Positions 1 to 64,000 of a stretch of DNA of 64,000 nucleotides are shown one piece after another. The stretch lies in NCBI RefSeq assembly GCF_039641995.1, contig NZ_CP087714.1:434001-498000 (forward strand). Reading direction: 5' to 3'. The notes under the pieces were generated by a model, which had not been told where the DNA came from, ran no database searches, and saw only the letters and a list, made by a program, of their open reading frames with translations. Position 1 is the first letter of the stretch; the number at the start of each line of letters is the position of its first letter. This DNA is from Geoglobus acetivorans. Its GTDB lineage: Archaea; Halobacteriota; Archaeoglobi; Archaeoglobales; Archaeoglobaceae. A program made the translations under genes and the position numbers.

Positions 1-326
1 AGTGCTTTCGGGTTTCTGAACAGCAGCGCTCTCGTCCTCTCCATCATAGCCTTCAGGTGAGCAGACACTCCACCGTTGTGCACCGGGGTGGCGAGGATCA
101 CACCCTTCGAAGCCTCGAGTAGCTCGTAGAGCTCCGCCATGTCATCCTCATGCACGCACCTCTTCGATTTTCTGCAAAAATCGCAGTGCCTGCAGAACTC
201 TATCTTACTGTCATGGGCTGAGAATAGAGTGGTCTCGACCCCGCGCTTCTCGAGCATCTTCAACGCGAGCGAGAGGACATGGTGTGTTGTTTTCTTCCTG
301 GGACTTCCACATATTCCCAGTATCAT
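1..326 (-). CDS. Iron-sulfur flavoprotein / NADPH-dependent FMN reductase family (partial)
   Basis: The gene runs off the left edge; 108 N-terminal residues are visible. It opens with the flavodoxin-like phosphate loop MILGICGSPRKKT, which binds FMN, and carries a compact cysteine cluster (CRHCDFCRKSKRC, about residues 46-58). That spacing is typical of the archaeal iron-sulfur flavoprotein (Isf) family, where it holds a 4Fe-4S cluster next to FMN. The stretch ILATPVHNGGVSAHLKAMMER is the usual second FMN-contact region. These are soluble electron carriers or reductases, and the natural substrate of this one cannot be told. The ATG at 324-326 is chosen because the flavodoxin fold starts there. 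Confidence 0.8.
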   Translation of the reverse strand, partial: MILGICGSPRKKTTHHVLSLALKMLEKRGVETTLFSAHDSKIEFCRHCDFCRKSKRCVHEDDMAELYELLEASKGVILATPVHNGGVSAHLKAMMERTRALLFRNPKA

Positions 327-364
327 TGCCTTACTTTTCCCGGCTTCTTAGTTAAATCTTTGGA

Positions 365-1483
365 TTAACTGAGGTATCCGAGCCTGATGAGCATCTGTCT
401 GAAATCTGAAATGAATTCCTTTATCATCTCTTCATTTACATGTGGCATTATGACCATCCTGATAGCTTCAGGCTCCCTGATGGTGGATATCACCCATCTT
501 CTCCTGTACAGCTCGTCCTTCAGCCTGCTGGCATCACGTGCGTGGAATGAAACGACGTTCATAACCGGCTCGACCACAGGCTCAAATCCGAGGGTTTTCA
601 TTTCCTCTACGAGCGTTCTGGTGTTTCTGAGACACTCCCTCACGATCCCTTTCATCCCATCGTATCCAAGATGTTTCAGCACCGCGTAGGTTGAGGCGAC
701 ACCTGTTCCGGGTCGCGTTCCTGTTAGGGTGTACTGGAATCTGGTTGTGAGGTAGGGCGTTTCAACTTCGAGGGCCTTGAGGAAGGTCTCGTCTCTGAAA
801 AGTATTCCCCCAGCGGGAATCGTGGCCATGCCCATTTTGTGGGGATCGACGGTTATCGAGCTTACAGCTCTTACTTCGAAATCAAACGGGACTTTCTCAT
901 CCAGAAATGGTAGAACGAGTCCGCCAAAAGCTGCATCGATGTGCAGAAAAACATTCTGGTCTTCCGCAATTTTTCCCAGCTCTTTAATATCGTCCACCTG
1001 CCCAAGCTCTGTGGTTCCGGCTATGCCCACGAGCGCCACGGTATTGTCGTCCACGAGCTTTTCAACTTCCGACACATCCACGCAGTAGTTTTCGTCCAGT
1101 TTTGCTCTCCTTATCTCCACTCCGAGGATGTCGCCTATTTTTTCGAATGAAAAGTGGGCAGATTTTGGGATGACTATGTTTGGTTTATCCACTTTTTTCA
1201 GGTTTCTTGCAGCTCTGATTCCCTGAATGTTCGCTTCAGTCCCTCCGGATGATATGTATCCGGCAGCATTTTTGTTGCCCAGCAGTCTGCCGAGCATTGA
1301 GATGACCTTTTTTTCAAGCTCCATGGTTCCGACGAATATTCCCGGGTCTCCGAGGTTTGTTTCAATAAATAAACTGTGAGCTTCAGCTGCAACAGGATGC
1401 GGGACAGTACACATTGAGCTGAGAACTCTCGAGTAGGGAATATCCCTGCCTCTGACAGCTTTGAGTTCCTCAATCACATCCAT
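365..1483 (-). CDS. mfnA: L-tyrosine / L-aspartate decarboxylase MfnA
   Basis: PLP-dependent group II decarboxylase of 372 residues. The motif SSGGTEANIQGIRAARNL and the lysine motif SITVDPHKMGMATIPAGG, which carries the PLP Schiff-base lysine, place it in the archaeal MfnA family. The family makes tyramine for methanofuran, or beta-alanine for coenzyme A, from aspartate. With mfnF and mfnE at 47.3-48.8 kb, the methanofuran role is the better guess. An in-frame ATG lies further upstream at 1543, but the start at 1483 fits the family length and sits 25 nt from a TATA box at 1504-1513, so a leaderless mRNA is expected. Which amino acid is preferred cannot be read from the sequence. Confidence 0.85.
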   Translation of the reverse strand: MDVIEELKAVRGRDIPYSRVLSSMCTVPHPVAAEAHSLFIETNLGDPGIFVGTMELEKKVISMLGRLLGNKNAAGYISSGGTEANIQGIRAARNLKKVDKPNIVIPKSAHFSFEKIGDILGVEIRRAKLDENYCVDVSEVEKLVDDNTVALVGIAGTTELGQVDDIKELGKIAEDQNVFLHIDAAFGGLVLPFLDEKVPFDFEVRAVSSITVDPHKMGMATIPAGGILFRDETFLKALEVETPYLTTRFQYTLTGTRPGTGVASTYAVLKHLGYDGMKGIVRECLRNTRTLVEEMKTLGFEPVVEPVMNVVSFHARDASRLKDELYRRRWVISTIREPEAIRMVIMPHVNEEMIKEFISDFRQMLIRLGYLS

Positions 1484-1503
1484 GTCAGGCGTTTGGGAAC
1501 AAC

Positions 1504-1513
1504 TATTTAAATA
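1504..1513. promoter_or_regulatory. Palindromic TATA box shared by mfnA and mobA
   Basis: TATTTAAATA is a perfect palindrome. Its centre is about 25 nt from the mfnA start (1483, minus strand) and about 22 nt from the mobA GTG (1531, plus strand). No other TATA-like element lies in this 47-bp divergent spacer. A single box could therefore serve both leaderless transcripts. Confidence 0.55.
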
Positions 1514-1530
1514 ACTAATCCATTTCTGAT

Positions 1531-2148
1531 GTGAATGTTGCAATTCTCGTCGGGGGGAGGGGGAGGAGGCTTGGCGGTGCTGAAAAGTCTCAGATAAGAA
1601 TTTGCGGAAAAAAGATTATTGAAAGGCTTATCGAGGAATTTGCCGAATTTGAAACCGTTATTGTTTGCAGAGATGAAGGTCAAAAGCGGCTTTTTGAGGG
1701 ACATCGCTGTGTTGTAGATTCTGTGAGGAATTTTGGCCCTCTTGCAGGGATACATTCGGCTTTGAGCTACTTCAGTAGCAGGACAGCTGTTGTTGCGTGC
1801 GACATGCCCTTTGTTAAGGCAAAAGTTTTGGAAAAACTGTATGCTGAGGCTGAAAAATGTGATGCGGATGCGCTGCTACCGGTATGGAGTGACGGAAGAC
1901 TTGAGCCTTTGCTGGCAGTTTATTCTCCGAAAATTCTTCTCGAAATTGAGAGAAGCTTCGAAAAAAACGAGAGGAAGATACTCGCTCCAGTGTTCCGGAG
2001 CAATAATGTTGCTCTTTATGACATTGAATGTTTACGAAAAATTGATAAAAATCTGTTATCTTTCTTTAATGTAAATACCCGTGAAGACGTGGAGCGAGCT
2101 GAAAAACTATGCTTGTCGATAGATTTGGGAGGAAAATCACAAATCTGA
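1531..2148 (+). CDS. mobA: Molybdenum cofactor guanylyltransferase MobA
   Basis: 205-residue nucleotidyltransferase of the MobA family, which transfers GMP from GTP to molybdopterin (or the tungsten form). The N-terminal signature AILVGGRGRRLGGAEKS is the nucleotide-binding loop. NFGPLAGIHSAL and VVACDMPFV (metal-binding aspartate) follow in the expected order. The start is GTG at 1531, probably leaderless from the box at 1504-1513. The 3' end overlaps moaA by 40 nt, so the two molybdopterin genes are probably co-transcribed. Some archaeal members of the wider family act on other substrates, but the moaA neighbour supports a cofactor role. Confidence 0.8.
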   Translation: MNVAILVGGRGRRLGGAEKSQIRICGKKIIERLIEEFAEFETVIVCRDEGQKRLFEGHRCVVDSVRNFGPLAGIHSALSYFSSRTAVVACDMPFVKAKVLEKLYAEAEKCDADALLPVWSDGRLEPLLAVYSPKILLEIERSFEKNERKILAPVFRSNNVALYDIECLRKIDKNLLSFFNVNTREDVERAEKLCLSIDLGGKSQI

Positions 2149-2993
2149 GGATTTCTGTAACATCAAGGTGCAACCTGAACTGTTTTTACTGTCACAGGGA
2201 AGGCTATCTTAGTGGAGATGAGCTTTCTCCAGATGAGATAGCTGAAATTGCAGAAGCTTTCAGAGAACTGGGGGTCAGGAAAGTCAAGATCACAGGGGGA
2301 GAACCCCTCGTGAGGAAGGATATCGTAGAAATCGTGGAAAAGCTCCCGAAATTTGATGAAATCTCGATGACAACCAACGGACAGCTTTTGAGCAGGTATG
2401 CGTGTGATTTGAAACGTGCCGGACTGGACAGAGTCAACGTGAGTCTTGACACCCTTGATGCGAAAAAGTATCGGGCAATGACGAGGGGTGGGAAGATTGA
2501 AAGGGTCATCGAGGGGATAGAGGCAGCAATTAACGCTGGTTTGACTCCCGTAAAGCTCAACATGGTTCTGATTTCTGGACTGAACCTTGATGAAATTGAT
2601 GAAATGATCAAATTCGCCAGAAAGTTCAGAGGAAAACTTATTCTGCAGTTCATAGAACTTGTCAATCTTAATTACAATGGCGAAGGATATTTTGACGTCT
2701 TCCGGCTTAAAGAAAGGTTCGAAAGCAGTGCGAGGGAGATTAGAATCAGAGGTATGCAGAAAAGAAGACAGTACATTTTCGAGGATTATGCTGTTGAACT
2801 TGTAAAGCCTGTTGATAATTCGGAGTTCTGTCATTCCTGCAACAGAATAAGGGTTACAGCAGATGGAAAAATAAAACCATGTCTTATGAGAAACGACAAT
2901 CTTGTTGATGTTCGTGGCTTAAGCGGAGAAAGATTATTAAATGTTATAAGAGAGGCGATACTGTTGAGAGAGCCTTATTACAGGGGTGATTGA
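2109..2993 (+). CDS. moaA: GTP 3',8-cyclase MoaA
   Basis: Radical SAM enzyme for the first step of molybdopterin synthesis, converting GTP to 3',8-cH2GTP. The radical SAM cluster is at C21, C25 and C28 (SRCNLNCFYCHREG). ITGGEPLVR is the SAM-binding GGEP motif. The second, GTP-binding 4Fe-4S cluster is supplied near the C-terminus by FCHSCNRIRVTADGKIKPCL. The length of 294 residues is normal for archaeal MoaA. The protein ends in YYRGD, without the terminal Gly-Gly found in many bacterial MoaA proteins. It overlaps mobA upstream and is followed after one base by a small ORF. Confidence 0.92.
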   Translation: MLVDRFGRKITNLRISVTSRCNLNCFYCHREGYLSGDELSPDEIAEIAEAFRELGVRKVKITGGEPLVRKDIVEIVEKLPKFDEISMTTNGQLLSRYACDLKRAGLDRVNVSLDTLDAKKYRAMTRGGKIERVIEGIEAAINAGLTPVKLNMVLISGLNLDEIDEMIKFARKFRGKLILQFIELVNLNYNGEGYFDVFRLKERFESSAREIRIRGMQKRRQYIFEDYAVELVKPVDNSEFCHSCNRIRVTADGKIKPCLMRNDNLVDVRGLSGERLLNVIREAILLREPYYRGD

Positions 2994-2994
2994 T

Positions 2995-3153
2995 TTGGTC
3001 GAGATAAAAATAGACGGAAAGGTGATTCCCGTAAACCGCTACGTGAAAGACGTCTTTCTGAAGGTCATCGCTGCCCTCGTGTCAACCCTGAAGGGTGTGC
3101 CGGAAGACTGGTCAGAGATTGAAATAAAAATAAGCAGAGAAGATGAGGAGTGA
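2995..3153 (+). CDS. Small conserved-looking protein, 52 aa
   Basis: A TTG-initiated ORF begins one base after the moaA stop and overlaps the hisC start by 11 nt. The protein begins MVEIKIDGKVIPVNRYVKDV and ends in SEIEIKISREDEE. It has two short beta-like stretches at the ends and a hydrophobic helix (FLKVIAALVSTL) between them. A ribosome-binding stretch GGGGTGAT precedes the start. Tight packing between two real genes and a protein-like composition support translation. I recognise no function. Similar short archaeal proteins of the form -EIKI-GK-IP-N- are known to me only as hypothetical. Confidence 0.6.
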   Translation: MVEIKIDGKVIPVNRYVKDVFLKVIAALVSTLKGVPEDWSEIEIKISREDEE

Positions 3154-4189
3154 TATAGACAGGATACCGGAATATGTTCCTGGGAAGAGCATCGAAGAAA
3201 TCAAGAAAAAATACGGGCTGAAGAGAATAATCAAGCTTGCTTCCAACGAGAATCCTTATGGCTTTTCTCCAAAGGTGGCGGAGATTCTGAAGAATCAATA
3301 TCGCCTCAACGTCTATCCGCCTTCTGATCCTGGTGAACTCAGGGAGAGAATTGCAGACTATATCGGATATGAGCCAGAGATGATTGCACTATCAGCAGGA
3401 ATGGATGGAGTCCTTGAGTCAGTTTTCAAGATGCTCATAGATCCCGGAGATGCTGTTTGCTATGCTCCTCCAACCTTTCCGTATTACTCCATTCTCTCCA
3501 GGATTTACAGAGCGAATGAGGTCTGGCTGAAAAGAAATTCGAATTACAGAATGGCAGAATACGTGAAAGGAGCGAAACTCACAATCATCTGCACACCGAA
3601 CAATCCCACAGGCAACTCTGAAGATTTTGACTTTGTCAGAGAAGTGGTCGAGTCGGTAAGAGGGTATGTATTTATTGATGAGGCCTATGCTGAGTTTGCG
3701 GAAAGGGATATGCTGAAGCTTGCGGAATATGAGAACGTGATCATAGGTAGAACGTTTTCAAAGGCCTTTGGGCTGGCGAACCTCAGAATTGGCTACGGGA
3801 TTATGCACCCGTCGCTTAGAAAGGCGTTCATGAGGGTCAATCCACCTTTTTCTCTTTCATCCGTTGCAATATCTGCCGCACTTGCGGCTCTTGAGGACAT
3901 CGATTGGATGAAGGAAACGGTGAGAAAGATCGTTTATGGCAGAGGATGGCTTCATTCCGAGCTTGAAAAAATCGCAAAGCCTGTGAAGTCTGATGCCAAC
4001 TTCATCTTTTTCGAGACTGAAATCACTTCCAGGGACCTAGCGGAGAGACTTGAAAGGAGGGGTGTGATTATCAGGTCTCTCAGAAATTTTGATGGCGCAG
4101 GCGAAAATGCGGTCAGGGTGAGTGTTGGGACTGAGGAACAGAACAAAATCTTTATCGACACGCTGAGGGAGGTACTGTGTTCGCGATAA
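3143..4189 (+). CDS. hisC: Histidinol-phosphate aminotransferase HisC
   Basis: Fold-type I PLP aminotransferase of 348 residues that converts imidazole acetol phosphate and glutamate to histidinol phosphate. Visible family marks are KLASNENPYG near residue 31, YAPPTFPYY, TPNNPTGN (residues 151-158), FIDEAYAEF and the PLP-lysine motif RTFSKAFGLANLRIGYG with K207. The arginine of LRIGYG binds the substrate phosphate. The ATG at 3143 overlaps the preceding small ORF and the 3' end overlaps the next gene by 13 nt, so translation is probably coupled. A second histidine gene, hisI, lies far away at 56.0 kb, so the his genes are scattered here. Confidence 0.88.
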   Translation: MRSDIDRIPEYVPGKSIEEIKKKYGLKRIIKLASNENPYGFSPKVAEILKNQYRLNVYPPSDPGELRERIADYIGYEPEMIALSAGMDGVLESVFKMLIDPGDAVCYAPPTFPYYSILSRIYRANEVWLKRNSNYRMAEYVKGAKLTIICTPNNPTGNSEDFDFVREVVESVRGYVFIDEAYAEFAERDMLKLAEYENVIIGRTFSKAFGLANLRIGYGIMHPSLRKAFMRVNPPFSLSSVAISAALAALEDIDWMKETVRKIVYGRGWLHSELEKIAKPVKSDANFIFFETEITSRDLAERLERRGVIIRSLRNFDGAGENAVRVSVGTEEQNKIFIDTLREVLCSR

Positions 4190-4707
4190 CCGGCACCCCT
4201 GGGGTTGGAAAAACCACCGTTTCGGAGATACTCAGGAGAAAAGGTTACAGAGTTATTCATATCAATGAGGTGGCTGAATACTACGGTTGCCTATCCAGAG
4301 AAGGAGATGAACTCGTTGTCGACCTCGACTGCCTTGACGGGAGGTTCGATCCGTACGAATGGGAGTGTGATTTTGTGGAGGGGCATCTCAGCCATCATAT
4401 TGCGGACAGATGTGCCGTCCTGCGGTGTCACCCTGCTGAGCTTTTAGAAAGGATGAAGGGCAAGGGCTGGGACGAGGATAAGATTCTGGAGAATCTTGAA
4501 GCGGAAATAGTGGATTTCATCCTTGTAGAATCACTCGAGATGTGTGCAGAAGTGCACGAAATTGATACAACAGGTAAGACACCGCATGAAGTTGCCAGAA
4601 TAGTGGAAAGCATATATCTAAGGCAGACCGCTTCTCCACCCGGAAATGTGGACTGGATATCTGAAATTGGAGGGGAAATTGACAGATTTATCAGAAAGAG
4701 GTTATAG
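4177..4707 (+). CDS. Adenylate kinase 6 / Fap7-type NTPase
   Basis: 176-residue P-loop kinase with the N-terminal Walker A GTPGVGKTT and the lid-side motif CHPAELLERMKGKGWDEDKILENLEAE typical of the AK6/Fap7 family. In eukaryotes and archaea these proteins have weak adenylate kinase activity and help mature the small ribosomal subunit together with uS11. The start is GTG at 4177, within the last codons of hisC. About 25 extra residues at the C-terminus (after SIYLRQT) go beyond the core fold. The gene is last in the mobA-moaA-hisC cluster and just upstream of the rRNA operon. That neighbourhood is suggestive but not proof of a ribosomal role. Confidence 0.8.
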   Translation: MFAITGTPGVGKTTVSEILRRKGYRVIHINEVAEYYGCLSREGDELVVDLDCLDGRFDPYEWECDFVEGHLSHHIADRCAVLRCHPAELLERMKGKGWDEDKILENLEAEIVDFILVESLEMCAEVHEIDTTGKTPHEVARIVESIYLRQTASPPGNVDWISEIGGEIDRFIRKRL

Positions 4708-4830
4708 CTTATTGGTACCTCTTAATCCAGCTTTGATTATTTTTCCATTACTTGAAATTCGGATGGTATTCGGGCAGAAGAACTTTTTCTTGACATCTTT
4801 AATTATTTTTCACTTGGTTTTTCAGCCAAA

Positions 4831-4985
4831 AGCTTTATATTTCCACCCTGTACTTAGCGGAATTACACGTGCGGGGGCTTTCCGAGGTTGAAGGCCCCTG
4901 AGATCAAGGGCAAGGTTTATATAACCAAGCATCAGCAGAAAAATCCCCGCAAGGGGGGTTGAGATGCACGATAAAGCTTATAAAT
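4831..4985 (+). promoter_or_regulatory. rRNA operon promoter region with three TATA-like boxes
   Basis: Three TATA-like elements point toward the rRNA genes: CTTTATATTT at 4833-4842, GTTTATATAACC at 4914-4925 and CTTATAAATC at 4977-4986. The first two are each followed by a GC-rich block that can fold: GGGGGCTT pairs with AAGGCCCC after the first, and CCCCGCAAGGGG follows the second. The 4708-4830 stretch upstream is AT-rich and I see no gene in it. Tandem promoters would fit a single rRNA operon that needs strong output, but which boxes are used is not known. Confidence 0.5.
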
Positions 4986-5013
4986 CATAAAGTCTCAATA
5001 ACATATTACCAAA

Positions 5014-5121
5014 ACCGCGGGACCGGCAAGGGCCCCGAAAGGGCGTAATGCCTGTGATGAGGGGCGGTGTTCCCACCCGCGGTATAGCTAAGGAGGACGT
5101 GTCCGGTGAGACACGTCTGAG
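5014..5121 (+). other. Structured 16S leader
   Basis: The transcribed leader between the last TATA box and the 16S processing stem can form two hairpins. One closes through ACCGCGGG at about 5014 and CCCGCGGT at about 5078-5085. The other is the eight-base-pair stem GACGTGTC / GACACGTC at about 5096-5117 with a six-base loop. No ORF is supported. Confidence 0.5.
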
Positions 5122-5156
5122 ATGGGCCTGTCAGCAAGGCAGATCCGGTGGGAGAA
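5122..5156 (+). other. 5' arm of 16S bulge-helix-bulge processing stem
   Basis: Positions 5122-5136 pair perfectly with 6714-6728, the four bases AGGC at 5137-5140 pair with GCCT at 6707-6710, and 5144-5156 pair with 6694-6706. AGA (5141-5143) is bulged on this arm and AAA (6711-6713) on the other. This is the canonical 3-nt bulge, 4-bp helix, 3-nt bulge recognised by the archaeal tRNA splicing endonuclease. Cleavage in the two bulges would release pre-16S rRNA. Confidence 0.88.
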
Positions 5157-5184
5157 GGGACGTATTCACCCTTTTCCCCGCCAA

Positions 5185-6678
<1,494 letters not shown>

Positions 6679-6693
6679 TAACGTAGCGGGCCT

Positions 6694-6728
6694 TTCTCCC
6701 ACCGGAGCCTAAATGCTGACAGGCCCAT
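6694..6728 (+). other. 3' arm of 16S bulge-helix-bulge processing stem
   Basis: This arm complements 5122-5156 as described for the 5' arm. It ends directly at the first base of tRNA-Ala (6729), so tRNA 5' processing and 16S trailer release share one junction. Confidence 0.88.
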
Positions 6729-6801
6729 GGGCTCGTAGCTCAGCTGGGAGAGCGCCGCCTTTGCGAGGCGGAGGCCTCGGGTTCAAATCCCGACGAGTCC
6801 A
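6729..6801 (+). tRNA. tRNA-Ala(TGC)
   Basis: A 73-nt cloverleaf lies in the 16S-23S spacer. The acceptor stem GGGCTCG pairs with CGAGTCC with one G-U pair, and the discriminator base is A. The anticodon stem is CCGCC/GGCGG with loop TTTGCGA, which gives anticodon TGC at 6762-6764. The T-arm is TCGGG-TTCAAAT-CCCGA. CCA is not encoded. A tRNA-Ala at this place is standard in euryarchaeal rRNA operons. Confidence 0.97.
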
Positions 6802-6875
6802 TTAATTCTTGTATCTCAGGTGCACCCGGTGATGGAAAAGTCACCGGGGAAGGGCTTAGCCCCATGTGGGCTGTG

Positions 6876-6917
6876 AGGCCGTGTACAGGTCTGTTCCCAG
6901 GTACTTACTGGGACCGG
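6876..6917 (+). other. 5' arm of 23S bulge-helix-bulge processing stem
   Basis: The 25 bases at 6876-6900 are perfectly complementary to 9898-9922. GTAC (6901-6904) pairs with GTAT (9891-9894), and CTGGGACCGG (6908-6917) pairs with CCGGTCTCAG (9881-9890). The bulges are TTA (6905-6907) here and ATG (9895-9897) on the other arm. This again gives a canonical 3-4-3 splicing-endonuclease site. Confidence 0.88.
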
Positions 6918-6925
6918 TGAGGCTC

Positions 6926-9877
<2,952 letters not shown>

Positions 9878-9880
9878 TTG

Positions 9881-9922
9881 CCGGTCTCAGGTATATGCTG
9901 GGAACAGACCTGTACACGGCCT
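9881..9922 (+). other. 3' arm of 23S bulge-helix-bulge processing stem
   Basis: This is the partner of 6876-6917; the pairing is given there. It is followed directly by an AT-rich stretch and the promoter of the next gene. Confidence 0.88.
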
Positions 9923-9949
9923 GAGAAATTCTTTTATTAACTTCTTCTC

Positions 9950-10975
9950 ATGTTTTTCTCTGTGGAACTGTCTAAGCTTCGAAGGCTGATTCAGCTTTCA
10001 CATTTTGACGTATGTCATGAAAGGTGTGTGTTTGACCCTTTTAGAGCGATCTATCGCTCGGCAGGGGCGAATCTTTTCAAGACGCTGATAAGCTCCTCAT
10101 GCTCGTACGATTGCCATTACTGCAATAATGCCTGGAATAAGGGCTACGCTGCGAAACCTGAAGAAATTGTAAAGGCTTTTGAGCTTCTGCTGGGAAATGG
10201 GCTGGTAAATGGAGCATTCCTTTCCAATTCGATAAGGGATCCGGAAAGGTCGATGGACGAAATCATCGAAAGTGCTGAGATGATCAGAAGGAATTTTGAC
10301 GGGTATCTCCACCTCAAAATAATACCGGGTTGCACCAGAGATCAGATAAAACAGGCGGTAATGCTTGCAGACAGAGTCAGTGTTAATCTGGAAAGCCCAT
10401 CCTACTCAATTCTCACCGAGCTGTGTTCCACAAAATCAAGATCTGATTTTTCGAGAACTCTCAGAATTGCTCTAAAAATGGCAAGGAGGGCTGGCAGGAG
10501 CTTCACCACACAGATGATTGCAGGGCTGGGTGAAAAAGATGTGCAAATTCTTAAGGTAGCGGAGAAGCTTTACGAGAGGGGTGTTAGGAGGGTGTATTAC
10601 TCCCGCTTTACACCACTCAAGGGAACGCCCCTTGAAAACATGAAGAGAGAGAGGAAAGCGAGAGTCGTGAAGCTTTACAGGGCTGATGCACTGATCAGGC
10701 TGTATGGTTTTGATGTTAAAGAGCTGGAAGAGATTATGGTTGACGGAAATCTCATGAATGAGGACCCAAAGATACTTTTTGCACTCAAAAAGCTTGAGAG
10801 AGGGGAGGAGCTGAGACCCTTGGAGGTTCCTGGTTTGGGATTGAAGACTTCTGGACTTGTAGAGAAGGGGTGCAGTTTGCTCGAACTGAAGAAGCTGGGC
10901 TTCAGCATCAGGCGAGCGACAGCTTTTGACCCATCTCAGAGAAGGCTCCATGACTTTGGAATCAAAACTGGTTAA
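9950..10975 (+). CDS. Radical SAM protein with C-terminal helix-hairpin-helix-like region
   Basis: 341 residues with the cluster motif SSCSYDCHYCNN (C51, C55, C58) in a CX3CX2C arrangement. The region FTTQMIAGLGEKDVQILKVAEKLYERGVRRVYYSRF resembles the radical SAM proteins linked to DNA modification or repair. The C-terminal stretch PLEVPGLGLKTSGLVEKGCSLLELKKLGF looks like helix-hairpin-helix DNA-binding repeats. The family includes putative DNA modification/repair enzymes whose reaction is not known to me. A TATA-like TTTTATTA at 9932-9939 would place the transcript start near a GTG at 9962, so the true protein may be four residues shorter. The gene begins 28 nt after the 23S processing stem. 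Confidence 0.75.
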   Translation: MFFSVELSKLRRLIQLSHFDVCHERCVFDPFRAIYRSAGANLFKTLISSSCSYDCHYCNNAWNKGYAAKPEEIVKAFELLLGNGLVNGAFLSNSIRDPERSMDEIIESAEMIRRNFDGYLHLKIIPGCTRDQIKQAVMLADRVSVNLESPSYSILTELCSTKSRSDFSRTLRIALKMARRAGRSFTTQMIAGLGEKDVQILKVAEKLYERGVRRVYYSRFTPLKGTPLENMKRERKARVVKLYRADALIRLYGFDVKELEEIMVDGNLMNEDPKILFALKKLERGEELRPLEVPGLGLKTSGLVEKGCSLLELKKLGFSIRRATAFDPSQRRLHDFGIKTG

Positions 10976-11007
10976 GCTTTATATCTCATGCGAATTTCTG
11001 GAATGGT

Positions 11008-12036
11008 GTGAAGGTTTTCACATTGGATGTTGGTACGGGAACCCAGGACTTTTTACTGTACATTGAGGGGGAGAATGTTCGAAACTGCCCCAAGGCCGTA
11101 ATGCCCTCCCCAACAAAAATTGTGGCGGAAAAGGTACGCAAACTGGCTGCTGGAGGGGAAGATATACTGCTCACGGGTTACACGATGGGAGGGGGTCCAA
11201 GCTCGAGGGCAATCAGGGATGCACTGGACAGAGTTAACGTTTATGCTTTTGAAAAACCCGCTCTCACGATAAACGATAACCTTCAGAGGGTTGAGGAGCT
11301 TGGAATTCGCATTGTGGATGAGGTGGTTGAAAATACTCACGAAGTGTTTATGACTGACGTTGACATGGCCGCATACTCGTCAATGCTGGAGTCATTTGGC
11401 ATTGGCGTGCCCGATAAATTTGTTGTGGCTGTGCAGGATCACGGTTTTTCTCCCACTGAGAGTAACAGAAAATTCAGGTTCAGGGTGTTTGAGAAGGTAT
11501 TGAACAACTCTCCATACTTGGAGAGCTTCCTGTATTCTGCCGATGATGTTCCGGGGCATTATAACAGAATGAAGTCAGCCGTTACCGCGGTACTGGACTT
11601 TCTTGGTGGAGAAGCTGAGGTGTATGTCATCGATACTGTGTTTGCGGCGATAGGTGGAGCGATGCTCGATGCTGTGGAATTTCCAGCACTGGTGATGAAC
11701 TTCGGCAATGGACACACGGTTTTCGCTGTGATCGACAGAGATGGCAGGATCTACTCCCTCATGGAGCATCACACATCCATCGTGAAAAACATGGATGTTA
11801 AAGAACTTGCCGGAAAATTCATCCGTGGGGAGCTGGATAACGAGACCGTGTATGAGCAGGGAGGACATGGGGCGTGGATTGATGCTGTGGTGGATGTGAA
11901 GGATTTCGTAAAAACAGGCCCCAATGCTCACATCGCAGATTTCAGGGAAGCAAATCCGGCGGGTGACGTCATGGTCGTTGGAAATCTCGGCATGGTCAAC
12001 TTGCTGAAGAGCCATGAATTCCTGGCAGGAGTTTGA
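11008..12036 (+). CDS. DUF1786 family protein (ASKHA-like)
   Basis: 342 residues starting at GTG. The N-terminus MKVFTLDVGTGTQDFLLY is a phosphate-binding loop of the sugar-kinase/Hsp70 type, and LLTGYTMGGGPSSRAIRDAL, VMNFGNGHTVFAVI and EQGGHGAWIDA are typical of the archaeal DUF1786 family. That family is sometimes labelled as related to pyruvate-formate-lyase activation, for which I see no support: there is no radical SAM motif. A TATA box (TTTATATC) lies at about 10978-10985. The 3' end overlaps the next ORF by 23 nt. Function unknown. Confidence 0.7.
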   Translation: MKVFTLDVGTGTQDFLLYIEGENVRNCPKAVMPSPTKIVAEKVRKLAAGGEDILLTGYTMGGGPSSRAIRDALDRVNVYAFEKPALTINDNLQRVEELGIRIVDEVVENTHEVFMTDVDMAAYSSMLESFGIGVPDKFVVAVQDHGFSPTESNRKFRFRVFEKVLNNSPYLESFLYSADDVPGHYNRMKSAVTAVLDFLGGEAEVYVIDTVFAAIGGAMLDAVEFPALVMNFGNGHTVFAVIDRDGRIYSLMEHHTSIVKNMDVKELAGKFIRGELDNETVYEQGGHGAWIDAVVDVKDFVKTGPNAHIADFREANPAGDVMVVGNLGMVNLLKSHEFLAGV

Positions 12037-12406
12037 GGAAATTGTCAGGGACATACTCGAGGAACACGGGTTCGAGACGAGATTCAGGTATGTTTTTAGA
12101 GACGAGTCTGGCAGAGCGGAGGTTGATGTTGTTGCAGAGCGATTTGATCTCGTTCTTGGGATAGATGCGAAGAGGTACACTGAACGGTGGTACAGGCTTT
12201 CTGCAATTAAAAGAGAGGCCGAAAAACATGCAGTCAGATGCGAAAGGCTTGAAAGAGTTCTTGGAAGAAGGGTGGTTCCAGTGGTCGTCCCACTCATTGA
12301 TGATCTGGTCTATTTTCACCATTCAGTAATTGTTCCGTTTGAGAAGCTCAACGATTTTTTAGTCAACGTGCATACATATCTGGAGGAATTTGGACTTGAT
12401 CTTTGA
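12014..12406 (+). CDS. PD-(D/E)XK nuclease-like protein
   Basis: 130 residues beginning MNSWQEFEEIVRDILEEHGF, which looks like the first helix of Mrr/Hjc-type restriction-endonuclease-like folds. The core AEVDVVAERFDLVLGIDAKRY gives the D and DxK catalytic pattern of the PD-(D/E)XK superfamily. No partner methylase is nearby. The gene overlaps the DUF1786 gene, so the two are probably co-expressed. It could act in repair, in recombination or as a nuclease-like regulatory protein. The fold call is better supported than any role. Confidence 0.65.
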   Translation: MNSWQEFEEIVRDILEEHGFETRFRYVFRDESGRAEVDVVAERFDLVLGIDAKRYTERWYRLSAIKREAEKHAVRCERLERVLGRRVVPVVVPLIDDLVYFHHSVIVPFEKLNDFLVNVHTYLEEFGLDL

Positions 12407-12528
12407 TTCAAGTTCTGATATATCTTTTTTTCCTGCTCATGTCCCCGACAGGTCTGCAGGCATGAATCCTGGCTCAAGGCTCTTTTTTGAGGAAAAACGT
12501 TATATATTTTCCAGTTGAAGAAGAAAAC

Positions 12529-12759
12529 ATGGTAATTGGAGTTACAATGGTTAGCGTCTCGCCTGGCAAGGAAAAACCGGTCTATTCTGAACTCAAAGCA
12601 ATGAAAAATGTCAGGGATGTTTATCACGTATTCGGGGAGTTCGATTTCGTTGTGATTATCGAGGCATCAAGTCTTTCAGAGCTGAACAAAACTGTCGATA
12701 CCATCAGGGAGATTGAGGGTGTTATAAAGACGAGCACAGTAATAGGCGCAGAAATCTGA
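12529..12759 (+). CDS. Stand-alone RAM (Lrp/AsnC C-terminal) domain protein
   Basis: 76 residues matching the ligand-binding half of Lrp/AsnC regulators with no DNA-binding part: VSVSPGKEKPVYSELKAMKNVRDVYHVFGEFDFVVIIEA, then REIEGVIKTSTVIG. Lone RAM domains in archaea bind amino acids or form mixed complexes with full-length Lrp proteins. The ATG at 12529 is preferred because a TATA box (TTATATATTTT, 12500-12510) lies 25 nt upstream and would give a leaderless mRNA. An in-frame start further upstream overlaps that box. The gene ends one base before the top6B start, so it leads the topoisomerase VI operon. Confidence 0.8.
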   Translation: MVIGVTMVSVSPGKEKPVYSELKAMKNVRDVYHVFGEFDFVVIIEASSLSELNKTVDTIREIEGVIKTSTVIGAEI

Positions 12760-12760
12760 T

Positions 12761-14548
12761 ATGAGTTCGGAGCATAAGGAAATAAGCATTGCAGAATTCT
12801 TTGAGAAGAACAAACACATTCTTGGCTACTCCAATCCATCCAAGGCTCTGATAACGTGTGTGAGGGAGGCGGTGGACAACAGTCTCGATGCCTGTGAAGA
12901 GGCAGGAATTCTTCCCGACATTCTTGTTAAGATTACGAGAGTCTCGGAAAACACGTTCAGGATTGTTGTTGAGGACAATGGTCCCGGGATCGACAGAGAG
13001 CATGTTCCGAGGGTTTTTGGAAAGCTTCTTTACGGTTCAAGATTTCATGCGATCAAGCAGAGCAGGGGACAGCAGGGGATTGGAATTTCTTCGGCAGTGC
13101 TGTATGCTCAGATTACTACTGGAAAGCCTGCTGTTGTAACATCCAAGGTTGAGGGTGGGAAGGCGTACAGATTCGAAATTATGATAGATACGAAAAAGAA
13201 CGAACCTGAAATTCTGAGAGAAGAGGATGTCGAATGGTACAGCCCGCACGGAACGAGAATCGAACTTGAGGTCAGGGGCAGTTATGTGAGGGAGAGGAAG
13301 CAGAGCGTTCTGGAATACCTCAAGGAGACATCTGTCGTGAACCCCCATGCCAAGATAACGTTCATCTCTCCAGACGGTGAGGTTTTCGAATTTGATAGGG
13401 TTAGCGATGTGCCGCCAGAGCCACCAAAGGAAATCAAACCTCACCCTCATGGCATTGAGATAGGTACGCTGATGGCAATGCTGAAAACAACGAAGGCGAG
13501 GGACCTCAAAAACTTCCTGAAAGGTGAGTTTGTCAGGGTTGGTGACAAGATAAGCGAAGAAATTCTCCAGAAAGCAGGTCTGAGTCCGGACCTTTCTCCC
13601 TCTTCGCTCACAAGAGAAGATGCCGAAAAGCTGGTAAATGCTTTCAGGGAGACAGATCTTCTTCCTCCCCCTATAGATTGCTTATCTCCGATCGGAAGCC
13701 AGCTCATTATGAAAAGTCTCATGCAGGAGTACTCTCCCGAATTTGTGTATGCCGTAACGAGAAAACCTAAGGTGCATTCTGGCCATCCCTTCCTCGTTGA
13801 GGCCGGGATAGCATACGGGGGGAGTTTGAGGGAGGACAAGGTGTCTGTGCTGAGATTTGCAAACAAGATCCCCCTGCTTTACCAGCAGAGCGGATGTGCT
13901 TTAACTCAGGCGATTGTGAGTGTGAACTGGAAGAATTACGGGCTTCAGCAGTCTAAAAACGAGCTTCCTGTAGCCCCTATGGTGATTCTCGTTCACGTTG
14001 CCTCAACAAACGTTCCCTATGTGTCTGAATCGAAGGAAGCTGTTTCCACTGTCCCTGAGATTATAGACGAGGCAAAGCTTGCCCTTCAGGAGTGCGGAAG
14101 GAAGCTGAAGGAATACCTGGACAGAAAAGTTTCGATACAGAAAAAGAAGAAGAAAGAAGAGGAGCTGATGAAAATTCTGCCGTTGCTGGCTGAAAAGATA
14201 AGCGAGGTTGTGGAGAAAGAGAAGGTGGACCCCGAAAAGGTCATTGCCAGAATCATGGGCAAGGTGTACATTTCAAGGGCCGTGAATGGAAATAAAGCTG
14301 TGGTAGAGATATCCAATTTTTCAAATTCCAGAAAGAGGTTGAGGATTTACGAGATGTGTGATGGAGGGATAAATGGTAACAGAACCGCAAAGTGGGACGT
14401 TGAGGTCAATCCTGGAGAGACCGAACGAATAGAGTATGAATTCAGTGGAAAGCATGTCAACAGCAGACCTCTTGTTGAGGGAATTGAGAAAGAACTTGTA
14501 GCCGGGGCAGAGGTTGTGAACTATGAATATGGAGAAGAAGGCACTTGA
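12761..14548 (+). CDS. top6B: DNA topoisomerase VI subunit B
   Basis: 595-residue GHKL ATPase subunit of the type IIB topoisomerase, which opens the DNA gate made by subunit A. ATP-site motifs are present in order: [20 protein letters not shown] (N box), [25 protein letters not shown] (G1) and [17 protein letters not shown] (G2). A transducer-like central region and a lysine-rich linker ([16 protein letters not shown]) follow, then a C-terminal Ig-like segment with a conserved [13 protein letters not shown]. The ATG at 12761 follows the RAM gene after one base, and the 3' end overlaps top6A by 26 nt. Confidence 0.96.
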
Positions 14549-15608
14549 GGCTCTGCTGTCCATAGCCGAGTCGATATACGACCAGCTCAAGAATGGAGAA
14601 ATTCCGGAGGTAAAGATATCCACGAGGACGAAGTACAACATTGAATTCAATGAAGAGAGTGAGGTATGGGTCTACGGAGACAGAACTTCAACGAGAACGG
14701 CCAAGACCCTCAAGGGAGCATACATGATGCTGAGGATGGCTTATGTTATGGGTTTCATAAAAGATCAGCTGAGAATCAACAAGTCCTCAACACTCAGAGA
14801 GCTTTACTATATTTCAGAAAACTGGGGGCCTGCCAAGTTCGATGACCAGTCAGACAGCGACAGACTGATTGAAGACCTCGAAATTCTCACAGCTTTTCAG
14901 AGGGAACATTTCCACATAAGGCCTGAAGAGGATGGTGCTACCGTCATAGGCCCGGTGAGAATCAGGGAAGAGACGAGGAGGGGTGTGAGGGAAATTCACT
15001 GCCAGGATGATGTTGGTGAGGGAGGATACCAGATTCCCGTGAATGTGGATAAACTTGAATTTGTCGATCACGATGCAAAGTTCGTCATAGCCATAGAAAC
15101 AGGCGGTATGAGGGACAGGCTTGTTGAGAATGGTTTCGACGAGAAATTTAATGCGATAATAGTCCACCTTAAGGGACAGCCGGCAAGAAGCACCAGAAGA
15201 CTGCTTAAAAGGCTTAACACCGAACTCGATCTACCGGTTGTGGTCTTTACGGATGGCGATCCCTGGAGTTACAGGATCTACGCCAGTGTTGCCTACGGAA
15301 GCATAAAATCTGCTCATCTCAGCGAATATCTTGCCACTCCTTCGGCAATGTTCGTGGGGATAAGGCCAACGGATATAGTGAAGTACAAGCTCCCGTCTGA
15401 CAAGCTAACCGAGCAGGACATAAAGGCACTGAACGCCATACTGACCGATCCGAGGTTTGATACTGATTTCTGGAAGGCTGAGGTCAAGCTTCAGCTCGAT
15501 CTTAAAAAGAAATCCGAACAGCAGGCTCTCGCAAAATACGGTCTGGATTACGTGACAGATGTTTATCTGCCTGAAAGACTCACAGAGCTCGGGGTTCTGA
15601 AGGCATAA
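14523..15608 (+). CDS. top6A: DNA topoisomerase VI subunit A
   Basis: 361-residue Spo11-like cleavage subunit. The catalytic tyrosine lies in [14 protein letters not shown]. The Toprim domain supplies [14 protein letters not shown] (glutamate) and [21 protein letters not shown] (DxD). The length and the order of the winged-helix and Toprim parts are normal. It overlaps top6B, which keeps the subunits at a fixed ratio through coupled translation. Downstream at 15609-15651 is a short spacer with a TTTTTTAATT box serving the next operon. Confidence 0.96.
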
Positions 15609-15651
15609 TCTCGGAAAGAAATTTTTTAATTCCGGCCTTTCATTTACTGTT

Positions 15652-15822
15652 GTGGAGAGAGTAATCGTTACGGAAAGATGTGTTGGATGTGCCTTCTGCA
15701 TGCTTTCGTGCAGGTTTGATGCCATAGACGTTCTGGGGAAGGCGGAGATAGATCACGAGAAATGCACCCTTTGCAGAAGATGCATATCTTACTGCCCACT
15801 TTCCGCACTGGTGGTTGAATGA
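15652..15822 (+). CDS. Small 2[4Fe-4S] ferredoxin
   Basis: A 56-residue ORF starting at GTG. It has two clusters: RCVGCAFCMLSC (C10, C13, C16, C20) and KCTLCRRCISYCPLSA (C38, C41, C44, C48). The second is the classical CX2CX2CX3CP ferredoxin motif. The stop codon overlaps the ATG of the FAD oxidoreductase (ATGA), so the ferredoxin is probably its electron partner. A TATA-like TTTTTTAATT at about 15622-15631 would give a very short leader or none. Confidence 0.85.
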   Translation: MERVIVTERCVGCAFCMLSCRFDAIDVLGKAEIDHEKCTLCRRCISYCPLSALVVE

Positions 15823-16979
15823 GGGTCGGGATAATCGGTGCAGGGCTTGGAGGTCTGCTAACCGGAGCAATTCTGGCTTCGAAGGGGGAAGAAGTCGAAA
15901 TTTTCGAAAAACTTCCGTTTCCCGGTGGAAGGTTTACATCCATGCCCTACAGGGGCTACGAGGTAAGCACGGGAGCACTGCACATGATACCTCACGGGAG
16001 CAGGGGGCCACTGGCAAAACTGCTTAGAAAGGCAGGTGCAGATGTTGAAATCGTGAATTCAAATCCTGAAGCTGAAATTCTGTGGGATGGGGAGTTTGAG
16101 AATGTTACAAGGAAGAGCTTCCCTTTTTCTGATGGGTTAAAGCTGAATCTTGAAACATTGCTCCTAAAACTCGGGAGAGACAGAAAGCTGGACGAATTCT
16201 CAAAATCGTTATCAGAAAAAGCATCAAGAACTCTTGAAGCGTTTCTCGGCTGGAGTTTCAGCGTTTTTCCCGATCAGATGCGATTCAGCGAGCTTATGCC
16301 GATAGTGGAGCAGACGATGAAATACCGGGGTCCGGGGGTTCCAGTGGGTGGATGCAGGGCTGTGATTGATGAGCTTGTGGATATCATCGAATCCAGTGGT
16401 GGAAAAATCCATCTGAGAAGTGAGATAAGAGCAATCAGGCCGGAAGGGTCCGTTAGGATTTACGGGAAGGATGAGAGGGAGTTTGACGTTCTGATATCCA
16501 ACATCGGCCACAGGCTCACCATGAAGCTTGCCGGCAGGGAGATCAGCACTCCACCTGAAAGCAGAGGAGTTAAGTACACCATCGCCCTGAAAGAACCCTT
16601 CATAGGACACAGCGGTGTTTTGCTCACTCCGGGAAGGAAGATCTCCGGTATGAACGAGGTAACCAATGTTGATGAAAATCTGGGAGAAAGGCACATGCTT
16701 CAGGCTCATCAGCCCCTGAGGGATGGCAGGACCGAGGAGATAGCTGAAGGGTTGAGGGACCTCAGGGAAATCCTTAAAGGATATGAATATGAAATCATTG
16801 CTGTTCAGAGCTATCGTGGAGACTGGCCCGTGAACAGAGTTATGGCAGGGAAGGACACGGGATGCAGAACGCCATTCGAGAACGTGTATGTCGTCGGGGA
16901 CGGTGCAAAGGGCAAGGACATCGAGGTGGACGGAATAGCTCTCGGCGTTGAAAATTTGCTGGAGGAACTGTATGATTGA
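15819..16979 (+). CDS. FAD-dependent oxidoreductase of the phytoene desaturase / amine oxidase type
   Basis: 386 residues. The Rossmann fingerprint MRVGIIGAGLGGLLTGAILASKGEEVEIFEK and the following FPGGRFTS (GGR motif) define the CrtI/amine-oxidase flavoprotein group. The C-terminal FENVYVVGDGAKGKDIEVDGIALGVENL is the usual second FAD-contact motif. Archaeal members include carotenoid desaturase-like and geranylgeranyl-reductase-like enzymes; the substrate here is not clear. It is sandwiched by 4-nt and 8-nt overlaps between a ferredoxin and a CcmA-like ATPase, which suggests a redox step tied to export or to heme. Confidence 0.8.
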   Translation: MRVGIIGAGLGGLLTGAILASKGEEVEIFEKLPFPGGRFTSMPYRGYEVSTGALHMIPHGSRGPLAKLLRKAGADVEIVNSNPEAEILWDGEFENVTRKSFPFSDGLKLNLETLLLKLGRDRKLDEFSKSLSEKASRTLEAFLGWSFSVFPDQMRFSELMPIVEQTMKYRGPGVPVGGCRAVIDELVDIIESSGGKIHLRSEIRAIRPEGSVRIYGKDEREFDVLISNIGHRLTMKLAGREISTPPESRGVKYTIALKEPFIGHSGVLLTPGRKISGMNEVTNVDENLGERHMLQAHQPLRDGRTEEIAEGLRDLREILKGYEYEIIAVQSYRGDWPVNRVMAGKDTGCRTPFENVYVVGDGAKGKDIEVDGIALGVENLLEELYD

Positions 16980-17631
16980 GCTTAAAAATGTTGAAAAAAG
17001 CTTTGGCAGAGTTAAGGTTCTGAAAGGAGTGAGTTTCTCCGTATCTGAGAACGAGAGGGTTGCTCTGCTCGGCCCTAACGGGAGCGGGAAGACCACGATC
17101 GTCAGAATAATAACCGGCCAGATCAGGCCCACAAGAGGAACCGTGGTTGTTTGCGGAAGAGACAGGATTGATGAGTCCGTTAAGTCGAGAATGGGTGTCG
17201 TCAGCCACAACACCTTTCTTTACGATGATCTGACGGCCTATGAGAATCTTCAGTTTTTTGCGGGTATCTACGGTGTTGATGATAGCAGGATCAGGGAACT
17301 TCTCGAACAGTTCGGCCTGTGGAGGAGGAGACATGACCTCGTCCGGAACTACTCAAGGGGTATGAAGCAGAGGCTCTCGATTGCAAGGGCGCTGCTCAAC
17401 GAGCCGGATATTCTGATACTGGATGAGCCAACAACCGGACTTGATGTTGAGGGCAGGGAGAGACTCTTTGAGGCAGTGAAAGACTACAAAAGCACTTTGC
17501 TCTTCACCACCCACAATCTCGGCGAGGCTGAAGAACTCTGCGAGAGGGTTGTAATGCTTAGAGATGGTGAAATCGCATATGACGGGGAAATTGGAGACGT
17601 TGAGGAGACATACAGGAGAGTGATGCTATGA
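16972..17631 (+). CDS. ccmA: ABC transporter ATP-binding protein, CcmA-like
   Basis: 219 residues beginning MIELKNVEKSFG. Walker A is GPNGSGKTT, the signature motif is YSRGMKQRLSIARALL, and Walker B with its D-loop is ILILDEPTTGLD. The H-loop histidine is in LFTTHNLGEAEELCERV. The single-domain ATPase is followed, with an ATGA overlap, by a CcmB-type permease, so it is called CcmA: the pair exports or handles heme or its chaperone in cytochrome c maturation (system I). An in-frame start at 16948 is possible but would overlap the previous gene further. Confidence 0.82.
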   Translation: MIELKNVEKSFGRVKVLKGVSFSVSENERVALLGPNGSGKTTIVRIITGQIRPTRGTVVVCGRDRIDESVKSRMGVVSHNTFLYDDLTAYENLQFFAGIYGVDDSRIRELLEQFGLWRRRHDLVRNYSRGMKQRLSIARALLNEPDILILDEPTTGLDVEGRERLFEAVKDYKSTLLFTTHNLGEAEELCERVVMLRDGEIAYDGEIGDVEETYRRVML

Positions 17632-18266
17632 AATTTCTGAAAGTGGCTTTCAAGGATCTGAAAATCGAGTTCAGGACGAAAAACACGGTCAATTTCATGT
17701 TTCTCTTTGCGCTGCTTTCGATCATGCTCTTCAGCGCTACGATGGAAAATCCTGATCCTGCAATTCTCTGGCTCGTCTTCATATTTGCCGGAATGCTCGG
17801 CTACTCAAGAGCTTTTTTGAAGGAGGTTGAAACCGGAACGCTTGAAGCACTGAAAATCTCGCCCCTGCCACCGACCTCAATACTCTTCGGCAAGATTGTT
17901 TTCAATGGGGTATTGATGCTTATGATTCAGGCACTTCTGATACCCATATTCATTGCAGTTTTCAGCATTTACCCGAAAAATCTCTTTCTTGCTGTCGTGT
18001 CCATAACTCTCGGGAATCTTGCGTTTGTGGTCATCAGCAGCTCATTATCCCTCCTCGTAATAAAATCCAAGGCGAGAGAACTCCTTCTACCGGTTTTGCT
18101 GTTTCCCGTTCTCTTCCCCGTTGTACTGTCCACCGTGCAGGCATTTACCATGGCAGTAAACGGTAATGTTGAGGGCATTTCTGCCCCCCTGTCAGTAATT
18201 ATTGCATTCACGATGGCGATGATCGGTGTGGGGTACTTAACCGTCGATTATGCCCTCGTTGAGTAA
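17628..18266 (+). CDS. ccmB: ABC transporter permease, CcmB-like
   Basis: 212 residues with about six hydrophobic membrane segments, for example FMFLFALLSIMLF, LWLVFIFAGMLGY, LMIQALLIPIFIAVF and LLLPVLLFPVLFPVVL. The motif RAFLKEVETGTLEALKISPLPPTSILFGKIVFN matches the CcmB heme-exporter family (RxFxxExxxGTLExLxxSPLPP). It starts inside the ccmA stop codon. The 3' end overlaps the convergent epimerase gene by 30 nt. No other ccm genes (ccmC, ccmE, ccmF) lie in the window, so this is a partial system here. Confidence 0.8.
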   Translation: MKFLKVAFKDLKIEFRTKNTVNFMFLFALLSIMLFSATMENPDPAILWLVFIFAGMLGYSRAFLKEVETGTLEALKISPLPPTSILFGKIVFNGVLMLMIQALLIPIFIAVFSIYPKNLFLAVVSITLGNLAFVVISSSLSLLVIKSKARELLLPVLLFPVLFPVVLSTVQAFTMAVNGNVEGISAPLSVIIAFTMAMIGVGYLTVDYALVE

Positions 18267-19163
18267 ATCCTGAACCGTCTTTCTTACAGCCTCTTCACTG
18301 CCGTAATCAGGTCTCCATCCCAAGCTTTTCAGTCTCTCTATGGAAAGAAGCATTACCGGTACATCCCCTTTCCATCCCCTCTCTCCTCCAGTGAATCTGA
18401 AAACAGGGTTCAGGTCCATCTCCTCGCATACGATTTCTGCTATCCTCCTGACCTTCACCTGATCCTCACTGCCTATGTTGAATATGTTGACCGCCTCACC
18501 TGCATTTCTCACGGCATGGAACATTGCGGAGACGCAGTCATCTATGTAGATGTAGGATTTGTTCTGTTCGCCGTTTCCCAGGATCTCGAGTTCATCGGGA
18601 TTCCTTTTCAGTTTTATTATGAAGTCGTAGATTACGCCGTGCCTGCTTCTCCTGCCGATCACGTTTGCGAATCTGAAGACCCAGGATTTCATGTCGAATG
18701 TGTGGCAGTAGGATGCTATCATGGCCTCACCGGCCAGCTTCGATGCACCGTAAACAGAAATGGGGACGGTCGGATAATCTTCCGGAGTTGGTATTTTCTT
18801 TGCCTCTCCGTAAACTGTGGAGGTGGAGGTGAATATGATTCTGTCCACGCCTCTCTTTCTCATGGCCTCAAGCAGGTTGTAGGTTGCAAGGATGTTGTTT
18901 TCGTAAATCTCTTCTGGCCTCTGACTTGAAACCCTGACATCAGGATTGGCGGCTATATGCCATACTTCTTCAACATCTCTTAACGCCATCTCGGCTACAT
19001 GGTAATTCCTGAGATCGCCTTTGATGAATTCGGCATCCCTGTTCAGAAAGCTTTCGTCTCCTGAGGAAAGATTGTCGATGACTCTCACGTCATGACCTTC
19101 AGAAATGAGTCTGTCAACGACGTGACTGCCAATGAAGCCCGCCCCACCGGTTACGAGAATCAT
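18237..19163 (-). CDS. NAD-dependent nucleotide-sugar epimerase/dehydratase
   Basis: 308-residue extended short-chain dehydrogenase. The N-terminal MILVTGGAGFIGSHVVDRL binds NAD. IDNLSSG, the catalytic serine/threonine in FTSTSTVYGEA, and the YxxxK pair (VYGASKLAGE) are all present. The likely reaction is UDP-glucose 4-epimerase or a related sugar change for surface glycans, but the exact sugar is open. The ATG at 19161-19163 lies 25 nt downstream of a strong TATA box (TATATATA, 19183-19190 on the minus strand), so the mRNA is probably leaderless. An upstream in-frame TTG at 19169 is less likely. Confidence 0.8.
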   Translation of the reverse strand: MILVTGGAGFIGSHVVDRLISEGHDVRVIDNLSSGDESFLNRDAEFIKGDLRNYHVAEMALRDVEEVWHIAANPDVRVSSQRPEEIYENNILATYNLLEAMRKRGVDRIIFTSTSTVYGEAKKIPTPEDYPTVPISVYGASKLAGEAMIASYCHTFDMKSWVFRFANVIGRRSRHGVIYDFIIKLKRNPDELEILGNGEQNKSYIYIDDCVSAMFHAVRNAGEAVNIFNIGSEDQVKVRRIAEIVCEEMDLNPVFRFTGGERGWKGDVPVMLLSIERLKSLGWRPDYGSEEAVRKTVQDLLNEGIIDG

Positions 19164-19250
19164 GTTCAAACTTCAGGAAAGGTATATATACTATTTTTGA
19201 TAAATTTACGGTCTGCTGGGAATTAGAAAATCCAAAAAAAACGAAAAATA

Positions 19251-19496
19251 ATGACAGATGAGGTGATACAGGTGCTTCCGAACCAGATGGTCAAGTCCAT
19301 GGTTGGCAGAATGATTAGGGTTGAAATGAAGGGCGAGGAGAACAATCTCGTTGGAAAGCTTGAGAGTGTGGATGACTACATGAACCTCCACCTCTCAAAT
19401 GCAATGGAGTATAAAGGAAATGAAAAGGTTAGAATGCTTGGAGATATTGTACTCAGGGGCAACAATGTTATCCTCATACAGCCTTTTGAGGAGTGA
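19251..19496 (+). CDS. Sm-like archaeal protein, Sm2 type
   Basis: 81 residues. The Sm1 motif is in GRMIRVEMKGEENNLVGKLESVDDYMNLHL and the Sm2 motif is MLGDIVLRGNNVILI. The sequence VLPNQMVKSMVG followed by the Sm1 block closely resembles the Sm2 protein of Archaeoglobus fulgidus as I know it. The family forms RNA-binding rings that prefer U-rich RNA and co-purify with RNase P RNA in Archaeoglobus. The RNase P RNA gene is only 400 nt downstream, after one intervening gene that overlaps this one. Confidence 0.92.
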   Translation: MTDEVIQVLPNQMVKSMVGRMIRVEMKGEENNLVGKLESVDDYMNLHLSNAMEYKGNEKVRMLGDIVLRGNNVILIQPFEE

Positions 19497-19498
19497 AA

Positions 19499-19858
19499 AT
19501 GGAAATCAGGGACCAGATTTTGAAGCTCGTTGAGGAAAAAGGAGCTGTTTTGCAGAAAGATTTGTGGAAAGAGCTTAACATAGACAGCAGCAAATGCTCA
19601 AGGATACTCAGAAAGCTTGAGAAGGAGGGGCTGATCAGAAGAGTGGAAATCGTTGTGGATGGCGTTAAAACCTTTAAGATTGTTCCGGCCGATGCAGAGG
19701 AGGAAGAGGAGGATGAACTGAACCTCATGGAAATAATGCAGAAATACGAGGACATCACTGGCCTGCCACCGTGCTTTGGCTGCAGGGTCTTTGACTGCGA
19801 TCCAAAAGAATGCCTCAAGATAGAAATCTGGTTCTTGAGAAAAGCTACAATCGGTTGA
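19499..19858 (+). CDS. Winged-helix protein with C-terminal cysteine cluster
   Basis: 119 residues. The N-terminal MEIRDQILKLVEEKGAVLQKDLWKELNIDSSKCSRILRKLEKEGLIRRVEI is a clear winged helix-turn-helix. An acidic hinge (AEEEEEDELN) leads to a C-terminal cysteine-rich stretch, PPCFGCRVFDCDPKEC, which could bind zinc or an iron-sulfur cluster. The ATG at 19499 has GAGGAG just upstream; a GTG at 19493 is also in frame and overlaps the Sm2 stop. It is probably co-transcribed with the Sm2 gene. It could be a transcription regulator or an RNA-linked factor. Confidence 0.78.
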   Translation: MEIRDQILKLVEEKGAVLQKDLWKELNIDSSKCSRILRKLEKEGLIRRVEIVVDGVKTFKIVPADAEEEEEDELNLMEIMQKYEDITGLPPCFGCRVFDCDPKECLKIEIWFLRKATIG

Positions 19859-19866
19859 AAAATTCT

Positions 19867-19875
19867 TTTATATTC
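19867..19875 (+). promoter_or_regulatory. TATA box of RNase P RNA
   Basis: TTTTATATT lies about 24 nt before the predicted first base of the RNase P RNA at 19895, in the right place for a TBP-dependent start at that base. Confidence 0.6.
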
Positions 19876-19894
19876 TTTTGTTCAATTACATTTC

Positions 19895-20152
19895 CGGGGG
19901 AGCGGCGGAGGGCAGCTTCCCGCTGTGCGGGAGGAAAGTCCCCCCACCTTTGAAGGCGGGACGCCGCAAGGCGTCGTGCCGAGAGGCACGGCAACGGAAC
20001 AGAAACGATACTCCTGCAGGGTAATGCGAGGAAGCCGCAAGGCCGAGGTCACCTGTGGGAGTTGAAACGGCCGTCCCCGCCGGTGCAAGGCGTGTGCCGC
20101 TGAGACGGATGCTGCCTGAAACAGAAGGGGGCTTACTACCGCCACTCCTCCG
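19895..20152 (+). ncRNA. rnpB: RNase P RNA
   Basis: The universally conserved GGAGGAAAGTCC (CR-I) is at about 19931-19942, and ACAGAA-type and GCAAGGC-type conserved blocks follow. The 3' region AGACGGATGCTGCCTGAAACAGAAGGGGGC contains CR-V. The ends pair: CGGGGGAG (19895-19902) with CTCCTCCG (20145-20152), then GGCGG with CCGCC, forming helix P1. The length of about 258 nt fits archaeal RNase P RNA. Archaeoglobus is known to carry the reduced type M form; I did not build a full fold to decide the type here. A T-rich run (ACTTTTTGG) follows at about 20170. Confidence 0.93.
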
Positions 20153-20211
20153 TTATTTAACAATCTGTACTTTTTGGAGCCCCTGTTTCGATCTCTGTTT
20201 CCTGGCGTGAG

Positions 20212-20622
20212 TTAAAAAACTCTTTTCAGCTCTTTTACCGTATCAAAATCTGTGTCATTGCTGATAATTGCTCCATCACAGTGTTTCAGAGCAAGAGCAG
20301 CGTGAATGGCATCTCTTGGCAGGAGTTTGTACCTCTCGACAAGTCTCAGAGCATCTTCGCAAGTATCATAATTCACATCCACAAACTCAAGAAACGGCAT
20401 TTTGATCAGGATTTTTCCTACCTTGATACTCTCTTCCATTCCAGCGGCTTTTCTTACAACGTACACAACTTCATCCCAAGTTAGTGATGAGGTATAGGCG
20501 TTGAACTCGCCATCTGATGCTCTGATCAGCCATTCTTTTGATTTTTCGGCAGTTTCTCCAGAATAAAGGGCAGCATAAATGAAGATGTTGGAGTCAAGAT
20601 ATGCGCTCTTCAATCTGGCCAT
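20212..20622 (-). CDS. vapC: PIN-domain toxin VapC
   Basis: 136-residue PIN ribonuclease. Acidic residues appear in YLDSNIFIYAAL (D), SLTWDEVVYVV (E), LLPRDAIHAALAL (D) and ISNDTDFD (D), the usual four-residue metal site. VapC toxins cut RNA, often initiator tRNA, when freed from VapB. The start overlaps the antitoxin gene by 29 nt. A second in-frame methionine is absent near the start, so the ATG at 20622 is used. Confidence 0.85.
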   Translation of the reverse strand: MARLKSAYLDSNIFIYAALYSGETAEKSKEWLIRASDGEFNAYTSSLTWDEVVYVVRKAAGMEESIKVGKILIKMPFLEFVDVNYDTCEDALRLVERYKLLPRDAIHAALALKHCDGAIISNDTDFDTVKELKRVF

Positions 20623-20848
20623 AGTACATCCTCTTCAATTCAGCAGGTTCTGGAGCTTCAAGCTTTTTCCTAACAACTGAACTCAACTCTTCCACATAAT
20701 CTCTTCTACTTCTCTCCGGTCTCATGACGATCTCATCGCCTTTAACTTCAAAGATAACCTTTTCGCCCTCTTTCAGACCAAACCTATCCCGTATTTCCTT
20801 TGGAATTGTGACCTGCCCTTTTTTACCGACGGTTCTTGTTCTTACCAT
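20594..20848 (-). CDS. vapB: AbrB-family antitoxin VapB
   Basis: 84 residues. MVRTRTVGKKGQVTIPKEIRDRFGLKEGEKVIFEVKGDEIVMRP is a typical SpoVT/AbrB DNA-binding beta-barrel, followed by a helical C-terminal tail that would wrap the toxin. A CTTTTAATGA box about 25 nt upstream gives a leaderless start. It pairs with the overlapping vapC and is expected to autorepress the operon. Confidence 0.85.
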   Translation of the reverse strand: MVRTRTVGKKGQVTIPKEIRDRFGLKEGEKVIFEVKGDEIVMRPERSRRDYVEELSSVVRKKLEAPEPAELKRMYYGQIEERIS

Positions 20849-20935
20849 TAGGTATGAATTTTGAATTGATCATTAAAAGGTTTATCCTTTAACAGCCCAT
20901 CGGGTCGCAATTTTAATTAGACCGATTTCCATGCA

Positions 20936-21160
20936 AAAATTGTGATGGGTTCAACAATTGATATTTTGGAAAACTATCTCAGGAAATCAGGTCAGTATTG
21001 GAAACAACTTCAAGCTCGTTGTCAAGTATGCCAAGTTCTTTTGTATTCTCGATTTATAGCTTTGCGGCCTCTTTGAGGTTTTCTAAAGTTTTTCTATCTC
21101 TGCAGCTCGCAACATCTTTTTTCTACAGATTTTGCTGCTGAAGGTTTGAGATAATAGTGC
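20936..21160 (-). pseudogene. Decayed ORF, possibly a HepT/HEPN remnant
   Basis: On the minus strand, short open segments in different frames read like a helical protein: MLRAAEIEKL, then ENLKEAAKL, IENTKELGILDNELEVV and EIVFQNINC, separated by stops or frame changes. The order and helical character would fit a DUF86/HepT-like partner of the decayed nucleotidyltransferase just upstream. No single frame is open. This is a weak assignment; the stretch may be simple non-coding decay. Confidence 0.3.
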
Positions 21161-21161
21161 T

Positions 21162-21444
21162 TTAAATGTTAGCTAAGTGTTTCCCAATCTCGGGTGGTGA
21201 ATCTGGAGTTAAAGTCTGGACAGCAACTCTTCTTCTGTCCACAGATTTTCTTGCATGTTCAATGACTTCATCTACGTCCTCTTTAGTAGAAAAGATCAAA
21301 ATGCCGTATTATGTGGACATATATGTCGCTCTCCTCTTTGGCCTCTCCTCGTGCATAGGAACCAAAGACGATTACCCTGACAATTACGTCTCTGAAAGTT
21401 TCAATCCTCCTCGTGAAAGAATCAGGGGCCTTTTCTTTGTTCAC
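21162..21444 (-). pseudogene. Frameshifted MNT-type nucleotidyltransferase
   Basis: From a GTG at 21444 the minus strand reads IETFRDVIVRVIVFGSYARG followed by EAKEESDIYV, the diagnostic GSYARG...SD(I)xV motif of minimal nucleotidyltransferases. The frame then shifts near 21315. The remaining frame continues ILIFSTKEDVDEVIEHARKS to a stop at 21162. The first catalytic aspartate pair is also damaged (DIY instead of DxD). The gene is therefore dead, or needs a frameshift to be read. Intact relatives are antitoxin partners of HEPN proteins, such as the pair at 29.3-30.0 kb. Confidence 0.7.
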
Positions 21445-21549
21445 GCTAAAAAACTATGGCTCTGTTCCTTAAAAACCGTTTTTATCGAGATTTAACCAAC
21501 TCAATCCAGCAGGAGGAAATTCTTATATTTTTGCATTTAAAATAGCAAT

Positions 21550-21861
21550 ATGGAATCCCTGAGAACGACTTTCGCCGTCTTGCTGGAAAGTTTCGAGTTT
21601 TCATCCGATGTGGAGGAAAGAATCCGGCTCCTCAGAACGGCTGTTGGTAAGCTGGAAAACATCTTCTACGGGACGGAGAAGGAAGACGTCTACAGAGATG
21701 TCCTCAGGAGGTTGAAGCTCAGATTAAAGGAGCTGAGGAGCCAGATGGGTTCCTTCAACCTCGACTTCGAGGAGTGGAGGGTGATGATGGACGTCCTTGA
21801 TGAAATGAGGGATGAGGTTGAGAGGATCGCTGTGAAGGAGGGCATACTCGAGGCGCAGTAA
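21550..21861 (+). CDS. Hypothetical helical protein, 103 aa
   Basis: The protein is almost all charged helix: RLLRTAVGKLENIFYG, DVLRRLKLRLKELRSQMG and WRVMMDVLDEMRDEVERIAV, which looks like a small helical bundle or coiled coil. A TATA box (TTATATTTT) lies about 25 nt before the ATG at 21550, so it is probably a leaderless single gene. I do not recognise a family. It may be an archaeal-specific small protein. Confidence 0.6.
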   Translation: MESLRTTFAVLLESFEFSSDVEERIRLLRTAVGKLENIFYGTEKEDVYRDVLRRLKLRLKELRSQMGSFNLDFEEWRVMMDVLDEMRDEVERIAVKEGILEAQ

Positions 21862-21912
21862 ATCGAACATGTGTTCGACAGATTTTTAATCTCCTTTTAT
21901 CAGGTGTTTTAC

Positions 21913-22455
21913 ATGAGGTCTGCCCTCGTCGTTGTGGATATGCAGAAGGACTTCTGCTATCCTGACGGGAAGCTTTTCGGTGGAGAGCATCTTTCGAGCA
22001 TTTTTGAGCCAACGGCAGAGGCCATAATCGAGGCGAGAGAGAAGATGCCCGTGATCTTCACCCAGGACTATCACAGAAAGGATGACCCTGAATTCCAGAT
22101 ATGGCCCGAACACTGCGTCGCAAACACTGAGGGTGCGGAGATAATAGACGAGCTTGAGGTGAAGGAAGAGGATTACATCATCAGGAAGCGCAGGTACTCG
22201 GCCTTCTTCGGCACTGATCTGGATTTAACCCTCAGGGAGCTTGGCATTGAAAGGCTATACCTCACCGGAGTCCTGACGAACATCTGCGTTCTGCACACCG
22301 CAGGAGATGCCGTGCTGAGGGGTTATGAGGTTGCGGTGATAAGGGACTGCACTGCAGCACTGAACGACTACGATTACGAGTACGCTTTAAAGCACATGGA
22401 AAACGTTTTCAATGCGGAAATCATAACCTTGAGCGACTTCTTGCAAGGGTTGTGA
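21913..22455 (+). CDS. Nicotinamidase-like cysteine hydrolase (isochorismatase family)
   Basis: 180 residues. ALVVVDMQKDFCYPDG has the catalytic aspartate; FTQDYH and WPEHCV provide metal-binding and entry residues; KRRYSAFFGTDLD carries the catalytic lysine; TGVLTNICVLHTAGDAVLRGY has the nucleophilic cysteine. The Cys-Asp-Lys triad and length fit nicotinamidase (PncA), which makes nicotinic acid for NAD salvage. Related hydrolases act on other amides. The ATG at 21913 is chosen over an upstream in-frame ATG at 21871 because the fold begins right there. The 3' end overlaps the convergent small membrane gene by 35 nt. Confidence 0.8.
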   Translation: MRSALVVVDMQKDFCYPDGKLFGGEHLSSIFEPTAEAIIEAREKMPVIFTQDYHRKDDPEFQIWPEHCVANTEGAEIIDELEVKEEDYIIRKRRYSAFFGTDLDLTLRELGIERLYLTGVLTNICVLHTAGDAVLRGYEVAVIRDCTAALNDYDYEYALKHMENVFNAEIITLSDFLQGL

Positions 22456-22612
22456 TGGCCGAAAAAGCCACTGAGATCGCAAGAGAGTAGAGTAAGTTGA
22501 CCTTCGCATAGTACAGCACGAGAAACGCAAGGGCGAAGCTCATTATTGCCGTTCCCGCAATTGACGAGCGCTGGAGACTTGCTGTCAGTGCTTTTTTCTC
22601 CCTTTCATCCAT
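22421..22612 (-). CDS. Small membrane protein, 63 aa
   Basis: After a charged N-terminus (MDEREKKALTASLQRS) come two hydrophobic segments, IAGTAIMSFALAFLVLYYA and LLYSLAISVAFSAITTLA, ending in RSRSRL. This is a two-span membrane hairpin with positive ends. A TATA-like TTATAT about 28 nt upstream on the minus strand supports expression. Function unknown. Confidence 0.55.
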   Translation of the reverse strand: MDEREKKALTASLQRSSIAGTAIMSFALAFLVLYYAKVNLLYSLAISVAFSAITTLARSRSRL

Positions 22613-22683
22613 GCCTGATGTTTTTGCTCAGAGACATATAAGCCTGTTCTTTTGTGTCCGTTTATTGCTCATCTGCTAATTTC

Positions 22684-23418
22684 CTACTTTTCCCTGAATC
22701 GCTTCCCTGCGAGTGCCATAACAGCGGCAACCGAGACCGCAAACCTTGCTGCAAAGTATGCTGCAAATGCCCCTGAACCAAGTGGAGCGAGAAGACACCA
22801 CCACAGCGGTACTTCGGAGATGAGGTATGCAGATGCAAGGGCGAGAGGGTTTCTGTTCACCGAGTACGAGTATGAAAACGCAGCTCCAAAGAACAGGATG
22901 TCCCACAGGTTCCAGTACCCGGAAATGAGCGGTGCGTTGTAGTTAACCGTGAACAGCAGGAAGGATGCGGCGATACCGGTTTTTCCTCCAAACAGCTCAT
23001 ATGCTGCCGAGTGGTAAATGTAGGCGACGATTATGCTGAAGATTCCCCAGTAAATCGCAGCAAAGGCCGGGATTGTGGCGTTCCATTTGTCGATGAAGCT
23101 GGGCCTTGCGTCGGCAAACATTCGCTCCGGGCCGGAGGTAAGCACTATCACTAAGGGAATTGCGTTTCCCACAGCGAGAAGGGCAAGGACATGGATCAGG
23201 CTGCTCGCAAAATCCGATGAATCTGCATGGCTGAGCTGGCTTTTCAGGAAAACCCTCGAAACTGTCCAGAGTGCTGCGAGCAGGAGCAGTGCTTCAATCA
23301 GCCTTGCCTCCAGACTGGGATTTGGAGTGAGGGCGTAAAAAGCAAGTGAGGTGAAGTAAGATATGGCCGTAATGCTGACAGAGTATCCGCAGGCCTTTGC
23401 TGTTAGCTTCACTCTCAA
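22684..23418 (-). CDS. Multi-span membrane protein, unknown family
   Basis: 244 residues with about seven hydrophobic segments, for example VSITAISYFTSLAFYAL, LIEALLLLAALWTVSRVFL, VGNAIPLVIVLTSG, AIYWGIFSIIVAYIY and VAAVMALAG. Between them is a polar stretch with PERMFADARPSFIDKW. No transporter or enzyme motif is recognisable to me. The gene lies upstream of the small two-span protein on the same strand and the two may be related in function, but each seems to have its own promoter. Confidence 0.6.
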   Translation of the reverse strand: MRVKLTAKACGYSVSITAISYFTSLAFYALTPNPSLEARLIEALLLLAALWTVSRVFLKSQLSHADSSDFASSLIHVLALLAVGNAIPLVIVLTSGPERMFADARPSFIDKWNATIPAFAAIYWGIFSIIVAYIYHSAAYELFGGKTGIAASFLLFTVNYNAPLISGYWNLWDILFFGAAFSYSYSVNRNPLALASAYLISEVPLWWCLLAPLGSGAFAAYFAARFAVSVAAVMALAGKRFREK

Positions 23419-23610
23419 AAGAACACCCCTGCTAAAAAGGCTGAGTGGACGTAGAAATATGTTTTTGAAGGAGCGGCTTTCAGGTTCGCTCCCTGCCAGT
23501 TATCGCTTTTTTTGATGATACAAACAATGCATGCATTTAAACTCAATCATTGCGTTTCTGAGAAAAAATTAATGTGGTGTATTTGCCTGTTCATGTTATG
23601 GGGTGAGCAG

Positions 23611-24069
23611 ATGAAACGAACCGCTGCACTGCTATTGTTCGCAGTCCTTGTGATTGCTGCAGGCTTCACCACATACAGCAGGATAATTTCGGTGAACGAA
23701 CCCTCACAGAAAAACTCTGAAAAGCTCCCGAAGATGTGCGAAACCTCATCCGGGCAAATCAAATACGGAACCCCTCCCGACTTCAAAAGCGAGGAAGACA
23801 GACAGGAGTGGCTGGCAAAGCTCGACAGTCTTGGGGAATCCATCAAGAAAAATGGACTTTTAGACCGGTACTTCCACCCAATTGGGCCGGTAGTCTCCTA
23901 CGGTTACGACTACAGCGGTTACTTTGTAATCTCTCTGGAGAACTGTTCGAAAGTTGAAAAACACGAACTGGATGGAATCTACGAAGTAATCAGCAGGGAG
24001 GCTGAAAAACTTGGTATGGCGAACATCCCTGTCCTTTTCAGGTTTGAAGGCGTTCCGGTTGCTGAATAA
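23611..24069 (+). CDS. Membrane-anchored extracytoplasmic protein
   Basis: 152 residues. An N-terminal hydrophobic segment (MKRTAALLLFAVLVIAAGFTTY) looks like a signal anchor, then a polar domain with GPVVSYGYDYSGYFVISL and VEKHELDGIYEVISREAEKLGMANIPVLFRFEGV. The second half resembles small alpha-beta domains of archaeal secreted hypotheticals. ATG at 23611 follows GGGGTGAG; longer in-frame starts exist but lack this. The 23419-23610 spacer upstream holds a TATA-like ATTTAAAC at about 23535 and nothing else I can name. Confidence 0.6.
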   Translation: MKRTAALLLFAVLVIAAGFTTYSRIISVNEPSQKNSEKLPKMCETSSGQIKYGTPPDFKSEEDRQEWLAKLDSLGESIKKNGLLDRYFHPIGPVVSYGYDYSGYFVISLENCSKVEKHELDGIYEVISREAEKLGMANIPVLFRFEGVPVAE

Positions 24070-24141
24070 ATATCGAATTTGTTAGATTTCTATTTTCGCA
24101 TGCTCGGAAAGGTTAATTACACGTAAGTGCATGTAAACAAT

Positions 24142-24363
24142 ATGGCCCATAAAACTCTCACGATATCTGAAGAGGCATACAACACTCTCAAGAGACTCAA
24201 AAAGGAGGGCGAGTCATTTAGTGACGTCATTCTTAGAATAACCAAGGGGGCGAGATTGCTGGAATATCTGGAGTCCACTGAGTTCTCTGAAGATCTGGTA
24301 AAAAGCATTGAGGATGCTTACAAAGGCAGGGAGCTCGTTAGGGGTAGAGATATTAAAATCTGA
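24142..24363 (+). CDS. DUF217-type antitoxin (VapB-like)
   Basis: 73 residues. MAHKTLTISEEAYNTLKRLKKEGESFSDVILRI is the typical start of archaeal DUF217 antitoxins, with a ribbon-helix-helix-like DNA-binding part, followed by a helical tail. It lies 13 nt upstream of a PIN toxin gene on the same strand. The ATG at 24142 is preferred to an in-frame ATG at 24127 because of the family N-terminus. Confidence 0.8.
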   Translation: MAHKTLTISEEAYNTLKRLKKEGESFSDVILRITKGARLLEYLESTEFSEDLVKSIEDAYKGRELVRGRDIKI

Positions 24364-24376
24364 CACGGGTGGTTTG

Positions 24377-24772
24377 ATGGTGTGTCTCGAGACAGATTTT
24401 CTTGTCGCTCTTCTGAGAAAGGATGAAATGGCTTTTAATAAGTTAAAAAGCTTGGTTGAAGATGGAGAAAGACTTTTTACTACTCCTGTAAATGCCGCTG
24501 AGCTGTTCAAGGGAGCATACATGTCTAAAAACGTTGAAGATAATCTCAGGAAAGTTCGCGGCTTACTGGCGAGAATAGACCTCCTTGAGTTCAATCTTGT
24601 GGCATCTGATATCTATGGCAGAATAGTTTCAGAACTTGGGAGAAGGGGCGAGCATGTTGGCGAAATGGATGTTCTCATCGCCAGCATAGCTCTGGCCCAT
24701 AATGAGAGAATTCTGACAAGGAACATAAAACACTTTGGCAGAATCCGGGAATTGGAAGTGGAGTCATGGTAA
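24377..24772 (+). CDS. vapC: PIN-domain toxin VapC
   Basis: 131 residues starting MVCLETDFLVALLRKDEMA. The metal-site acidic residues appear in LETDFLV, VNAAELFKGA, EMDVLIASIALAHNE and a C-terminal RNIKHFGRI in place of the usual TxDxxF. ATG at 24377 has GGGTGG upstream. It forms a second VapBC-type operon with the DUF217 antitoxin. It differs in sequence and antitoxin type from the pair at 20.2-20.8 kb. Confidence 0.82.
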   Translation: MVCLETDFLVALLRKDEMAFNKLKSLVEDGERLFTTPVNAAELFKGAYMSKNVEDNLRKVRGLLARIDLLEFNLVASDIYGRIVSELGRRGEHVGEMDVLIASIALAHNERILTRNIKHFGRIRELEVESW

Positions 24773-24951
24773 AATTGAGTTTTAAAGGATGGGCAGCCTC
24801 AGCCTCTCCCCTCTCATCACCTTTCAGATCGCCCATCATTCATCATTGGCCTTCTGTACCTGTCACGCTTCAGGATTAATACCTTTTGGAATTGGCTGGA
24901 TGAGTGGATTTTTACCGGTGATTGCGTTTTATTAAATTTTCTTTAGAAATC

Positions 24952-25010
24952 TCAGAAACTTTCTGAAAAAATATTAAATCTTGTCAAGTTTGATTAAATA
25001 TATTTAAATA
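24952..25010 (+). promoter_or_regulatory. amt promoter with upstream palindrome
   Basis: The palindrome TCAGAAA-C-TTTCTGA (24952-24966) lies about 35-45 bp upstream of a strong AT-rich TATA region (ATTAAATATATTTAAATA, 24993-25010). The position fits a regulator site for the amt-glnK operon. It does not match the GGAA-N6-TTCC operator known for methanogen NrpR. The rest of 24773-24951 shows no gene. Confidence 0.4.
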
Positions 25011-25015
25011 CCCCG

Positions 25016-26233
25016 GTGTCAGACTCCTGCCCGGTGATGCAGATGGACAGTGGAGATACTGCCTGGCTCCTCGTCTCAACGGCAATGGTCATGCTGATGG
25101 TGCCGGGAGTCGGGCTTTTCTATGCGGGAATGGTGAGGAGGAAGAACGCGGTTTCAATGTTCTCGCTGTCATTCGTGGCTCTTGCTGTTGTGAGCGTCCA
25201 GTGGGTGCTGCTTGGCTACACGCTCTCGTTTGGCAGTGACGTTCTGGGCATTATAGGAGATTTGAGTGCACTCGGTCTGAGGGGAGTTTCGAATGATGTG
25301 GGCAGCATACCCTCGCTGCTGTTCGTCGCCTTCCAGATGACCTTTGCTGCGGTGACCCTTGCAATACTGTCGAGCGGAGTGGCGGAGAGGGTGAAGCTCA
25401 GCTCGTTCATGGTTTTCGGGCTGCTCTGGACGACACTCGTCTACGACCCCCTCGCCCACTGGGTGTGGGGTGGTGGGTGGCTTGCGAAGCTCGGAGCGCT
25501 GGACTTTGCAGGAGGCACAGTTGTGCACATAAGCTCCGGATTCTCTGCACTGGCTCTTGCTTTTGTCGTCGGCAGGAGGCTTGGCTATGAGGAGCACAGC
25601 ATAGCCCCCCACAACATACCGATGACCATGCTCGGCACCGCGCTGCTGTGGTTCGGGTGGTTCGGCTTCAACGCTGGAAGTGCACTGTCTGCTGGAGAGA
25701 GTGCGGCAAACGCTTTGCTTGTAACAAATACTGCCGCAGCAGCAGGAGCGATTGCATGGCTCATTGCGAGCTGGCTTCACGACAAGCCCAGCGCCCTCGG
25801 AATGGTGAGCGGCGCAGTAGCAGGGCTGGTGGCGATAACTCCCGCTGCAGGGTACGTGGACTCCATCTCAGCAATTCTCATTGGTGCTGCGGCAGGAGTT
25901 CTCTGCTATGGGGCGATGCTCTTCAGGGTGAGGAGAAGGTGGGATGAAAGTCTTGATGCATGGGCGGTGCACGGAATCGGTGGGCTGTGGGGCGCTCTGG
26001 CAACGGGAATCTTCGCCATGGAGAGCGTTGGTGGATACAGCGGTCTGCTCTACGGGAATGCTGACCAGTTCGTCGCGCAGGTGATCGCCTCAGCATCGGC
26101 AATACTTTATGCGTTCGCTGTAACACTGTTTCTGGCAAAGGCTGTTGACATGGTGATGGGGCTGAGAGTAACGCAGGAGGAGGAATACGTCGGGCTGGAC
26201 ATCTCCCAGCACGGAGAAAGAGCCTATGCATGA
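25016..26233 (+). CDS. amt: Ammonium transporter Amt
   Basis: Up to 405 residues with eleven membrane segments. Family marks include [20 protein letters not shown] at the start, [31 protein letters not shown] with the first channel histidine, [13 protein letters not shown], and [18 protein letters not shown] with the second histidine. The trimeric channel brings ammonium into the cell and is closed by GlnK. The annotated GTG at 25016 adds residues with two cysteines; starts at 25034, 25037 or 25043 are also possible and fit the promoter spacing better. glnK follows after 9 nt. Confidence 0.93.
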
Positions 26234-26897
<664 letters not shown>

Positions 26898-27575
26898 TCA
26901 CCTCACCCCTAAATACTTGTGAACCTGTGGAATCACCCTCGTATCGGCAAGCTCCAGCATCTTCTCCTGGAGTTTTAAAACGTTTCTCACGTCCGAGCCA
27001 AACACCGGCTGCAGGATGAAGCAGCGAACGTAATCCGAGATGCCCTGAGCCCTTGCCATCACATCCTCGAAGTCGAACCGCTCCGGTAGTACAATCTTGG
27101 CAAAGGTAACCCTCTCATCTGAGTCCCTCAAAATCCTGAAAGACCTCACGGTGTTCTCGTAGACCTCTTCATATCCTGCCTTCAACGCCTCTCTGACCTT
27201 CAGATCTCCCGCAATTATGTCGAGGTGTTTCAGCTTTCTGGCTTTTTCTGGCAGTGACATGTTGGATTCGAGGTAGAAAGTCCTCGTCTTTTCCAGCCCT
27301 GCTATGAAGTTCGCATGGAGCAGCGGCTCTCCGCCCGTAAACGAGACGGAATGGATGCTCTTTGCAGAATCTATAACTTTCTGAACGTAGTCCAGGCTCA
27401 CGGGATTCTCAAGCTCTCTTCCGTTAGCGTAATCTCTGCACTTCTCCGAGTACCGGGTGTCGCAGTAGTGACAGTCGAGGTTGCAGCCTGAAAACCTGAT
27501 GAACAGCTGCCTCACTCCGCAGAATAAGCCCTCTCCCTGAATCGAGTAGAAAATCTCGCTAATGCTGGCCCTCAT
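26898..27575 (-). CDS. queE: 7-carboxy-7-deazaguanine synthase QueE
   Basis: 225-residue radical SAM enzyme converting CPH4 to CDG. The N-terminal ISEIFYSIQGEGLFCGVRQ and the cluster motif GCNLDCHYCDTRY (C31, C35, C38) are characteristic, as is SFTGGEPLLH. The start overlaps queC by 17 nt and the stop abuts the queD ATG, so queC-queE-queD form one operon. Confidence 0.92.
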   Translation of the reverse strand: MRASISEIFYSIQGEGLFCGVRQLFIRFSGCNLDCHYCDTRYSEKCRDYANGRELENPVSLDYVQKVIDSAKSIHSVSFTGGEPLLHANFIAGLEKTRTFYLESNMSLPEKARKLKHLDIIAGDLKVREALKAGYEEVYENTVRSFRILRDSDERVTFAKIVLPERFDFEDVMARAQGISDYVRCFILQPVFGSDVRNVLKLQEKMLELADTRVIPQVHKYLGVR

Positions 27576-28299
27576 GCTCCCTTTTCTTCTCCTCGTAGGC
27601 CTTCACAGCCTTTTCCCACTCCTCATCACTCAGCAGCGGGTCTTTTGTGTCGTTCAGCAGAAACGCCTCAGTTCTTTCCAGACAAGTCCCGCACTCGAGG
27701 CACGGCATCTCTCCGCCTTCATAGCAGCTCCACGTGAGTTCGTAGGGAACCCCAAGCTTCAGCCCGAGCCCGACTATCTCATCCTTCGTCATGTCAACGA
27801 AGGGGGCCTTAATCTCGACAGGTGTCCAGAGGTTGGCGAGATAGACGGCCGTGTCCAGAGCCTTGACGAACTCCTTCCTGCAGTCCGGGTAGATGCTGTA
27901 GTCGCTTTTGTGTGCTGCATAGTAAACCTCTCCTGCCCCGGCCTTCACCGCATAGCCAGCAGCTATGGAGAGCATTATCATGTTCCTGTTGGGGACAATT
28001 GTCCTTTTCTGCACATCCTCGCTGTAGAATGCCTTTGGCACCTCATCACTTCCGGTCAGCGCCCCTGCCGAAATAAGATCGTGAATTGCTGAGATGTCCA
28101 CGACTCTGTGGGTTACTCTGCCCACTTCACCTGCCTTCTCCGCTATCAGCCTCGCGTGCTCCACTTCTCTCAAATGCTTCTGCCCGTAGTTGAACGTGAG
28201 AGCGTGAACCTCATAGCCCCTATCGAGGAGCCAGTAGAGGAGCGTCGAGCTATCTATCCCCCCGCTGAGTATGAGGACGGCCTTATTTGCAGCGCTCAT
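27559..28299 (-). CDS. queC: 7-cyano-7-deazaguanine synthase QueC
   Basis: 246 residues. The PP-loop SGGIDSSTLLYWLL binds ATP, FNYGQKH follows, and the zinc site is four cysteines in SCYEGGEMPCLECGTCLER. It converts CDG to preQ0 with ammonia and ATP. In archaea preQ0 goes to archaeosine in tRNA. First gene of the que operon; GGGTGAGGTGAC lies just upstream of the ATG. It starts a minus-strand unit that is divergent from cas6. Confidence 0.93.
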   Translation of the reverse strand: MSAANKAVLILSGGIDSSTLLYWLLDRGYEVHALTFNYGQKHLREVEHARLIAEKAGEVGRVTHRVVDISAIHDLISAGALTGSDEVPKAFYSEDVQKRTIVPNRNMIMLSIAAGYAVKAGAGEVYYAAHKSDYSIYPDCRKEFVKALDTAVYLANLWTPVEIKAPFVDMTKDEIVGLGLKLGVPYELTWSCYEGGEMPCLECGTCLERTEAFLLNDTKDPLLSDEEWEKAVKAYEEKKREHEGQH

Positions 28300-28521
28300 G
28301 TCACCTCACCCGTTCCGCGCGAAATGCCCTTCTCATCTTAAACACCATCTATCGGGTTCTGCACCCTTTGGCTGAATGCTGGCAGGGTATTTAATGACTG
28401 TGTGTCCTGAAATGTTCTCGTTCCAAATTGTGAAACATTCTGATAAAAATTTTTCATCAAAGTGTTTTTTACTTTTTAAGCAGGCAAAAAAGTTTTATTT
28501 TTCTGAAATCAAGACGCATCA
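28300..28521. promoter_or_regulatory. Divergent queC / cas6 promoter region
   Basis: A GTATTTAATG element sits at about 28388, and a cas6-side TATA (GTTTTATTTTT, 28492-28502) lies about 25 nt before the cas6 ATG. On the other side GTTTAAGATG (minus strand, about 28339) could serve queC. No ORF or RNA gene is supported in the 222 bp. Confidence 0.45.
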
Positions 28522-29247
28522 ATGCGCCTGAAGGTGGACCTTGCACCTCTGGAGCGAACGCCTGTTATAAATCTGAACCACCAGTACCACCTCGCCTCTG
28601 CAATTTACAGGGCAATCGAGAGGGCTGATCCGTCGCTATCTCTCGAACTCCACAGGCCTGGCGTTCCGAAGCTGTTCACCTTCAGCAAGCTCATGATTCC
28701 GGGGAGAAGATTCAGGATCAAGGGCGAAAAGATGGTCGTTTACGGTGACAGCGCTCATTTCTTCTTCTCCACGATGAGGAATGAGATCGCCGAGAAGCTC
28801 GTCGAGGGTCTGCTTTCAAAACCTGAAATTGAGATCTCGGGTGCAAGATTTCTGGTCTCTGAAGTCAGGGTTATGCGGGAGAAAAAAATTGGAAGCAGGG
28901 AGCGATTCGTAACTCTCAGCCCGATAAACGTTTCCAGAAATTCCGGAGAGAACGGGAACGGGAAGGTAATCGACCTCTATCCCAAGGATGCCGAGTTTTA
29001 CGAAATAATCCGGCAGAATCTGGTGAGAAAGTACATGGCACACTACCGGAGGACTCCGGAGAACGCTGATCTGGAAATAAAACCCCTGAGCGTCAAGGCC
29101 AAGAGGATCAGGATAAAGAACACGTTTCACCGCTGCGTGGAGATGGTTTTCGAGGCCAGGGGGAGTAAAGAGCTTCTGGAGGTAGGATACAAGGCTGGTT
29201 TTGGTGGTAAGAACAGCATGGGGCTCGGGATGGTGAAGGTGGTTTGA
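28522..29247 (+). CDS. cas6: CRISPR pre-crRNA endonuclease Cas6
   Basis: 241 residues with two ferredoxin-like halves. The C-terminal glycine-rich loop GYKAGFGGKNSMGLGMVKV is the Cas6 family mark. N-terminal NHQYHLASAIYRAI, together with H44 in LELHRPGVPKLFTFSKL, offers candidates for the catalytic histidine. It cuts the array transcript within the repeat, leaving an 8-nt handle; here that would be ATTGAAAG. It is first in the cas operon, with a leaderless start at 28522, and is followed by a toxin-antitoxin pair instead of cas8. Confidence 0.92.
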   Translation: MRLKVDLAPLERTPVINLNHQYHLASAIYRAIERADPSLSLELHRPGVPKLFTFSKLMIPGRRFRIKGEKMVVYGDSAHFFFSTMRNEIAEKLVEGLLSKPEIEISGARFLVSEVRVMREKKIGSRERFVTLSPINVSRNSGENGNGKVIDLYPKDAEFYEIIRQNLVRKYMAHYRRTPENADLEIKPLSVKAKRIRIKNTFHRCVEMVFEARGSKELLEVGYKAGFGGKNSMGLGMVKVV

Positions 29248-29299
29248 TGCGAAATGTTTAATGATAATACGTGGAAAATCAATGTGCAGGTGTGGAGCC

Positions 29300-29659
29300 A
29301 TGGATGATCCCGTCAAACTCTGGTTCAGGTTTGCTGAGAGAGACCTGAGGAGTGCAAAGAAAAATTACGAGATTGGGGAGTATCACGTTTCGGCCTTTCT
29401 GACTCAACAGTCAGTGGAAAAGGCCTTAAAAGCTCTCCATATAAAGAAAATAGGTGAATTTCCCAGAATACATGATTTAACACGTCTGGCAAGAATGATA
29501 AATGCACCCGAGGATATTCTCAAGCTCTGTGCAGAAATCAATCCAGCTTATACTGCAACTAGGTATCCTGATGTGGCTGAAGATTTCTCAGAGTGGGAAG
29601 TCTTAGAGCTTATTGAGAAAGCTGAAAGGGTGATAGAATGGGTGAAGCAGTTAATTTAG
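29300..29659 (+). CDS. HEPN-domain protein (toxin of a HEPN/MNT pair)
   Basis: About 119 residues of the COG2250 HEPN type: LWFRFAERDLRSAKKNYEIGEYHVSAFLTQQSVEKALKALH, then FPRIHDLTRLARMI. HEPN proteins of this type are RNases, or targets of modification, held in check by a neighbouring nucleotidyltransferase. The gene overlaps the nucleotidyltransferase gene by 22 nt. The start is not certain: ATG 29300 begins the conserved part, while ATG 29282 would be leaderless from a GTTTAATGAT box at about 29255. The gene lies 52 bp after cas6 in the cas operon. Confidence 0.85.
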   Translation: MDDPVKLWFRFAERDLRSAKKNYEIGEYHVSAFLTQQSVEKALKALHIKKIGEFPRIHDLTRLARMINAPEDILKLCAEINPAYTATRYPDVAEDFSEWEVLELIEKAERVIEWVKQLI

Positions 29660-29961
29660 GTGACGTCGAGTCTTTCCTTAGAAGAATTTACAAAAAATAC
29701 CGGATCAAAAAAGCCGTGATATTTGGCTCCTCAGTCAGAGGAGAATTCAAAAAAGACAGCGATGTTGACCTGATAATTGTCAGCGACATTTTTGAGGGTC
29801 TGAGCCCAATTAAGCGTCCGGTCGATCTGTATTTAGAATGGAACTTGGACTATCCTGTTGATTTTATCTGCTACACCCCGGAGGAGTTTGAAAAGCTGAG
29901 CAAGCGGCCAAGCTTGGTGAGAGAGGCGTTGAAGGAGGGGAGGGTGGTTGAGTTTGGCTGA
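29638..29961 (+). CDS. Minimal nucleotidyltransferase (antitoxin of a HEPN/MNT pair)
   Basis: 107 residues. The motif IFGSSVRGEFKKDSDVDL has the GS pair at residues 30-31 and the catalytic aspartates D42 and D44; a third, D75, lies in YPVDFICYTPEEF. An intact active site suggests real nucleotidyl transfer. In characterised HEPN/MNT systems the transferase AMPylates the HEPN toxin and disarms it. It starts inside the HEPN gene and ends 24 nt before cas8 on the same strand, so it is very probably co-transcribed with the cas genes. Confidence 0.87.
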   Translation: MGEAVNLGDVESFLRRIYKKYRIKKAVIFGSSVRGEFKKDSDVDLIIVSDIFEGLSPIKRPVDLYLEWNLDYPVDFICYTPEEFEKLSKRPSLVREALKEGRVVEFG

Positions 29962-29985
29962 TGGTGGAGTCTGGGGGTAATTGTA

Positions 29986-31728
29986 ATGGGTGAATCAGAG
30001 ACTGCGTGTCTGTCGAGCAGAGAAAATGGCAATACTATAGGGGAATTTGGCGAACTTCGGTTTACCGGCAACTGGTTCATTGATGCCGGGATACTGGGGT
30101 TTGTGAATTTGATGGAGGAGGTTTACGGGTGGGATTTGGAGGAGTTGCAAAGGAGAATTCGGGAGGAGCCAGAGGTTGTGTATTACGGATATTTTCCGTT
30201 TGCATATCTTTTTTACCATTCTAAAGTTAGGAGTGTATATCGGGAGATAACTAATACGAGAAAGACTATTCAAGATCTGAAGAAGAAAAGAAGTAATAGG
30301 CTGGAAGAATTATCAAAACTCTCAAAAAAAGAGAAGGGACTAAGTAAAAAGGAGATTAAAAAGATAGAAAAATTGGAAAGCGAGATTGAACTCATTGACA
30401 AGAATTTGGCAAAATTGGAGAGGCATATTTTGGATAATTTAAGGAAATTGGAAGCTGAAAAAACTAAATTGAAAAGCGATCTTTTCGAGTTGTTCAAAAA
30501 GAATCCTGATTTTTTTGATCAACCTGACAAGTTCAAGCCATCTATTGAAAAATTGATAGAAGGGTTTGACCTTAATTTGCCAGCAGACCATAGAAACTTT
30601 TTCTTATATAACCCTAAAAAAGACCTACATACTTCTTATGTTTACTTGAAACTGTTGCTCCAAGAAAGATTCGATGAACTATATCATTTTGTCGCCAAGT
30701 TGAGTAGCAAAAAGAAAAAGGAAGGGTTGAGTTACGAAATCTATCCAGATTCAACGATAAATCCGTTTTTATATTCTCCAGGTGAATTTCCAAATTTAGG
30801 TTACACTATGCCATCAAGCATAAAGGACATTAAACACGGCTTAAAATTGCGAATTCCTGTTTATCTTCTGTTACTTTCCTTTTCAAATGCATTTACCACG
30901 ATATCTGGCAGATATATTATGTTTTACGTTAATGAAATTTGGATGGCGTATGCCATTAATAAAAGGATTAAAAAGTACATCGAAAAATTGGGTGAAAACA
31001 TATCTATCTTTAAGGTTACGTGGATGTCAATAATTGATGAATTGGTAGAATGTAAAGCACAATTTTCTCTTGAGAATATGTATTTAATCGAATTTGGCGG
31101 TATAGACAACCAGAAATTAACTGATGTGGAATTTATTGGCATACCTAAATTGCAAGCGTATTTACTGCTTGATGACTATATCAGAGAATCGTTTAATGTT
31201 TATTTGAGCGTAAACGACGGCGACAAGCAAGTATGGGTCTTGGAGGAATTCATTAAAGGTAGACCTCTTTATCCACTTATCTTGAGGCATGTCGAACATT
31301 GCTTAACCAATAATCTTAGAGTAAATTACAGAACATCTGTGTATGCTTTGTGCATAGATGCAAAAATTCGGGAACACCAAAGCACAAGCGAGCTTTTCGG
31401 CGAGAGTTTCTTGACAAACTACCGGCAAATCTTGTGGGATGTTAAAGACGCTTACAGGTCTATTGGTGGATATGTTCAGACGGTAAGGCAGATTTTGGGT
31501 AAAGACGATTGCTTACAACTCATTGCGGCAATTAGAAAGGGCAATAAAGTTTCATTTGTGAATTATGTTCTTAAAAAGTTTTTAGAAAAATCCCACCGTA
31601 ATGTGGGCTTTATCTTCCGAAACATTGTGAATAACGACATTTCTTGGGAAAATTACGCTTTAAGTTTGGTTGTTGGCGTTTTAGGGGGTGTGAGTGAAAA
31701 TGACTCAGGAGAAAATTATGAAGAATGA
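29986..31728 (+). CDS. cas8: Type I-B Cascade large subunit Cas8 (Cst1-like)
   Basis: 580 residues. The start FTGNWFIDAGILGFVNLMEEVYG resembles the N-terminus of the Cst1/Cas8 family of Tneap-type systems, and the place before cas7 and cas5 fits. Residues about 85-170 form a long charged coiled coil (for example ELSKLSKKEKGLSKKEIKKI), unusually extended for this family. The paired CXXC motifs of many Cst1 proteins are not seen. The gene is visibly richer in A and T than its neighbours, which hints at separate acquisition. Cas8 recognises the PAM and holds Cascade together. The 3' end overlaps the small next gene. Confidence 0.75.
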   Translation: MGESETACLSSRENGNTIGEFGELRFTGNWFIDAGILGFVNLMEEVYGWDLEELQRRIREEPEVVYYGYFPFAYLFYHSKVRSVYREITNTRKTIQDLKKKRSNRLEELSKLSKKEKGLSKKEIKKIEKLESEIELIDKNLAKLERHILDNLRKLEAEKTKLKSDLFELFKKNPDFFDQPDKFKPSIEKLIEGFDLNLPADHRNFFLYNPKKDLHTSYVYLKLLLQERFDELYHFVAKLSSKKKKEGLSYEIYPDSTINPFLYSPGEFPNLGYTMPSSIKDIKHGLKLRIPVYLLLLSFSNAFTTISGRYIMFYVNEIWMAYAINKRIKKYIEKLGENISIFKVTWMSIIDELVECKAQFSLENMYLIEFGGIDNQKLTDVEFIGIPKLQAYLLLDDYIRESFNVYLSVNDGDKQVWVLEEFIKGRPLYPLILRHVEHCLTNNLRVNYRTSVYALCIDAKIREHQSTSELFGESFLTNYRQILWDVKDAYRSIGGYVQTVRQILGKDDCLQLIAAIRKGNKVSFVNYVLKKFLEKSHRNVGFIFRNIVNNDISWENYALSLVVGVLGGVSENDSGENYEE

Positions 31729-32032
31729 ACCTATGTATGATTTAGAACTGGAAGAGCTTATAAGAAGTGTTAGGACAGTATTTAACAGCGTCTCACAAAA
31801 CTACAGGCAAAAATTGATCTATAAACTGTTAAACGCAATAAAAACAGGAGACAGAAATGAATTTTACTGGAATGTTGCAAGAGCTCTGAATGCTAATATT
31901 GACAATCCAGCGGTTTCAAAAGTTTCTGGAATTATTTCAAGGCTTGCTATTTTAAGTGCAAAAGACTTTGAAAAAGTAGCGCATGCTGTAATTTTCGGAA
32001 TCATGTCTGCAGGGGGTGGGAAAAATGAGTAA
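31700..32032 (+). CDS. Small helical Cas protein, candidate Cas11 small subunit
   Basis: 110 residues, nearly all helix: YDLELEELIRSVRTVFNSVS, KLIYKLLNAIKTGDRNEF, VSGIISRLAILSAKDFEKVAHAVIFGIMSAGGG. It lies between cas8 and cas7 with 29-nt and 8-nt overlaps. Size, helical content and position match the Cascade small subunit. In many I-B systems that subunit comes from an internal start within cas8; here it appears as its own gene. I see no sequence motif that proves it. GGGGGTG precedes the ATG at 31700. Confidence 0.6.
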   Translation: MTQEKIMKNEPMYDLELEELIRSVRTVFNSVSQNYRQKLIYKLLNAIKTGDRNEFYWNVARALNANIDNPAVSKVSGIISRLAILSAKDFEKVAHAVIFGIMSAGGGKNE

Positions 32033-33188
32033 ATTTTTGGTTTTGGATGTGGTATTCTATGGCGGATCTCTGAACTATGATCAGGGAAGCGGAAATTATC
32101 AGGAGTTGAAGAAGGTAACCAAGTGGGATGGTAAGCAGTACACATTGGTAAGCAGATATGCTTTGAGATACAGTATTTTGGAGACTGCAAAAAGAATGGG
32201 TCTTTGGAAAACTGCGGATGCAGATAATTTACAAAAGGCTGGCGATGGAAATAAAACCGTTATTCAACCGTCAACTGAGCTTCTTCTAACCGGTAAAATA
32301 CTAAATTATCCAGAGTTCGATCTCTTTGGATATTTGATAACTTCAACGAGTCCTCAGAATTTTAGAGAAGCTCCAGTAAAAATAAGTCATGCAATATCCA
32401 TGACTCCATTTGCCTATGATGTTTTGTTTAATGCCAACATTGGATTGGCAAATAGAATGCGGGAGAAATACGGTGAAATGACTCCGAATCCTTTTACTTC
32501 AGAAGAACATCAGACCTTTTATCAGTACTCTATTGTGATAGATGTAGATAGGATCGGTGAAATTGAGGTATATTTGCAGAAAAGGGGAGAAATAGGTTTA
32601 ACTGATGAAAAAGAGAAATGGAAAGTGGACACAGTCCAAAAATCAGAAAACGGTATTGAGATCAAATTAAGGACCAAGAAGGGTGAAAAAGTACTATCAC
32701 AGGTCAAAGAATGTAGTTCAGACATTGTTGAATTAGAAAAGGTGTATCTTTTGAGATATCGCCTTAATGATGGCAAAGTCGTGAAAGACCGGATTATCCA
32801 GTTGATCAAAACGATATTGAACTTAAAAAGGAGCATAAAGGGGAGAGAAGAAGATTTGACACCAAAACTACTCATAGTTGGAATTTACAATAAACATCCA
32901 TACAAAACATTCAGAGACAAGATATTGTTAAAAGATGAGTACACAGAGGAGAGCTATGATGAAATAATTGAGGAAGAGCAGGATGGGAAGAAAATAGTGA
33001 AGGTAAAACATGTAATTTCAAAAAGCAAAAAACCAGTATTTGAAATTGCTGGATTGGGCAACGCAGAATGCAAGGAACTCCAAGAAAACGACGTTTTGGA
33101 TTTTGTTGAAAAGTTGTTCAATGGCGATGAGGAGTTAAGTGAAGTTAAGGTCTTCTATGATTCAGGGATTCAGGTAAAAAAGGCCTGA
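32025..33188 (+). CDS. cas7: Cascade backbone subunit Cas7 (Cst2/DevR family)
   Basis: 387 residues. The N-terminal LVLDVVFYGGSLNYDQGSGNYQELKKVTKWDGKQY and the later SRYALRYSILETAKRMG and VKISHAISMTPFAYDVLFNANIGLANRM are typical of the DevR/Cst2 branch of Cas7, the protein that coats the crRNA spacer. Unlike shorter relatives, it has a long charged insert around residues 180-330. The ATG at 32025 is preceded by GGGGGTGGG; an in-frame GTG at 32016 is less likely. Confidence 0.88.
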   Translation: MSKFLVLDVVFYGGSLNYDQGSGNYQELKKVTKWDGKQYTLVSRYALRYSILETAKRMGLWKTADADNLQKAGDGNKTVIQPSTELLLTGKILNYPEFDLFGYLITSTSPQNFREAPVKISHAISMTPFAYDVLFNANIGLANRMREKYGEMTPNPFTSEEHQTFYQYSIVIDVDRIGEIEVYLQKRGEIGLTDEKEKWKVDTVQKSENGIEIKLRTKKGEKVLSQVKECSSDIVELEKVYLLRYRLNDGKVVKDRIIQLIKTILNLKRSIKGREEDLTPKLLIVGIYNKHPYKTFRDKILLKDEYTEESYDEIIEEEQDGKKIVKVKHVISKSKKPVFEIAGLGNAECKELQENDVLDFVEKLFNGDEELSEVKVFYDSGIQVKKA

Positions 33189-33194
33189 AGACCT

Positions 33195-34049
33195 ATGTCA
33201 GAAAAAACGCTTTACATAGAGATATTTCAGCCATTTGCACAATACAGGAATCCATTTACTTTTTATTACGCTCAGAGCTACCCATTGCCACCGAAATCCA
33301 CTCTTATCGGCATGCTACAAAATGCCACTAATGATTTCTATGGGCATAAGTTTGGCATTGAAAACTGGTGGAGTCTGAAAACCAGCATTCACGGTGGTTT
33401 TGAGACTGTATTTTGGAATTATCAACAGATGATAAAGGGGGAAATTGCTATAGGGGATGTTGGACTTATAAATAAGCATGACAGAAATCCCTTGGGCAAA
33501 ACTTGGCATCCCTTATATCATTCAGCTATAACTGCGCAAAGAACTCCTGTATATCAGCAGGAATTGTTCAATGGACACATTCATGTGTTCCTCAGAGGAA
33601 ATAAAGAGATTCTTGAAAAAATTGAGAGTTCCCTGAATGTACCTAACAAAGTGCTATATCTTGGAAGAAGCGAGGATGTTGTGTTTGTGAAAAAAGCAGA
33701 GTTCGTAGATGGAGTTGAAAATACTGCTAAAAAATCCCTCTGGCTGACCTATCCTACGTACATCCGAAAAGAAATCAGGCATGAGAATGGCGAGAGGAAA
33801 GAATTTCCAATGAAGAACCAGAAGTATCCCGTTTATTCAATACCCGTATGTGTTTTATTTCTGAATGATGGCACTCCTGTCAAAAACAAGGCGGAAATAA
33901 CCAAAAAAACTGAGCGAAAGGTCAGCTTCGACACTGTGGTTTATACTGGATTCGATTATGTGGTAAAACTGAGTGAAAGCATAACCTATGAGGAGTTCCA
34001 GATCAATGGGAAGAAGTTCAGAATAATCTCTGAATTCGGGTGGTTGTGA
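33195..34049 (+). CDS. cas5: Cascade subunit Cas5 (Cas5t)
   Basis: 284 residues of the RAMP fold. YIEIFQPFAQYRNPFTFYYAQSYPLPPKSTLIGMLQNAT is the N-terminal Cas5 signature (F-x-x-P-x-T-x-x-G-M-L). It caps the 5' handle of the crRNA. It begins 6 nt after cas7, and its stop overlaps the cas3 start by one base (TGATG), so the order cas7-cas5-cas3 is translationally linked. Confidence 0.9.
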   Translation: MSEKTLYIEIFQPFAQYRNPFTFYYAQSYPLPPKSTLIGMLQNATNDFYGHKFGIENWWSLKTSIHGGFETVFWNYQQMIKGEIAIGDVGLINKHDRNPLGKTWHPLYHSAITAQRTPVYQQELFNGHIHVFLRGNKEILEKIESSLNVPNKVLYLGRSEDVVFVKKAEFVDGVENTAKKSLWLTYPTYIRKEIRHENGERKEFPMKNQKYPVYSIPVCVLFLNDGTPVKNKAEITKKTERKVSFDTVVYTGFDYVVKLSESITYEEFQINGKKFRIISEFGWL

Positions 34050-36664
34050 TGGTGAAGCTTTGGGAGCTGATCAGGGCAAAGTCTGAGGATGAAAAGCCAC
34101 TGTTAACGGACCACATTCTCGAATCTCTCAAGAGAGTTGAAGAGTTGAAGAAATTCGTGGAGGCAAACAATCTTGAGATTAGGGATGCTGATAAATTCTT
34201 TGAATCACTTGCTCTCGCTGCTTCCCTCCACGATCTGGGTAAGATTAATTACAGATTCCAGAAAGATGTTTACAGAAAGGATGACTTTCCAGAAGACTTG
34301 GAAAAGTTCCTGAGAATTACGAGAGGAGTCAGAATGCGGCACGAGCTCCTTTCTGCGTTATGGTGCTGCCTGATGCTCCCGGAAAACGATGAGTGGACTA
34401 AAAAAATACGCACAGCAGTTTTGCTTCACCATTACAACGAGTTTTATGTTGGCGAGAAGGATCTGGCCGAGATCGTGTTTAACTATATGCAGGATGTGAA
34501 AGATTATCTGAACTTCATGGATGAGAACTGGGAAGAAATTGAACAGTTCCTGATGGAACTTTTTAATAACCTCTCAGAGGAGTTAAGCGACGAGTTGGTT
34601 AAAAAATCGCTCAAGAGAATTAAAATCTCAAAGGACAGAGTGCTTGAGCTGAAGCAGCTGATAGAGGAAAAAGGGGATTTAATTGTCTTTGCTGAATTCT
34701 ATGAGATGGACAATGAAAACCCGAAACCGGAAGATTATAAGTTCATGGTTTTTCTGGGGTGCTTGCGCAGATGCGATTATTCGGCGAGTGGTGGGGTGGA
34801 AATAGAGGTTACGAAAAAGAAATTAATGAATATTCATGAGTCCGTTGTATCTAAGATTGTTGAAAGGATGGAGAGGGAAAACTGGGAGCGGTGGCAAATT
34901 GAGGCTTTGAAGAATGTGGGTGGCAATTCTGCGGTGCTAATCGCACCAACTGGATCGGGAAAGACGGAGTTTGCGCTGCTCTGGAGTGAAAAAACCGGTA
35001 AGAAAATTCTGTACACCCTGCCCCTGAGGGTAGCTCTGAATGACCTTTACAGGAGATTTCTAGAGTATGTTGGAACGCCAGATGGACACAATCTTGTTGC
35101 CCTGCTACATTCGACTGCATTTACCGAGTATCTCTCGGAGGAAAAACAGGTTGGGATGCCGCCAAATGTCGAAGAAAAAATGAACTCGTCAAAGCTACTG
35201 TCTGCTCCAGTTACTCTTTCAACCCCTGACCAGGTATTTCTTGCTTCGCTAAACTATTACGGCTCCGACAAGGTGGTTTCGGTATTTCCTCATACTGCGG
35301 TGATACTGGATGAAATCCAGAATTACAATCCGGAAATGGCAGCCATACTCCTGAAAACGTTAAAAATTGTGGAGGATCTCGGTGGAAGCATTCTCGTTAT
35401 GACAGCCACACTACCACCATATTTTGAACCGTTTTTTGGATACTCCGATTTAAACAAGTTTAATCTGAATGAAAAGCAAAGGAAAACTATTGAAAGATTT
35501 AGGTTGAGGAGTTTAAGGCAGATTGACACTTCTAAATTCAGAGACATAGTGAAAAATTACAATATTACGAGACACAGGGTTAAAGTTTTGGATAATCCTC
35601 TCTTAAGATATTCCGAGAATGGAGGAATATCGTTAGTCCCTGATGAACTCAGTAAGCTGATTAACAATATCTTCGATTCGGGCAAAAAGAGCATTTTTGT
35701 CGTTCTAAACAATGTCAGTAAAGCCATAGCTGTTTACAAAGAGCTGGAAAAGGACAGAGACTCAGTCTATCTGCTACACTCAAGAATTGTTGAGAATGAA
35801 AAATCAGCGAGAATAAAACTGATTAATGACGATTTGAAAGCTGGAAAAAATGTTATTGTCGTTTCAACACAGATAATCGAAGCTTCCGTGGATCTGGATT
35901 TTGATGCCATGATAACAGAACTCTCTCCAATAGACAGCCAGATACAGAGGTGGGGGAGAGTTTGGAGAAATCGTGAGGGGGAAGAATATGAGGATGAATC
36001 TCCAAACATTTACGTGTTTAAAACTGAGAGCAAATCGGGAGATTTCGACAAGGGGACAAGAGCAGTTTACAGTGGAGAGGTGAATAAAATTCTGCTTCAC
36101 GAGACACTTGAGGTTTTAAGGAAACACGAGAATGGGTTACTGGACTATGGGCTTGAACGGAAGATGATAGAAGAGATATTTAACAAAGCTGCTGATGGAA
36201 AAACCATAACTGAAATGTATATTGAAGAAGTGGTCAGAAATCTTGAGTTTCTTGATTATTTCTATGTTGAAAAGAAGTATCAAGCCCAAAAACTTTTCAG
36301 AAACATAGCTGGATTCCAAGTCGTGATTCCGAAGATTATGGAGCAGTATGGCGATGAACAGGACAGAAAGCTTGCAGGGATTGTAGAGAGGAGCGAGGAT
36401 TTGACATGGGATAAGATTTCTGAGCAAACCGGGATTCCGGATAAATGGGCAATTAAGGACAGGCTCTACAGATTCTCCATCAACGTTCCGTTTTACTATT
36501 TCGAACGGCTTTACAGCATGAACAGGCTGGGAAAGTTCAAGGGATACTATGTTTTAGACTTGAAGAAAGACGAAATTGAGCTGATTCACGAATACGGGCT
36601 TGATGAACTTATGGCTAAGCTGAATACCGAGCCTGAAGAGGTGTTAATTGGAATATACTCATGA
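34049..36664 (+). CDS. cas3: CRISPR nuclease-helicase Cas3
   Basis: 871 residues. The HD nuclease domain has H22, H61-D62 in AASLHDLGKINY, the histidine of MRHELLSALW and the pair in VLLHHYNEFY. The helicase follows: Walker A APTGSGKTE, Walker B box VILDEIQNYNPEM, motif III VMTATLPPYF and motif VI QIQRWGRVWR. It degrades DNA marked by Cascade. ATG 34049 is chosen over GTG 34040 because it matches the usual TGATG coupling. The family's full HD plus helicase fusion is complete, so interference should be functional. Confidence 0.93.
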   Translation: MVKLWELIRAKSEDEKPLLTDHILESLKRVEELKKFVEANNLEIRDADKFFESLALAASLHDLGKINYRFQKDVYRKDDFPEDLEKFLRITRGVRMRHELLSALWCCLMLPENDEWTKKIRTAVLLHHYNEFYVGEKDLAEIVFNYMQDVKDYLNFMDENWEEIEQFLMELFNNLSEELSDELVKKSLKRIKISKDRVLELKQLIEEKGDLIVFAEFYEMDNENPKPEDYKFMVFLGCLRRCDYSASGGVEIEVTKKKLMNIHESVVSKIVERMERENWERWQIEALKNVGGNSAVLIAPTGSGKTEFALLWSEKTGKKILYTLPLRVALNDLYRRFLEYVGTPDGHNLVALLHSTAFTEYLSEEKQVGMPPNVEEKMNSSKLLSAPVTLSTPDQVFLASLNYYGSDKVVSVFPHTAVILDEIQNYNPEMAAILLKTLKIVEDLGGSILVMTATLPPYFEPFFGYSDLNKFNLNEKQRKTIERFRLRSLRQIDTSKFRDIVKNYNITRHRVKVLDNPLLRYSENGGISLVPDELSKLINNIFDSGKKSIFVVLNNVSKAIAVYKELEKDRDSVYLLHSRIVENEKSARIKLINDDLKAGKNVIVVSTQIIEASVDLDFDAMITELSPIDSQIQRWGRVWRNREGEEYEDESPNIYVFKTESKSGDFDKGTRAVYSGEVNKILLHETLEVLRKHENGLLDYGLERKMIEEIFNKAADGKTITEMYIEEVVRNLEFLDYFYVEKKYQAQKLFRNIAGFQVVIPKIMEQYGDEQDRKLAGIVERSEDLTWDKISEQTGIPDKWAIKDRLYRFSINVPFYYFERLYSMNRLGKFKGYYVLDLKKDEIELIHEYGLDELMAKLNTEPEEVLIGIYS

Positions 36665-36872
36665 CATTTATTATATTTTGCTCTAATTTCTGAAAAAAAG
36701 GTATTGAAAACTTCTATACTGCTATCGCTTCTTAAAGGGAGAGCCGAATGCATGTACTGGATTTGCAGATATCCATACAGCTACGAAACCGGGTTTGATC
36801 GTAAAAGGGATACAGATGAAGCATACATAATCTGAGGTAAAACTTAAAAGTAAAACATTCCTACCATAAAGT
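36665..36872. other. Spacer between cas3 and vapBC
   Basis: 208 bp, AT-rich. It holds a plausible TATA-like TAAAACTTAAAA just upstream of the next antitoxin gene. No credible ORF, RNA gene or intact CRISPR repeat is seen. Confidence 0.5.
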
Positions 36873-37097
36873 ATGCTAACAAGCAAACTCAGCAAAAAAG
36901 GACAGGTTGTAATCCCAAAAGAGATAAGAGAAAAGCTGAGGATCAAGCCGGGAGATGTTGTTGTTTTCAGGGAAGAGGGTGGTAGAGTATACATCGAGAC
37001 CGTTGGTGAGAAGCTCACGGAGATTCTGAAAGCTGGAAAGCCTGTTGGGGAAAGCAGTGTTGAATTCCAGAGAAGGCTGAGAGATGAATGGGAGTGA
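36873..37097 (+). CDS. vapB: AbrB-family antitoxin VapB
   Basis: 74 residues, MLTSKLSKKGQVVIPKEIREKLRIKPGDVVVFREEGGRVYIE, a SpoVT/AbrB swapped-hairpin DNA-binding domain, then a tail FQRRLRDEWE to bind the toxin. It directly precedes vapC. It sits downstream of cas3 on the same strand, with its own promoter-like element upstream. Confidence 0.85.
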   Translation: MLTSKLSKKGQVVIPKEIREKLRIKPGDVVVFREEGGRVYIETVGEKLTEILKAGKPVGESSVEFQRRLRDEWE

Positions 37098-37101
37098 TTT
37101 G

Positions 37102-37539
37102 ATGGAACCGAACGGGAAAAAGCTCAGGGTGTGTCTCGATACGAACGTATTCATTGCGGTGAAGAATCGTGAGGAGAGGCATGAGTTTTGCGAGCTGATA
37201 CTGGATCACGGTGAAACCGGAGCATTTGAGGTTGTTGTTCCTTCTGTTGTTGTTGCAGAGGTTCTGGTGGGTTTTTACAGAAATGGTGAAGAGATAGGAG
37301 CGAAGAGATTTTTAGACCATGTTGTTGCTAAATACAGGCTGAGAGAGCTTAATGCTGAAATTGCAGACCTGGCTGCGAGAATCAGGGCTGGAGGATTGAA
37401 GCTTCCCGATGCCATAGTGGTCGCAACGGCTATTCTCAGCAAGTCCATCCTTATAACCGGGGACAAAGGAATCAAACATGACGAACTGAAAATTCTAACT
37501 CCTGAGGAGTTTGTTGAAATTTACTTGAGCGGGAAGTAA
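37102..37539 (+). CDS. vapC: PIN-domain toxin VapC
   Basis: 145 residues. RVCLDTNVFIAV gives the first aspartate, PSVVVAEVLVGF the glutamate, LKLPDAIVVATAIL the next aspartate and LITGDKGI the last. All four acidic residues of the PIN site are present. ATG 37102 follows GGGAG and lies after the vapB stop; an in-frame ATG at 37084 would overlap vapB by 14 nt and is also possible. With the antitoxin it is one of two VapBC pairs between cas3 and cas2. Confidence 0.85.
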   Translation: MEPNGKKLRVCLDTNVFIAVKNREERHEFCELILDHGETGAFEVVVPSVVVAEVLVGFYRNGEEIGAKRFLDHVVAKYRLRELNAEIADLAARIRAGGLKLPDAIVVATAILSKSILITGDKGIKHDELKILTPEEFVEIYLSGK

Positions 37540-37830
37540 TCCTCAAGTCCTATCAGAATTCCCTTATGTGCCTCACGAAATCCAGGCTTTGCATTCTCAA
37601 TCAGCTCGTCATCTATTCTGACACTTATTGATGCCCATATTTGTATTGCTGTATTGTATGTGTTCCTATTTTACCGCATGGAGTGTTGGGAGAACTTCAA
37701 TCACGGAATCTGGCGAATCGCTACTGCTCACCCTTCAAAATTTCCCTCAGCCTTCTGCCCCTCTCAATAGCCCTGAGTTTCTCTTCGTAACTTTCGTGGC
37801 AGCCTATTCTGTCTCACCGGAATTTTTTAC
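37530..37830 (-). pseudogene. Remnants of a small gene or genes, probably antitoxin-like
   Basis: On the minus strand two short protein-like pieces survive. One reads DRIGCHESYEEKLRAIERGR...LREILKGEQ and stops at 37721-37723. The other reads SISVRIDDELIENAKPGFRE and stops near 37532. The second resembles the N-terminal strand-helix of ribbon-helix-helix antitoxins. Neither has an intact start. This 330-bp stretch between two VapBC pairs is best read as decayed toxin-antitoxin DNA. Confidence 0.35.
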
Positions 37831-37868
37831 TGCCGACACTCGGTAGGAATTTTTCTGCGATTCTCTCG

Positions 37869-38285
37869 TCAAATCTCTGTCTCCTTTATAAAATCTTCCA
37901 CACTCACGACTCTGTCAGAGATCTCTGGGATTCTTCTGAAGTGCTTCAGGTTGTTGGTCACAAGGATATCTCCTTTTTTATGTATGAATGTTGCAGCAAT
38001 GACTGAATCCTCAAAATCCACGGGCATGCCGTTTGAGACCAAATACGCGTTTATTTTACCTGTAATTTCCGCTATTTTCATATCCAGAGGGACCACTTCG
38101 AATAGTGAAAAGAGCCTTCTCGCCTTGCTTGTCGCGGCTTTTCTATCTGTTCTCAAATGGGTTCCGGTAAATATCTCAGCAGCAACGACAGAGCTAATAA
38201 ACACATCGTGATGGATGAAGTGCCTGATGTTGACTTTTCCGCGCTCTATCTCTACTATCACACTTGTATCTAAGCTAACCTTCAT
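37869..38285 (-). CDS. vapC: PIN-domain toxin VapC
   Basis: 138 residues. VSLDTSVIVEIERGK, SSVVAAEIFTGT, PVDFEDSVIAATFIHKKG and LVTNNLKHFRRI are the four PIN-site segments; the first aspartate and the glutamate are clear, while the last site has NN in place of the common xD. Its start overlaps the antitoxin stop by 4 nt. It points away from cas3 and is on the same strand as cas4-cas1-cas2. Confidence 0.83.
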   Translation of the reverse strand: MKVSLDTSVIVEIERGKVNIRHFIHHDVFISSVVAAEIFTGTHLRTDRKAATSKARRLFSLFEVVPLDMKIAEITGKINAYLVSNGMPVDFEDSVIAATFIHKKGDILVTNNLKHFRRIPEISDRVVSVEDFIKETEI

Positions 38286-38521
38286 GGAATTACACCGAGT
38301 TCCCTTAATCTGTCTCTCGAATCTTTTCTCATTTTATTCATAGTTTCCTCAAAATCTCTTGGGAGGAAGTCTGTTATCTCCTCCATCTCAATTTTCCTTA
38401 TCACGACCTTGTCTCCCTCCACAGTGACATCTACTCTATCTCCCTCTTTTATTCCAACCTTTTCTCGAACTTCTTTTGGTATGGTTATCTGGGAATTTCT
38501 CGTGACCTTTACTATTGCCAT
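38282..38521 (-). CDS. vapB: AbrB-family antitoxin VapB
   Basis: 79 residues. MAIVKVTRNSQITIPKEVREKVGIKEGDRVDVTVEGDKVVIRK is the AbrB-type domain, with a helical tail. A TATA box (AAATATATAATTT, about 38545-38557 minus strand) lies 29 nt upstream, which suggests a leaderless mRNA. Pairs with the vapC overlapping its stop. Only 60 bp separate it from the end of cas2. Confidence 0.85.
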   Translation of the reverse strand: MAIVKVTRNSQITIPKEVREKVGIKEGDRVDVTVEGDKVVIRKIEMEEITDFLPRDFEETMNKMRKDSRDRLRELGVIP

Positions 38522-38581
38522 AACAGTTAATTTATCGCTGTGGTGAAATATATAATTTACTAAGCTATGATAGTAATTCAG

Positions 38582-38845
38582 TCAGATCACCTCATCCATG
38601 CTGCTCTTCTCCACACCAATAACCTCCCTCTTCATCGCATCAGCACTCCTCAGCCTGTAAATCACGATCATGTCCTCGTCCTCATCTATTATCTTTTTCA
38701 GCCCCATCCTTATCTCCTCGAGGTCTGCGGGAGTAACCTCTCCCTCGAAAAGCGAGTTCTGAACCCAGTTTAAGTGCTGCCTGAGAAACTTCTTCACCCT
38801 GTTCACCCTGTCCACGTTCACGTCGTAGGCTACGATCACGTACAT
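38582..38845 (-). CDS. cas2: CRISPR adaptation protein Cas2
   Basis: 87 residues: MYVIVAYDVNVDRVNRVKKFLRQHLNWVQNSLFEGEVT is the ferredoxin-like Cas2 fold with the metal-binding aspartate in YDVN. Cas2 dimers bridge two Cas1 dimers in the spacer integration complex. It follows cas1 after one base on the minus strand and ends the adaptation operon. Confidence 0.93.
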   Translation of the reverse strand: MYVIVAYDVNVDRVNRVKKFLRQHLNWVQNSLFEGEVTPADLEEIRMGLKKIIDEDEDMIVIYRLRSADAMKREVIGVEKSSMDEVI

Positions 38846-38846
38846 T

Positions 38847-39815
38847 CTACCACCACATCACGAACGGCCTGTATTTTTCGGCGTTGAGAACATGCTTGAC
38901 GAGTTTGTAACACTCCAGCCTCATCAATCTCTGATAGGAAACACTCCTTTTCAGCTTCCTGTGCTTCACCGTCTTTTCAAGCCTCTCGTTGAACGCTTTG
39001 ACGAACTTCTTTCTGCCGTTCTCGTTCAGCAGGACTCCATTGAAGCGGTCGTCGAAGTCGCCCTCTGTCACAACCTTCCTGTTGACAAGGTTGAATATCA
39101 GCCTGTCCACTATCACGGGTTTGAACAGCTCAGCTATGTCCAGCGCGAGGCTGAACCTCCTCTCTAAGGGTTCGTGCAGGAAGCTTATCGCCGGGTGGAG
39201 CTGGGTGTGGTAGATTTCGGATAGAACGGCAGAATACAGCAGCGAGTTGCCGAAGCTGATCATCGCATTAACCTCATTCTCAGGAGGCTGCCTGCTCCTC
39301 CTCTCGAACTTCATCTCCTGCAGGATGGAATCGAATTTCGAGTAGTAGGCGCTCCTTGCCGTGGCCTCTGCACCCATAACCTCGTCGATCCCTTCGGCAT
39401 CGGCAAGGGTCTGCAGTGCAGAGATAACCTCGCTGTCATCCTCTCCACTCTTTCTCAGCACCCTTGCCATGTTCATTATGCTCCCTTCGACAAAGGCCCT
39501 GGCAAGGTAGAGCCTTTTCCCGTCGTCGAGGTAATGCTCCGCCTGCCTCACCACAACCTCTCCGGAGACGAGACTTTTCCTCGGGTAAAACGATCCCTCG
39601 TAAATGCCGTACCTGTTGAAGAAGTGGACGCATATTCCTTCTTTTGCCAGATACGAGAGTGCCCTGGATGTGACGGTCAGGGAACCGAGGGCGTAGATGG
39701 CGTATATTGCACTGATGGGGATAGGCCTTCTTCCCTCCTCATTTTCGAAGTAGATCGTGTTTTCCCTCCTCTTGAGCTTTCCGTCCGAAACTATGTAGAA
39801 ATTCTTCTTCCTCAT
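38847..39815 (-). CDS. cas1: CRISPR integrase Cas1
   Basis: 322 residues of the Cas1b type common in I-B systems. Catalytic residues are E150 (MGAEATARS), the histidines of [13 protein letters not shown] (H207, H214) and D226 ([10 protein letters not shown]). The N-terminal beta-sandwich with [29 protein letters not shown] is standard. Starts 9 nt after the cas4 stop. All residues needed for integration are present. Confidence 0.95.
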
Positions 39816-39824
39816 CTCAACCCC

Positions 39825-40322
39825 TCACGTGAAGCAGAACTCGAAATAGGCGCATTTTCTGCAGTGGGGCCTGTACTCTGGATCGGGCATTTCGCCCTCA
39901 ACAATACTGGGAATCTCCTCCAGAACTCTCTCGATCTCTCTGACCGCATTCCCATCCAGCACGACATCCACGCTTTTCTTCTGTTTCGGAAAGCTCAGCT
40001 TTCCAACGGCCTTTATTCCAAATCTCGACAGGTAGTAGAGGTAGTAGAGAAGCTGATAGTGGCTGGCCTTCTCGAATGCCCTGCTCTTCTTAACCTCCCG
40101 TATCTCAACCACGTCACCCTTCCTTACGGCATCAATCGCTATCGGGCCAATCCTGACCTCCTTTTCATCCCTGTCAAAAACGCTCCTGTGGATGAGCTTT
40201 CCGAGCTTCACCGCATCGCTCTCCCTTTCCATGCTCACATTGTGACTGAAGAGCCAGAGCTTTGTTTTGCAGACAAAGTAGTAGTTCACCTGCACACCTC
40301 TGATGTACATCTCGTCTATCAT
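39825..40322 (-). CDS. cas4: CRISPR adaptation nuclease Cas4
   Basis: 165 residues. The four iron-sulfur cysteines are C18 (NYYFVCKTKLW), C154, C157 and C163 (HCRKCAYFEFC). The PD-(D/E)XK nuclease core is GPIAIDAVRKGDVVEIREVKKS, and SHYQLLYYLYYL is the QhxxY motif. Cas4 trims pre-spacers and helps pick those next to a PAM. It is first in the cas4-cas1-cas2 operon, divergent from the array, with the leader on its other side. Confidence 0.93.
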   Translation of the reverse strand: MIDEMYIRGVQVNYYFVCKTKLWLFSHNVSMERESDAVKLGKLIHRSVFDRDEKEVRIGPIAIDAVRKGDVVEIREVKKSRAFEKASHYQLLYYLYYLSRFGIKAVGKLSFPKQKKSVDVVLDGNAVREIERVLEEIPSIVEGEMPDPEYRPHCRKCAYFEFCFT

Positions 40323-40797
40323 TTAATCAGAATGGCTTTTGAAAAATAAAAGATTTTTCAAACTTGAATTTTCAAGTGCAGTTTAATGAGTTGATGATGC
40401 TGTAGGATTTATTTTTTCAACTCTGCTATCAGTCTTTCCCTGAGGATTTTCCCCTGTTTTCAATTTACTCTTTTTCTACCCCTCCACTTCCGGAATGGGG
40501 CCATCTGGTGACGTCGCAAATCTTTTAATCCATCATTTTTATAGTAAAACCTTTTAATTTTCACTTCCTTCTTTCCAGAATTCGGGCCAGATTATTTTTA
40601 TCTCCCTTCTCTCCCCAGACAGAATTAATCAGTTTCAGAATAGAACCTTCTAAATAACCCGAATTCAAAAACAAACCCATGAATAAAAGTCGCATGACGT
40701 TATAAATGACCTGCATCACTGGGGGTTCGCTGCAGTATTTAAATGAAAGAAGCGAGAAGAAAGCTTTTTAAAGGAATTTGGGGGAATATTACCGGAG
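40323..40797 (+). promoter_or_regulatory. CRISPR leader
   Basis: 475 bp without a credible ORF, AT-rich, between cas4 and the first repeat. Two TATA-like elements face the array: GTTATAAATG at about 40698-40707 and GTATTTAAATG at about 40734-40744. The second would start transcription near 40768, about 30 nt before repeat 1. The degenerate repeat at the other end of the array confirms that the leader is on this side. The promoter for cas4 is probably in the left part. Confidence 0.8.
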
Positions 40798-42415
40798 GTT
40801 GAAATCAGACCTTTAAGGGATTGAAAGATTACCTACATCCACAACAAAATATACTTTTTTAGGGAGTTGAAATCAGACCTTTAAGGGATTGAAAGTTATG
40901 AAAGGTTAAGTATATATTTAATTTGAACAAATATGTTGAAATCAGACCTTTAAGGGATTGAAAGGATAACGCTCGATATGATCACTAATGAGAAATTGAA
41001 GTTGAAATCAGACCTTTAAGGGATTGAAAGGCGATATTGAAATCTCGTTCAGCGAGAGCAGAGTTACGGTTGAAATCAGACCTTTAAGGGATTGAAAGGT
41101 AAAGCCTGTATGCTTCAATGAGCTTTTCGTTCATTCTGTTGAAATCAGACCTTTAAGGGATTGAAAGAAAGAGAGCACATTGACCTCGAAGATCTGATAT
41201 ACAATGTTGAAATCAGACCTTTAAGGGATTGAAAGGAATATCCCATTACCATCACCTGAATGCCTTCAACACTGTTGAAATCAGACCTTTAAGGGATTGA
41301 AAGTGAGATATAATGTATGTGTTCGGTGTGGCCGGATCATAGTTAAAATCAGACCTTTAAGGGATTGAAAGACCTCACCAACAGCCTTAACGGTCTTAGC
41401 AAGTGGATGTTAAAATCAGACCTTTAAGGGATTGAAAGACCTCACCAACAGCCTTAACGGTCTTAGCAAGTGGATGTTAAAATCAGACCTTTAAGGGATT
41501 GAAAGACCTCACCAACAGCCTTAACGGTCTTAGCAAGTGGATGTTAAAATCAGACCTTTAAGGGATTGAAAGACCTCACCAACAGCCTTAACGGTCTTAG
41601 CAAGTGGATGTTAAAATCAGACCTTTAAGGGATTGAAAGACCTCACCAACAGCCTTAACGGTCTTAGCAAGTGGATGTTAAAATCAGACCTTTAAGGGAT
41701 TGAAAGACCTCACCAACAGCCTTAACGGTCTTAGCAAGTGGATGTTAAAATCAGACCTTTAAGGGATTGAAAGAAGTTACTGTCTGATCCACTGGATGAT
41801 CAGGAAGCCTGTTAAAATCAGACCTTTAAGGGATTGAAAGGAATCACCTGTTCAATCTCAGCTCCGACGAATCCCTCTGTTAAAATCAGACCTTTAAGGG
41901 ATTGAAAGATCCTCGCAAACGCATATATCAATATCGGCAAAAGCGTTAAAATCAGACCTTTAAGGGATTGAAAGATATAAACCTTTGTCAGACAGTCAGA
42001 CAATAGAAGAGTTAAAATCAGACCTTTAAGGGATTGAAAGGGGAGTTCTCGAGGCGTTCTTCATCCCACCCGAGATGTTAAAATCAGACCTTTAAGGGAT
42101 TGAAAGGCAGGCACGATAGTAGATGCAACGGACCTTAACTCAGTTAAAATCAGACCTTTAAGGGATTGAAAGATTATTCCCTCAAAGCTTCCAGTGTACC
42201 AGACATTATCGTTAAAATCAGACCTTTAAGGGATTGAAAGGTAGTCCCTCAATATTGCCTTACTGATCCTCTCCAGTTAAAATCAGACCTTTAAGGGATT
42301 GAAAGGTAGTCCCTCAATATTGCCTTACTGATCCTCTCCAGTTAAAATCAGACCTTTAAGGGATTGAAAGTTTATAGGTTCTGGAACTGCTGCAGTTGCG
42401 TTAAAATTAGACCTC
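40798..42415 (+). CRISPR. CRISPR array, 24 full repeats plus a degenerate terminal repeat
   Basis: The 30-nt repeat begins GTTGAAATC or GTTAAAATC, continues AGACCTTTAAGG and ends GATTGAAAG. Repeat 1 is at 40798-40827, repeat 24 at 42341-42370, and a decayed copy (GTTAAAATTAGACC) begins at 42400. There are 24 spacers, mostly 35-39 nt; the last is only 29 nt. Repeats 1-8 have G at position 4 and repeats 9-24 have A. Six consecutive spacers (between repeats 9 and 15) are identical, and spacers 22 and 23 are identical to each other, leaving 18 distinct spacers. The 8-nt crRNA handle would be ATTGAAAG, transcribed on the plus strand. Confidence 0.98.
41372..41743 (+). repeat. Six tandem copies of one CRISPR spacer
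   Basis: The 37-nt spacer starting ACCTCACCAACAGCC and ending AGCAAGTGGAT recurs at 41372, 41439, 41506, 41573, 41640 and 41707. Each copy is separated by an identical repeat, so a 67-bp unit is present six times with no base difference that I can find. Confidence 0.95.
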
Positions 42416-42450
42416 GAAAAATCTTTTTAATGGCCTGCATAGTTTGAACG

Positions 42451-43218
42451 ATGCTGACCTTCGTTGGACTCGGGCTGTGTGATGAGAGAGACATCACCCT
42501 GAAGGGCCTTGAAGCCGTGAAAAGGGCCGACAGAGTTTATGCTGAATTTTACACCTCTCGGTTAACAGTCTCTCTGGACAGACTTGAAAGGGTTTTTGGG
42601 AGGGAGATAGAGATTCTTGAAAGGAAGCATCTTGAGGAAGAAAGCAGGAAGCTTGTGGATGAGGCCAGGGAGCATGACGTGGTCGTGCTAGTTCCGGGGG
42701 ACCCGATGATTGCCACGACGCATTCGAGCGTGGTATTCGAGGCTAAGAAAAAGGGTGTGGAGGTGAGAGTGATCCACAACGCCAGCATAGTTTCTGCAAT
42801 TGCAGGAGTCACCGGACTGCACGTTTACAGGTTCGGAAAAACCGCAACAGTGAGCTACCCTTACAGGGGAATCGTGTCCAGGGCACCGCTGGACGTTGTC
42901 AGGGACAACCTCTCGATAAATGCACACACACTCCTTCTACTTGATTTAAATCCGGAGCCGATGACAATTGCGGAGGCAGTAAGCATCCTTGAGAATGTGG
43001 ACGATGGAACTCTGGACCACTTTGCAGTCGGGGTGGCGAGAGTCGGGTCTGAAGATGGTCTTGTTGTATGCGACAAATTCTACAGGCTCGGGGATCACGA
43101 CTTTGGGAAACCGCTGCACTCCATAGTTGTTCTTGCCAGGACCCTTCACATAACGGAGTATGAATTCCTCAGGGAGTTTGCCAATGCCCCGGCGTCTCTT
43201 GAGAGTCTTGTGGAGTGA
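42451..43218 (+). CDS. dphB: Diphthine synthase DphB
   Basis: 255-residue SAM methyltransferase of the tetrapyrrole-methylase fold. MLTFVGLGLCDERDITLKGLEAVKRADRVYAEFYTS and VVLVPGDPMIATTHSSVVFEAKKKGVEVRVIHNASI are the DphB marks. It trimethylates the modified histidine of elongation factor 2 on the way to diphthamide. The TATA-like CTTTTTAAT (42422-42430) begins only a few bases after the degenerate terminal CRISPR repeat, so the gene's promoter abuts the array trailer. The start at 42451 is probably leaderless. Confidence 0.93.
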   Translation: MLTFVGLGLCDERDITLKGLEAVKRADRVYAEFYTSRLTVSLDRLERVFGREIEILERKHLEEESRKLVDEAREHDVVVLVPGDPMIATTHSSVVFEAKKKGVEVRVIHNASIVSAIAGVTGLHVYRFGKTATVSYPYRGIVSRAPLDVVRDNLSINAHTLLLLDLNPEPMTIAEAVSILENVDDGTLDHFAVGVARVGSEDGLVVCDKFYRLGDHDFGKPLHSIVVLARTLHITEYEFLREFANAPASLESLVE

Positions 43219-43573
43219 AAACGTAGAATCTCGCAGATTTGTGGTTTACAAGCCTCCCTCCTTCAACAATTTCGTTTTTAAGGGGTAGGATTATGACATT
43301 GCATTTCAGAGCATTTCCAAGCCTGAGAATACACGTCTGAATTTCATACGGTGGTCTGACGGAGTAAACGAGCTCCACGCCCTCATACTTCGATAAATCC
43401 GGGTTGCACACATCATCGGGAATCACGTCCTCTGCGGTCTTTTTCAGGTCTGTTTTTACAACCTGTATCCCCTGCTCCTCCAGTTTTTTTGAAATTGCGA
43501 AGTGGTTCCCGATACCCACCTCTGCGACCTTTTTCACGCCCATCATCGCAATGTACTCGGCGAGATCAATCAC
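43169..43573 (-). CDS. UPF0146 family protein
   Basis: 134 residues. KVAEVGIGNHFAISKKLEEQGIQVVKTDL resembles the start of a Rossmann-like SAM-binding fold, and DDVCNPDLSKYEGVELVYSVRPPYEIQTCILRL is the conserved UPF0146 block. Archaea-specific, function unknown; the fold hints at a methyltransferase-like protein that may have lost catalysis. The 3' end overlaps dphB convergently by 50 nt. Confidence 0.8.
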   Translation of the reverse strand: MIDLAEYIAMMGVKKVAEVGIGNHFAISKKLEEQGIQVVKTDLKKTAEDVIPDDVCNPDLSKYEGVELVYSVRPPYEIQTCILRLGNALKCNVIILPLKNEIVEGGRLVNHKSARFYVFTPQDSQETPGHWQTP

Positions 43574-43601
43574 AGTTCAGCTTATATATCAAATACATAT
43601 A

Positions 43602-44093
43602 ATGGCTTCTGTGTATTCAATACTGATCCGTCCGTTTGAGGCGAGGGATTCATCGGACATAATACGAATTGATGCCGAGTCATTCAACACCAGAAACCCC
43701 ACCTACGACCTCTTCGTGTACCTTGCGTATGGCAGCGAGATTATTGTTGCGGATATGGGCAGCATGGTGGTGGGGTATGTCGTCCTCTCTTACAGGAATG
43801 AAGAAGCCAAAATCATGTCCATAGCAGTAAAGAAGGAGTTCAGGAGGAGAGGCATAGGGAAAATACTTCTCAGAGAGGCAATTCAAAGGGCAAAAAAGAG
43901 AGGCATGAGAAAAATTCTCCTTGAGGTTCGTGAGTCAAACGTTCCTGCCCAGAACCTGTACAAAAAATTTGGTTTTGAGGTCGCTGGTTATCTTGAGTCG
44001 TATTACAGCGATGGAGAGGCAGCTTATCTAATGAACCTGGACCTCGACAAGGCTGATGACCTCTCTAAGTCTCGGGTTGGCGAGCAGGTCTGA
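43602..44093 (+). CDS. N-terminal acetyltransferase RimI-like
   Basis: 163 residues of the GNAT fold. The acetyl-CoA loop is IAVKKEFRRRGIGKILLREAIQRAKKRGM (RRxGIG), followed by LLEVRESNVPAQNLYKKFGFEVAGYLESYYSDGEAAYLM, typical of archaeal Ard1/RimI alanine or serine N-acetyltransferases. ATG 43602 lies 16-20 nt after a TTATATATC box and is likely leaderless. It overlaps the convergent UPF0058 gene by 66 nt. Confidence 0.88.
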   Translation: MASVYSILIRPFEARDSSDIIRIDAESFNTRNPTYDLFVYLAYGSEIIVADMGSMVVGYVVLSYRNEEAKIMSIAVKKEFRRRGIGKILLREAIQRAKKRGMRKILLEVRESNVPAQNLYKKFGFEVAGYLESYYSDGEAAYLMNLDLDKADDLSKSRVGEQV

Positions 44094-44303
44094 ATGGCTT
44101 CTCTCTCCCAACATCTCATTAAGCCCCTTACACAGGAGAAATATCGCTTTTTTGTGGTCGTTTTTGCTTTTGTGGATATGTACAGGCTGAACACCCATGT
44201 CTTCGTACTCTCTGAAATAACCGTTGCTCAAACCGGCCTCTTCCAAAAATCTCTTGACATGAAACAGCGTCAGATGCAGAAATACAAGCTCTTCCTTGTG
44301 CAT
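44028..44303 (-). CDS. UPF0058 family protein
   Basis: 91 residues starting MHKEELVFLHLTLFHVKRFLEEAGL, the standard beginning of this archaeal family, then VQPVHIHKSKNDHKKAIFLLCKGLNEML. Family function unknown; helical and soluble. The ATG at 44303 is chosen over an in-frame ATG at 44357 on the basis of the family start and a CTTTTATAG box at about 44338-44346 (minus strand). Confidence 0.82.
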   Translation of the reverse strand: MHKEELVFLHLTLFHVKRFLEEAGLSNGYFREYEDMGVQPVHIHKSKNDHKKAIFLLCKGLNEMLGERSHSDLLANPRLREVISLVEVQVH

Positions 44304-44481
44304 CAAGCACCACCATATTTTATCATCATCATAGGCTATAAAAGCTTTATTTATCATTAATAAGTCTGGGTTCGTATTTATACAAATGGCAAGAAAAATA
44401 AGCTATGTGTTGAATTCAGTTGGCATACAACAGGAAGCTTTTAGGAAGCTTTTAATAGCTCTTCACACCATCGTATTGGAG

Positions 44482-45261
44482 ATGAAGGTTCTGCTTAGCA
44501 GAAGAGAAACGGTCAAACTTCTAATACTGGCGGAACTAATGAGAAATCCGGAGTGCAATCAGAGGGACATTGCGAAGAAACTCAGCATCACTCCCCAGGC
44601 TGTTTCCGAACACTTCAAGGAACTCGTATCTGAGGAGCTGATCAATGTCGTCCACAAGGGGTATTATGTCGTAACTGAAAAGGGGAAGGACTGGCTCAAC
44701 AGGAATCTGTTTGATCTTCACATGTTTACGGAAGACCTGATAAGCAAGATTTACTCCTCTTCTGTGCTTGCCCTTGCAAGGGAGGGTATAAAGGAAGGGG
44801 ACACTGTCGAGTACTGGTTTGAAGATGGATTTGTGTATGTCAGAAAGAGCGAAACAGGTAATGGTGTTGCAACAGGGGATGCAGAGGAGGGGGAGGAAGT
44901 CCTGGTGAAGCCAACAGGTGCATTCACACCCCCTCAGAAAGGAGAGGTAGTGATATTCAAGGTTCCGATGGTGGAAAGGGGCGGCAGCAGAGCTGCTGAC
45001 GTTGAACATCTCGAGAAACTGATAAAGGGGAAAAGAAGGCACGTCGTTGTTGCCATGGGCCTGGAGGCGCTTGTAACCTGCAGGAAGGCTGGAGTTGAGC
45101 CAATATTTTTTGGAGCGAAAAACGTCTGCATCGAAGCATCGCATCACGGGAGTGGTGTCATCGCCGTCGTTACCGAGTCAGTAATGGAAGACCTTGTCAG
45201 GACTCTCATTGAGGAGGGCATATCTTTCGACATTGTCGATGGGTCGAAACAAAAGGATTAA
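44482..45261 (+). CDS. Archaeal winged-helix transcriptional regulator
   Basis: 259 residues. RRETVKLLILAELMRNPECNQRDIAKKLSITPQAVSEHFKELVSEELINVVHKGYYVVTEKG is a MarR/IclR-like winged helix. The long C-terminal half has VKPTGAFTPPQKGEVVIFKVPMVERGGSRAAD and VVVAMGLEALVTCRKAGVEPIFFGAKNVCIEASHHGSGVIAVVTE, which looks like a ligand-binding domain with a glycine-rich loop. A GCTTTTAATAG box at about 44449-44459 places a leaderless start at ATG 44482. An in-frame ATG at 44386 is too close to its own TATA-like element. The ligand is unknown. Confidence 0.78.
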   Translation: MKVLLSRRETVKLLILAELMRNPECNQRDIAKKLSITPQAVSEHFKELVSEELINVVHKGYYVVTEKGKDWLNRNLFDLHMFTEDLISKIYSSSVLALAREGIKEGDTVEYWFEDGFVYVRKSETGNGVATGDAEEGEEVLVKPTGAFTPPQKGEVVIFKVPMVERGGSRAADVEHLEKLIKGKRRHVVVAMGLEALVTCRKAGVEPIFFGAKNVCIEASHHGSGVIAVVTESVMEDLVRTLIEEGISFDIVDGSKQKD

Positions 45262-45304
45262 AAATCCATCCGGATTAATGTCCGGGATTGCGGAGGTGGC
45301 AGTG

Positions 45305-46540
45305 ATGTTAGTTAAGGCAGTCGAACTTCTGCTCACAGCAGAGATATTCAATAAGTATGATGCTCTTAGTGAGGACGATATTCCGAAGGAAATAAGAAAG
45401 ATTCTTTACTCGAATGGCGGTATAAAGCGACCCCTTGTTATAAAAGAATCCACTGTGAGGAATTATGCTGGTTACAATGAAAAAGAGCTGAAAAAGCTTC
45501 CCTTTGTGGATGTTAACGCTTTCAACAAGCAGATCAAGCTGACATCATTCGAAATTGCTGCAAGATGGATGGCCAAGAACGGAATTGAATTTATAAAGAG
45601 AAATCCGGTCCTTGCGTATTACTTCGAAAATTACGATTCGCTCAACATTTCTTATGAAGATGCGAGAAAGCACATACAGCCAAAGCACAGCGATGCAGAA
45701 TGGCTCAAAGGTGTTATTGAGGAGCTTAGCAGAGATGAAGCGACAGCAGAAATGCTCAGCCTTGTCAGGATTTTCTCTCCGGAGGAAATAGATGATGACG
45801 TAAGTGATGTAGTCCTTGAAGATTATCAGGTGAAGGAAATCCGGAAAATAGAAATTGCCATGGAAGAACGGGAGTGGCTGAGAAATGTTGGGCTGAAGGA
45901 GATTGGAAAACTCCTCTTTATCGGTCCGCCAGGTACCGGAAAGACAACAACTGCAAGGTCGCTGAGCAAAAAGCTTTTTCTCCCCCTTGTGGAGGTTAAG
46001 CTTTCGATGATTACAAGTCAGTTCCTCGGAGAGACATCAAAGAACATTGAAAAGGTCTTTGAGATTGCAAAGCGACTCTCACCCTGTATACTCTTCATTG
46101 ACGAGTTTGATTATGTGGCGAAGACGAGGACAAGCGACGAGCATGCGGCCGTTAAGAGAGCAGTAAACACCCTGCTTAAGTCCATTGACGAAATAAATCT
46201 GGTTGAGGACGGGGTTCTGCTCATAGCCGCAACGAACCATCCAAGTTTGCTGGACGCCGCAGTGTGGAGGAGGTTTGACAAGATCGTCGAGTTTCCGGAA
46301 CCCTCTGAAAGTGTCAGGAAGAGAATCTTTGAAATCTCTCTCAGCAAAATTCCTGGAGACTATGATATTGGAAGGCTGGTCAGGGAGACCGATGGCTTTA
46401 CAGGCTCTGAGGTCAAGCTTATTGTGAGGGAAGCTGTGCTTTCGGCACTTCTGGAAGGGAGGAAGAACCTCACAATGGATGACCTGCTGAAGGCTGTTGA
46501 AGATGTGAAGGAAAGACTGAAACTCAAGAACTCCTACTGA
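45305..46540 (+). CDS. AAA family ATPase
   Basis: 411 residues. A helical N-terminal domain of about 180 residues is followed by one AAA module: Walker A GPPGTGKTTTARSL, Walker B ILFIDEFDYVAK, sensor-1 LLIAATNHPSLLDAAVWRRFDKIVEFP with arginine fingers, and sensor-2 ETDGFTGSEVKLIVREA. It resembles archaeal 26S-proteasome-like or CDC48-like ATPases with an unknown N-domain. The ATG at 45305 has GGAGGTGG upstream; longer in-frame starts exist. Its target is unknown. It lies 43 nt after the HTH regulator and is followed after one base by an MBL-fold gene. Confidence 0.8.
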   Translation: MLVKAVELLLTAEIFNKYDALSEDDIPKEIRKILYSNGGIKRPLVIKESTVRNYAGYNEKELKKLPFVDVNAFNKQIKLTSFEIAARWMAKNGIEFIKRNPVLAYYFENYDSLNISYEDARKHIQPKHSDAEWLKGVIEELSRDEATAEMLSLVRIFSPEEIDDDVSDVVLEDYQVKEIRKIEIAMEEREWLRNVGLKEIGKLLFIGPPGTGKTTTARSLSKKLFLPLVEVKLSMITSQFLGETSKNIEKVFEIAKRLSPCILFIDEFDYVAKTRTSDEHAAVKRAVNTLLKSIDEINLVEDGVLLIAATNHPSLLDAAVWRRFDKIVEFPEPSESVRKRIFEISLSKIPGDYDIGRLVRETDGFTGSEVKLIVREAVLSALLEGRKNLTMDDLLKAVEDVKERLKLKNSY

Positions 46541-46541
46541 T

Positions 46542-47294
46542 ATGAAGCTGACTGTACTTGGAACGGGAGACTCACCGGGAACACCTGTGGTGGGCTGTCA
46601 CTGCAAAACGTGTGAGAATGCGAGAAAGAATGGATGGGAGAGGTTGAGATTTTCTATTTTGATTCAGAATGAAGGAAAAAACCTTCTGATTGATACCTCT
46701 CCGGACATGAGGCGACAGCTTTTGAAGGCCAACGTGGATTCAGTGGATGCAGTTATATGGACTCATGCCCATTACGATCACTTTGCAGGATTTGGGGATT
46801 TTTACAGGGTTCAGAGCGGTGTGAATGTTTACAGCAGTGGGGAGGTTCTTGAGGATGTTGGAAGGTTCATGTTCTTCATGAAATACAGGGAAAGGCAGGT
46901 TGAGTCTTACAAGAGCTTTAATCTGTTTGGCATGGAAATTGAGCTTGTGGATGTTACCCATCCACCCCTGAGGAGGGCACACGGGCTTGTGATAAGATAC
47001 GGGGGCAGCAAGATTGTAATCACCGGAGATACCAACTCGAACATACCGAAGGAGAGCTTGGAAAGGATGAGAAATCCCGACCTTCTCCTCATTGATGCCA
47101 TTGCCCCCGAAGGATACAGGCTCAGGAAGCACATGAATGCCGGAGAGGCCAAAGCCATGGCTAAAAAGCTCAACGCCAGAAAAACCCTGTTTGTGCATGT
47201 GGGACACTTTTATCCCGTGACCAACAGCTACCCTCTTGCAAGGGATTTTGAAACGTTCGAATTCAGAGGTGTGAGCCTTGAAGACTTCATATAG
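46542..47294 (+). CDS. MBL-fold metallohydrolase, PhnP-like
   Basis: 250 residues. The metal motif is THAHYDHFAGF, with further ligands in VTHPPLRRAHG, ITGDTN and FVHVGHF. The N-terminal GTGDSPGTPVVGCHCKTCENARKNG is the PhnP-type zinc site. PhnP-like enzymes hydrolyse cyclic phosphodiesters; an archaeal substrate is unknown. The 3' end overlaps mfnF by 17 nt, so the gene may serve cofactor synthesis. Confidence 0.82.
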   Translation: MKLTVLGTGDSPGTPVVGCHCKTCENARKNGWERLRFSILIQNEGKNLLIDTSPDMRRQLLKANVDSVDAVIWTHAHYDHFAGFGDFYRVQSGVNVYSSGEVLEDVGRFMFFMKYRERQVESYKSFNLFGMEIELVDVTHPPLRRAHGLVIRYGGSKIVITGDTNSNIPKESLERMRNPDLLLIDAIAPEGYRLRKHMNAGEAKAMAKKLNARKTLFVHVGHFYPVTNSYPLARDFETFEFRGVSLEDFI

Positions 47295-48216
47295 CGGAAT
47301 AGACATTGGAGGAGCCAACATCAAGGTTTATGACGGCAGTAGCAGAATCTGCTATTTCCCGATGTGGCAGAGGTGGAAGGAGCTCGGAGATTTTTTGAAA
47401 GGACTGGGCCTTGAGGGCAGGGTCGGAGTGGTTTTGACGGGTGAGCTTGCGGACTCTTTTTCAAGCAAGGCTGAAGGTGTTGTGTACATCACAAATGCAG
47501 TTAGAGAAGCCTTTGATGATGTCGTGTTTATCGATCTCGATGGAAACCTTAAAAGGGAAATCGACAATCCTGAAAACTTTGCGGCAAACAACTGGGTGGC
47601 AAGTGTGAAATTTCTCTCAGAGGAGTTTGCAGACTTCATTTTTGCCGATATGGGATCCACAACAACCGATCTGATTCCAGTGAAGGATGGAAAAATTCTT
47701 GCCGGTAAAACAGACTTTGAGAGGCTGGACAGGAAAGAACTTCTGTATTTTGGAATGCTGAGAACGCCCTCGTCTTTCCTTGTAAAGAGAAACTGTTCAT
47801 CAGAGTTTTTCTCGATAACAGGTGATGCGATGCTTGTTCTCGGGCTCATTGACGAGACTGCTTACTCGTGCGAAACACCTGATGGGCGGGGTAAAAGCTC
47901 CGCAGAGTGCATGCAGAGGCTTGCGAGACAGGTGTGTGCAGATCTTCATGAGGTTGGGGAGGATTACGTTATAGGACTTGCAGGGGAAATCAGAGATGAA
48001 ATGGTTTCAAGGGTTGCAAAGGCGTTTGAGCAGAAGAGAAACCTCTACGGGATCGAAACGGCCATAGGTTGTGGAATAGGTGAAGTACTGCTTGAAGAGG
48101 CGGCAGAACTGGCAGAAATGGAGTACGTGTCGCTTCGGGAGAGGTACGGTGAGGTGTCGGACATCTTCCCTGCTTTTGCGATGGCCAGGCTGGTGGAGCT
48201 GGATGATAGTGGTTAA
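47278..48216 (+). CDS. mfnF: Methanofuran biosynthesis protein MfnF
   Basis: 312 residues of the ASKHA/hydantoinase-like type: SGIDIGGANIKVYDGSSRI, VVLTGELADSF, FAANNWVASVKFLSEEFADFIFADMGSTTTDLIPV. These match the protein known as the H4MPT-linked C1-transfer pathway protein, shown in methanogens to couple tyramine-glutamate to the aminomethylfuran unit. The start is a TTG at 47278 within the previous gene. Its end overlaps mfnE by 14 nt. With mfnA at 0.4-1.5 kb and mfnE, it shows that the organism makes methanofuran. Confidence 0.85.
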   Translation: MKTSYSGIDIGGANIKVYDGSSRICYFPMWQRWKELGDFLKGLGLEGRVGVVLTGELADSFSSKAEGVVYITNAVREAFDDVVFIDLDGNLKREIDNPENFAANNWVASVKFLSEEFADFIFADMGSTTTDLIPVKDGKILAGKTDFERLDRKELLYFGMLRTPSSFLVKRNCSSEFFSITGDAMLVLGLIDETAYSCETPDGRGKSSAECMQRLARQVCADLHEVGEDYVIGLAGEIRDEMVSRVAKAFEQKRNLYGIETAIGCGIGEVLLEEAAELAEMEYVSLRERYGEVSDIFPAFAMARLVELDDSG

Positions 48217-48796
48217 ACTTGGAGGTAGTGTTTCAGAGACTGCCGGAAGGATAATCTGGGAGCTGAAAAATTCCGGGAAGAACATTCTCATCGTCCCTGG
48301 AGGGTGGATTTTTGCGGACATGGTGAGAAAGCTTGAGACCGATGATGAAAGTGCCCACTGGATGGCAATTGCCGGAATGAACGTTTACGGATACTACCTT
48401 TCACGGTATGCGGAAGTTATAGAGCCTGAAAACTTCGATTTCGATGTCAGGGGCGTCAGGATTCTTCTTCCATACATTCTGCTCAGAAAGCACGATGATC
48501 TGCCACACAGCTGGGAAGTAACATCTGACAGCATTGCCGTGTGGGTGGCGGAGAAAATAGGGGCTGAGGACATTGTAAAGGTCACGGACGTGGATGGAGT
48601 GTACATGGATGGAAGGCTTGTGGAAAGCATAGCTGCCAGCGAGCTGAGCCGTGAGACCTGTGTTGACAGCTATTCTCCAAAGCTTCTGAGGGAATACGGG
48701 AGAGACATGTTTATATGCAACGGCCTCGTTGAGGGAAGGGTAAAAGATTATATAATGAAAGGGGAAGCTAAAGGCACCAGAATAATCGGGAGGTGA
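48203..48796 (+). CDS. mfnE: Aminomethylfuran phosphate kinase MfnE
   Basis: 197 residues of the amino acid kinase family: MIVVKLGGSVSETAGRIIWELK, IVPGGWIFADMVRK, SAHWMAIAGMNVYGYYLSR and VKVTDVDGVYMDG. The family enzyme phosphorylates aminomethylfuranmethanol phosphate to the diphosphate used by MfnF. The ATG at 48203 begins inside mfnF. A zinc ribbon protein follows after 4 nt. Confidence 0.83.
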   Translation: MIVVKLGGSVSETAGRIIWELKNSGKNILIVPGGWIFADMVRKLETDDESAHWMAIAGMNVYGYYLSRYAEVIEPENFDFDVRGVRILLPYILLRKHDDLPHSWEVTSDSIAVWVAEKIGAEDIVKVTDVDGVYMDGRLVESIAASELSRETCVDSYSPKLLREYGRDMFICNGLVEGRVKDYIMKGEAKGTRIIGR

Positions 48797-48800
48797 TGAA

Positions 48801-48962
48801 ATGGAAATATACAAATGTGTAACCTGCAATGCGAATCTTGTAGGGACGAACTATGTCGCGTTTCCATGTCCATCATGCGGTGAAATGGTTTACAGATGCA
48901 AAAAATGCAGGAGGCTTGCGAACTCGTATGTGTGTGAAAACTGCGGTTTTGAGGGGCCATGA
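48801..48962 (+). CDS. Small zinc-ribbon protein, HVO_2753-like
   Basis: 53 residues with four CX2C knuckles: KCVTC (C6, C9), PCPSC (C23, C26), RCKKC (C33, C36) and VCENC (C45, C48), enough for two zinc ions. The family (DUF1610-like, described in haloarchaea) is predicted to bind RNA. GGAGGTGATGAA precedes the ATG. It is directly followed by aEF1-beta, a gene pairing seen in many Euryarchaeota. Confidence 0.88.
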   Translation: MEIYKCVTCNANLVGTNYVAFPCPSCGEMVYRCKKCRRLANSYVCENCGFEGP

Positions 48963-48973
48963 GGTGGTAACGC

Positions 48974-49240
48974 ATGGGTAGGGTGTTCATGAAACTCAGG
49001 GTAATGCCCAAGGGCGTTGAAGTGGATCTGGAGCAGCTCAAGGAGAAGGTATCGCATGCGAAGCCGGATGAAGTTGAGATAACTGACTTCGGAATACAGC
49101 CTATCGCATTCGGTCTCAAGGCTCTGATAGTTGTTGTTGTGATGCCCGACACCGAGGGAATTGGAGATACGCTGATTGAGAGCATTCAGGCCATTGACGA
49201 CGTTGAGAGCGTTGAGATTGAAGTGCAGGAGCTTGTATGA
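48974..49240 (+). CDS. Translation elongation factor aEF1-beta
   Basis: 88 residues: VFMKLRVMPKGVEVDLEQLKEKV and ITDFGIQPIAFGLKALIVVVVMPDTEGIGDTLIESIQAIDDVESVEIEVQEL. This is the archaeal nucleotide exchange factor for aEF1-alpha. It follows the zinc ribbon gene after 11 nt with a GAGGTGG site, and its stop overlaps the next start (ATGA). Confidence 0.94.
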   Translation: MGRVFMKLRVMPKGVEVDLEQLKEKVSHAKPDEVEITDFGIQPIAFGLKALIVVVVMPDTEGIGDTLIESIQAIDDVESVEIEVQELV

Positions 49241-49866
49241 TTGAGAGAATTTTAACTCCCCCTCTTGGGGCCAATGCCTATCTTATTAAGGACGAAAAGA
49301 TTGCTTTAGTCGATCCCGGAGGGGACTCTGCTTTTATAATAAATGCTGTCTCCAGCAAAATTGACATTAAAAGTCTGGACTACATCATTCTCACCCACAC
49401 TCATTTTGATCACGCCTCTGCTACCGCCGATTTAAAGAAAGTAAGCGGGGCAGAAGTTTTGATTCATGAAAAGGAATACGAATTTGTGAAGACGAACAAT
49501 TTCAGCGCCTCGTTTTTCGGAGTGGATTTTCCACCATTTGAAGCTGACAGGCTTTTGAGGGATGGGGAGCTGATAAACCTTGGAAAATTGAAGCTGGAAG
49601 TCCTGCACACCCCCGGACACACACCCGGGAGCATCTGTCTGTATGATGAGCTGGAGAGAATAATCTTCACAGGGGATACTGCTTTTCCTAATGGGGGTTT
49701 TGGAAGGGTGGATTTTCCCGGAGGGAGCGCCTACGACCTGGTAAACTCTCTTAAAAGGCTGTCAGAGCTTGACGTTGAGGTAATGTATCCCGGACACGAT
49801 GAGCCGGTGGACGGTGCGGAAGAGCATCTGAAGCTTGCATTTAAGCTTGCCAGAATGTTTCTATGA
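49237..49866 (+). CDS. MBL-fold hydrolase, glyoxalase II-like
   Basis: 209 residues. The metal motif THTHFDHASATADL is THxHxDH, with further ligands at HTPGHTPGS, FTGDTAF and YPGHDEP. These fit glyoxalase II-type thioester hydrolases and related Zn-dependent enzymes; the substrate is unknown. It overlaps aEF1-beta and trmJ by 4 nt each, so it is in the same unit. Confidence 0.85.
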   Translation: MIERILTPPLGANAYLIKDEKIALVDPGGDSAFIINAVSSKIDIKSLDYIILTHTHFDHASATADLKKVSGAEVLIHEKEYEFVKTNNFSASFFGVDFPPFEADRLLRDGELINLGKLKLEVLHTPGHTPGSICLYDELERIIFTGDTAFPNGGFGRVDFPGGSAYDLVNSLKRLSELDVEVMYPGHDEPVDGAEEHLKLAFKLARMFL

Positions 49867-50564
49867 TCGACATTGTTCTTGTCGAGCTTAAAATACCTGA
49901 AAACATTGGCTTCATAGCCAGAGTTATGAAAAATTTTGGATTCAAAAATCTGGTCCTCTACAACTGCCACGTAACGAGAGAAAGCTACATCACAGCCTCC
50001 CACGCCAAGGACATCATAGACAACGCCACCGTTATCGACAGCCTTGAAGAGTATCTTTCGGGAAAGAGTCTTGTGGTGGCGACAACGGGAATAAGGAGCA
50101 GAAACATCGGGAGCTATATTCGGAAAACCGTAACACCTGGTGAACTGAAGGAGATCATAACTGGCAATTCTGCAATTCTTTTCGGCAGGGAAGACTTCGG
50201 GCTCTTAGATGATGAGATTCGGCTCTGCAATGCTGTGGTCAGCATACCCACGAGTGAGGAATACCCGGTCATGAACGTCAGTCATGCTGCGGCAGTCATC
50301 CTGTATGAGCTGTCTGGGATTGAGGCCGGGCAGGAACTTGAGCCGGCCACTCAGAAGGACGTGGACATTCTCGTTGCTTACTTCAGAGAGCTGATGAATG
50401 AGGTGTGGTATCCAAAGCACAGGATTGACAAGTCCACCGTGGTCCTGAAGAGAGCCTTTGGCAGGGCGGGAATGAGCAAGTACGAGATGAACCACATTTC
50501 GGGTATCATAAGGAAAACAGTATTATACATAAAACACCTTAAACTTCGGCATGGAAAGAAATAG
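49863..50564 (+). CDS. tRNA ribose methyltransferase TrmJ-like (SPOUT)
   Basis: 233 residues. SPOUT motifs 1-3 are PENIGFIARVMKNFGF, AILFGREDFGLLDDEI and PTSEEYPVMNVSHAAAVILYEL. In archaea TrmJ 2'-O-methylates C32 of tRNA. The C-terminal part, KHRIDKSTVVLKRAFGRAGMSKYEMNHISGIIRK, is a helical RNA-binding tail. The protein overlaps the next gene by 14 nt. Confidence 0.87.
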   Translation: MIDIVLVELKIPENIGFIARVMKNFGFKNLVLYNCHVTRESYITASHAKDIIDNATVIDSLEEYLSGKSLVVATTGIRSRNIGSYIRKTVTPGELKEIITGNSAILFGREDFGLLDDEIRLCNAVVSIPTSEEYPVMNVSHAAAVILYELSGIEAGQELEPATQKDVDILVAYFRELMNEVWYPKHRIDKSTVVLKRAFGRAGMSKYEMNHISGIIRKTVLYIKHLKLRHGKK

Positions 50565-51549
50565 GCTCATACTGATTTTTTCACTCATCATACTGGTGTT
50601 TGCATTTATCTATCTCCTTTCGCCCATTCTTGATGGAATACTGATGGGTGTCGCATTGGCCTATGCGGTCAGACCCCTCCACACCAGACTGAGCAGGAGA
50701 GTGGGTGAGGTTATTTCCGCGTTTCTCTCCACGATGATAATTTCTCTGCCCCTTCTGCTCTTTTTTGCCTACGGAGTCTTTCAGGGCGTGACTGAGCTTA
50801 TAGTGGTCATGAAGAACCTGGAGACGTATGTGGCCATCCTGAACTCCTATCTGAACAGCCTCGATCCTGAGATATCCAAAACCGTGCGTCCAGCACTTAA
50901 CCAGTTTGTTGCGGTGTTCAACACGAAGATAGGTGATCTGGCGTTCAGCGTAACAACCAAATTCATTTTCTTCGTCATGAATTTCCTGATCTCCACCATT
51001 GTGTGTTTTTATGTTATAATCGATGGAAAGACAGTTACACGGAAAATCATAGACCGGGTTTTTCCGGAAAAGGAGGTTGGAGACTTCTTCGAAGAATTCG
51101 ATAGCGTGCTGATGAACCTCTGGTTTGGGAACTTCCTGTTCGCCCTGCTGATGGGCATTGTGAGCATACCGTATTTCATGGCGTTTGGAATTCCTTACGT
51201 GCCCCTTCTCAGCGGTCTGATGTTTCTTGCCGCTTTAATCCCCGTGTTTGCAGAGTGGATGGTAATCCTGCCGCTGACCCTTTATCTTGTATTCATAGAC
51301 TGGGTTAAAGCAGCATGGTTCCTTGCCATAGGCAGTGTATTTCTTTACATCATTCCTGAACTCATATTGAGGCCGTACTTTGTTGGATACACTTCAAAGA
51401 TACATCCTCTCGTTTTAATGCTCTCGTTTCTCGGAGGGGGTCTTGCAGCAGGTGTAACCGGTTTCTTCATTTCACCCATGCTTGCAGCATTCCTCACGGC
51501 CGTTTACAACCACTACACAAAACAGAGCGGAAACTCAGCCGCAAATTGA
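50551..51549 (+). CDS. AI-2E family transporter-like membrane protein
   Basis: 332 residues with about eight hydrophobic segments and the family block YFMAFGIPYVPLLSGLMFLAALIPVFAEW, RPYFVGYTSKIHPLVLMLSFLGGGLAAGVTGFFISPMLAA. The UPF0118/AI-2E family is a mixed group with export roles for autoinducer-2 or Na+/H+ in bacteria; in an archaeon the cargo is unknown. It is the last gene of the mfn-aEF1-beta-trmJ unit. Confidence 0.83.
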   Translation: MERNRLILIFSLIILVFAFIYLLSPILDGILMGVALAYAVRPLHTRLSRRVGEVISAFLSTMIISLPLLLFFAYGVFQGVTELIVVMKNLETYVAILNSYLNSLDPEISKTVRPALNQFVAVFNTKIGDLAFSVTTKFIFFVMNFLISTIVCFYVIIDGKTVTRKIIDRVFPEKEVGDFFEEFDSVLMNLWFGNFLFALLMGIVSIPYFMAFGIPYVPLLSGLMFLAALIPVFAEWMVILPLTLYLVFIDWVKAAWFLAIGSVFLYIIPELILRPYFVGYTSKIHPLVLMLSFLGGGLAAGVTGFFISPMLAAFLTAVYNHYTKQSGNSAAN

Positions 51550-51570
51550 AAAAGATAAAACAGAATTGCA

Positions 51571-52473
51571 CTACTGATGGGAACCCATGTGTTCGGGTGC
51601 AATCAGTCTCAGGATTTTCTGGTCGGTTATGACTCCTACAGCCTTTCCGGCATCCTTCACGACGAGTATTCTCACGTCCTCGTCGTTCATGATTCTCAGA
51701 GCCTCACCAACCGAGATGTCCTTTTCAACTGAGACAATCTTCGGTCTCATGACCTCTCTGACCTCTCCGTCGACTTTGTTCTCTGCAACTGCCTTCGCAA
51801 CGTGGTCGAGTGTGAAAATTCCCACGAACTCTCCTTCCTTGACTACCGGCATGCAGTAGATGCCTCTTTCTGCGAGCATTTTTGCAGCGTTTTTGACGAT
51901 CTCTTCTGCATTAACTGTTATGATTGGCGTTGACATGTGTTCTCCCACCTTGTCCTTTGGCAGGGCGACGATTTTCTCGATGTCTATTACGACCATGTTT
52001 TCGGTGTCATCTCTCCCGACAACCTTTCCATAAACGAGCAGCTCGTTTACCGGCGTTGGACCTACAACAATTCTGTCGTTTGGAGAAATCTTCCTGATGT
52101 TTCCGAGTATTCTTATTCTTGCCTGGCAGACCTTGGGATGGCTCAGTGTTGGAAATATGATTTCCTCAGCGGAAAGGTCTTCCTGAATCTCTCCGTTAAT
52201 TAAAACGGGAACTTTAACGGCCTCGTCGTATTTTGTTATCGATAGCAGCTCGTATGCTTTTGATGTGGGCCTGTATCCCCCCTTTGGCCCTGGAACTCCC
52301 TCGACAAGGCCCAGTGACCTGAGTGCCTGCATCTGGTTCCTGACGGTCCCGGGATTTCTGTTTATCAGCTCTGCTATCTCTTCACCCTTTACGCTACCGC
52401 CTCCCTTGTTCTTGTAGATGGTCACAAGGGCATACAGTATGTCCTTCTGTATCTGCGTAAGCTCGAGGTCCAT
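51571..52473 (-). CDS. HTH and CBS-domain transcriptional regulator
   Basis: 300 residues. An N-terminal winged helix (DLELTQIQKDILYALVTIY, VKGEEIAELINRNPGTVRNQMQALRSLGLVEG) is followed by a conserved archaeal linker domain with SPNDRIVVGPTPVNELLVYG, then two CBS motifs (STPIITVNAEEIVKNAAKMLAERGIYCMPVV and RPKIVSVEKDISVGEALRIMNDEDVRILVVKDAG). CBS pairs bind adenosyl compounds such as AMP, ATP or SAM. A 12-bp inverted repeat flanks its promoter and could be its operator. GGAGGG upstream of the ATG at 52473 serves as the ribosome site. Confidence 0.88.
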   Translation of the reverse strand: MDLELTQIQKDILYALVTIYKNKGGGSVKGEEIAELINRNPGTVRNQMQALRSLGLVEGVPGPKGGYRPTSKAYELLSITKYDEAVKVPVLINGEIQEDLSAEEIIFPTLSHPKVCQARIRILGNIRKISPNDRIVVGPTPVNELLVYGKVVGRDDTENMVVIDIEKIVALPKDKVGEHMSTPIITVNAEEIVKNAAKMLAERGIYCMPVVKEGEFVGIFTLDHVAKAVAENKVDGEVREVMRPKIVSVEKDISVGEALRIMNDEDVRILVVKDAGKAVGVITDQKILRLIAPEHMGSHQ

Positions 52474-52474
52474 T

Positions 52475-52550
52475 ATCTATCCCTCCTTGCTAATCGGACT
52501 ACTGGATAGTTTATATATTTTTCCAGCATTTTTATGAGGGAGGGATAGAT
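52475..52550. promoter_or_regulatory. 12-bp inverted repeat in the divergent CBS regulator / NOG1 promoter
   Basis: ATCTATCCCTCC (52475-52486) and GGAGGGATAGAT (52539-52550) are exact inverted copies, 52 bp apart. Between them lies the minus-strand TATA (ATATATAAAC, about 52509-52518). Just outside the right copy is the plus-strand box TTTTAAAACC (52550-52559). The left copy also contains the ribosome site of the regulator gene. This arrangement fits an autoregulatory operator pair. Confidence 0.5.
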
Positions 52551-52581
52551 TTTAAAACCTCTCACCGCAATAATCTCTGGA

Positions 52582-53535
52582 ATGAGTTTCAACCCGAGAA
52601 GGCTACCAACTGTGCTCACTGCCGATGAGCTGATAGATAAAGCGTTCAGGAGAGCGTCGAAGGTTAGCGGTAGAAATAGCAGGGAAAAGGCATTGAACAA
52701 GCTTTCAACGATTTCAAACGTTCTCGATAATTATTTTGAAAGAATAGTCAGCTCTCACCCGTCTTATGACAATCTGGATGACTTTTACAGGGAAATGGTT
52801 GATGTGGTGGTAGGAATACGGAGACTGAAGAAGAGTCTCGCAGCGCTGAGCTGGGCCAACACCATGACTCAGAAAGTAATATCAAAAGGGATAAGAAGAA
52901 TAAAGGGTGGTAACGATCCTGACAGGGTTCTTAAGGAGGTTTACGGGAGAATAGCTTCGATAATCGAACAGGTGGATGATGCTCTCAGGTTTTTGAACGA
53001 TGCCAAGAACAGAATGAGGGAGATCCCCACATTGAGCGGCGATTTTACTGCTGTTTTTGCAGGTTATCCCAACGTCGGCAAGTCCAGCATCATCTCGGCC
53101 ATATCCACTGTTAAACCGGAAATAGCAAGCTATCCCTTTACCACAAAGAAAATCAACGTTGGTTTTATTGATGCAGATGGCCTCAGAATTCAGGTCATAG
53201 ATACTCCGGGTTTGCTTGACAGGCCCATGGAGAGAAGGAACCGGATTGAGAGAAGGGCAATCCTCGCTCTGAGGTATCTGGCCGATGCGGTAATTTTCGT
53301 TATCGATCCGACAGAATCATGCGGGTATGAGGTTGATAAGCAGATGAACCTGCTCTACGAGATTAGGGACCAGTTTGACGTCCCTGTTATTGAAATCTAC
53401 AGCAAGGCGGATCTGCATGGGAAGAGGGACAGGCTTGCCGTATCGACATTATCGGGGGAAGGGGTTGATGAACTCCTTGGTTTGATAAAATCAATGGCAG
53501 AAGAGAAATCCAAGAAGAAATCCGAGAATGGCTGA
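52582..53535 (+). CDS. NOG1-family GTPase
   Basis: 317 residues. A long helical N-terminal part (TADELIDKAFRRASKVSGR) is typical of NOG1. G1 is GYPNVGKSS, G2 is YPFTTKKINVG, G3 is DTPGLLD and G4-like is YSKADL. The family helps assemble the large ribosomal subunit. A TTTTAAAACC box 23-32 nt upstream suggests a leaderless start at 52582. The 3' end overlaps the convergent protease gene by 45 nt. Confidence 0.92.
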   Translation: MSFNPRRLPTVLTADELIDKAFRRASKVSGRNSREKALNKLSTISNVLDNYFERIVSSHPSYDNLDDFYREMVDVVVGIRRLKKSLAALSWANTMTQKVISKGIRRIKGGNDPDRVLKEVYGRIASIIEQVDDALRFLNDAKNRMREIPTLSGDFTAVFAGYPNVGKSSIISAISTVKPEIASYPFTTKKINVGFIDADGLRIQVIDTPGLLDRPMERRNRIERRAILALRYLADAVIFVIDPTESCGYEVDKQMNLLYEIRDQFDVPVIEIYSKADLHGKRDRLAVSTLSGEGVDELLGLIKSMAEEKSKKKSENG

Positions 53536-54258
53536 TGCATTCAGTATGGGGAGGCCTGGCTGAGCCTCTTTTCTTGTCTCAACTATTCTCAGCAGTACCA
53601 AAAGTCCCGCATAGCCGAATATCACTGTGAGCAGTGCCTGAACAGGGGAGGAGTTGAATGTCAATGCTGATACTGCAAGAATGTTTGGCATGACTGCATC
53701 GCCAACGCCCATTATCGCATCTCTGTCTTTCCCGGGAATGATGAAAACAACCGGAATCTTCATCTCAGAAACGCTGTCGGCGAGGGTTAGCATGTGCCTG
53801 GTTTTGTGGACTGCGATGTAATCGTATGCAGCGAGCAATGCGAGGAGAACTATTACCGGGATCGGCTCGAGACTTATGCCGAATATCGCCGTGACTGCCG
53901 AGGCTATGAGAAGTGCGGAGATGTTCACGACCATCCAGTGTTTGGTTTTTGCTAGCAGGTACAGGAGAATGATAGATGGTATTGCTGAGATAATTCCTAT
54001 GAACGGCATGAATGCGTAGAAGTAGGTTATCAGGATGAGCAGGTAAAACAGCGGTTTTAGCAGCTCTTTTCTGAATTTTATGAGCACGATGACGATGGCT
54101 GTAAAGCCGAGTATCATCAGGATGTAGTAAACCGAATTTGCAACGTCGGATGTGTCCTCGAAAGCCTGCATTCCTGCGGATGAGTAGTACGGTGCAATGT
54201 ACAATGCTAGGAACGCTGTGAGCAAAAAGAAAACCGAAATGCTGAGCCGGTCCTTCAT
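53491..54258 (-). CDS. Presenilin-like intramembrane aspartyl protease
   Basis: 255 residues with about nine membrane segments. The two catalytic aspartates are in LAAYDYIAVH (YD) and MGVGDAVMPN (GxGD). The third conserved motif, PAL in relatives, appears as QPGLPIL. This is the archaeal A22B family related to presenilin homologues such as PSH. Substrate unknown. The start overlaps the stop of the PIN-ATPase gene by one base, so both are in one operon with hisI. Confidence 0.88.
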   Translation of the reverse strand: MKDRLSISVFFLLTAFLALYIAPYYSSAGMQAFEDTSDVANSVYYILMILGFTAIVIVLIKFRKELLKPLFYLLILITYFYAFMPFIGIISAIPSIILLYLLAKTKHWMVVNISALLIASAVTAIFGISLEPIPVIVLLALLAAYDYIAVHKTRHMLTLADSVSEMKIPVVFIIPGKDRDAIMGVGDAVMPNILAVSALTFNSSPVQALLTVIFGYAGLLVLLRIVETRKEAQPGLPILNASAILGFLLGFLFCH

Positions 54259-56042
54259 CAGTATCTCAACCTTATTGTTTCTCCTTTTGCCAGGGCGAGC
54301 TTAATCTCCTTTCCAGCCTCTCTGTCCTTTCGAACCCTTATGACTCCACGTCTCCCAACTTCTGCCGTGAAGAGGTATTTGTCTCCTGCGTAAACGTCCA
54401 CCTGCTTTCCCTCAAGCCCCTCTGCAAGAATGACGTAGTGCTTCCCCTTCTCGTCAACAACAGTTTCCATCACATTTTTCCTTTCCGCTTTGAGAGGCTC
54501 GACATCGATGCTGATTCCGAGTTCTTCTTCAATCATTCTGATTCTCTTCCCCTTTCTTCCTATAAGGTGTGGAACCTCGTCCTCAGGCACCCTGACAACC
54601 GCCTTTCTGTCGCTCACCGGTACAATTTCGAAAGTCGAAACCAGTTCTGCAATCCTGCTTTCGATCGCATAAACTAAGAGTCTGTTTTCCTGCTGACTTT
54701 CCTCGACCGGCATTACGACTACCTGTTCTCCGTAGGTGTACATCTCGAATTCAACCCTCTTTGACTCAAAGTCTATGACCTCTATAACCGGTCTTGCGAG
54801 GTCTGCCTCTGTCATTCCGAACGGCACCTTAACTGTGAACCTGAGTTCGTAAACCTTCTCAACCTTTCCTGCATCAATGAAAATCACCGTATCTACAACC
54901 TGGGGGATGATACCAAGCTCAACCCTTCCTATCATCCTCTGTATTGCGTCTATTGGCCGTGTGGCATGCGTAACACCGATCATACCCACTCCTGCCAGAC
55001 GCATGTCAGCGAAAACCTGAAAGTCGGACGTTTTTCTAACTTCATCGTATATTGTGTAGTCCGGTCTCACAAGGAGCAGAACATCAGCCGTGAGGCTCAT
55101 GTCCTCTTCGAGTGGTGCATACTGGGTGATTTCATCCCTTACCATCAGATCTCTCGGGCTCTCCATGGTCTTTACCATGTATCCGTTCTCCATCAGGTAG
55201 TTAGCAACACTTGCAGCGAAGGTTGACTTCCCTGCTCCTGGAGGGCCCGAAATCAGAATTCCCCTCTGCCTCTCGATTATTCTCTTCTTTAGTTCCTCAC
55301 TTATGCCGTAATCGTCAATGGATGCCTTTGCTATTGGTCTCACGGCAGTGATTTCCATCCTGTCCGAAAAAGGTCTTTCGGCAATCGCTATCCTGAGGTC
55401 TCTGAGCTGGATGACCGTAACACCCTTTCGCTCAATCTCTATGCTGCTGTCCTCGTCCTGGGATGCAGCCTCGATTATCTCGTGGGCTATTGCTTTAAGC
55501 TCTTCAAGAGTCAGGGGCTCGTCCGTTATCTTCACAAGCTCGAGCTGACCTATCCTGCCTCTCTTTGCGTAGGCCGGAACGCCTTCCCTCAGATGGACGC
55601 TTGCGGTATCCTCTGTAAAGAACCTCATAATTCTGGCTTCTTCGGGCCTTATTCTTTCCTTGCCGAGATAGATTGCCTGGATGCCTTTTGAGACTGCAAC
55701 AAGATACTGAATCCTGTCTCCAGTTATCAGCGTGGCGTTTTCCTCCTCCGCAACCTTTCGTATCAGATTGTCTATCTCTCCTCCTCTGGCGAGCCTTACA
55801 TGCTCGATACCCGGCCTCTCGCCCAGAAAAAGAACACGATGGCCGAGGTTCTCGGCAAGCTCTCTGATTTTTCTTATCTCTTCGAGGCCCTGAAAACCTG
55901 TCATCTTCCCGAAGTTTGCCTGCGCCTCCAGCTCGGCGATGACAGCTTCGGGAATAATTATCGTGCCTTTAAGCTCGTTATTTTCAAGCATCCTCGATAT
56001 TCTTCCATCTATCACAACGCTCGTATCAACCACGTATTTCAT
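54258..56042 (-). CDS. PIN-domain / VirB11-like ATPase / KH-domain protein
   Basis: 594 residues. The N-terminal PIN domain has VVDTSVVIDGRIS, PEAVIAELEAQAN, DNLIRKVAEEENATLITGD. The central ATPase has Walker A GPPGAGKSTF and VTHATRPIDAIQRMIG, like PilT/VirB11 secretion ATPases. A C-terminal KH-like region (RVPEDEVPHLIGRKGKRIRMIEEELGISIDV) would bind RNA. This three-part architecture is widespread and single-copy in Euryarchaeota, but its job is unknown; an RNA-processing role is a guess. It follows hisI with no gap. Confidence 0.88.
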   Translation of the reverse strand: MKYVVDTSVVIDGRISRMLENNELKGTIIIPEAVIAELEAQANFGKMTGFQGLEEIRKIRELAENLGHRVLFLGERPGIEHVRLARGGEIDNLIRKVAEEENATLITGDRIQYLVAVSKGIQAIYLGKERIRPEEARIMRFFTEDTASVHLREGVPAYAKRGRIGQLELVKITDEPLTLEELKAIAHEIIEAASQDEDSSIEIERKGVTVIQLRDLRIAIAERPFSDRMEITAVRPIAKASIDDYGISEELKKRIIERQRGILISGPPGAGKSTFAASVANYLMENGYMVKTMESPRDLMVRDEITQYAPLEEDMSLTADVLLLVRPDYTIYDEVRKTSDFQVFADMRLAGVGMIGVTHATRPIDAIQRMIGRVELGIIPQVVDTVIFIDAGKVEKVYELRFTVKVPFGMTEADLARPVIEVIDFESKRVEFEMYTYGEQVVVMPVEESQQENRLLVYAIESRIAELVSTFEIVPVSDRKAVVRVPEDEVPHLIGRKGKRIRMIEEELGISIDVEPLKAERKNVMETVVDEKGKHYVILAEGLEGKQVDVYAGDKYLFTAEVGRRGVIRVRKDREAGKEIKLALAKGETIRLRY

Positions 56043-56357
56043 CTACAAACCCTCCAGTTTTCTGAAAAAGCATGAATAACTGCCAGTGTGGCATGCAACC
56101 CCCCTCTGCTTTACCAGATACAGGACTGCATCTCCATCACAGTCAACTTTAATTTCAACAACTTCCTGGATGTTTCCAGATTCCTCACCTTTCATCCAGA
56201 GTTTTTTTCTGCTTCTGCTATAGTAATGGGCTTTTCTGGTTTCCACCGTTTTTTTAATTGCCTCTTCATTGGCATACGCCAGCATCAGCACTTCTTTACT
56301 GTCTGCATCCTGAGCGATTACCGGGATCAATCCGTCACTGTTATATTTAAGCTCCAT
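56043..56357 (-). CDS. hisI: Phosphoribosyl-AMP cyclohydrolase HisI
   Basis: 104 residues. [58 protein letters not shown] (metal aspartates) and [14 protein letters not shown] (zinc cysteines) are diagnostic. It opens the ring of PR-AMP in histidine synthesis. No HisE domain is fused. The start 26 nt from the TTTATAAA box indicates a leaderless mRNA. Confidence 0.93.
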
Positions 56358-56379
56358 CAGGAATTTTTTGCAGGAAATG

Positions 56380-56387
56380 TTTATAAA
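56380..56387. promoter_or_regulatory. Palindromic TATA box shared by hisI and the KaiC-like gene
   Basis: TTTATAAA is its own reverse complement. It sits 26 nt from the hisI start on the minus strand and would start the plus-strand message near 56409, 12 nt before the ATG at 56421 with GGGTGGTG between. No other clear box exists in the 63-bp gap. Confidence 0.5.
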
Positions 56388-56420
56388 TTTATTTTAACAT
56401 CAAAATTTGAGGGTGGTGTG

Positions 56421-57116
56421 ATGAAGCGAGTTTCCACTGGAATACTGAACCTTGATTCTCAACTTGGCGGCGGATTTCCAGCCGGAAGCGTGATCCTCTT
56501 TATTGAGGATCCAGGTGCAGGTGCTGAAATCTATTCCTATCACTTTGTACACGATGGCATCAAAAAAGGTGAGCAATCTCTCTACATAGCAACCAACGAT
56601 ACTGCTGATGATATCAGGGATAGTATGAAGCTGTATCTTGGTATCGGTGATGATGAATTCGAGAAAGTAAAGTTTATGGATTTCCTGAGTGCAAGGGTGG
56701 GAGCGCTTGGAGTAAGGGAGAGCCTCACCCTCTCTGGTGACCCCTACAACAAGGTGATCACGGAAACATCCAGGAATTACAGCAGGGTCGTTCTGAACTC
56801 TCTCTCCTACTTTGCCGAGAATTATGACAGAAAGTCTGTTTTGGGTCTTATCGAGTCAATGAAAATAAGCGCCAAGAGGAATGAAGCTGTGCACATGATT
56901 ATTTTCACCAAGGGCATGTTCAATATGGAATTCGAGACTGCTGTGAAACAGGTTGTTGATGGCGTCATTGAACTCAGCATTAGGGAGGCTGAAACCGAAA
57001 TACAGAGGAGACTGAAGATTGTAAAGCTGAAGAGGACGCTCGTTCCGAAGACAATATTCAGATACGATATAAGCGACAGGGGCATCAGGATGGAATCCGT
57101 GACGAGGGTGTTATGA
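56421..57116 (+). CDS. KaiC/RecA-superfamily protein with degenerate Walker A
   Basis: 231 residues resembling the archaeal KaiC-like or HTR-like group: VSTGILNLDSQLGGGFPAGSVILFIEDPGAGAEIYSYHFVHDGIKKGEQSLYIATND. The Walker A position reads EDPGAGAEIY and lacks the usual GKT, so ATP hydrolysis is doubtful. The rest of the RecA core (VVDGVIELSIREAETEIQRRLKIVKLKR) is intact. It overlaps the Cgi121 gene (ATGA). Confidence 0.75.
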   Translation: MKRVSTGILNLDSQLGGGFPAGSVILFIEDPGAGAEIYSYHFVHDGIKKGEQSLYIATNDTADDIRDSMKLYLGIGDDEFEKVKFMDFLSARVGALGVRESLTLSGDPYNKVITETSRNYSRVVLNSLSYFAENYDRKSVLGLIESMKISAKRNEAVHMIIFTKGMFNMEFETAVKQVVDGVIELSIREAETEIQRRLKIVKLKRTLVPKTIFRYDISDRGIRMESVTRVL

Positions 57117-57580
57117 GGCTGTATCAGGGAGAGATTTACATAGAGAACGTGAAGGAATTCCTGAAAAAGCTCCCTGACGGCTGCGTGCTTGTGAATGCGG
57201 ACTATGTTGTGGATATCGAATCTCTTGGGTTTGCAGTGAATAAGGCCCTGAAGTCCTGGCAGGAGGGAAAGAGGATATCGAGGTCTTTATCAATGGAAAT
57301 TCTGCTCCACATTTCTGCAACGAGACAGATAAACAGAGCAGTTAAAATTGGTGTGGGTGAAGGAGAGAACAGAGTAATTGTTGTCGATCTGAATGATTGT
57401 TCCGAATTGCTCAGGAAACATGGTTTCAGAGAAGGGCAGGTGCTTCAGATGGATGAAGAAAAGATCAGCAGATTAAAGGAATTTTATGAAATTGCCGATG
57501 AAGAGCTTGACATGGTGGGGGAGGAAAAGCTCGGAATGCTTGTGAGAGAGCGGATGGCACTTTTTGCAGCATCCAAGTAG
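57113..57580 (+). CDS. KEOPS subunit Cgi121
   Basis: 155 residues. LLHISATRQINRAVKIGVGEGENRVIVVDL is the conserved core of Cgi121, which carries tRNA to the KEOPS complex for t6A37 formation. The C-terminal extension EEKLGMLVRERMALFAASK is typical of archaeal forms. Translationally coupled to the KaiC-like gene. Other KEOPS genes are not in the window. Confidence 0.82.
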   Translation: MRLYQGEIYIENVKEFLKKLPDGCVLVNADYVVDIESLGFAVNKALKSWQEGKRISRSLSMEILLHISATRQINRAVKIGVGEGENRVIVVDLNDCSELLRKHGFREGQVLQMDEEKISRLKEFYEIADEELDMVGEEKLGMLVRERMALFAASK

Positions 57581-57615
57581 GAAATGTTAAATTATCAATC
57601 CTGTAAAATTGCAGT

Positions 57616-58377
57616 ATGGAGGATCGAATCAGAAAGGCAGCCGAAGCAATCGCAAATGCCAGCCATGCGGTTGTGTTTACAGGGGCGGGCGTCTCCGCTG
57701 AGAGCGGAGTCCCAACCTTCAGAGGTCATGATGGACTCTGGACGAAATATGATCCGGAAGAGGTAGCATCAATTCAGGGTTTTAAGAGAAACCCTAAGGC
57801 ATTCTGGGAATTTTCAAAGGAACTGATGGTGAAGAGGAAAGCTGAACCGAATCCCGCTCACTTTGCCATCGCTGAACTTGAGGAAATGGGGATTGTGAGG
57901 GCCGTTATAACTCAGAATGTGGATGTGCTTCACCAGAGGGCCGGGAGCAAGAGAGTCCTTGAACTCCATGGCTCGATGGAGAAGGTCGACTGTCTGGACT
58001 GTGGAGCTACATATCACTGGGACGATATTGAGGAAATGCTCATCAGAGATGAAGAGGTGAAATGCGAATGCGGCAGCCATTATCTGAAACCGAGAGTAGT
58101 TCTTTTTGGAGAACCGCTCCCATCTGACACGCTCAACCAGGCAATTGCGGAAAGCAGGCAGGCTGACGTATTCATGGTTGTCGGGTCATCTCTGGTGGTT
58201 TATCCTGCTGCGTATCTTCCCCTTTATGCGAGAGAGGCGGGGGCGACTTTGATAATGATAAATGCTGATGAAACTCAGGCGGATGTGGTTTTCGACATTG
58301 TGATTCACGGAAAGGCTGGAGAAATTCTTCCGGAAATTGTTGAAGAGGTTAAAAGGCACAGGAGAATAAATCGATAG
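57616..58377 (+). CDS. NAD-dependent protein deacylase (Sir2 family)
   Basis: 253 residues. NAD-binding motifs are FTGAGVSAESGVPTFRG and ITQNVDVLHQRAGS, with the catalytic histidine in LELHGSMEKVDC. Zinc is held by CLDC and CEC. VVGSSLVVYPAA completes the Rossmann fold. Archaeal Sir2 proteins deacetylate Alba, among others. A TTAAATTAT box about 25 nt upstream suggests a leaderless ATG at 57616. Confidence 0.93.
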   Translation: MEDRIRKAAEAIANASHAVVFTGAGVSAESGVPTFRGHDGLWTKYDPEEVASIQGFKRNPKAFWEFSKELMVKRKAEPNPAHFAIAELEEMGIVRAVITQNVDVLHQRAGSKRVLELHGSMEKVDCLDCGATYHWDDIEEMLIRDEEVKCECGSHYLKPRVVLFGEPLPSDTLNQAIAESRQADVFMVVGSSLVVYPAAYLPLYAREAGATLIMINADETQADVVFDIVIHGKAGEILPEIVEEVKRHRRINR

Positions 58378-58488
58378 CACCCATAAATCTAAAAAATTAA
58401 AATTTTTTAAAAATTTACTGCGGGACAATCAAAAAATTCATATTGTCTGCCCCCCAACTACCTACACTTTTGAGCAAGAGGTGTGCTT
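58378..58488 (+). other. AT-rich region upstream of orc1/cdc6, possible origin
   Basis: 58386-58418 is almost only A and T. It is followed by an inverted repeat GACAAT (58424-58429) / ATTGTC (58442-58447) and the C-rich CCCCCC at 58450-58455. This could be an unwinding element plus an Orc1/Cdc6 or autoregulatory site. I cannot find a pair of clear origin recognition boxes, so the origin idea is tentative. Confidence 0.3.
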
Positions 58489-59724
58489 ATGATTGACAGT
58501 AATATTTTTGAGAAAATGCTCAGAAAGAACAGGATTTTCAAAAACAGAGACGTGTTGAGACACTCTTACACTCCAGAGTATCTGCCTCACAGAAAAGAGC
58601 AGATTGAGAGCATAGCATCAATCCTCCTTCCAGCATTAAGTGGTGAGACTCCATCAAACATCCTCATTTATGGGAAAACAGGTACCGGAAAGACTGCAAC
58701 TGTGAAGTTTGTGGGTAAGCAGCTTGAAGAGGCAAGCAGGAAGATGAATGTCCACTGCTATGTGCACTACCTGAACTGCGAGATTATAGATACACAGTAC
58801 AGGGTTCTCGCTACGCTCGCGAAGGCTCTCGGCAGGAACGTGCCGATGACAGGGTGGCCAACGGATCAGGTTTATGAGGAGGTCAGGGAGGCAATAGATG
58901 GCAAGGATCAGACTGTGATAATCGTCCTGGACGAAATCGACAAGCTCGTTAAGAAAGGGGATGATGTTCTCTACAACCTTTCGAGAATTAACTCTGAACT
59001 GAAAAATGCGAGGGTAAGTCTTATCGGGATAACAAATGATCTGAAATTCAAGAACTTTCTCGATCCCCGGGTTTTAAGCTCGCTCAGTGAGGAGGAAATT
59101 GTATTTCCACCTTACAACGCAACGCAGCTTGAGGACATTCTGGCTCAGAGGGCGGAGCTTGCTTTCCATGATGGGGTTCTTGACGAGGGTGTGATTCCTT
59201 ACTGTGCCGCTCTTGCAGCCCATGAGCACGGAGATGCAAGGAAGGCTCTTGATCTGCTCAGAATCAGTGCAGAGATTGCTGAATCGAGGGAGGAGGAAAA
59301 GGTAACAAAGGAACATGTGAGAGAGGCTGTAAAGAAGATGGAGAGGGATAACATAGTTGAAGTCGTGAGAACCCTTCCAAATCAGAGCAAGATAGTGCTT
59401 TATTCCATGATCCTTCTGCACAAAAACGGCAAGAGGAAGTTCATAACCGGAGAGGTGTATGCGGTTTACAAGACACTCTGCAAGAAGGTCGGAATGGACG
59501 TCCTCACTCAGAGAAGGGTGAGCGATCTGCTCTCAGAGCTTGACATGCTTGGAATAATCAACTCGATCATAATTTCCAAGGGCAGATATGGACGGACGAG
59601 AGAGATGAGGCTCGACGTTCCAATGGATGCTGTTAAGGAGGCAATTCTTGACGACTATCGATTCGAGGTACTGAGAGATTACGAGGACAGGCTGCTTTCA
59701 TCGTCCCTCGACATGTTTGACTGA
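58489..59724 (+). CDS. cdc6: Replication initiator Orc1/Cdc6
   Basis: 411 residues. Walker A YGKTGTGKTATVKF, Walker B VIIVLDEIDKLV, sensor-1 LIGITNDLKF, then the lid domain with EHGDARKALDLLRISAEIAE and a C-terminal winged helix (LPNQSKIVLYSMILLHKNGK and RVSDLLSELDMLGIINS). ATG 58489 has AGAGGTG upstream; an in-frame GTG at 58483 is close. Archaeal origins often lie next to such genes. The 3' end overlaps the kinase gene by 46 nt. Confidence 0.95.
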   Translation: MIDSNIFEKMLRKNRIFKNRDVLRHSYTPEYLPHRKEQIESIASILLPALSGETPSNILIYGKTGTGKTATVKFVGKQLEEASRKMNVHCYVHYLNCEIIDTQYRVLATLAKALGRNVPMTGWPTDQVYEEVREAIDGKDQTVIIVLDEIDKLVKKGDDVLYNLSRINSELKNARVSLIGITNDLKFKNFLDPRVLSSLSEEEIVFPPYNATQLEDILAQRAELAFHDGVLDEGVIPYCAALAAHEHGDARKALDLLRISAEIAESREEEKVTKEHVREAVKKMERDNIVEVVRTLPNQSKIVLYSMILLHKNGKRKFITGEVYAVYKTLCKKVGMDVLTQRRVSDLLSELDMLGIINSIIISKGRYGRTREMRLDVPMDAVKEAILDDYRFEVLRDYEDRLLSSSLDMFD

Positions 59725-60587
59725 TTTTCGAGAAACGCATCCAGTTCAATTTTTTCGGGAAAGTTCCTGGCTCCTATTCTCTGGACATTAAATGCTGCTG
59801 TGAAGTTTCCTGCTTTAAGACAAATTTCGATGCCATGGCCTTTCAGCATGGCATAGATAAATCCTGCTGCGAATGCATCGCCTGCACCGGTACTGTCGGC
59901 AACCCTGACTTCGAATGCTCTTGCGCGGTATTCTTCTCCATCGATCAGCGCCATGCTGCCCTCCTTTCCGAGTGTAATGATTGTCGCACTCACGTAGTCC
60001 TCCACACCTTCAAGCAACTTGTACTCGTGGCTTGATATGAAAACCATGTCTGTGTGTTTTAGGAGGTCTTTGATTTTTTCAAGACCTAATTTGGAGTACG
60101 GATGTCCGGGGTTGAGAATTACCTTTTTGCCATGCTTTTTTGCATTTTCAGCGATTTCAATGTGTGCTGCGAGGCTGCCCTCAAACGGAAACGGATCGAG
60201 GTAAAAGTACTCTCCCCATGAGTAGTGATCCTCGTTTAGGAATGGACGGAACTTCCCGGCAGCACCCGGAAAAACGAAGAAGGTCCTCTCCCCTCCTCTG
60301 TCAACATAGACGTCCACCCTTCCCGTTTCACCCTCAACATTTTCGAAGATACACTCCACACCTGCCTTTTCCATCTCCCGCCTGTAAAAAATGCCGTCCT
60401 CGTCCGCTCCGACAGTCGAATAGAATCTTGTTTTGATCCCAAAGGTTGCGAGTCCGTATATGACGTTACCAGCAGCCCCTCCGGCATGCTTTTCGACCGT
60501 CTTAACAATGGCCTGGTCGCCCCTTGCGGGATACTCATCTATGATGCACACCCTGTCTACGAGAGCTGGTCCCACCCCGGATATCAT
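59679..60587 (-). CDS. PfkB family sugar or nucleoside kinase
   Basis: 302 residues of the ribokinase fold: HAGGAAGNVIYGLATFGIKTRFYSTVGADEDG is PfkB motif 1, and VRVADSTGAGDAFAAGFIYAML is motif 2 with the anion hole and catalytic aspartate. Substrate not predictable from sequence. A TTAAATACT box about 25 nt upstream (60608-60617, minus strand) gives a leaderless start at 60587. Confidence 0.85.
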   Translation of the reverse strand: MISGVGPALVDRVCIIDEYPARGDQAIVKTVEKHAGGAAGNVIYGLATFGIKTRFYSTVGADEDGIFYRREMEKAGVECIFENVEGETGRVDVYVDRGGERTFFVFPGAAGKFRPFLNEDHYSWGEYFYLDPFPFEGSLAAHIEIAENAKKHGKKVILNPGHPYSKLGLEKIKDLLKHTDMVFISSHEYKLLEGVEDYVSATIITLGKEGSMALIDGEEYRARAFEVRVADSTGAGDAFAAGFIYAMLKGHGIEICLKAGNFTAAFNVQRIGARNFPEKIELDAFLENQSNMSRDDESSLSS

Positions 60588-60828
60588 CCTTACTGTGGTG
60601 GTGGAGAAAGTATTTAATCTTGTGGTACCGGTGTTGGGTGTGGTGCCTGAAATGGATTTTTATCAGAGTGTGTTCCCGGAAAACTTCGCTGTGGGTGTGT
60701 ATTTAAATGTTTCAAGAGTTCTGACAACATCGTTCTTCAACAGCAATTTTTATATTACGAAACCCCATCTGTGGAGATACTTTTAAATAACCATGCTATC
60801 ATGCTAAGCAGCATTGCGGTGATGAAAA
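60588..60828. promoter_or_regulatory. Divergent promoter region of the kinase and the ribosomal operon
   Basis: The minus-strand box for the kinase (at about 60610) and, on the plus strand, CTTTTAAATAACC (60780-60792) for the ribosomal protein operon are visible; the latter would start transcription near 60810. A plus-strand open frame exists from 60433 to 60786 but its protein does not look real. Nothing else is seen. Confidence 0.5.
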
Positions 60829-61206
60829 ATGAGCAGGATTAGAAGATTGCAGAGGAGAAAAAGCAATCCGAACCTTGTCAGGCTGATAGATGATTTGCTG
60901 AGTGCATCCGCTGAAAAGGAGGCTAAGGTGTGGAAGGAAATCGCAGGGAGGCTTGCAAAACCCCTCAGAAATTACGCTGAGGTTAACGTTGGAAAGCTTG
61001 AAAGGTATGTTAAGGACGGAGAGATGGCAGTCGTACCGGGAAAGGTTCTTGGAGGGGGAGAGATAAGCAGGCCTGTAACAGTCGCAGCATTCAGGTTCAG
61101 TGACAGTGCAAGGGCAAAAATAGAAGCTGCTGGTGGAAAGTGCCTTTCGATCCAGGATGCGCTTAGGGAGAATCCGGAAGGAAAGAACGTGAGGATTATA
61201 GTCTGA
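60829..61206 (+). CDS. rpl18e: Ribosomal protein eL18 (L18e)
   Basis: 125 residues: [27 protein letters not shown], then [36 protein letters not shown]. Standard archaeal large-subunit protein, first in the conserved operon with uL13, uS9, RpoN, RpoK, enolase and uS2. GCGGTGATG precedes the ATG. Confidence 0.96.
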
Positions 61207-61218
61207 GGTGTTGGATTT

Positions 61219-61692
61219 ATGAGTGTGAATGTTGAGAGAGTCCTGAAAACTCTGGGTGAGGATTACAGGATCATCGATGCTGATGGTCACATTCTCGGGA
61301 GACTTTCAAGTTACATTGCCAAAAGACTTCTCGAGGGAGAAAAGATTGTTGTCGTGAATGCTGAGAAGGCCATAATTACTGGTAGCCCCGAGAATGTCCT
61401 TGAAAGGTATAAGGAAAAATATGACCGGGGTAGCAAGGAGAAGGGCCCATACTTCCCCAGGCATCCGGAGAGGATATTCAAGAGAACTGTGAGGGGTATG
61501 CTCCCTTGGAAGAGCAGAAGGGGCAGAGATGCCTACAGGAGGCTCAGGGTTTTCATGGGCGTTCCGGAGCAGCTCAAGGATAGGGAGTTCGAGAAGGTGG
61601 ATGCAGCTCTGTACGAAAAGGTGTCGAAGACAGAGAAATATGTGTATCTGGGCGATGTTAGCAGGTATCTCGGTTTCGAGGTGAGAGCATGA
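61219..61692 (+). CDS. rpl13: Ribosomal protein uL13
   Basis: 157 residues. [38 protein letters not shown] is the family N-terminus and [28 protein letters not shown] the C-terminal block. Its stop overlaps the uS9 start by 4 nt. Confidence 0.96.
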
Positions 61693-62087
61693 AGATTGTT
61701 GTAACAAGTGGTAAAAGAAAGACTGCTGTTGCAAGGGCCACTGCGAGACCGGGCAGGGGCAGAATCAGGATTAATAAAGTTCCCGTAGAAATTGTACAGC
61801 CAGAGATGGTAAGGCTTAAGATTATGGAGCCGGTAATCATTGCGAAAGACCTTGTGAATCAGGTTGATATTGATGTCAAGGTTGAGGGCGGTGGAGTGAT
61901 GGGTCAGGCAGAGGCAGCAAGGACGGCGATAGCCAGAGCCCTTTTCGAATTCAGCGGTGACCCTGAGCTTAAGAGGGCTTTCATCGAATATGACAGAACT
62001 CTGCTTGTTAATGACGTGAGGAGGAAGGAGCCGAAGAAACAGGGCGGCAGAGGAGCAAGAAAGAGGAGGCAGACCTCATACAGGTGA
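61689..62087 (+). CDS. rps9: Ribosomal protein uS9
   Basis: 132 residues: [28 protein letters not shown] and the basic tail [22 protein letters not shown], whose last residues reach the P-site tRNA. It overlaps uL13 and is followed by rpoN after 7 nt. Confidence 0.96.
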
Positions 62088-62094
62088 TTTTTTT

Positions 62095-62295
62095 ATGTTT
62101 CCTGTTCGATGCTTCACCTGTGGGGCTGTGATAGCCCACAAATATGAGGATTACAAGTCGCTGGTTGATTCAGGAAAATCCCCGAAGGAAGCTCTTGACG
62201 AGCTTGGAATTGAGAAGTACTGCTGCAGGAGGATGTTTCTGACCTATAAGTCGGTTATTAAGGAATTTGCGAGATATCATGGGGCCGTGGGGTAG
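62095..62295 (+). CDS. rpoN: RNA polymerase subunit N (Rpb10)
   Basis: 66 residues with the zinc-binding CFTCG near the N-terminus (CXXC) and KYCCRRMFLTY (CC). Both zinc pairs are complete. The last five codons and the stop (TAG, 62293-62295) lie inside the tRNA-Pro gene that starts at 62281. Confidence 0.95.
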   Translation: MFPVRCFTCGAVIAHKYEDYKSLVDSGKSPKEALDELGIEKYCCRRMFLTYKSVIKEFARYHGAVG

Positions 62296-62355
62296 CCTGG
62301 TATATCCTGCGGCGTTCGGGGCGCCGTGACCCGAGTTCAAATCTCGGCGGCCCCA
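62281..62355 (+). tRNA. tRNA-Pro(CGG)
   Basis: A 75-nt cloverleaf. The acceptor GGGGCCG pairs perfectly with CGGCCCC, and the discriminator is A. The D-stem is GGGT/ATCC. The anticodon stem is CGGCG/CGCCG with loop TTCGGGG, which gives anticodon CGG at 62317-62319. The T-arm is CCGAG-TTCAAAT-CTCGG. CCA is not encoded. The first 15 nt overlap the end of rpoN, and rpoK follows, so the tRNA must be cut out of the protein operon transcript or have its own promoter. Confidence 0.95.
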
Positions 62356-62379
62356 CTTTCCCTAAAGGGGTGATGATGT

Positions 62380-62601
62380 TTGAAAAAAGAGTTTCCCTTC
62401 GAATATACAAGGTTTGAGAGGGCGAGGATAATTGGTGCGAGAGCATTGCAGATAGCCATGGGCGCTCCTGTTTTAATCGATACTCCGTCAAGACATCCAA
62501 TTGATATCGCCAGAGATGAATTTGAGAGAGGGGCGATACCCATAACCGTGAAGAGACGGAGAAACGCCTTTGTCTGGCTTCAGAGATATGATCTTTTTTG
62601 A
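62380..62601 (+). CDS. rpoK: RNA polymerase subunit K (Rpb6/omega)
   Basis: 73 residues starting at [30 protein letters not shown] and [14 protein letters not shown], the conserved Rpb6 core. GGGGTGATG 5-13 nt upstream supports the TTG; nearby ATG codons are in the wrong frame. The tRNA-Pro gene lies between rpoN and this gene. Confidence 0.94.
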
Positions 62602-62614
62602 GGTGATGCAGTAA

Positions 62615-63817
62615 ATGATAATTGAGGATGTTCAGTATAGAATCGTGTTTGACAGCCGGGGAAATCCGACTGTTGAGTGTGAGGTGTTCACCGAGGCAGG
62701 TTCTGGCTCGGCAATAGCTCCGAGCGGGGCGTCAACCGGCAGTGAAGAGGCCGTTGCCGTCGATCCTTTCAGGATTGAAGAAATTGAGGAAAAAGTGTCA
62801 AGAGCGCTTATCGGCATCAGTATTTTTGATCAGAGGGAAATCGACAGGACCCTGAGGGATGAAGATGGTACAGATAATTTCTCCAACATTGGTGGCAATT
62901 TCGCGATAACCGCAAGTATCGCTTCTGCAAAAGCTGCTGCAAATGCTCTCGGTATTCCCCTTTTCCAGTATCTCGGAGGGGTCGCAGCAGAGGTTCTGCC
63001 ATATCCACTTGGAAATGTTATCGGTGGTGGGGCACATGCTGCAGGATCTACGAGCATTCAGGAGTTTCTGATCATTCCTGTTGGTGCAGAAAGCTTTTTT
63101 GAGTCTCAGTTTGTTAACACCCGTGTTCACGCTGAACTGAAAAAGATATTCAGGGAGAAGAACATCTTTGCAGCGAAGGGTGATGAGGGTGCTTGGGCTG
63201 CACAGATTACTGACGAACAGGCTTTCGAAATTCTTCAGACTGCGATAGACAGAGTTGAAAACGAATATGGTGTTGATGTGAGAATTGGTGTGGACGTTGC
63301 GGCGACTGAGCTATGGGATGGGAGCCATTATGTGTACAAGGACAAGAAGCTCTCTCCCGAAGAGCAGGTATCTTACATCGCTGAGCTTATCGATAGATAC
63401 AATCTGCTCTATGTTGAAGACCCCCTCCACGAGAACGACTTCGAGGGATTTGCGGAACTGACAAAGCAGGTCAAAACCATGGTGTGCGGAGATGATCTGC
63501 TGGTTACAAACGTCAGGAGGATTGAGAGGGCGATCGAATACGGATCGGTCAATACAGTACTGATCAAACCGAACCAGATTGGAACGCTTTCTGAGACTGT
63601 TGATGCCATCAGACTGGCAAAATCAAGGAACTGGGATGTTGTTGTATCTCACAGAAGTGGAGAAAGCGAAGATTCTGCTCTGGCACATATTGGTGTTGCA
63701 TTCAACGCAACATTAATAAAGACGGGTGTTGTTGGGGGGGAGAGAATTTCAAAGCTCAATGAACTCATCAGGATTGAGGAAATGATCGACGCGATAATGG
63801 CTGAGATAAGGTGGTAA
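62615..63817 (+). CDS. eno: Enolase
   Basis: 400 residues. [41 protein letters not shown], the catalytic loop KGDEGAWAA, metal ligands [17 protein letters not shown] and CGDDLLVTN, the catalytic lysine in [13 protein letters not shown], and [10 protein letters not shown]. It converts 2-phosphoglycerate to PEP. Slightly shorter than the usual 420-430 residues but complete. It sits in the ribosomal operon as in other Euryarchaeota. Confidence 0.95.
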
Positions 63818-63819
63818 AA

Positions 63820-64000
63820 ATGGTGAAGGAAAGAGAGAGCATGATGAGGGAAACGGAGGAAGGATACGAATACCTGGTACCTCCCGATGAGTACCTTGCG
63901 GCCGGTGTGCATATAGGGACTCAGATAAAGACTGGAGATATGAAGAAGTTCATATACAAGGTCAGACCCGATGGGCTTTACGTTCTTGACATCAGGATCC
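63820..64000 (+). CDS. rps2: Ribosomal protein uS2 (partial)
   Basis: 60 residues are visible before the right edge: a short charged N-terminus, then [29 protein letters not shown], the conserved archaeal uS2 start. It follows enolase after 2 nt, with AGGTGGT upstream of the ATG. Confidence 0.93.

Follow-up and report, generated by a model that had tools for sequence, protein, structure and literature searches.

A spacer in six tandem copies and single-unit spacer duplications in two CRISPR systems of Geoglobus acetivorans

How does one CRISPR spacer come to stand six times in a row? The question is raised by a type I-B array of the archaeon Geoglobus acetivorans, found in a 64,000-nucleotide stretch of its genome (contig NZ_CP087714.1, positions 434,001 to 498,000), the whole of which is referred to here as the window and supplies the positions given unless the genome is named. 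The block comprises spacers 9-14, six identical 37-nt spacers in identical 67-bp units, with the copies at 41372-41408, 41439-41475, 41506-41542, 41573-41609, 41640-41676 and 41707-41743 and the identical 30-nt repeat GTTAAAATCAGACCTTTAAGGGATTGAAAG ahead of each. Measured between the outer ends of copies 1 and 6 it spans 41372-41743, and with the outer repeats the tract extends over 41342-41773; TRF reported it at 41342-41774, with a period of 67, 6.5 copies, 100% matches and 0% indels. The original prediction, that six tandem spacers and their repeats are identical, is exact: the copies, examined for base changes that would speak against it, agree to the base. Chance is a negligible source of this identity. 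Adjacent units are the same in both repeat and spacer, the mark of a tandem duplication, and a search of the organism's own genome allowing up to three mismatches returned the six array copies only, a distribution that speaks against repeated acquisition.

The array occupies 40798-42424 on the plus strand and comprises 24 full 30-nt repeats and a degenerate last repeat, with its leader on the low-coordinate side; regular, near-constant repeats and varied spacers beside a leader identify it as a CRISPR array. About 284 bp of the leader (40514-40797, plus strand) are homologous to the three other I-B leaders of this genome. In an alignment of the four, homology begins at one common point and continues into repeat 1, and the last 198 bp of the window leader together with repeat 1 are 95-98% identical to the other three. 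The leader-proximal part, with repeats 1-8 and spacers 1-8, all different (40798-41341), is followed by the six-copy block with repeats 9-15 (41342-41773) and then by spacers 15-21 with repeats 16-21, these spacers again all different (41774-42210). Further downstream is a second tandem duplication, absent from the original prediction, in which repeats 22-23 and the identical 35-nt spacers 22 (42241-42275) and 23 (42306-42340) form 65-bp units (42211-42340). Lastly, the trailer end, whose boundary was placed approximately and by eye, holds repeat 24, the 30-nt spacer 24 and the degenerate terminal repeat (42341-42424).

Two repeat variants divide the array (40798-42370), GTTG in repeats 1-8 and GTTA in repeats 9-24, with the switch at the leader-side edge of the six-copy block. 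A switch between repeats 8 and 9 suggests that, at the time when spacer 8 was the latest addition, the repeat next to the leader changed or underwent conversion from another array. The change would then come one acquisition later than the spacer now present in six copies, and its contact with the block edge may be a coincidence. Elsewhere in the genome, the three other leader-bearing I-B arrays have full repeats of the G variant and a lone relic at 407 kb is of the A variant; the sister genome G025 carries the A variant in 4 of 5 arrays.

Adaptation and effector genes lie near the array, all with intact frames. On the minus strand are cas4 (39825-40322; PF01930, TIGR00372), cas1 of type I-B (38847-39815; PF01867, and TIGR03641 cas1_HMARI at 475 bits) and cas2 (38582-38845; TIGR01573, with PF09827 in the genome search), the last an intact open reading frame. 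The plus strand carries cas6 (28522-29247; TIGR01877), cas7 of the type I-B Cst2/DevR kind (32016-33188; TIGR02585, PF01905), cas5 (33195-34049; PF09704, with TIGR02593 above cut-off and TIGR01895 just below) and cas3, a helicase with an HD domain (34040-36664; TIGR01587, TIGR01596). The product of 29986-31728 (plus strand), which matched no Pfam or NCBIfam model at E 0.001, is likely the cas8-type large subunit, so named by its position. The type I-B label follows from Cas1 and Cas7, both of which match type I-B models. Between cas3 and cas2 are two PIN-domain genes (36873-37539, plus strand; 37869-38521, minus strand), each preceded, by eye, by a small AbrB-type antitoxin-like gene.

The original prediction viewed the six copies as a local event; instead, duplication proved to be genome-wide. 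The genome, a single contig of 1,903,522 bp that is 99.98% complete, has four leader-bearing I-B arrays with 55 spacers, 45 of them distinct. Five tandem blocks occur in three of these arrays: the ×6 and ×2 blocks of the window array, a ×3 block (spacers 1-3) and a ×2 block (spacers 5-6) in array L039, and a ×2 block (spacers 8-9) in array L040, with none in L037. The four I-B arrays have no spacer in common with one another. About 0.75 Mb away is a second CRISPR system (arrays L138 and L204, genome 1208-1234 kb), with a repeat unlike the I-B one and with cas1, cas2 and cas4 genes of its own; we regard it as type III-A-like because csm1, csm2 and csa1 models scored above their cut-offs, csx1 and csa3 scoring below. 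Its repeat occurs in 49 copies in the two arrays, and its 47 spacers, 44 of them distinct, include three ×2 tandem pairs that were also read in the sequence. Across the arrays of both repeat types, I-B and III-A-like, the genome holds eight tandem blocks (×6, ×3 and six ×2) among 89 distinct spacers, all of them single-unit, and no dispersed duplicate spacers. Within their arrays the blocks stand at runs 9 and 17 of 18 (window array), 1 and 3 of 9 (L039), 8 of 8 (L040) and 5, 15 and 27 of 30 (second system). Fold energy and GC content did not differ between the duplicated spacers and the others (8 vs 81).

A Cas1 search of 341 genomes of the same phylum returned 249 with Cas1, and survey regions were picked by hand among the matches listed: 60 cas-centred 20-kb regions, 59 located through Cas1 and one through Cas2. 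They represent 57 genomes with one to five contigs each, three of these genomes belonging to the window's own family. Repeat detections of one array were dropped before counting, as were two tracts with a detected repeat below 24 nt (the second tract of region L172, with 13 units and one tandem pair, and the tract of L202, with 18 spacers and none). Region L152 yielded no array, L202 was left without a counted one, and arrays cut at a region edge were counted as far as they reached. The 58 yielding regions gave 65 arrays with 3,225 spacers, 3,195 of them distinct. These arrays held 14 tandem duplications, of which 13 involved a single unit and one involved four units, with at most three copies. 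Against this rate of 14/3,195, the 8/89 of the present genome corresponds to an odds ratio of 22 (p = 5e-8), and each system is in excess by itself (I-B, 5/45, p = 4e-6; second system, 3/44, p = 1.4e-3), in a comparison with hand-picked, near-cas regions where blocks within a genome may share a cause and sequencing methods may differ.

In arrays of the window's repeat family from two closed sister genomes (G025 and G026), 0 of 95 spacers were duplicated (p = 0.0025). Family arrays, many of them from draft genomes and partly overlapping, held another five events, single-unit in three cases and two-unit in the other two, with genome G050 accounting for two of the five. Dispersed duplicates formed 12 families in the survey, a tandem-to-dispersed ratio of 14:12 vs 8:0 here (two-sided p = 0.03). 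On a published scale, SpacerPlacer finds 805 duplication candidates among 24,090 spacers (3.3%) and refers to an experiment in which about 10% of the arrays had duplications (PMC11472070); extra copies here number 13 of 102 spacers (13%), approximately fourfold above the SpacerPlacer scale, which is a differently built yardstick. The size of the excess depends on the yardstick, about twentyfold by the survey and about fourfold by the published scale.

In our judgement the six copies probably arose inside the array by unit duplication, the same process having made the seven other single-unit duplications of the genome. Duplication at the level of the array is the best explanation because the copies are base-identical, side by side and absent from every other array, while separate acquisition events tend to be offset; in a Sulfolobus population, those of one region were offset in 37 of 41 pairs (PMC2946923). 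All 10 extra I-B copies are base-identical to a twin, of the same length, beside it and confined to one of four arrays with nearly the same leader. Spacer lengths range over 33-43 nt, with a 65-nt spacer and a terminal 30-nt spacer as exceptions, and the chance that two agree in length is 0.19. Each of these features alone is unlikely under re-acquisition, and the preference of the original prediction for unit duplication over six acquisitions is supported by them together with the published offsets. Against this reading, no strain carrying the spacer in single copy, the expected ancestral state, was found; the nine arrays of G025 and G026 that were compared have no spacer in common with this genome.

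Slippage is the usual proposal for tandem spacer duplication (PMC8047081, PMC11472070). Misalignment of neighbouring 30-bp repeats would duplicate one repeat-spacer unit, whether sister arrays exchanged unequally or replication slipped; both acts, named in the original prediction, fit the block and are indistinguishable here. A pair of identical units would then present some 97 bp of perfect homology where a repeat by itself presents 30, making in-register slips easier, and growth to six could proceed stepwise. Among the four I-B leaders, two groups of variant sites occur in all four combinations, with two upstream sites pairing the window leader with that of L039 and five downstream sites pairing it with that of L040, a sign of recombination between arrays.

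The presence of duplications in both CRISPR systems points to a rate that is high for repeat-rich arrays genome-wide and independent of the I-B adaptation proteins. With different repeats and different Cas1 proteins in the two systems, a host process independent of Cas1 and Cas2 is the reading we favour, and in Streptococcus thermophilus unit duplication is reported without cas1 or cas2 in two unlike systems (Zhang et al. 2021, via PMC9048733). Faulty I-B adaptation genes were rejected as the sole cause, since the frames of cas1, cas2 and cas4 are intact and duplications occur in the second system as well. A general tandem-repeat mutator was likewise rejected: at a period of at least 9 and a match of at least 95%, 0 of 11 TRF rows qualified in 378 kb of this genome, compared with 0 of 5 for G025 and 1 of 14 (a 12-bp period) for G026, each over 199 kb; these samples are parts of genomes, and slippage at pairs of 30-bp repeats may still be raised. 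With both systems affected and the sampled non-CRISPR DNA free of a tandem-repeat excess, the cause appears to act on arrays in general. Loss of RadA or NucS was not supported as a cause, RadA-family matches numbering five in each of five genomes; no NucS match above cut-off was found in any of the five.

The size of the duplicated segment complicates simple misalignment. Misalignment deletions span 2.7 units on average (PMC11472070), and multi-unit blocks would be expected beside single ones among slippage products; all eight blocks here are single-unit, although this expectation comes from deletions and may not suit duplications. Single-unit events make up 21 of 22 in the survey and this genome combined (binomial p ~1e-8 against 37%) and three of five in the family arrays. 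The contrast between single-unit duplications and deletions of 2.7 units suggests that plain misalignment may not be the whole story. The survey duplications are themselves nearly all single-unit (13/14), unlike deletion blocks of that mean length, and single-unit bias was accordingly dropped as a mark of this genome. We tentatively raise a hyper-duplication state, a possible but doubtful extension, in which replication or repair altered in trans, or a copying process common to the arrays, would multiply units singly in both systems and guide copy number would be fast-changing and selectable, up to six.

If array-level duplication supplied the copies, guide dose may have helped to retain them, although it is not needed for their origin. 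The block would form part of a single precursor transcript, from which Cas6 would release six equal crRNAs, giving this spacer a larger share of guide, and a raised crRNA dose is plausible on this analysis. A stronger version, which we think unlikely, is that a persistent invader favoured cells with more guide copies, so that chance duplications stacked to six. It draws on dose-dependent silencing in Sulfolobus solfataricus, where an engineered array carrying a spacer three times is reported to give 80% silencing of an enzyme activity vs about 10% with one copy (PMC5068938), and on the six copies exceeding the maximum of three in the 65 survey arrays. The precedent resembles the present block in placing identical spacers in tandem in a hyperthermophilic archaeon, with stronger silencing from more copies, but differs in being a designed construct on a virus vector and in relying on type III RNA targeting (PMC5068938). 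Moreover, with eight different spacers duplicated across two systems, the pattern resembles the outcome of a rate more than that of a response to a single target. Selection also explains retention and not origin; it adds to the slippage account, and the odds of the two overlap.

Searches for a target likewise came back negative, which weighs against selection. The original prediction had called for a comparison with viruses and plasmids, and no target was found when the spacer was run against viruses and the array against plasmids. The six-copy spacer had no exact match in viral contigs, no match as codon-degenerate patterns in three reading frames, chance-level matches only among phages (14 records, E about 6) and none in 54 other genomes of the family at up to three mismatches; the window array had no match in plasmids. 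Phage searches with the four other duplicated I-B spacers yielded no convincing match (best E 0.5). Viruses of Geoglobus and Archaeoglobus have been described (PMC12451623).

Less probable again is that the duplications, or the number six, stem from sequencing or assembly, or that the repeats of the control genomes were collapsed. An excess in both systems of one genome and not in its sisters is also what a difference in method would produce, and all eight blocks are exact single units. However, the genome is a single, nearly complete contig, and an error would have to recur at eight places in two systems; the TRF result means in addition that spurious duplication would be confined to arrays, although it is there that reads are most misleading. 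When assembled from short reads, such tracts are more often collapsed than expanded.

We give still less weight to a coupling with adaptation, in which the newest unit would have been copied at the leader, by Cas1-Cas2 or through gap repair, before later spacers buried the block. The ×3 block of L039 does lie at the leader-most position, and this origin would suit duplications that are all single and adjacent with none dispersed. The same fault would nevertheless be needed in two unlike Cas1-Cas2 pairs, the blocks lie throughout the arrays, although burial could account for that, and the Streptococcus thermophilus duplications occur in the absence of either gene (PMC9048733).

Adaptation can favour certain protospacers. 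The sixfold uptake of one protospacer is nonetheless extremely improbable, having nothing in its favour beyond the identity of the copies, since independent uptake is mostly offset (PMC2946923) and would vary in length, and four near-identical leaders were available to receive copies that all lie beside their twins.

Array-level duplication also has close counterparts in other organisms; the kind of event is already known, and it is the six copies and the genome-wide excess that are unusual. Published tandem spacer duplications likewise consist of identical repeat-spacer units for which repeat misalignment is invoked (PMC8047081, PMC11472070); what sets the present case apart from those reported there is a ×6 block, eight blocks in one genome and a share of extra copies well above that of the SpacerPlacer candidates. 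In the CRISPR1 array of group B Streptococcus, internal duplication of a single spacer is reported between serial isolates, with units added in 3 of 7 women, and duplications in 73 isolates (35.6%), one spacer recurrently (PMC5641575). That system is of type II-A and bacterial, one of its duplicated spacers is non-adjacent, and the portions of the report that deal with duplication describe no sixfold tandem (PMC5641575). The Streptococcus thermophilus case matches ours in showing unit duplication in two unlike CRISPR types of one organism, and differs in being experimental and bacterial, where ours is inferred from an archaeal genome with types I-B and III-A-like (PMC9048733). A title-level literature search, which is not proof of absence, found no title on sixfold tandem spacers.

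Measurements of how CRISPR arrays gain and lose units in the absence of new infection are poor. With eight single-unit duplications spread over two unlike systems, this genome could allow the contribution of the host to be told apart from that of the Cas1-Cas2 machinery, and the excess in both makes the mechanism testable. If copy number can reach six, the array offers a natural test of immunity tuning by guide dose; if the copies prove absent in long reads, it becomes a warning about array assemblies.

Two further features of the I-B arrays were observed. In L040, which lies on the minus strand, the leader-adjacent spacer is 65 nt long (genome 1778670-1778734), the other spacers being 30-43 nt, and it has no other match in 55 genomes of the family, its own included. 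Locus L038 (1350-1448, genome 407 kb) consists of two repeats and lacks a leader. By eye, its upstream flank resembles that of the 13-repeat array L098 of G025, and the remnant may represent an array that has collapsed.
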